Shown here one piece after another: positions 1 to 14,361 of a stretch of 14,361 nucleotides of DNA (its first letter is position 1; each line of letters begins with the position of its first letter). The DNA lies in assembly GCA_013619005.1 (NCBI GenBank), contig JABXKY010000073.1:1-14361 (forward strand). The letters run 5' to 3'. Source of the stretch: Candidatus Bathyarchaeota archaeon. Its GTDB lineage: Archaea; Thermoproteota; Bathyarchaeia; TCS64. The translations under genes were made by a program, and so were the position numbers. The notes beneath the pieces are model-generated. The model did not search any database. It worked only from the letters and a program-made list of their open reading frames with translations, and was not told the origin of the DNA.

Positions 1-216
1 CCCAACAACCACCTCTACGAGGTAATAGCCGTCTATCCCGACAGCGATATACTAGAGTCCGGCTGGTTGGTGGGCGAGGAGAAGATCGCCAACAAGATCG
101 CGGCCATCTACGCCCACGTTGGCGAGGGAAACGTAGTTTTGATGGGCCCCAGGGTGCAGCACAGGTGCCAGACCCACGGCACGTTCAAGCTACTGTTCAA
201 CAGCCTCCTGGGCTAG
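1..216 (+). CDS. C-terminal end of M14-type zinc carboxypeptidase / GATase-like domain protein (partial)
   Basis: Open in frame 1 from the window edge to a TAG at 214-216, giving the last 71 residues of a longer protein. The piece contains SGWLVGEEKIANK, then a VGEGNVVLMGPRVQHR segment and ends THGTFKLLFNSLL. In M14 zinc carboxypeptidase family proteins that carry a class I glutamine amidotransferase-like domain, the C-terminus commonly has this order: a 'SGWL.GE' turn, a 'GKG.V.L.G...QHR.QTHGTFK' strand-loop, and a final helix. The domain usually lacks a working glutaminase triad and is thought to be structural or ligand binding. The catalytic part lies outside the window, so activity cannot be judged. 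The stop is followed by T-rich sequence that could end transcription. Confidence 0.6.
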   Translation, partial: PNNHLYEVIAVYPDSDILESGWLVGEEKIANKIAAIYAHVGEGNVVLMGPRVQHRCQTHGTFKLLFNSLLG

Positions 217-225
217 ACCCTTCCC

Positions 226-236
226 TATTTTATATT
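226..236 (+). promoter_or_regulatory. TATA-like box upstream of the membrane protein
   Basis: The AT-rich stretch TATTTTATATT lies about 55 bases before the ATG at 286 and directly after the previous stop codon. With archaeal spacing, transcription would start near 255-262 and leave a leader of about 25-30 bases. The neighbouring T runs (to about 250) may also act as the terminator of the upstream gene. Confidence 0.4.
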
Positions 237-285
237 CCCATATCCATTTTTCCTGAAGGGATTCCTGGATAACAACGTGATGTAG

Positions 286-1299
286 ATGATTGAAGCCCCT
301 GACAGACGGACGAAACTCCTCTTCTGGTACATCCTGGGGTGCCTCAGCACGTATTTCGCAGAGGTGTGGAGCGGATCCCAGCCCTTCTCTTTCCTAAACA
401 TCCAGAGCTACGTCCTTGTGGTGCCCCTCTACACCCTTCACACATTATTCCTGTGGACTCTGATCTGGAGGAACGGCAAGCCGTGGCTCTACGCCCTCTT
501 CCCGGCGGGGTGCCTTTTCGGGCTATACGAGGCTTACATCACCAAGGTGCTGTGGAACCCCACGTGGGAGACAGCCAACCCCAACGTGTTCGGGATCGCC
601 CTAGTCGAGACCATGGTGCTTGTGCTGTTCTGGCACTGCTTCATGAGCTTCATAGTGCCCCTCCTCCTTGGCGAGGCGGTATTCACGTCTAGCAGCGAGA
701 TCTACTCCCTGCTCCCTGACTGGGCGCTCAGGTTCATTGAACGTTTGGAGCGCAGGAGTCTCTACTATGTTTTCCCCTTCTTCGGCGGTCTCTTCCAGAG
801 CGTGGGAACGGGCTCCTTGTTGAACTCGATTCTATCTGGGCTGCTGACAACACTTTACTTGGTTGCACTGCTGGCCCTCTGGCGCAGGGGAGGAGGGGCA
901 TCGTACACCATGAGGCAGCTTCTGCCCGATGACAGGGAGTTCAAGGGTATATCCGCGGCGTTGGCAGCCTACTATGCTCTGACAACAGTCTTCATGAGAC
1001 CCGAGGAGATCCCAGAGCTCGACGCACAAGCCACCATCTGGGTCCTATACCTATTTTTCGGGACCCTTCTGTATTTGACACTTAAGAAATCAAGGGAGGT
1101 TGAACCCAAGCCCATCTCTCTTCGTTTTTCACCATCCCCCGTGAGGCTATTGATACTCGGGTCCTTGATATCAGCGGGCTCTGTCGTGGGCTTCGTTTCC
1201 AGCCTGAACCTGGTTTGGGCTTTGACTGTGTGGCTGGTCGGCATCCTATTCGGCTTGTTCGTGTTGTTCAAGACTGTCCAGAGCCTTCTATCCAATTAA
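286..1299 (+). CDS. Polytopic membrane protein of unknown function
   Basis: A 337-residue protein that I do not recognise. It is dominated by hydrophobic segments at roughly residues 11-27, 40-60, 68-84, 103-127, 161-199, 222-236, 249-266, 287-305 and 308-330, so about nine or ten membrane passes and no large soluble domain. A charged and aromatic patch, FGLYEAYITKVLWNPTW at about residues 78-94, sits between two membrane segments and is the most motif-like part. Another soluble loop (about 136-157) is rich in Glu and Arg. There is no cleavable signal peptide. The ATG at 286 was chosen because a GTGAT element lies just before it and a TATA-like box is at suitable distance. The gene is followed after 58 bases by an MFS transporter on the same strand, which has its own promoter-like element. 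Transport or lipid-linked functions are possible, but nothing in the sequence decides. Confidence 0.75.
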   Translation: MIEAPDRRTKLLFWYILGCLSTYFAEVWSGSQPFSFLNIQSYVLVVPLYTLHTLFLWTLIWRNGKPWLYALFPAGCLFGLYEAYITKVLWNPTWETANPNVFGIALVETMVLVLFWHCFMSFIVPLLLGEAVFTSSSEIYSLLPDWALRFIERLERRSLYYVFPFFGGLFQSVGTGSLLNSILSGLLTTLYLVALLALWRRGGGASYTMRQLLPDDREFKGISAALAAYYALTTVFMRPEEIPELDAQATIWVLYLFFGTLLYLTLKKSREVEPKPISLRFSPSPVRLLILGSLISAGSVVGFVSSLNLVWALTVWLVGILFGLFVLFKTVQSLLSN

Positions 1300-1310
1300 T
1301 GCTACAAAGT

Positions 1311-1318
1311 CTTATACC
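1311..1318 (+). promoter_or_regulatory. TATA-like box for the first MFS gene
   Basis: CTTATACC sits about 45 bases before the TTG start at 1358, preceded by a purine-rich AAAG that could serve as BRE. Transcription would begin near 1340, giving a short leader that contains GGGGTG at 1345-1350, a Shine-Dalgarno-like element 7 bases before the start codon. Confidence 0.4.
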
Positions 1319-1357
1319 GTAACAATCGGGTGTAATGTATCATCGGGGTGTAACTTT

Positions 1358-2641
1358 TTGTCGGGCAGAAGATCCTATTTGGCGACCATTAAACTAGTTT
1401 TTAGTAACAAAAACATCACAGCCATAGCTCTCACTTCCAGCATGATCACCCTCTGTGACGGGGGATGGCGTCCCTTTTGGCCTCTATACCTCAAAGACGT
1501 GCTAGGCGCAAGCGTATGGTCGATATCGTTCCTCTCGATGCTGGGGCAATCGGAACGTCTCCTCTTCCAGCTGCCAGGAGGGGTAATCGCCGACAGGTTC
1601 GGCAGGCGCAAGATCATCGTGTACGGCACGGCTCTCAGGATATTCACACCGATGCTGTACCTCTGGGCCACCGACTGGGTGACCGTGATACCCGCCCTCC
1701 TCCTGAACGGCGTGGCCAGCGTATATATGCCGGCCTTCAACGCCATAATCGCCGACAGCCTACCCGAGAATCAGAGGGGAGCCGGGTACGGGGCCTATAG
1801 GATGATCACATCGATTCCCAGGATATTCAGCCCAATAATTGGTGGATACTTATTTGACAAGATGGGGCCAGCTGAGGGTTTTAGACTGTTCATGTTCTTC
1901 AGCATATTCATCAACGCCATCGTCACTTACGCTCGTTATAAGATAATCACTGAAACTCTGTTCGACGAGGATGAGATGAGGGACAGGGCTAGGATGAGAC
2001 CGCCCCTCAAAGAGCAGGTACTCGATACGATGACCCTCGGCAGGAATGTCTGGGTCATGGTTATTGTGGCAGTCTTGAGCGCCTTTGGGGCGAGGATGGT
2101 ATTCTCTCTCGTGGCAATCTACGCCCAGGAGGTGATTGGATTATCGTACACCCAGCTAGGATTGGTTACGACCATTGGGGGTATCATCACAGCGACACTG
2201 GCAATGCCGGGGGGAATGATCTCAGACCGCATCGGAAGAAAGCCAATCATAAGCCTCTCACGGTTCCTAACACCCCTCTCTATGTTCGGGATCACCCTTG
2301 CGAGTAACTTCCCCCAGTACATCATAGCGCAGGCAACCAACTCCCTATCCGAGGCCCTTGGCGGGGGAGGGAGAATGGGCAACGCGGGCGGGCCGGCATG
2401 GCAGGCCTTAGTCGCAGACCTCGTGCCCAAGGAGAAGCGCGCAACGGTGATGGGAACCATCGGCACAATCACGGGAGTAGTTGCTGCACCCGCCTCTCTT
2501 GCAGGCAGCTGGCTGTGGAACAACCTTGGCCCGATATGGCCGTTCAGAGCAAGCGCCGTAACCGGACTGGTGGCCGTTGGACTGTTCATGGTTGGGGTGA
2601 AAGAGCCCCCAAGAAAGAAAGTAGAGAAAACTATCCCGTAA
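1358..2641 (+). CDS. Major facilitator superfamily transporter (MFS 1)
   Basis: A 427-residue, 12-helix secondary transporter, probably a proton-coupled multidrug-type exporter; the substrate cannot be read from the sequence. Two MFS halves are visible. The loop 2-3 signature GGVIADRFGRRK is at about residues 74-85, and its second-half counterpart GGMISDRIGRK is at about 285-295. The loops after helix 4 and helix 10 also mirror each other: PAFNAIIADSLPENQRG at about 125-141 and PAWQALVADLVPKEKR at about 346-361. A long cytosolic linker (about 199-222), rich in charged residues, joins the halves. A glycine-rich run, GGGGRMGNAGG, at 335-345 precedes the second-half loop. The TTG start is supported by GGGGTG 7 bases upstream and by the lack of an ATG nearby. 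Its 3' end overlaps the convergent hydrolase gene by 11 bases. It is related to the MFS genes at 5647 and 9411. Confidence 0.92.
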   Translation: MSGRRSYLATIKLVFSNKNITAIALTSSMITLCDGGWRPFWPLYLKDVLGASVWSISFLSMLGQSERLLFQLPGGVIADRFGRRKIIVYGTALRIFTPMLYLWATDWVTVIPALLLNGVASVYMPAFNAIIADSLPENQRGAGYGAYRMITSIPRIFSPIIGGYLFDKMGPAEGFRLFMFFSIFINAIVTYARYKIITETLFDEDEMRDRARMRPPLKEQVLDTMTLGRNVWVMVIVAVLSAFGARMVFSLVAIYAQEVIGLSYTQLGLVTTIGGIITATLAMPGGMISDRIGRKPIISLSRFLTPLSMFGITLASNFPQYIIAQATNSLSEALGGGGRMGNAGGPAWQALVADLVPKEKRATVMGTIGTITGVVAAPASLAGSWLWNNLGPIWPFRASAVTGLVAVGLFMVGVKEPPRKKVEKTIP

Positions 2642-3515
2642 TATATTCGTAAGCCTTCAGACTCACCTGAGCGATGGCCTCTTCGGCCGCGTAGACATCG
2701 TTGGCTTCCTTTGTGAAACATGTGATGGCGTACTTCTCTCCAGTCGCCTTGATGGTTACCACGCCCACGTCGTTCCTTATCCCCGGTAGGCTGCCTGTCT
2801 TCCTCTGAAGGACCACCGCCTTGCCGGGCAGGTACTTGGGTATCCTGTAGGTACCCGTCTGGCACTTGCCCATGATGGTGAGTATCTCGTCGCAGCTCCC
2901 CCTCGACGCTGCCTTTTCATCCACGATCAATCCTAGCAGTTTTGTCATCTCGTCTGGTGTCGAGACATCGTTGTCCTCAACGCCGAGGCTCCACGAGCCA
3001 ACGTATTCACCAGACTCAGCGGCCTCCTTGAACACATCAAGCGTCATCTCCTCGATGCCAAGGTCGTTGATCCCCACGAGGTCGAATAATATCTCACGGC
3101 AATACCTGGTTACGGATGTTTTCCTCAGCCCGAGGCTTCTCATAGCTTCATTCACGTTGTCGAAACCCACTTTGGCGGCGATGAGGTCAGTAGCGGTGTT
3201 GTCGCTGACCATCATCATGAGGTGCAGCAGGTCCCTGTAGGTGACAGGCATGCCCTCAGTTAGCTCCTTGAGGATGCCTGAGCCTGGAACCTTATCGGCA
3301 TCAGTAAGATAATGGACCTCGTCTGGGTTCAGCTTACCCGCATCCTTTTGTCTGAAGTACTCGACGATCACAGGCACCTTAAAGACACTCGCCGTCGGGA
3401 AGATCGACCTCCCCCTGATACCAGCGTTTTCTCCCGTGTCCAGGTGTTTAATGGAAACCCCGAGGACGCCATCAAAGCCCTCGGAGACCTCAGATATTGC
3501 ATCTTTCAAACTCAT
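2631..3515 (-). CDS. Class A beta-lactamase-like serine hydrolase (PenP/COG2367 type)
   Basis: A 294-residue serine hydrolase of the penicillin-recognising fold, with no signal peptide, so probably cytosolic. The three fold motifs are present: SVFK (Ser43/Lys46), SDN (104-106) and KTG (239-241), followed by the typical RNDVG segment. The omega-loop ExxLN motif that supplies the deacylating Glu in true class A beta-lactamases is not evident. The region between SDN and the STPDEM helix is longer than usual (about 80 residues), with a Glu-rich insertion. Beta-lactam hydrolysis is therefore uncertain; an esterase or peptidase role is equally possible in an archaeon. I chose the ATG at 3513-3515: it begins the usual N-terminal helix and has a TATA-like element about 28 bases upstream. 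A longer form from the ATG at 3573-3575 (314 residues) is possible, but upstream of it lies only GC-rich coding sequence. The 3' end overlaps the MFS gene by 11 bases. Confidence 0.85.
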   Translation of the reverse strand: MSLKDAISEVSEGFDGVLGVSIKHLDTGENAGIRGRSIFPTASVFKVPVIVEYFRQKDAGKLNPDEVHYLTDADKVPGSGILKELTEGMPVTYRDLLHLMMMVSDNTATDLIAAKVGFDNVNEAMRSLGLRKTSVTRYCREILFDLVGINDLGIEEMTLDVFKEAAESGEYVGSWSLGVEDNDVSTPDEMTKLLGLIVDEKAASRGSCDEILTIMGKCQTGTYRIPKYLPGKAVVLQRKTGSLPGIRNDVGVVTIKATGEKYAITCFTKEANDVYAAEEAIAQVSLKAYEYITG

Positions 3516-3535
3516 GGGATTGACTTGGGGTCCCC

Positions 3536-3553
3536 CCTCTAAAACAGTTATCA
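3536..3553. promoter_or_regulatory. Shared divergent promoter region (hydrolase / TIGR04076 gene)
   Basis: The AT-rich core of the 68-base gap between the two divergent start codons. On the minus strand GATAACTGTTTTAG lies about 28 bases before the ATG at 3515, the spacing of a leaderless archaeal gene. On the plus strand AGTTATCAA could place a start site near 3574, about 10 bases before the ATG at 3584. The overlap suggests that initiation in the two directions is mutually exclusive or jointly controlled. Confidence 0.35.
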
Positions 3554-3583
3554 ACCCAAGTGGAGATGAATACATGATACATC

Positions 3584-3841
3584 ATGGCTGAAGAACCGAT
3601 CTACGAGGCCGAGGTGGTCAGCGTGCTCAAGAACTGCAGCGCCGGCCACAAGGTTGGAGACAAGTTTGAGGTAAACACCCACAAGACGGGCGGTATCTGC
3701 GGGTACTGCTACCACGCGATGTTCCCCACGTTGATGAACATGTGCTATAGCGGCCAGATCCCCTGGTACGACAACGATGAGTGGAAGTACGAGTGCCCAG
3801 ACAGGTGGAACCTGGTCACTTTCAAGGTCACCAAGAAGTAA
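3584..3841 (+). CDS. TIGR04076 family small Cys-rich protein
   Basis: An 85-residue soluble protein that matches the layout of the TIGR04076 family. It has an N-terminal strand (YEAEVVSVLKNCSAGHKVGDKFEV), then a GICGYCYHAMFPTL segment, a small residue-aromatic stretch ending in Gln-Ile-Pro-Trp, and a closing ECPDRWNLVTFKV strand. Five cysteines (18, 39, 42, 54, 71) include a CxxC, which suggests a metal or redox site. The family is widespread in anaerobic bacteria and archaea, and its function is not established as far as I know. The ATG at 3584 follows a GGAGATGA element at 3562-3569, with 14 intervening bases, longer than ideal; an ATG at 3574 is out of frame and closes after five codons. 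It is divergent from the serine hydrolase and followed by T tracts, so it is probably a single-gene transcript. Confidence 0.85.
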   Translation: MAEEPIYEAEVVSVLKNCSAGHKVGDKFEVNTHKTGGICGYCYHAMFPTLMNMCYSGQIPWYDNDEWKYECPDRWNLVTFKVTKK

Positions 3842-3847
3842 CCCATC

Positions 3848-3870
3848 TTTTTATTCCTTTAGGATTTTTT
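3848..3870 (+). terminator. T-tract terminator after the TIGR04076 gene
   Basis: Two T runs, TTTTT at 3848-3852 and TTTTTT at 3865-3870, follow the stop codon without a stable hairpin. This is the usual appearance of an archaeal intrinsic terminator. Confidence 0.5.
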
Positions 3871-3879
3871 CCGGTAGAA

Positions 3880-3890
3880 CTATATTAATA
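3880..3890 (+). promoter_or_regulatory. TATA box for the sulfur-carrier operon
   Basis: CTATATTAATA is the clearest TATA-like element in the window. With archaeal spacing, transcription would begin near 3908-3912, which leaves an unusually long leader of about 130 bases before the sulfur-carrier start. Confidence 0.55.
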
Positions 3891-4038
3891 TCGGATTGGA
3901 GGTAGGAGGACACTATCAGGAGGAATCGACACTCATCAACTTATACGGGCGCACAGGACGCCTGAGCGGGAACATCCACGACTCATTTGCTCGGAGCGTG
4001 GAACCAAAACCACATGAAATATCAAACAGGACGGAGGC
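3891..4038 (+). other. Structured leader and possible small ORF upstream of the sulfur-carrier gene
   Basis: About 130 transcribed but unassigned bases. Two hairpins can be drawn: GGCG (3948-3951) with CGCC (3959-3962) around a 7-base loop, and CCACG (3976-3980) with CGTGG (3997-4001), extended inward past a bulged A by CTC/GAG. The frame beginning with TTG at 3896 is open for 52 codons to a TGA at 4052-4054, overlapping the next gene's start. Its product would be polar and include INLYGRTGRLSGNIHDSFAR, which I do not recognise. If transcription starts near 3910 that TTG is not in the message, so the hairpins may matter more than the ORF. An untranslated regulatory RNA, a leader peptide and chance are all possible. 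Confidence 0.3.
4033..4037 (+). promoter_or_regulatory. Shine-Dalgarno site that favours a TTG start at 4045
   Basis: GGAGG at 4033-4037 is only one base from the ATG at 4039, too close to work, but seven bases from the in-frame TTG at 4045. The TTG start also gives a product beginning MSVTVSLSGAL, which fits the N-terminal strand of MoaD-like proteins. Confidence 0.5.
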
Positions 4039-4044
4039 ATGGCT

Positions 4045-4320
4045 TTGTCTGTGACGGTCTCGTTGTCCGGGGCGCTAGCCTCAGTTGCTGGCGTGACAAC
4101 AATTCAATTAGAGGCGGAGTCCCTCTCCGAGGTCCTTGCTGGGTTATCTTCTAGATACGGAGGAGCCTTCAGCGAAAAGCTATATGACGCCAACGGCAAG
4201 CCCAGACGTTTCATCAATATCTACGTCAACGGAAGGGACTACCGGTTCCTCAAGAAACTGGACACCAAGCTGGCCAACAAAGACGAGGTATCACTGATAC
4301 CCGCCGTTAGTGGAGGCTAA
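4045..4320 (+). CDS. MoaD/ThiS-family ubiquitin-like sulfur carrier protein
   Basis: A 91-residue beta-grasp protein ending in Ser-Gly-Gly, the C-terminus that is adenylated and then thiocarboxylated in MoaD, ThiS and archaeal SAMP/Urm1-like proteins. The fold order is visible: a first strand (SVTVSLSG), the helix SLSEVLAGLSSRYG, a strand FINIYVNGRDYRFL, and a final DEVSLIPAVSGG. The length is slightly above bacterial MoaD (about 81) and close to archaeal SAMPs. It could donate sulfur to molybdopterin or to tRNA thiolation, or be conjugated to proteins; the sequence does not separate these. The start is taken at TTG 4045 because of the Shine-Dalgarno spacing; ATG 4039 would add two residues. 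The next gene, its likely activating enzyme, has its Shine-Dalgarno and possible GTG start inside this gene's last codons, so the two are probably cotranscribed and translationally coupled. Confidence 0.88.
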   Translation: MSVTVSLSGALASVAGVTTIQLEAESLSEVLAGLSSRYGGAFSEKLYDANGKPRRFINIYVNGRDYRFLKKLDTKLANKDEVSLIPAVSGG

Positions 4321-4324
4321 CGGG

Positions 4325-5485
4325 TTGGCGACGGAGCTATCCCACGAGGAGATACTCAGGTACAGCAGGCATCTAATAATGCCTGAGGTTGGCCTGTCTG
4401 GACAGAAAAAACTCAAGGAGGCTAGTGTCCTATGCATAGGGGTCGGCGGCTTGGGCTCTCCTTTAGCCATGTACCTTGCCGCTGCGGGCGTCGGGCGCAT
4501 CGGATTAGTTGATTTTGACGTGGTTGACTTTAGCAACCTTCACCGCCAGATCCTGCACCACACAGACGACGTGGGGAGGTCAAAACTTGAGTCAGCGGCG
4601 GAGAAACTTCGTGCCATCAACCCCGAGATCGAGATAGTTCTCCACGAGGAGTTGTTCACATCCGCCAACGCCATGGCTATCTGCAAGGATTACGATGTGA
4701 TCGCCGACGGCACTGACAACTTCCCAACGAGGTACCTGACAAATGATGTATGTGTGCTTCTAGGGAAACCAAACGTGTACGCCAGCATCTTCAGGTTCGA
4801 GGGACAGGCATCGGTGTTCCACGCCGAGAAAGGGCCATGTTATAGGTGCCTGTACCCTGAGCCACCGCCGCCGGGAATGGTCCCGAGCTGTGCCGAGGGC
4901 GGGGTCCTGGGGATACTTCCAGGTATAATGGGGACGATACAGGCCACTGAGGTAATTAAGCAGATCCTCGGCTCAGGGGAGCCGCTCATCGGAAGGCTGC
5001 TGCTGTTCAACGCCCTTGAGATGCGGTGGAGGGAGGTCCAGCCCATGAAGGACCCGGACTGTCCCATATGCGGGGAGAACCCAACTATCCACGAGCTGAT
5101 TGACTACGAGCAGTTCTGCGGGATATCCCTTGGAAGCGAGGAGGCCCACGCCGAGGAACTGGAGGCAAAATGGGTTATCACGCCGAGTGATCTCAACGCC
5201 CAGCTCCAAGGTGCTGACAAGGTAGTCTTGCTAGATGTGAGGGAGCCCCACGAGTGGGATATCTGCCACCTCCCAGAGGCCACACTCATCCCCGAGGGTG
5301 ATATCACTGCTAGGATGAATGAGCTTGACACTGCAGACGAGATCGTGCTCTATTGCCGTACAGGGATTCGTAGCGCCAGAGCCTTGAATCAGCTACGTGA
5401 CTCCGGGTTCACAAAGCTGAGGAACCTTGTGGGTGGTCTTCATGGTTGGGCGGACGAGGTGGACCCATCTATCCCAAAATACTAG
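4325..5485 (+). CDS. E1-like ThiF/MoeB/UbaA adenylyltransferase fused to rhodanese domain
   Basis: 386 residues (numbered here from a possible upstream GTG at 4310, which adds five). The N-terminal ThiF/MoeB domain has the helix LSHEEILRYSRHL, the ATP loop GVGGLG (44-49), VDFDVVDFSNLHRQ with the ATP-contacting Asp and Arg, and structural zinc pairs C177/C180 and C251/C254. A conserved Cys in PSCAEGG (194) is where E1-type proteins form a covalent intermediate. The C-terminal rhodanese domain (about 290-388) has LLDVREPHEW and the active loop YCRTGIRSA with catalytic Cys349. This arrangement is that of MOCS3/Uba4: it adenylates the carrier's terminal glycine, then transfers persulfide sulfur from the rhodanese Cys. 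The partner is the MoaD-like protein immediately upstream. GGAGG at 4312-4316, eight bases before TTG 4325, supports that start. A T-tract terminator follows. Confidence 0.92.
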   Translation: MATELSHEEILRYSRHLIMPEVGLSGQKKLKEASVLCIGVGGLGSPLAMYLAAAGVGRIGLVDFDVVDFSNLHRQILHHTDDVGRSKLESAAEKLRAINPEIEIVLHEELFTSANAMAICKDYDVIADGTDNFPTRYLTNDVCVLLGKPNVYASIFRFEGQASVFHAEKGPCYRCLYPEPPPPGMVPSCAEGGVLGILPGIMGTIQATEVIKQILGSGEPLIGRLLLFNALEMRWREVQPMKDPDCPICGENPTIHELIDYEQFCGISLGSEEAHAEELEAKWVITPSDLNAQLQGADKVVLLDVREPHEWDICHLPEATLIPEGDITARMNELDTADEIVLYCRTGIRSARALNQLRDSGFTKLRNLVGGLHGWADEVDPSIPKY

Positions 5486-5488
5486 CGG

Positions 5489-5525
5489 TTTTTTCTAGCC
5501 TCTTTCTATTTTCAAGTCATTTTTT
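5489..5525 (+). terminator. T-tract terminator region after the sulfur-carrier operon
   Basis: TTTTTT at 5489-5494 and again at 5520-5525, with further pyrimidine-rich sequence between, start four bases after the stop codon. No stable hairpin precedes either run, as expected for archaea. Confidence 0.5.
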
Positions 5526-5555
5526 GGTACAGACAGATGTAGCGTTGTAACAATG

Positions 5556-5564
5556 TTTAATAAT
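5556..5564 (+). promoter_or_regulatory. TATA-like box for the second MFS gene
   Basis: TTTAATAAT lies where transcription would begin near 5585-5590, leaving a leader of about 60 bases before the ATG at 5647. That leader contains a short G/C hairpin, GGGG (5609-5612) with CCCC (5616-5619), and an upstream TGGGG (5592-5596) that could pair with the same C run. Confidence 0.4.
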
Positions 5565-5646
5565 CATACACGCTCCCCCTGTTTGATTTTCTGGGGCTGT
5601 GTGGAACGGGGGAGACCCCATTCAGGCTACCAGAGGTGATAATAAA

Positions 5647-6972
5647 ATGACGGCCATAAGCGAACAGGAAAAGAAGGGGACGTTCTGGTTCATCCAGGGC
5701 AACATCAAGATACTAATAATATGCAGGCTGCTCTGGAGCCTCAGCACCAGCATCGTCTACCCATATTTCAGCTTCTACATAGCTGCACTTGGAGGCTCAA
5801 AACAGGATATTGGATTCATTAGCAGCATCGGGATACTAGCAGGATTGTTCCTATACCCCGTTGGAGGATTTTTAGCCGACAAATCTGGCCGTGTCAAACT
5901 CATCGGTTACAGCACAGTGCTCTATGCCTTCGCACACATCCCATTCGTTCTAGCCAATGACTGGAAGACTTTGGCCGTAGGGCAGTTCCTGTCCCAGTTA
6001 CTGCTATTCTACATACCTGCTATGAATGCTCTGAGCAGCGACAGCCTGCCACCTGGCGTCAGGGGCAAAGGGTTTGCCATCATGATGGCTGTGCCTCAGG
6101 CGATCAGGATAATAGCCCCTGTTATAGGGGGCTGGCTGATCGGCTATTATCAAGCGACCTCTGGATTGTCAGAGGACCTCGCTCTGATCAAAGCAGTCAA
6201 GCTGGCTTGGACAGTGGCATTCGCTACTGGGCTCGTCGTTGCATGGCTCAGGTTGAAATACCTCACCGAGACAGTTGAGGAAGACGACGCGGAATCGTAC
6301 ACTTGGGGTGACTCGTTGACCGTGCTCAAGGATAGCTACCTTAGCGTAATCGAGTCCATCAGGTGGATGAACAGTTCACTGAAAACAATCGTCGTAATCG
6401 AGATGATCGCGGCCTTCTTCGTCGCCATGAGCGCGCCCTTCTGGTCTTTATTCGCCAAAGACGTTGTCGGTTTAACGGTTCCCCAGTGGGGTAACGTGAA
6501 CTTCTGGAGCGGCTTAGTCGCCCTTCTCTTTGCACTACCCCTGGGAGGCGCCGTGGACAGGTGGGGAGCCAAAAAGTCTGTGATGGCTGGCATGCTCGTG
6601 GGGCCCATAATTATCTTCATGTTCCAGTACTCCACCGGTTTCTGGGCTGTAACCGCCATCATAACCATGATCTCGTTAGCTAACAAGATCATGATCCCAG
6701 GCTTCAGCACGTTGATCGCCAACATGATCCCGAGAGAGCGCCGAGGAAGGATATACAGCATACTGGGTGAGCGGGGGGTTCAGATCAGCTGGGGAAACTT
6801 CTGGGGTGGAGGCGTCCTACTGTTCCCGCCGGCAGCCCTGGGTGCATGGGTTGGAGGACAAGTGTATGCGTACAGTCCGACTTTGGTCTGGCAGATCACA
6901 AGCGCCGCACTATTCGTGTGCGCGTTGATGATACATTTCATGGTCAAGGAGCCTGAGAAGGCTCAGATCTAA
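5647..6972 (+). CDS. Major facilitator superfamily transporter (MFS 2)
   Basis: A 441-residue 12-helix MFS transporter. The loop 2-3 signature is a degraded GGFLADKSGRVK at residues 73-84. The post-helix-4 loop PAMNALSSDSLPPGVRG (about 124-140) closely matches that of the transporter at 1358, and the second half has LGGAVDRWGAKK and a PGFSTLIANMIPRERRG loop. A charged cytosolic linker lies near 205-235. The two halves also share the start-of-domain phrase QGNIKILIICRLLW, similar to the EGNIRVL start of the transporter at 9411, so the three look like paralogs. The ATG at 5647 is firmly chosen: a full Shine-Dalgarno GAGGTGAT at 5633-5640 lies six bases upstream, whereas an in-frame GTG at 5599 has none. 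Substrate unknown; an exporter of small hydrophobic compounds is a fair guess from the family. T-rich sequence follows the stop. Confidence 0.92.
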   Translation: MTAISEQEKKGTFWFIQGNIKILIICRLLWSLSTSIVYPYFSFYIAALGGSKQDIGFISSIGILAGLFLYPVGGFLADKSGRVKLIGYSTVLYAFAHIPFVLANDWKTLAVGQFLSQLLLFYIPAMNALSSDSLPPGVRGKGFAIMMAVPQAIRIIAPVIGGWLIGYYQATSGLSEDLALIKAVKLAWTVAFATGLVVAWLRLKYLTETVEEDDAESYTWGDSLTVLKDSYLSVIESIRWMNSSLKTIVVIEMIAAFFVAMSAPFWSLFAKDVVGLTVPQWGNVNFWSGLVALLFALPLGGAVDRWGAKKSVMAGMLVGPIIIFMFQYSTGFWAVTAIITMISLANKIMIPGFSTLIANMIPRERRGRIYSILGERGVQISWGNFWGGGVLLFPPAALGAWVGGQVYAYSPTLVWQITSAALFVCALMIHFMVKEPEKAQI

Positions 6973-7064
6973 GCCCAGCCTATTTCCTTGTTTTCATTCC
7001 GGTTCTCAGCGGTTGGACTCCAATGAATAAATGATACCGGGTCAGGATGTTTCAACAGGTCTTT

Positions 7065-7111
7065 CCGGTAATTATTGAGCAGAGTCCCGGTAAATTATTG
7101 CGCGCGCGCAA
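7065..7111. repeat. Direct repeat pair plus perfect 14-bp palindrome (operator-like)
   Basis: CCGGTAATTATTG at 7065-7077 is repeated with one inserted A as CCGGTAAATTATTG at 7087-7100, 22 bases apart, about two helical turns. The second copy runs into TTGCGCGCGCGCAA at 7098-7111, a perfect palindrome. The block lies 17 bases upstream of the TATA-like element of the dehydrogenase gene, in a 187-base gap with no ORF. The placement fits an activator or repressor site; the rest of the gap (6973-7064) shows only T-rich sequence that may end the MFS transcript. Confidence 0.5.
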
Positions 7112-7128
7112 CCTAGGGCTAACGGGCA

Positions 7129-7140
7129 TTTTCTTATCTT
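7129..7140 (+). promoter_or_regulatory. TATA-like box of a leaderless gene (dehydrogenase)
   Basis: TTTTCTTATCTT is centred about 25 bases before the ATG at 7160, and no Shine-Dalgarno precedes that ATG. Transcription would start at or within a few bases of the start codon. Confidence 0.5.
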
Positions 7141-7159
7141 ACCAGAACAATTCTATAAT

Positions 7160-8134
7160 ATGAAACCTAAAGTTTTGATCAGCCCCGACACCATGAACAT
7201 CCCCGAGGATGTCTCTGCTGTCCTCAAGGAGTACGCTGATGTGGAGTACGTTAAGCGCCCGTATGATGACAAGCTAGAAGGCGTGGAGGCCATCATCGTT
7301 GGAACCGAGCCGATAAACGCCGAGTTTCTGGACAAGGCACCTGAACTGAAGCTGGTAGCCCGTTTCGGGGTGGGCTATGACTCAGTGGACGTGGAGGAGT
7401 GTACACGACGTGGCGTTATTGCAACACATACGCCTGAGGTGCTCAGCAGCGGCGTCGCCGATCACACCTGGGCCATGATTCTGGGTCATAGCAGGCATAT
7501 ACCGCTGGCGGGCTTGCACACAAGGAACAGGTGGGCAAAACGCGAGGGCTCCGTCCCCTTCGGCTGGGACACCGAGGGCAAGACCCTTGGGATCCTCGGG
7601 CTGGGCAGGATTGGGCTCGAGGTCCTCAAACGGTCCCGCGGTTTCCCATTGAAGGTCATCTACCATGACCTACTCAGGAGGGAGGATTATGAGGACGAGT
7701 ACGACGTCGAGTACGTCGGCTTCGATGAGCTTTTAGAGAGAAGCGACATCCTCACGGTCCACGTTGACCTTAACCCGAGCTCGAGGTCGATCTTCGGAGT
7801 TAATGAGTTCGAGAAGATGAAGCCAACCTCAGTCATAGTGAACACAAGCAGGGGCCCCGTGGTCAACGAGTCAGCCCTGATTGATGCGCTCAGGGAGGGG
7901 AAGATCGGAGGGGCGGCGCTTGATGTGTTCGAGACAGAGCCCACTCCCCTTGACAACCCCCTGTTGTCAATGCCCAATGTGCTGGTGACACCCCATATAG
8001 CCTCGGCGTCTTGGGAGACCAGGAGGAAGATGGCTGTACGTTCCACAGGCAACGTGTTGAGCTACCTCAAGGGTGAGAGGCCTCCCCACATCGTGCTGGA
8101 GCAGAGGGATAAGGAGTTCCCGCTGCGCCAATAG
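7160..8134 (+). CDS. D-2-hydroxyacid dehydrogenase (NAD-dependent; PGDH/glyoxylate reductase-like)
   Basis: A 324-residue cytosolic oxidoreductase that interconverts a D-2-hydroxyacid and its 2-oxoacid. The N- and C-terminal parts form the substrate domain, with RFGVGYDSVDVEECTRRG at about 68-85. The inserted Rossmann domain has GLGRIG (147-152) and an Asp at the end of the second strand (170), which favours NAD(H) over NADP(H). The catalytic set is present: Arg231 in NTSRGPVV, Glu260 in the ETEP loop and His279 in TPHIAS. There is no ACT or other C-terminal regulatory domain, so it is the short form, unlike classical SerA; 3-phosphoglycerate, glyoxylate and hydroxypyruvate are all possible substrates. 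The gene appears leaderless. It sits between an MFS gene and the prenol-kinase-like pair without an obvious functional tie. Confidence 0.92.
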   Translation: MKPKVLISPDTMNIPEDVSAVLKEYADVEYVKRPYDDKLEGVEAIIVGTEPINAEFLDKAPELKLVARFGVGYDSVDVEECTRRGVIATHTPEVLSSGVADHTWAMILGHSRHIPLAGLHTRNRWAKREGSVPFGWDTEGKTLGILGLGRIGLEVLKRSRGFPLKVIYHDLLRREDYEDEYDVEYVGFDELLERSDILTVHVDLNPSSRSIFGVNEFEKMKPTSVIVNTSRGPVVNESALIDALREGKIGGAALDVFETEPTPLDNPLLSMPNVLVTPHIASASWETRRKMAVRSTGNVLSYLKGERPPHIVLEQRDKEFPLRQ

Positions 8135-8140
8135 TTTATC
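8134..8140 (+). promoter_or_regulatory. TATA-like box for the lipid kinase pair
   Basis: GTTTATC, overlapping the dehydrogenase stop codon, is centred 29 bases before the ATG at 8166. It would give a leaderless message for the two following genes. Read-through from the dehydrogenase is also possible across the 31-base gap. Confidence 0.35.
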
Positions 8141-8165
8141 AGTGGAACCCTATACGAGATAATCT

Positions 8166-8870
8166 ATGGAGGGGATGGGCTCCAACCTGACGGTGATGGC
8201 TGCCTGCTACCTGTACATAGTTTCCATCATCCTCTTCTCGGGGGCTCTGAAGAGGGCAAGCATCATCAGCACTAGAACTAGCCGCAAGTTCCTCCACGCC
8301 ATGATCGGTAACCTGCCCCTCATCATGCCATTCTTCACGGAGGCTATCTATCCTTTCCTCGTCGCAAGTCCTTTCATCGTGGTGACTTTCCTTGCAACAC
8401 CGCATTCGCCGTTCCATGACCTCCTTGACAGGCTGGGTGGTCTCGGTGAGTTAACTGAAGCGGGGCACAACACGGGCCCTTTCATGTATGCGATTAGTTA
8501 CACGCTGCTCTCCTACCTCTACGGCGCAAGCCCATACATCGTCGCCGCGGGAATATTCCCAATGGCGTACGGTGACAGCTCCGCCGCTCTGATAGGTATG
8601 AGATACGGCACAACCAAGTTCAAGGTCTTCGAGGAGAAATCCCTTCAGGGGTCCTTGGGGATGTTCCTTGGCAGCCTTGTGAGCCTGACACTTGGCATGG
8701 CCTACTTTTCTGGTTTCTACGGGTTCACTCTTGGGTCCCAGCTTGTACCAATTTTCGCGGTGTCCCTCGTCACGACTGTAACTGAGGCTGTCTGCCCCAA
8801 AGGACTCGACAACATATTCGTGCCAATCCTCGGCGCGATTACGTTCATCGCAATGGGAGGAGGCATCTGA
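8166..8870 (+). CDS. Dolichol/phytol kinase-like (SEC59/VTE5, COG0170) membrane protein
   Basis: A 234-residue integral membrane protein with about six or seven hydrophobic segments. It carries the family's landmarks in order: RTSRKFLHAM (Arg40-Lys41...His44), the loop MAYGDSSAALIGMRYG with Gly136-Asp137, the EKSLQGSLGMFLGS motif (Lys158-Ser159..Gly162) and the C-terminal TEAVCPKGLDNIFVP. In eukaryotes and plants this family transfers phosphate from CTP to dolichol or phytol; the related CdsA and CDP-archaeol synthase make CDP-lipids. The compact length and the KS.QG motif point to the prenol kinase side rather than CDP-archaeol synthase, but this is not certain. ATG 8166 is preferred over ATG 8175, because the GGAGG that would serve the latter is only two bases away from it. 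The stop codon overlaps the next start as TGATG, so both products are probably made in fixed ratio. Confidence 0.82.
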   Translation: MEGMGSNLTVMAACYLYIVSIILFSGALKRASIISTRTSRKFLHAMIGNLPLIMPFFTEAIYPFLVASPFIVVTFLATPHSPFHDLLDRLGGLGELTEAGHNTGPFMYAISYTLLSYLYGASPYIVAAGIFPMAYGDSSAALIGMRYGTTKFKVFEEKSLQGSLGMFLGSLVSLTLGMAYFSGFYGFTLGSQLVPIFAVSLVTTVTEAVCPKGLDNIFVPILGAITFIAMGGGI

Positions 8871-9433
8871 TGTTCATCGTCATCGACGGTCTCGACGGCT
8901 CAGGGAAGAGCACCCAAGCCGAGAAGCTGTGCGACCACATCGAGTCTCTAGGGATGACCTACGTCATCAGGTCCCACCCCAGCGGCGATAACTATCTGGG
9001 CAGGAAAGGAAGGGAGTACCTACTCAGGCAGGGCTCATGGGCCAGGATTCTTGCCAGCGCTTTCTATATGCTGGACGTGATTAGATCCGTCCTCTACTAT
9101 CGGTGGTCCAAGGTGGACTTCGTGGTGTTCGTCAGGTACCTGATGGGGACAGGGTACCTCCCCAGCCCGCTCCACAGGATCGCTTACATGGTGTTCAAGA
9201 TCACGATGCCCAACGGGGACCACATGTTCTTCATTGATGTGACCCCCGAGGAGGCGCACCGGAGGATAGAGGAGAACAGGGACGAGAAGGAGATGTTTGA
9301 GTCCCTTGAGAGGCTCACTAAGGTCAGGGGGAGAGTGCTTGAGCTGGCCCAGCGGAGGGAATGGACGATAATCGATGGCGACCAATCTCTAGAGGCAATT
9401 CAGTCTGAGATTAGGGGACATCTCGGTCTCTAA
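8870..9433 (+). CDS. Divergent thymidylate-kinase-like P-loop kinase
   Basis: A 187-residue P-loop kinase of the dTMP kinase superfamily. The phosphate-binding loop GLDGSGKST (7-15) is intact, and the DVTPEEAHRRIEENRDEKEMFE segment (123-144) matches the TMK region before and through the LID, with a good supply of Arg and Lys. Two substrate signatures differ. The REPGG-type loop of TMK is replaced by RSHPSGDNYLG (34-44), and the DR[YHF] motif that binds the nucleotide and magnesium reads VFVRYLMGTGYLP (86-98), without the Asp. The middle (about 95-116) is aromatic and Pro-rich. It therefore probably phosphorylates something other than dTMP. Coupling to the prenol-kinase-like gene (TGATG overlap) suggests a lipid-linked or prenyl-phosphate substrate; this is inference. 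A true dTMP kinase remains an alternative. The 3' end overlaps the convergent MFS gene by 23 bases. Confidence 0.82.
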   Translation: MFIVIDGLDGSGKSTQAEKLCDHIESLGMTYVIRSHPSGDNYLGRKGREYLLRQGSWARILASAFYMLDVIRSVLYYRWSKVDFVVFVRYLMGTGYLPSPLHRIAYMVFKITMPNGDHMFFIDVTPEEAHRRIEENRDEKEMFESLERLTKVRGRVLELAQRREWTIIDGDQSLEAIQSEIRGHLGL

Positions 9434-10607
9434 GCCCGTTGATTATCACAGCGATTATCACGAGGCTGACTGCCTGGACGTAAAGAGGCGCGTTGAACCC
9501 GTAGTTGTCGTAGAGCAAACCGCCTAGCCAAGGCGCGGGGATAGCGCCGAGCCTGCCGTAGGCGTCCAATTTCCCCATGACTGTGCTTCTCTTTTCCCTG
9601 GGCACCAACCCCGTCACGTAGCTCATGTATGATGGCATCCAGAAACCGATGTCGATGGCACTGACACCGTTGAATATTATGAAGAACTCGATGCGCTTGA
9701 ACAGGATAAAGCCCATTACGGATACAAACGCCATAGCGAAGCTCATTAACATCCCGTTCACGTGCCCGATCCTGTCAACCAACTTTCCTAGTGGGATAGA
9801 ATCCACCGCCCAGACAAGATTGAAGCTGGTACTCATCAGGCCTAACTGGAACGTCGTGAGACCGTATGTATCCGTTAGTGCGCCGTAGAAGAGGCTGTAT
9901 GCCACGGCATAACTGAACCCTTGAAGGAGCATAGAGGTATAGAGCGTAAGGTAGGTTCTCTCGGGTATCAGCATGTTTCTGATCTGCTGTGATAGAGGGA
10001 CTCGCTCAGAGTCATTGCTTTCTGGAGTATGGGTCTCCTCGATGTACCTCCACATCAAGAAGCTGCCGATAAGGTCCCCCACCACCGTGACGTAGAATAT
10101 GGGCATATACCCCACCTTGAGGGCGATGTAGCCACCTGCGCCAGCCACAAGGGTGCTCATGCCCTGGCTGATGGTTATCAGGGTGCTTAGCGCCGTTGCA
10201 GTCTGTGATGATTCCACTGACTCCGCTATCAGCGCGTTTCTAGCAGGATTCCCTATCATGAACATGGCGCTGAAACCAATGAAGAACCCGAAGACCAGCA
10301 GAGCATAGTAGTGACCCGAAACGATGAGCACCAGTATAGCCAGAGCCCTACATATGGCACTGCCAATCACGCCCGGCTTCCTGCCAACCCTGTCGCTAAT
10401 CTGCCCCCAAACAATCAGCCCAAGGGCTGTGCTGATGTTGATCATGGTCTGGACGAGACCCAGCTGGCTCACGGTGATACCTGTGCTGAGCAGGAACGGC
10501 TGCCATATCACATAGAACATACCCAGTCCGATCTGGCTCACGAACGTCTGCGCCGCGAGCACGCGGATGTTGCCCTCAAGGACAAGGTACTTGCTGATGG
10601 ACTTCAA
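9411..10607 (-). CDS. Major facilitator superfamily transporter (MFS 3)
   Basis: A 398-residue MFS transporter with 12 predicted helices. The loop 2-3 signature WGQISDRVGRKPG is at about 67-79 and the second-half equivalent LGKLVDRIGHVNG follows the central linker. The central linker (about 193-213) is Glu/Ser rich. Like the transporters at 1358 and 5647 it opens with a short amphipathic stretch ending in EGNIRVL and has a post-helix-4 loop PARNALIAESVESSQ and a post-helix-10 loop PSYMSYVTGLVPREKRSTVMG. The start is TTG at 10605-10607, since the next internal Met is inside helix 1; no clear Shine-Dalgarno is seen. It is the last gene of a minus-strand block after the aldo/keto reductase, 55 bases away, with its own TATA-like element in the gap. 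The 3' end overlaps the TMK-like gene by 23 bases. Confidence 0.92.
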   Translation of the reverse strand: MKSISKYLVLEGNIRVLAAQTFVSQIGLGMFYVIWQPFLLSTGITVSQLGLVQTMINISTALGLIVWGQISDRVGRKPGVIGSAICRALAILVLIVSGHYYALLVFGFFIGFSAMFMIGNPARNALIAESVESSQTATALSTLITISQGMSTLVAGAGGYIALKVGYMPIFYVTVVGDLIGSFLMWRYIEETHTPESNDSERVPLSQQIRNMLIPERTYLTLYTSMLLQGFSYAVAYSLFYGALTDTYGLTTFQLGLMSTSFNLVWAVDSIPLGKLVDRIGHVNGMLMSFAMAFVSVMGFILFKRIEFFIIFNGVSAIDIGFWMPSYMSYVTGLVPREKRSTVMGKLDAYGRLGAIPAPWLGGLLYDNYGFNAPLYVQAVSLVIIAVIINGLRDRDVP

Positions 10608-10642
10608 GGCTACCAGAACCTAGCTGCTTGGTGTTCAAGTGG

Positions 10643-10651
10643 GATAAAAAG
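10643..10651 (-). promoter_or_regulatory. TATA-like box for MFS 3
   Basis: On the minus strand TTTTTATCC precedes the TTG start by about 40 bases. A start site near 10621 would leave a leader of about 14 bases. The same T run could act as a terminator of the aldo/keto reductase message. Confidence 0.4.
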
Positions 10652-10662
10652 GGTGCGCACTA

Positions 10663-11478
10663 TTACGGGAGGCACTCCTCCATCATGTCAAGGTTTGACC
10701 ACACATCGTTCATGTCATACATCCCGATGTTCCAGGCGTCAACTATCTCGTGGAACTGGTAAGCCCAGCGCACCGCGTCCGCCGCGCTGTTCCTGAGCCG
10801 ACCCGCATTTAGAACCTTGATCACGTACACTCCACGTCCGTCCTCTTTCAGGGCTCGTATGGCCTCCAGGTGCTCCTCTAGAGTGCCATCCTCGATAACC
10901 GCTCCCGCCATGTTCAGAGTAGTGCACACTACATCGATCTCGGGGACATCAAGAACCTGCCTGAGAACCTTTGTGTTGTGAGTCGATAAAGCCGTGGCCC
11001 TCACCATCCCCGATTCCTTTGCCTCTACCCAAGCCCCAAGCGCCCCCATCCTATCCTTGAGGGTTCCCGAGCGAAATGGTTGGCCCGTTGAATCTGTTCG
11101 GTCAACGGCAACGTGCATGACGTTGTGCAGGAACATTATATCCACATAATCCGTGCCAAGGGACTGCTTAGAGTACTCCAGGGCCGCCCAGCCGTCTTTC
11201 TCAGTTAACGCATTGGACTTGTCCGCAATAACCACGTCACTGCGTATGACCCTAGTCAAAGCTTCCCTGATGTGGGGGTGTGTGCCGTAGTCGTCACTCG
11301 TGTCCCATACGTTGACACCCAGCTCCAGAGCCTCTTTTAGTATCTCAGCCGCCTGTTCAGGGTTTTTATCCCCCTGGTTCCTCTCGCCGTCGGGACCCTT
11401 CTTTAGGTTGAATGGCTCTGAGCCGTAGATTAACCTGGATACTCTAAGTTTGGACTGGCCTAACTGGATGGTCCTCAT
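10663..11478 (-). CDS. Aldo/keto reductase family oxidoreductase
   Basis: 271 residues, a TIM-barrel NAD(P)H-dependent carbonyl reductase. The catalytic tetrad is visible (numbered from the ATG at 11478): Asp59 and Tyr64 in WDTSDDYG, Lys87 in VVIADKS, and His118 in MFLHN. The opening MRTIQLGQSKLRVSRLIYGSEPF is the typical first hairpin and strand of bacterial-type AKRs. The C-terminal half is somewhat divergent: the usual nucleotide-binding S...N...P-A segments are not easily recognised, and the protein is shorter than the 310-330 residues common in the family. A longer start at 11535 would add 19 residues (MPRKRHLNN...) that overlap the upstream gene and have no promoter, so I prefer 11478, where a TATA-like element suggests a leaderless message. 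Substrate unknown. It lies between two MFS genes on the same strand. Confidence 0.88.
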   Translation of the reverse strand: MRTIQLGQSKLRVSRLIYGSEPFNLKKGPDGERNQGDKNPEQAAEILKEALELGVNVWDTSDDYGTHPHIREALTRVIRSDVVIADKSNALTEKDGWAALEYSKQSLGTDYVDIMFLHNVMHVAVDRTDSTGQPFRSGTLKDRMGALGAWVEAKESGMVRATALSTHNTKVLRQVLDVPEIDVVCTTLNMAGAVIEDGTLEEHLEAIRALKEDGRGVYVIKVLNAGRLRNSAADAVRWAYQFHEIVDAWNIGMYDMNDVWSNLDMMEECLP

Positions 11479-11501
11479 GATAGGTATGTCGGAGTGAGTT
11501 G

Positions 11502-11512
11502 TGATAAGGTTA
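11502..11512 (-). promoter_or_regulatory. TATA-like box overlapping the MFS 4 stop codon (for the aldo/keto reductase)
   Basis: On the minus strand TAACCTTATCA is centred about 28 bases before the ATG at 11478, and its first three bases are the TAA stop of the upstream MFS gene. This favours the shorter reading of the reductase. Confidence 0.4.
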
Positions 11513-12775
11513 TTCAGATGCCTCTTTCTCGGCAAGCTGCCTCTCCCAGTCCTCCTCCAGAGTCCTAACCAAAGGAACAGTGAAACCCACGAAGCTTCCG
11601 AGCATGAAGACGACGCCCGATATCACAAACCAGAACCTGAGGCCGGTGAACTCAACTACGGGCCCCGCTATAGCCAGTCCGACAGGTGACACGGCGACAC
11701 TGGTGCTCATTATCAACGTGAACACCCTTCCCTGCATATCATGGGGGATCAAGGCCTGTAACACCGAGAAGAAGCTGCTGTTAGCGATGGAGTTCATGAA
11801 ACCGAAGACGAACATTGAGGCAACTCCGATCCAGAGCATATCCGCTGGTGTCCTGCTGAACACTAAGAGCCCGATGCCCGCCACGAATAATCCCGAGAAC
11901 GCGGTGTTGATCTTGCTCTTGAACCCGCCCCAGACACCTAGAGTTATCCCGCCCAGTATCATCCCAACTCCGTTTGCGGATTGTACCCAGGCGAGCTCGA
12001 TGGCTCCTCCCTTGAAGAACTCGGTGATAAGCAGCGGTAGCATCGTGAAAGTCGGTGTAGTAACCATGTTGATGCATAGGCTCATCAGCATTATGACGAG
12101 CAAGCCCTTCTGTTTGAAAATCCACTGGAAGCCCTCCTTCATATCCCCCAGGACGCCCCTCGCAGAGCCGCCGTCGTGTTCGGGCTGAGGAACCTTGATG
12201 AACATAAGTGGGCCAACAGCGAAGATAGCCGTCAACACATCGATAGCTAGAACGTACTGAATGGGCATTATCGCCAGGAGAAGCGCACCTAGGGGCGGCG
12301 CACTGACAGCGACAAGGCCGCTGAGGGCCTGGTTGAGCCCAGCAACCCGTGATAAGTGCTTCCTCGACACCATCATGCTCGTAGATGCCTGCATGGCAGG
12401 CCACTGGAAAGCCCCGCCGGCAGCCCTGAACATCATTACTGCGTAGATGTGCCACACCTCGACCCTTCCAACGCTGAACATGAACGCGAGGAAAAGGATG
12501 GACAACGCGATAAGTGAATCCGCGACCATCATCACAACCCTCCTGTTCCAACGATCAACCAGAGCGCCTGCGAACGGGCCTATGAAGACCTGCGGAAGCA
12601 GGGCGGCGATGCTGGCCGTCGCGAGCACCGACGGTGATTTAGTCAGCTCGGTTAGATGCCAGACGAGGGCGAACTGGACCAGCCTGCTGCCGAACAGGCT
12701 GAATGCCTGGCCTGTGAACAATACGAGGAAAGGCGCCATTGCCTTCGATAGGAAACCCGGCTCTTCGTCGCTCAA
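11510..12775 (-). CDS. Major facilitator superfamily exporter, EntS/MefA type (MFS 4)
   Basis: A 421-residue 12-helix MFS exporter of a different branch from the other three. It begins FLVLFTGQAFSLFGSRLVQFALVWHLTELTKSPS, the opening typical of the MFS_3 group that includes the enterobactin exporter EntS and macrolide exporter MefA. The loop 2-3 signature is GALVDRWNRRVVMMVAD (about 70-86), the post-helix-4 loop WPAMQASTSMMVSRKHLSRVAGLNQ (about 124-148) and the second-half loop VLQALIPHDMQGRVFTL. Such proteins usually export siderophores or lipophilic drugs. The start is TTG at 12773-12775, with the acidic MSDEEPG leader; the next Met is residue 13. A CTATTTGTT element about 30-40 bases upstream on the minus strand may be its promoter. 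It heads the minus-strand block and is divergent from the histidine phosphatase gene. Confidence 0.92.
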   Translation of the reverse strand: MSDEEPGFLSKAMAPFLVLFTGQAFSLFGSRLVQFALVWHLTELTKSPSVLATASIAALLPQVFIGPFAGALVDRWNRRVVMMVADSLIALSILFLAFMFSVGRVEVWHIYAVMMFRAAGGAFQWPAMQASTSMMVSRKHLSRVAGLNQALSGLVAVSAPPLGALLLAIMPIQYVLAIDVLTAIFAVGPLMFIKVPQPEHDGGSARGVLGDMKEGFQWIFKQKGLLVIMLMSLCINMVTTPTFTMLPLLITEFFKGGAIELAWVQSANGVGMILGGITLGVWGGFKSKINTAFSGLFVAGIGLLVFSRTPADMLWIGVASMFVFGFMNSIANSSFFSVLQALIPHDMQGRVFTLIMSTSVAVSPVGLAIAGPVVEFTGLRFWFVISGVVFMLGSFVGFTVPLVRTLEEDWERQLAEKEASE

Positions 12776-12799
12776 ATTATATCAACATACCCTTAGTTT

Positions 12800-12841
12800 G
12801 ATCATGTAACAAATAGGTATTGGAAAAAAGTAGACATGATC
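12800..12841. repeat. Inverted repeat in the divergent promoter region
   Basis: GATCATGT at 12800-12807 and its exact reverse complement ACATGATC at 12834-12841 flank 26 AT-rich bases in the 115-base gap between MFS 4 and the histidine phosphatase. A further TGATCA lies at 12842-12847. The position could control both genes. GATC-type palindromes of this size can also occur by chance. Confidence 0.35.
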
Positions 12842-12858
12842 TGATCATTATCGTCCAT

Positions 12859-12867
12859 GTTAATAAT
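12859..12867 (+). promoter_or_regulatory. TATA-like box for the histidine phosphatase
   Basis: GTTAATAAT is centred 28 bases before the TTG at 12891, the spacing of a leaderless archaeal gene. The AGGGTG at 12883-12888 is too close to the TTG (2 bases) to be an effective Shine-Dalgarno. Confidence 0.45.
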
Positions 12868-12890
12868 CTCTGAGGGTAATTCAGGGTGCT

Positions 12891-13592
12891 TTGACTGTAA
12901 ACGTAGATAAACTCAAGGTTCTGGAGCCCAGGGGGACTGATTCTCCTCTCATCATCCTTGTGAGGCATGGAGAAGCAGAACATATGGTTTCAGACCTTAC
13001 AGGGGGCTGGACCGACTCTCATCTCACAGAGGCTGGGAGGGCTCAGGCCGAGGCAGTAGCCCAGTGGTTATCAGAGGAGCTCCCAAGTGGTCGAGTCAAG
13101 ATCCTATGCAGTGACCTTAATCGCGCCGTCCAGACCGCAGAGCCAATTGCTGAAGCGATTGGAGTTGATTTTACACGTCACAGGGAGATAAGGGAGCTGA
13201 ATAACGGTATCGCCGCGGGGAAGACAAAACAGGAAGCTAAACCGTTCCTTAATGGATCTCATAAGATATCAATAGATTGGCATCCATATCCAGAGAGTGA
13301 GAGCTGGAGGGAGTTCTACGCCCGTGTCAGCGCGTTCATGGATAAAGTGTATCCAACTCTCAACGAAACAGCCGTTATTGTATGCCACGGGGGTACAATA
13401 AACATGATTACCTCTTGGTGGCTGGGGCTTGAGCCTGAACACATGAATCAGGTCTTTTTCGAGTCAGCACCTACAGGAGTCACCATACTTCACGTCGCTT
13501 TCTGGGAGAACCGCACCATTGAAAGGCTCAACGATACGTACCACCTGACCCGAAACGGGTCCCGTAACCCTTTCCCCAAAGAAGAGGCGTAA
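12891..13592 (+). CDS. Histidine phosphatase family protein (phosphoglycerate mutase-like)
   Basis: A 233-residue cytosolic protein of the branch 1 histidine phosphatase superfamily, whose members form a phosphohistidine intermediate. The signature LVRHGEAE holds the nucleophile His26 next to Arg25; TEAGRAQAEAVA, SDLNRAVQTAEPI (Arg78), a REIRELNNGIAAGK segment with the acid Glu and CHGGTINM (His166) complete the set. The segment WHPYPESESWREFYARV matches the usual 'P.GES..' loop. It lacks the additional motifs of true 2,3-bisphosphoglycerate mutases, so a phosphatase on a small phosphorylated metabolite is more likely; alpha-ribazole phosphatase and other activities cannot be told apart by eye. 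The N-terminal 17 residues before the first strand are a short extension. The start is TTG at 12891, as no ATG or better start is near. The gene ends 31 bases before a class V aminotransferase on the same strand. Confidence 0.88.
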   Translation: MTVNVDKLKVLEPRGTDSPLIILVRHGEAEHMVSDLTGGWTDSHLTEAGRAQAEAVAQWLSEELPSGRVKILCSDLNRAVQTAEPIAEAIGVDFTRHREIRELNNGIAAGKTKQEAKPFLNGSHKISIDWHPYPESESWREFYARVSAFMDKVYPTLNETAVIVCHGGTINMITSWWLGLEPEHMNQVFFESAPTGVTILHVAFWENRTIERLNDTYHLTRNGSRNPFPKEEA

Positions 13593-13623
13593 ATTCCTTA
13601 CCCTCATAGACCATCACTATCAC

Positions 13624-14361
13624 ATGAACATCGAGGACATCCGTAGACAACTCCACCTCTCAGATGATATCATCGCTCTGAACGGGGGCTCATGGGGTCC
13701 GCTCTGCCAAGCAGCACGCGTAGCCATCAAAGGCGGTTATGTGGCAGAAGCATCCAGCAGGGGCGATGAACCTGATATGATGAGGGACAAAGGTTCTGGA
13801 CTAGCCCGGTACAGTGAGGTGGTAGCCGAGGCAAAGGATGTCCTATCGAGATTCCTAGGCTCCAGTCCTGACGAGATTGCATTATGCGACTCCACGACCT
13901 CCGGGATGAACATCTTCATGTGGGGCTACGACTGGAAACCGGGCGACGAGGTTATCGCCGGGAGCCTCGAAAACCCCGCTGCAAAGGTGCCCTTGATGAT
14001 CTTGGCTAGGCGTAGAGGGGTGAAGTTGACGTACATTAACCAGTTTGATGGCACTCTCGAACAATTATCCGAAACTATCAGCGATAAAACAAGGATGGTC
14101 CTCCTCAGCGACATCAACTTCGCAACCGGTAGCAGGATTGACCTGAAAGAGGCATCGAGGATAGCTCACAATCACGATGCACTTCTCCTTGCGGACGGTA
14201 TCCAGGCAGTTGGCACAAGTTATGTCGATGTAAAGAAGCTGGATGTGGACGGCTACGCCATGGCTAGGCACAAGTTCCTTTGCGGTCCCGATGGAGCGGG
14301 GGCTCTTTATGTATCAAAGAAAGCCATGGAGATTATCGCGCCCACCTACTCAGGGGTATTT
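13624..14361 (+). CDS. Class V aminotransferase (isopenicillin N epimerase/NifS-like), 3'-truncated by window
   Basis: 246 codons open to the window edge, so the C-terminal third or more is missing. It is a PLP fold type I enzyme of the class V group. The cofactor residues are visible: Asp191 and Gln194 in LLADGIQAVG, and the Schiff-base Lys217 in ARHKFLCGPDGAGALYV, followed by the standard GPDGAGALYVS strand. The N-terminal phrase ALNGGSWGP replaces the usual 'LN.G..GP', and STTSGMNIFMWGYDW is the cofactor phosphate-binding region. The pattern is closer to isopenicillin-N-epimerase-like and small-molecule desulfurase-like proteins than to IscS; no catalytic Cys region is in view, so cysteine desulfuration cannot be judged. 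ATG 13624 is taken as start, since GTAAATTCCTTA at 13589-13600 is a TATA-like element about 28 bases upstream and no Shine-Dalgarno is present. It may also be read through from the phosphatase gene. Confidence 0.88.
   Translation, partial: MNIEDIRRQLHLSDDIIALNGGSWGPLCQAARVAIKGGYVAEASSRGDEPDMMRDKGSGLARYSEVVAEAKDVLSRFLGSSPDEIALCDSTTSGMNIFMWGYDWKPGDEVIAGSLENPAAKVPLMILARRRGVKLTYINQFDGTLEQLSETISDKTRMVLLSDINFATGSRIDLKEASRIAHNHDALLLADGIQAVGTSYVDVKKLDVDGYAMARHKFLCGPDGAGALYVSKKAMEIIAPTYSGVF

Follow-up and report, generated by a model that had tools for sequence, protein, structure and literature searches.

A thymidylate-kinase-like protein paired with a COG0170-type membrane kinase, a candidate prenyl-phosphate kinase of Bathyarchaeia and Thermoplasmatota

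Why should an apparent nucleotide kinase be encoded in immediate succession to a membrane kinase of a kind that phosphorylates isoprenoid alcohols? The question is raised by a 14,361-nucleotide stretch of bathyarchaeal DNA (the window), which carries on its forward strand an ORF of 234 aa (8166..8870) for a proposed prenol kinase of the COG0170 (SEC59/VTE5) kind, placed by conservation, hhalign comparison and motifs, and directly after it an ORF of 187 aa (8870..9433) for a thymidylate kinase (TMK)-like protein, here called TMKL, a proposed prenyl-phosphate kinase placed by its PF02223 match, predicted fold and residue changes. As the earlier note on this DNA had described, the two ORFs are joined by TGATG (8868..8872), the kinase stop TGA (8868-8870) and the TMKL start ATG (8870-8872) having one base in common, and the same one-base overlap is found in two related loci (L007 and L163). 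Elsewhere in the window, four large transporter-like ORFs (1358-2641, 5599-6972, 9411-10607 and 11510-12775) lie within 14 kb, two of them matching MFS_1 in Pfam and the other two assigned by eye, and a 337-aa membrane-like protein (286-1299) has no Pfam match at E 0.1. Two separate kinases that convert an isoprenoid alcohol to its diphosphate are known from plants, in which VTE5 acts on phytol and VTE6 on phytyl phosphate; VTE5 is of the same kinase kind as the window kinase, and VTE6 is a member of the DUF92 family (PF01940, COG1836) according to the available text of PMC9782597.

The linkage of the two genes, which the earlier note had put forward as a point to check, proved to be conserved well beyond the window. 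TMKL was found in 9 of 398 genomes of the window's phylum (E 1e-25), all of them in the window's class and with G181 (94 bits) as a borderline case, and in 75 of 292 genomes (E 1e-22) of a second phylum, that of Methanomassiliicoccus record L064, which we take to be Thermoplasmatota. The latter carry TMKL at 80 places, two each in five genomes (G458, G573, G646, G710 and G729), of which 79 were analyzed after omission of the second copy of G646 (L324, <110 bits); the bathyarchaeal set comprises 25 loci from 25 genomes besides the window, with the borderline G181 omitted. A kinase gene lies directly upstream of TMKL in 24/25 bathyarchaeal loci, including two (L166 and L156) where what remains of it is degenerate or broken, as well as in 71/79 Thermoplasmatota places. 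At the sole bathyarchaeal miss (L169) the contig stops 114 nt upstream, and the eight Thermoplasmatota misses consist of four second copies (L242, L320, L321 and L323), one contig end (L313), and three further places: L229 in G517, where the kinase lies about 5 kb from TMKL; L290 in G699, where a UbiA gene directly adjoins TMKL with no kinase between; and L319 in G616, where TMKL is present with no strong kinase match. Counted over the 292 Thermoplasmatota genomes, a strong kinase match (at least 133 bits) accompanied TMKL in 71, TMKL occurred alone in 4, and the kinase alone in 0, a zero that is biased in this direction because the profile was derived from kinases linked to TMKL. Genomes with weaker kinase matches numbered 18, among them the TMKL-bearing G725, and were counted apart. 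With the pairing recurring in two phyla, chance adjacency is ruled out. Five Thermoplasmatota genomes carry a second, lower-scoring TMKL-like copy with no adjoining kinase (L242, L320, L321, L323 and L324), possibly a further paralogue. At a few loci (L022/L156 of G036, G480:C2 and G502:C143) the kinase and TMKL of the same genome are both interrupted by stops or frame breaks, or fragmentary, as if the two decayed together; assembly error is an alternative.

The COG0170-type label that the earlier note gave to the membrane protein stands through intermediates and motifs, and not through any direct family match. The window kinase itself had no match among the models of Pfam (E 0.1) or NCBIfam (E 1) and no sequence relatives in the PDB (E 10), and a search of plasmid sequences returned no relatives of it. 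One relative of the kinase, L333, scores 119 bits against the kinase profile and exceeds the Pfam CTP_transf_1 (PF01148) cut-off (26.3 vs 24 bits), and the kinase profile aligns to the C-terminal domain of L061 at 96.8% in hhalign, that domain being in turn a sub-threshold CTP_transf_1 match. Within single ORFs of two relatives (L061 and L055), the COG0170-like domain follows a HAD (SerB-like) phosphatase domain. Two motif stretches are each present in all 27 aligned kinase members. One is the proposed nucleotide site GDxxAxxxGxxxG...KSxxG (D137 to G162; 8574..8651), whose general form GDxx[AG]...K[STY]xxG we take to be the nucleotide-site pattern of the COG0170 kinase kind; the other is RKxxH (R40, K41 and H44; 8283..8297), a proposed phosphate clamp that is invariant in the 16-row as well as the 27-row alignment. 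Altogether R40, K41, H44, G48, D137, G144, K158, G162, E207, D215 and N216 are invariant in the 27 members, which come from both phyla. The spacing of RKxxH is that of the Arg29/Lys30/His33 clamp in the model of PfPolK, a malaria prenol kinase related to VTE5, as given in the available text of PMC10849223. The AlphaFold model of the window kinase, made from a 3-row alignment, was poor (mean pLDDT 54.4). On its motifs and distant relatives, then, the membrane protein appears to belong to the COG0170 kinase kind, and its phosphorylation of a prenol is proposed.

TMKL can be placed directly, as it scores 108.7 bits against Pfam Thymidylate_kin (PF02223; cut-off 27), and yet it falls under the cut-off of the dTMP-kinase equivalog TIGR00041 (71.6 vs 83.25 bits), against which one Thermoplasmatota TMKL scores 42.0 bits and the other TMK of the window genome 172.5 bits. 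Its fold was predicted with AlphaFold from a 32-row alignment of the window and related loci, mostly canonical TMKs (mean pLDDT 94.3), and all 50 of the PDB matches listed for this model are thymidylate kinases, with TM-scores up to 0.83. Residue columns were compared over 152 rows, 73 of TMKL and 79 of other TMKs, split at 110 bits, a threshold clear of the rows since no alignment score falls between 94 and 125 bits; the alignment left out fragments of <150 residues and near-identical starts and drew on part of the Thermoplasmatota places, and L173, a Thermoplasmatota row, was grouped with the bathyarchaeal ones, which does not affect the totals. In common with thymidylate kinases, TMKL has the predicted fold, the P-loop, R89, R132 and the FE of the lid. 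The P-loop GLDGSGKST (8888..8914) is present with its K13 in 73/73 TMKL and 79/79 other rows, R89 is likewise kept in every row of both groups, R132 occurs in 73/73 and 70/79, and E144 in 73/73 and 72/79.

The acceptor side, by contrast, differs from that of thymidylate kinases, with Arg70, Asp88, Ser93 and AYQ all replaced. Where canonical TMKs have E36-P37, the window protein has H36-P37 (8975..8980), H36 being found in 73/73 TMKL rows and E in 67/79 others. At D69-V70 (9074..9079), V70 occupies the position of Arg70, which we take to be the base-contact residue of thymidylate kinases: R70 is present in 0/73 TMKL rows vs 77/79 others, with V70 in 69/73, and three residues on S73 is found in 72/73 where 62/79 others have H. 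The DRY...AYQ segment is remodelled to VRYLMGTGYLP (9131..9163), with loss of D88, the Asp of DRY, whose role we likewise take from TMK structures (0/73 vs 69/79). Position 88 is V or T in 73/73 TMKL rows and position 93 is G or A in 69/73 (S in 73/79 others), and the segment goes on to Y96 (73/73), L97 (71/73) and P98 (70/73), where the others have A (64/79), Y (71/79) and Q (55/79). The earlier note's reading of these motifs is borne out, with the P-loop intact, RSHPS in place of REPG and VRY in place of DRY, and the Arg of the last motif retained. The hydrophobicity of the acceptor-side segments also exceeds that of other TMKs (0.65 vs 0.00 for 58-78, and 0.77 vs -0.08 for 91-113), and the Arg that precedes HP is displaced by one residue toward the N terminus relative to canonical TMK, so that acceptor-phosphate binding is not simply conserved. 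A tree of the family contains a single, weakly supported split between TMKL and other TMK (SH-aLRT 53), the group labels having been set by score. As judged from these columns, TMKL is a protein that keeps the P-loop and, by prediction, the TMK fold and has lost the thymidine-recognition residues.

If TMKL were still a nucleotide kinase, for dTMP, CMP or another NMP, its coupling to the membrane kinase could serve to supply or recycle CTP, a reading that the predicted fold and its thymidylate-kinase matches favor. The loss of Arg70 and of the DRY Asp throughout the TMKL rows speaks against it, as does the presence of a canonical enzyme elsewhere in most of the genomes. The earlier note had named such a second, canonical TMK beforehand as a test, and it was found at no less than 132 bits in the window genome and in 41/45 TMKL genomes, a sample made up of 25/26 bathyarchaeal genomes (G007 omitted) and 20/75 Thermoplasmatota genomes. 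In the window genome, which is 85% complete, the other TMK lies on contig C324 (175 bits), ruling out TMKL as its sole dTMP kinase. No canonical TMK was found in the remaining four TMKL genomes (G012, G015, G019 and G023), which is a point in favor of a nucleotide substrate and reflects either genome incompleteness or a dTMP activity of TMKL. On balance we regard a retained nucleotide-kinase role as quite unlikely.

If the substrate is not a nucleotide, the neighbors of the pair offer the nearest indication of what it may be. A UbiA prenyltransferase gene immediately precedes the pair, in the same orientation, in 5/25 bathyarchaeal loci and 33/79 Thermoplasmatota places, and it is divergent from the pair in a further 10/79 of the latter. 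Bathyarchaeal UbiA linkage is that of family f8 (5/6 loci); UbiA is absent from beside the pair in the window and in 19/19 loci of f1/f2, the window's own group, of which 5 are uninformative on this point, having <700 nt upstream or no kinase. For four linked UbiA proteins the top NCBIfam model was PRK12884 ('prenyltransferase') in three, its cut-off being reached by two of the four, and PRK12882 (geranylgeranylglycerol-phosphate geranylgeranyltransferase) in one, its cut-off being reached by none. The linked UbiA may thus be digeranylgeranylglyceryl phosphate (DGGGP) synthase, the lipid enzyme that it resembles. In a UbiA search of 18 genomes, the linked UbiA was the best-scoring one in all 10 genomes that have one linked, and in G432 (98% complete) it was the only UbiA found, the other 17 genomes having 2 to 18 matches. 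Near UbiA in 23/80 Thermoplasmatota loci (e.g. L224:8099-9148) there is also a zinc-dependent alcohol dehydrogenase gene, noted from gene order and Pfam, which lies upstream at a distance of 3 to a few hundred bases, in some loci beyond a gene on the opposite strand; this enzyme might interconvert prenal and prenol.

The same neighborhood allows two other lipid substrates to be considered. Coming after UbiA in the operon, the membrane protein could act on a glycerolipid, as an archaeol/DGGGO kinase or a cytidylyltransferase forming CDP-archaeol, with TMKL unrelated or regulatory. The CdsA signature occurs in 0/27 kinase members, all 27 of which have RKxxH and K[STY]xxG, and we hold this reading to be very unlikely, even though the kinase superfamily includes CDP-diglyceride synthetase in the available text of PMC5898192. 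A long-chain dolichol or polyprenol for protein glycosylation is a further candidate, the kinase then forming dolichyl phosphate and TMKL dolichyl diphosphate. Dolichol kinase SEC59 belongs to the same kinase kind, archaeal DUF92 genes are linked to uppS (PMC5898192, available text), an NTP_transferase-type (sugar-nucleotidyltransferase-like) gene that would suit such a role is divergently placed beyond UbiA in L151-L154 of family f8 (Pfam assignment for the L152 copy), and the data are compatible with more than one chain length of the prenol. Against dolichol stand UbiA itself, which is the recurrent neighbor of the pair in either phylum and whose sole copy found in G432 is the linked one, where lipids should need it, and the recurrent Thermoplasmatota neighbor clusters, in which no glycosylation gene appeared among those identified (only some were). 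We therefore judge a dolichol-directed pathway unlikely, while still giving it some weight beside the geranylgeraniol reading that we prefer.

That reading, in which TMKL performs the step carried out by VTE6 in plants, can be compared with the distribution of DUF92. VTE6 is a membrane protein, whereas the partner in the window is a soluble P-loop protein of the TMK fold; neither window protein matches PF01940, and the window genome contains no DUF92 match. Kinship of the membrane kinase itself to DUF92 found no support in profile comparison (probability 0.6%, next to 0.3% for a negative control of kinase vs UbiA). Among Thermoplasmatota, DUF92 is present in 36/75 TMKL genomes vs 183/217 others (Fisher p 2.5e-9, with relatedness ignored), i.e. 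lacking in 39 and 34, respectively, and it is lacking in 30/33 genomes with UbiA in the operon, 0/10 with divergent UbiA, and 9/32 of the remaining TMKL genomes. It was found in 0/26 bathyarchaeal TMKL genomes, but also in just 4/40 of their TMKL-less bathyarchaeal relatives, 3 of these over the cut-off (4/61 relatives overall), so DUF92 is generally uncommon in bathyarchaea, where its absence does not point to an exchange. A physical connection between the two families comes from G461, a Thermoplasmatota genome outside the TMKL list, in which aa 92-295 of a single 524-aa ORF (L329) match the kinase family (76.5 bits) and aa 310-509 match DUF92 (134.5 bits; 122.7 bits with the Pfam DUF92 model). 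In the available text of PMC5898192, Makarova et al. describe the same COG0170-DUF92 architecture for Mbar_A3310, and they suggest that the DUF92 family carries out a kinase step of isoprenoid biosynthesis. These archaeal fusions resemble the window pair in that a first domain of the same kind is tied to a predicted isoprenoid kinase, and differ from it in being a single chain with DUF92, where the window has an operon with TMKL. The fusion suggests a subsequent phosphorylation step, which argues against the glycerolipid role considered above, and together with the near-strict pairing of TMKL with one membrane kinase it is more in keeping with a partner in one pathway than with an enzyme of general nucleotide metabolism.

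We therefore favor, with a probability of roughly 0.6, the explanation that the pair is a module converting a prenol to its prenyl diphosphate, likely geranylgeraniol to geranylgeranyl diphosphate (GGPP), with the TMK-fold enzyme in the place of VTE6. In this scheme the membrane kinase would phosphorylate a membrane prenol, most likely geranylgeraniol, at the expense of an NTP that by analogy may be CTP, and TMKL would be translated from the same message through stop/start coupling. The retained arginine may help TMKL to bind the prenyl monophosphate, to which ATP would give the second phosphate to yield GGPP; GGPP is the donor for the UbiA-type DGGGP synthase and other prenyltransferases. Run in this direction, the module would salvage isoprenoid chains for archaeal membrane lipids, and TMKL would take over the function that DUF92/VTE6 has elsewhere. 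The role that the earlier note had assigned to TMKL, as the second kinase from prenyl phosphate to diphosphate, is one that we still infer, and it is supported by the canonical TMK elsewhere in the genome, the preserved linkage, the UbiA neighbor and the DUF92 fusion. For the wider proposition, that a TMK-fold enzyme was recruited in Bathyarchaeia and Thermoplasmatota as a prenyl-phosphate (probably geranylgeranyl-phosphate) kinase replacing VTE6/DUF92, with a membrane prenol kinase beside it feeding lipid synthesis, we see somewhat better than even chances.

The two-step activity proposed for the pair has a precedent in an archaeon, as GGOH kinase and GGP kinase activities were reported in 1996 for Sulfolobus acidocaldarius, cited in the available text of PMC9385802 as enzyme activities, without a gene. 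TMKL need not be the Sulfolobus enzyme, being confined among the 398 genomes searched to the window's class, and S. acidocaldarius was not among the DUF92-positive control genomes. In the open-licence literature surveyed, no TMK-family protein was found to have been put forward as a prenyl-phosphate kinase. If our reading is correct, the pair would be a compact gene candidate for two-step prenol phosphorylation in archaea and an instance in which a nucleotide-kinase fold has come to act on a lipid phosphate, and some of the archaeal proteins annotated as second dTMP kinases may carry the wrong name.
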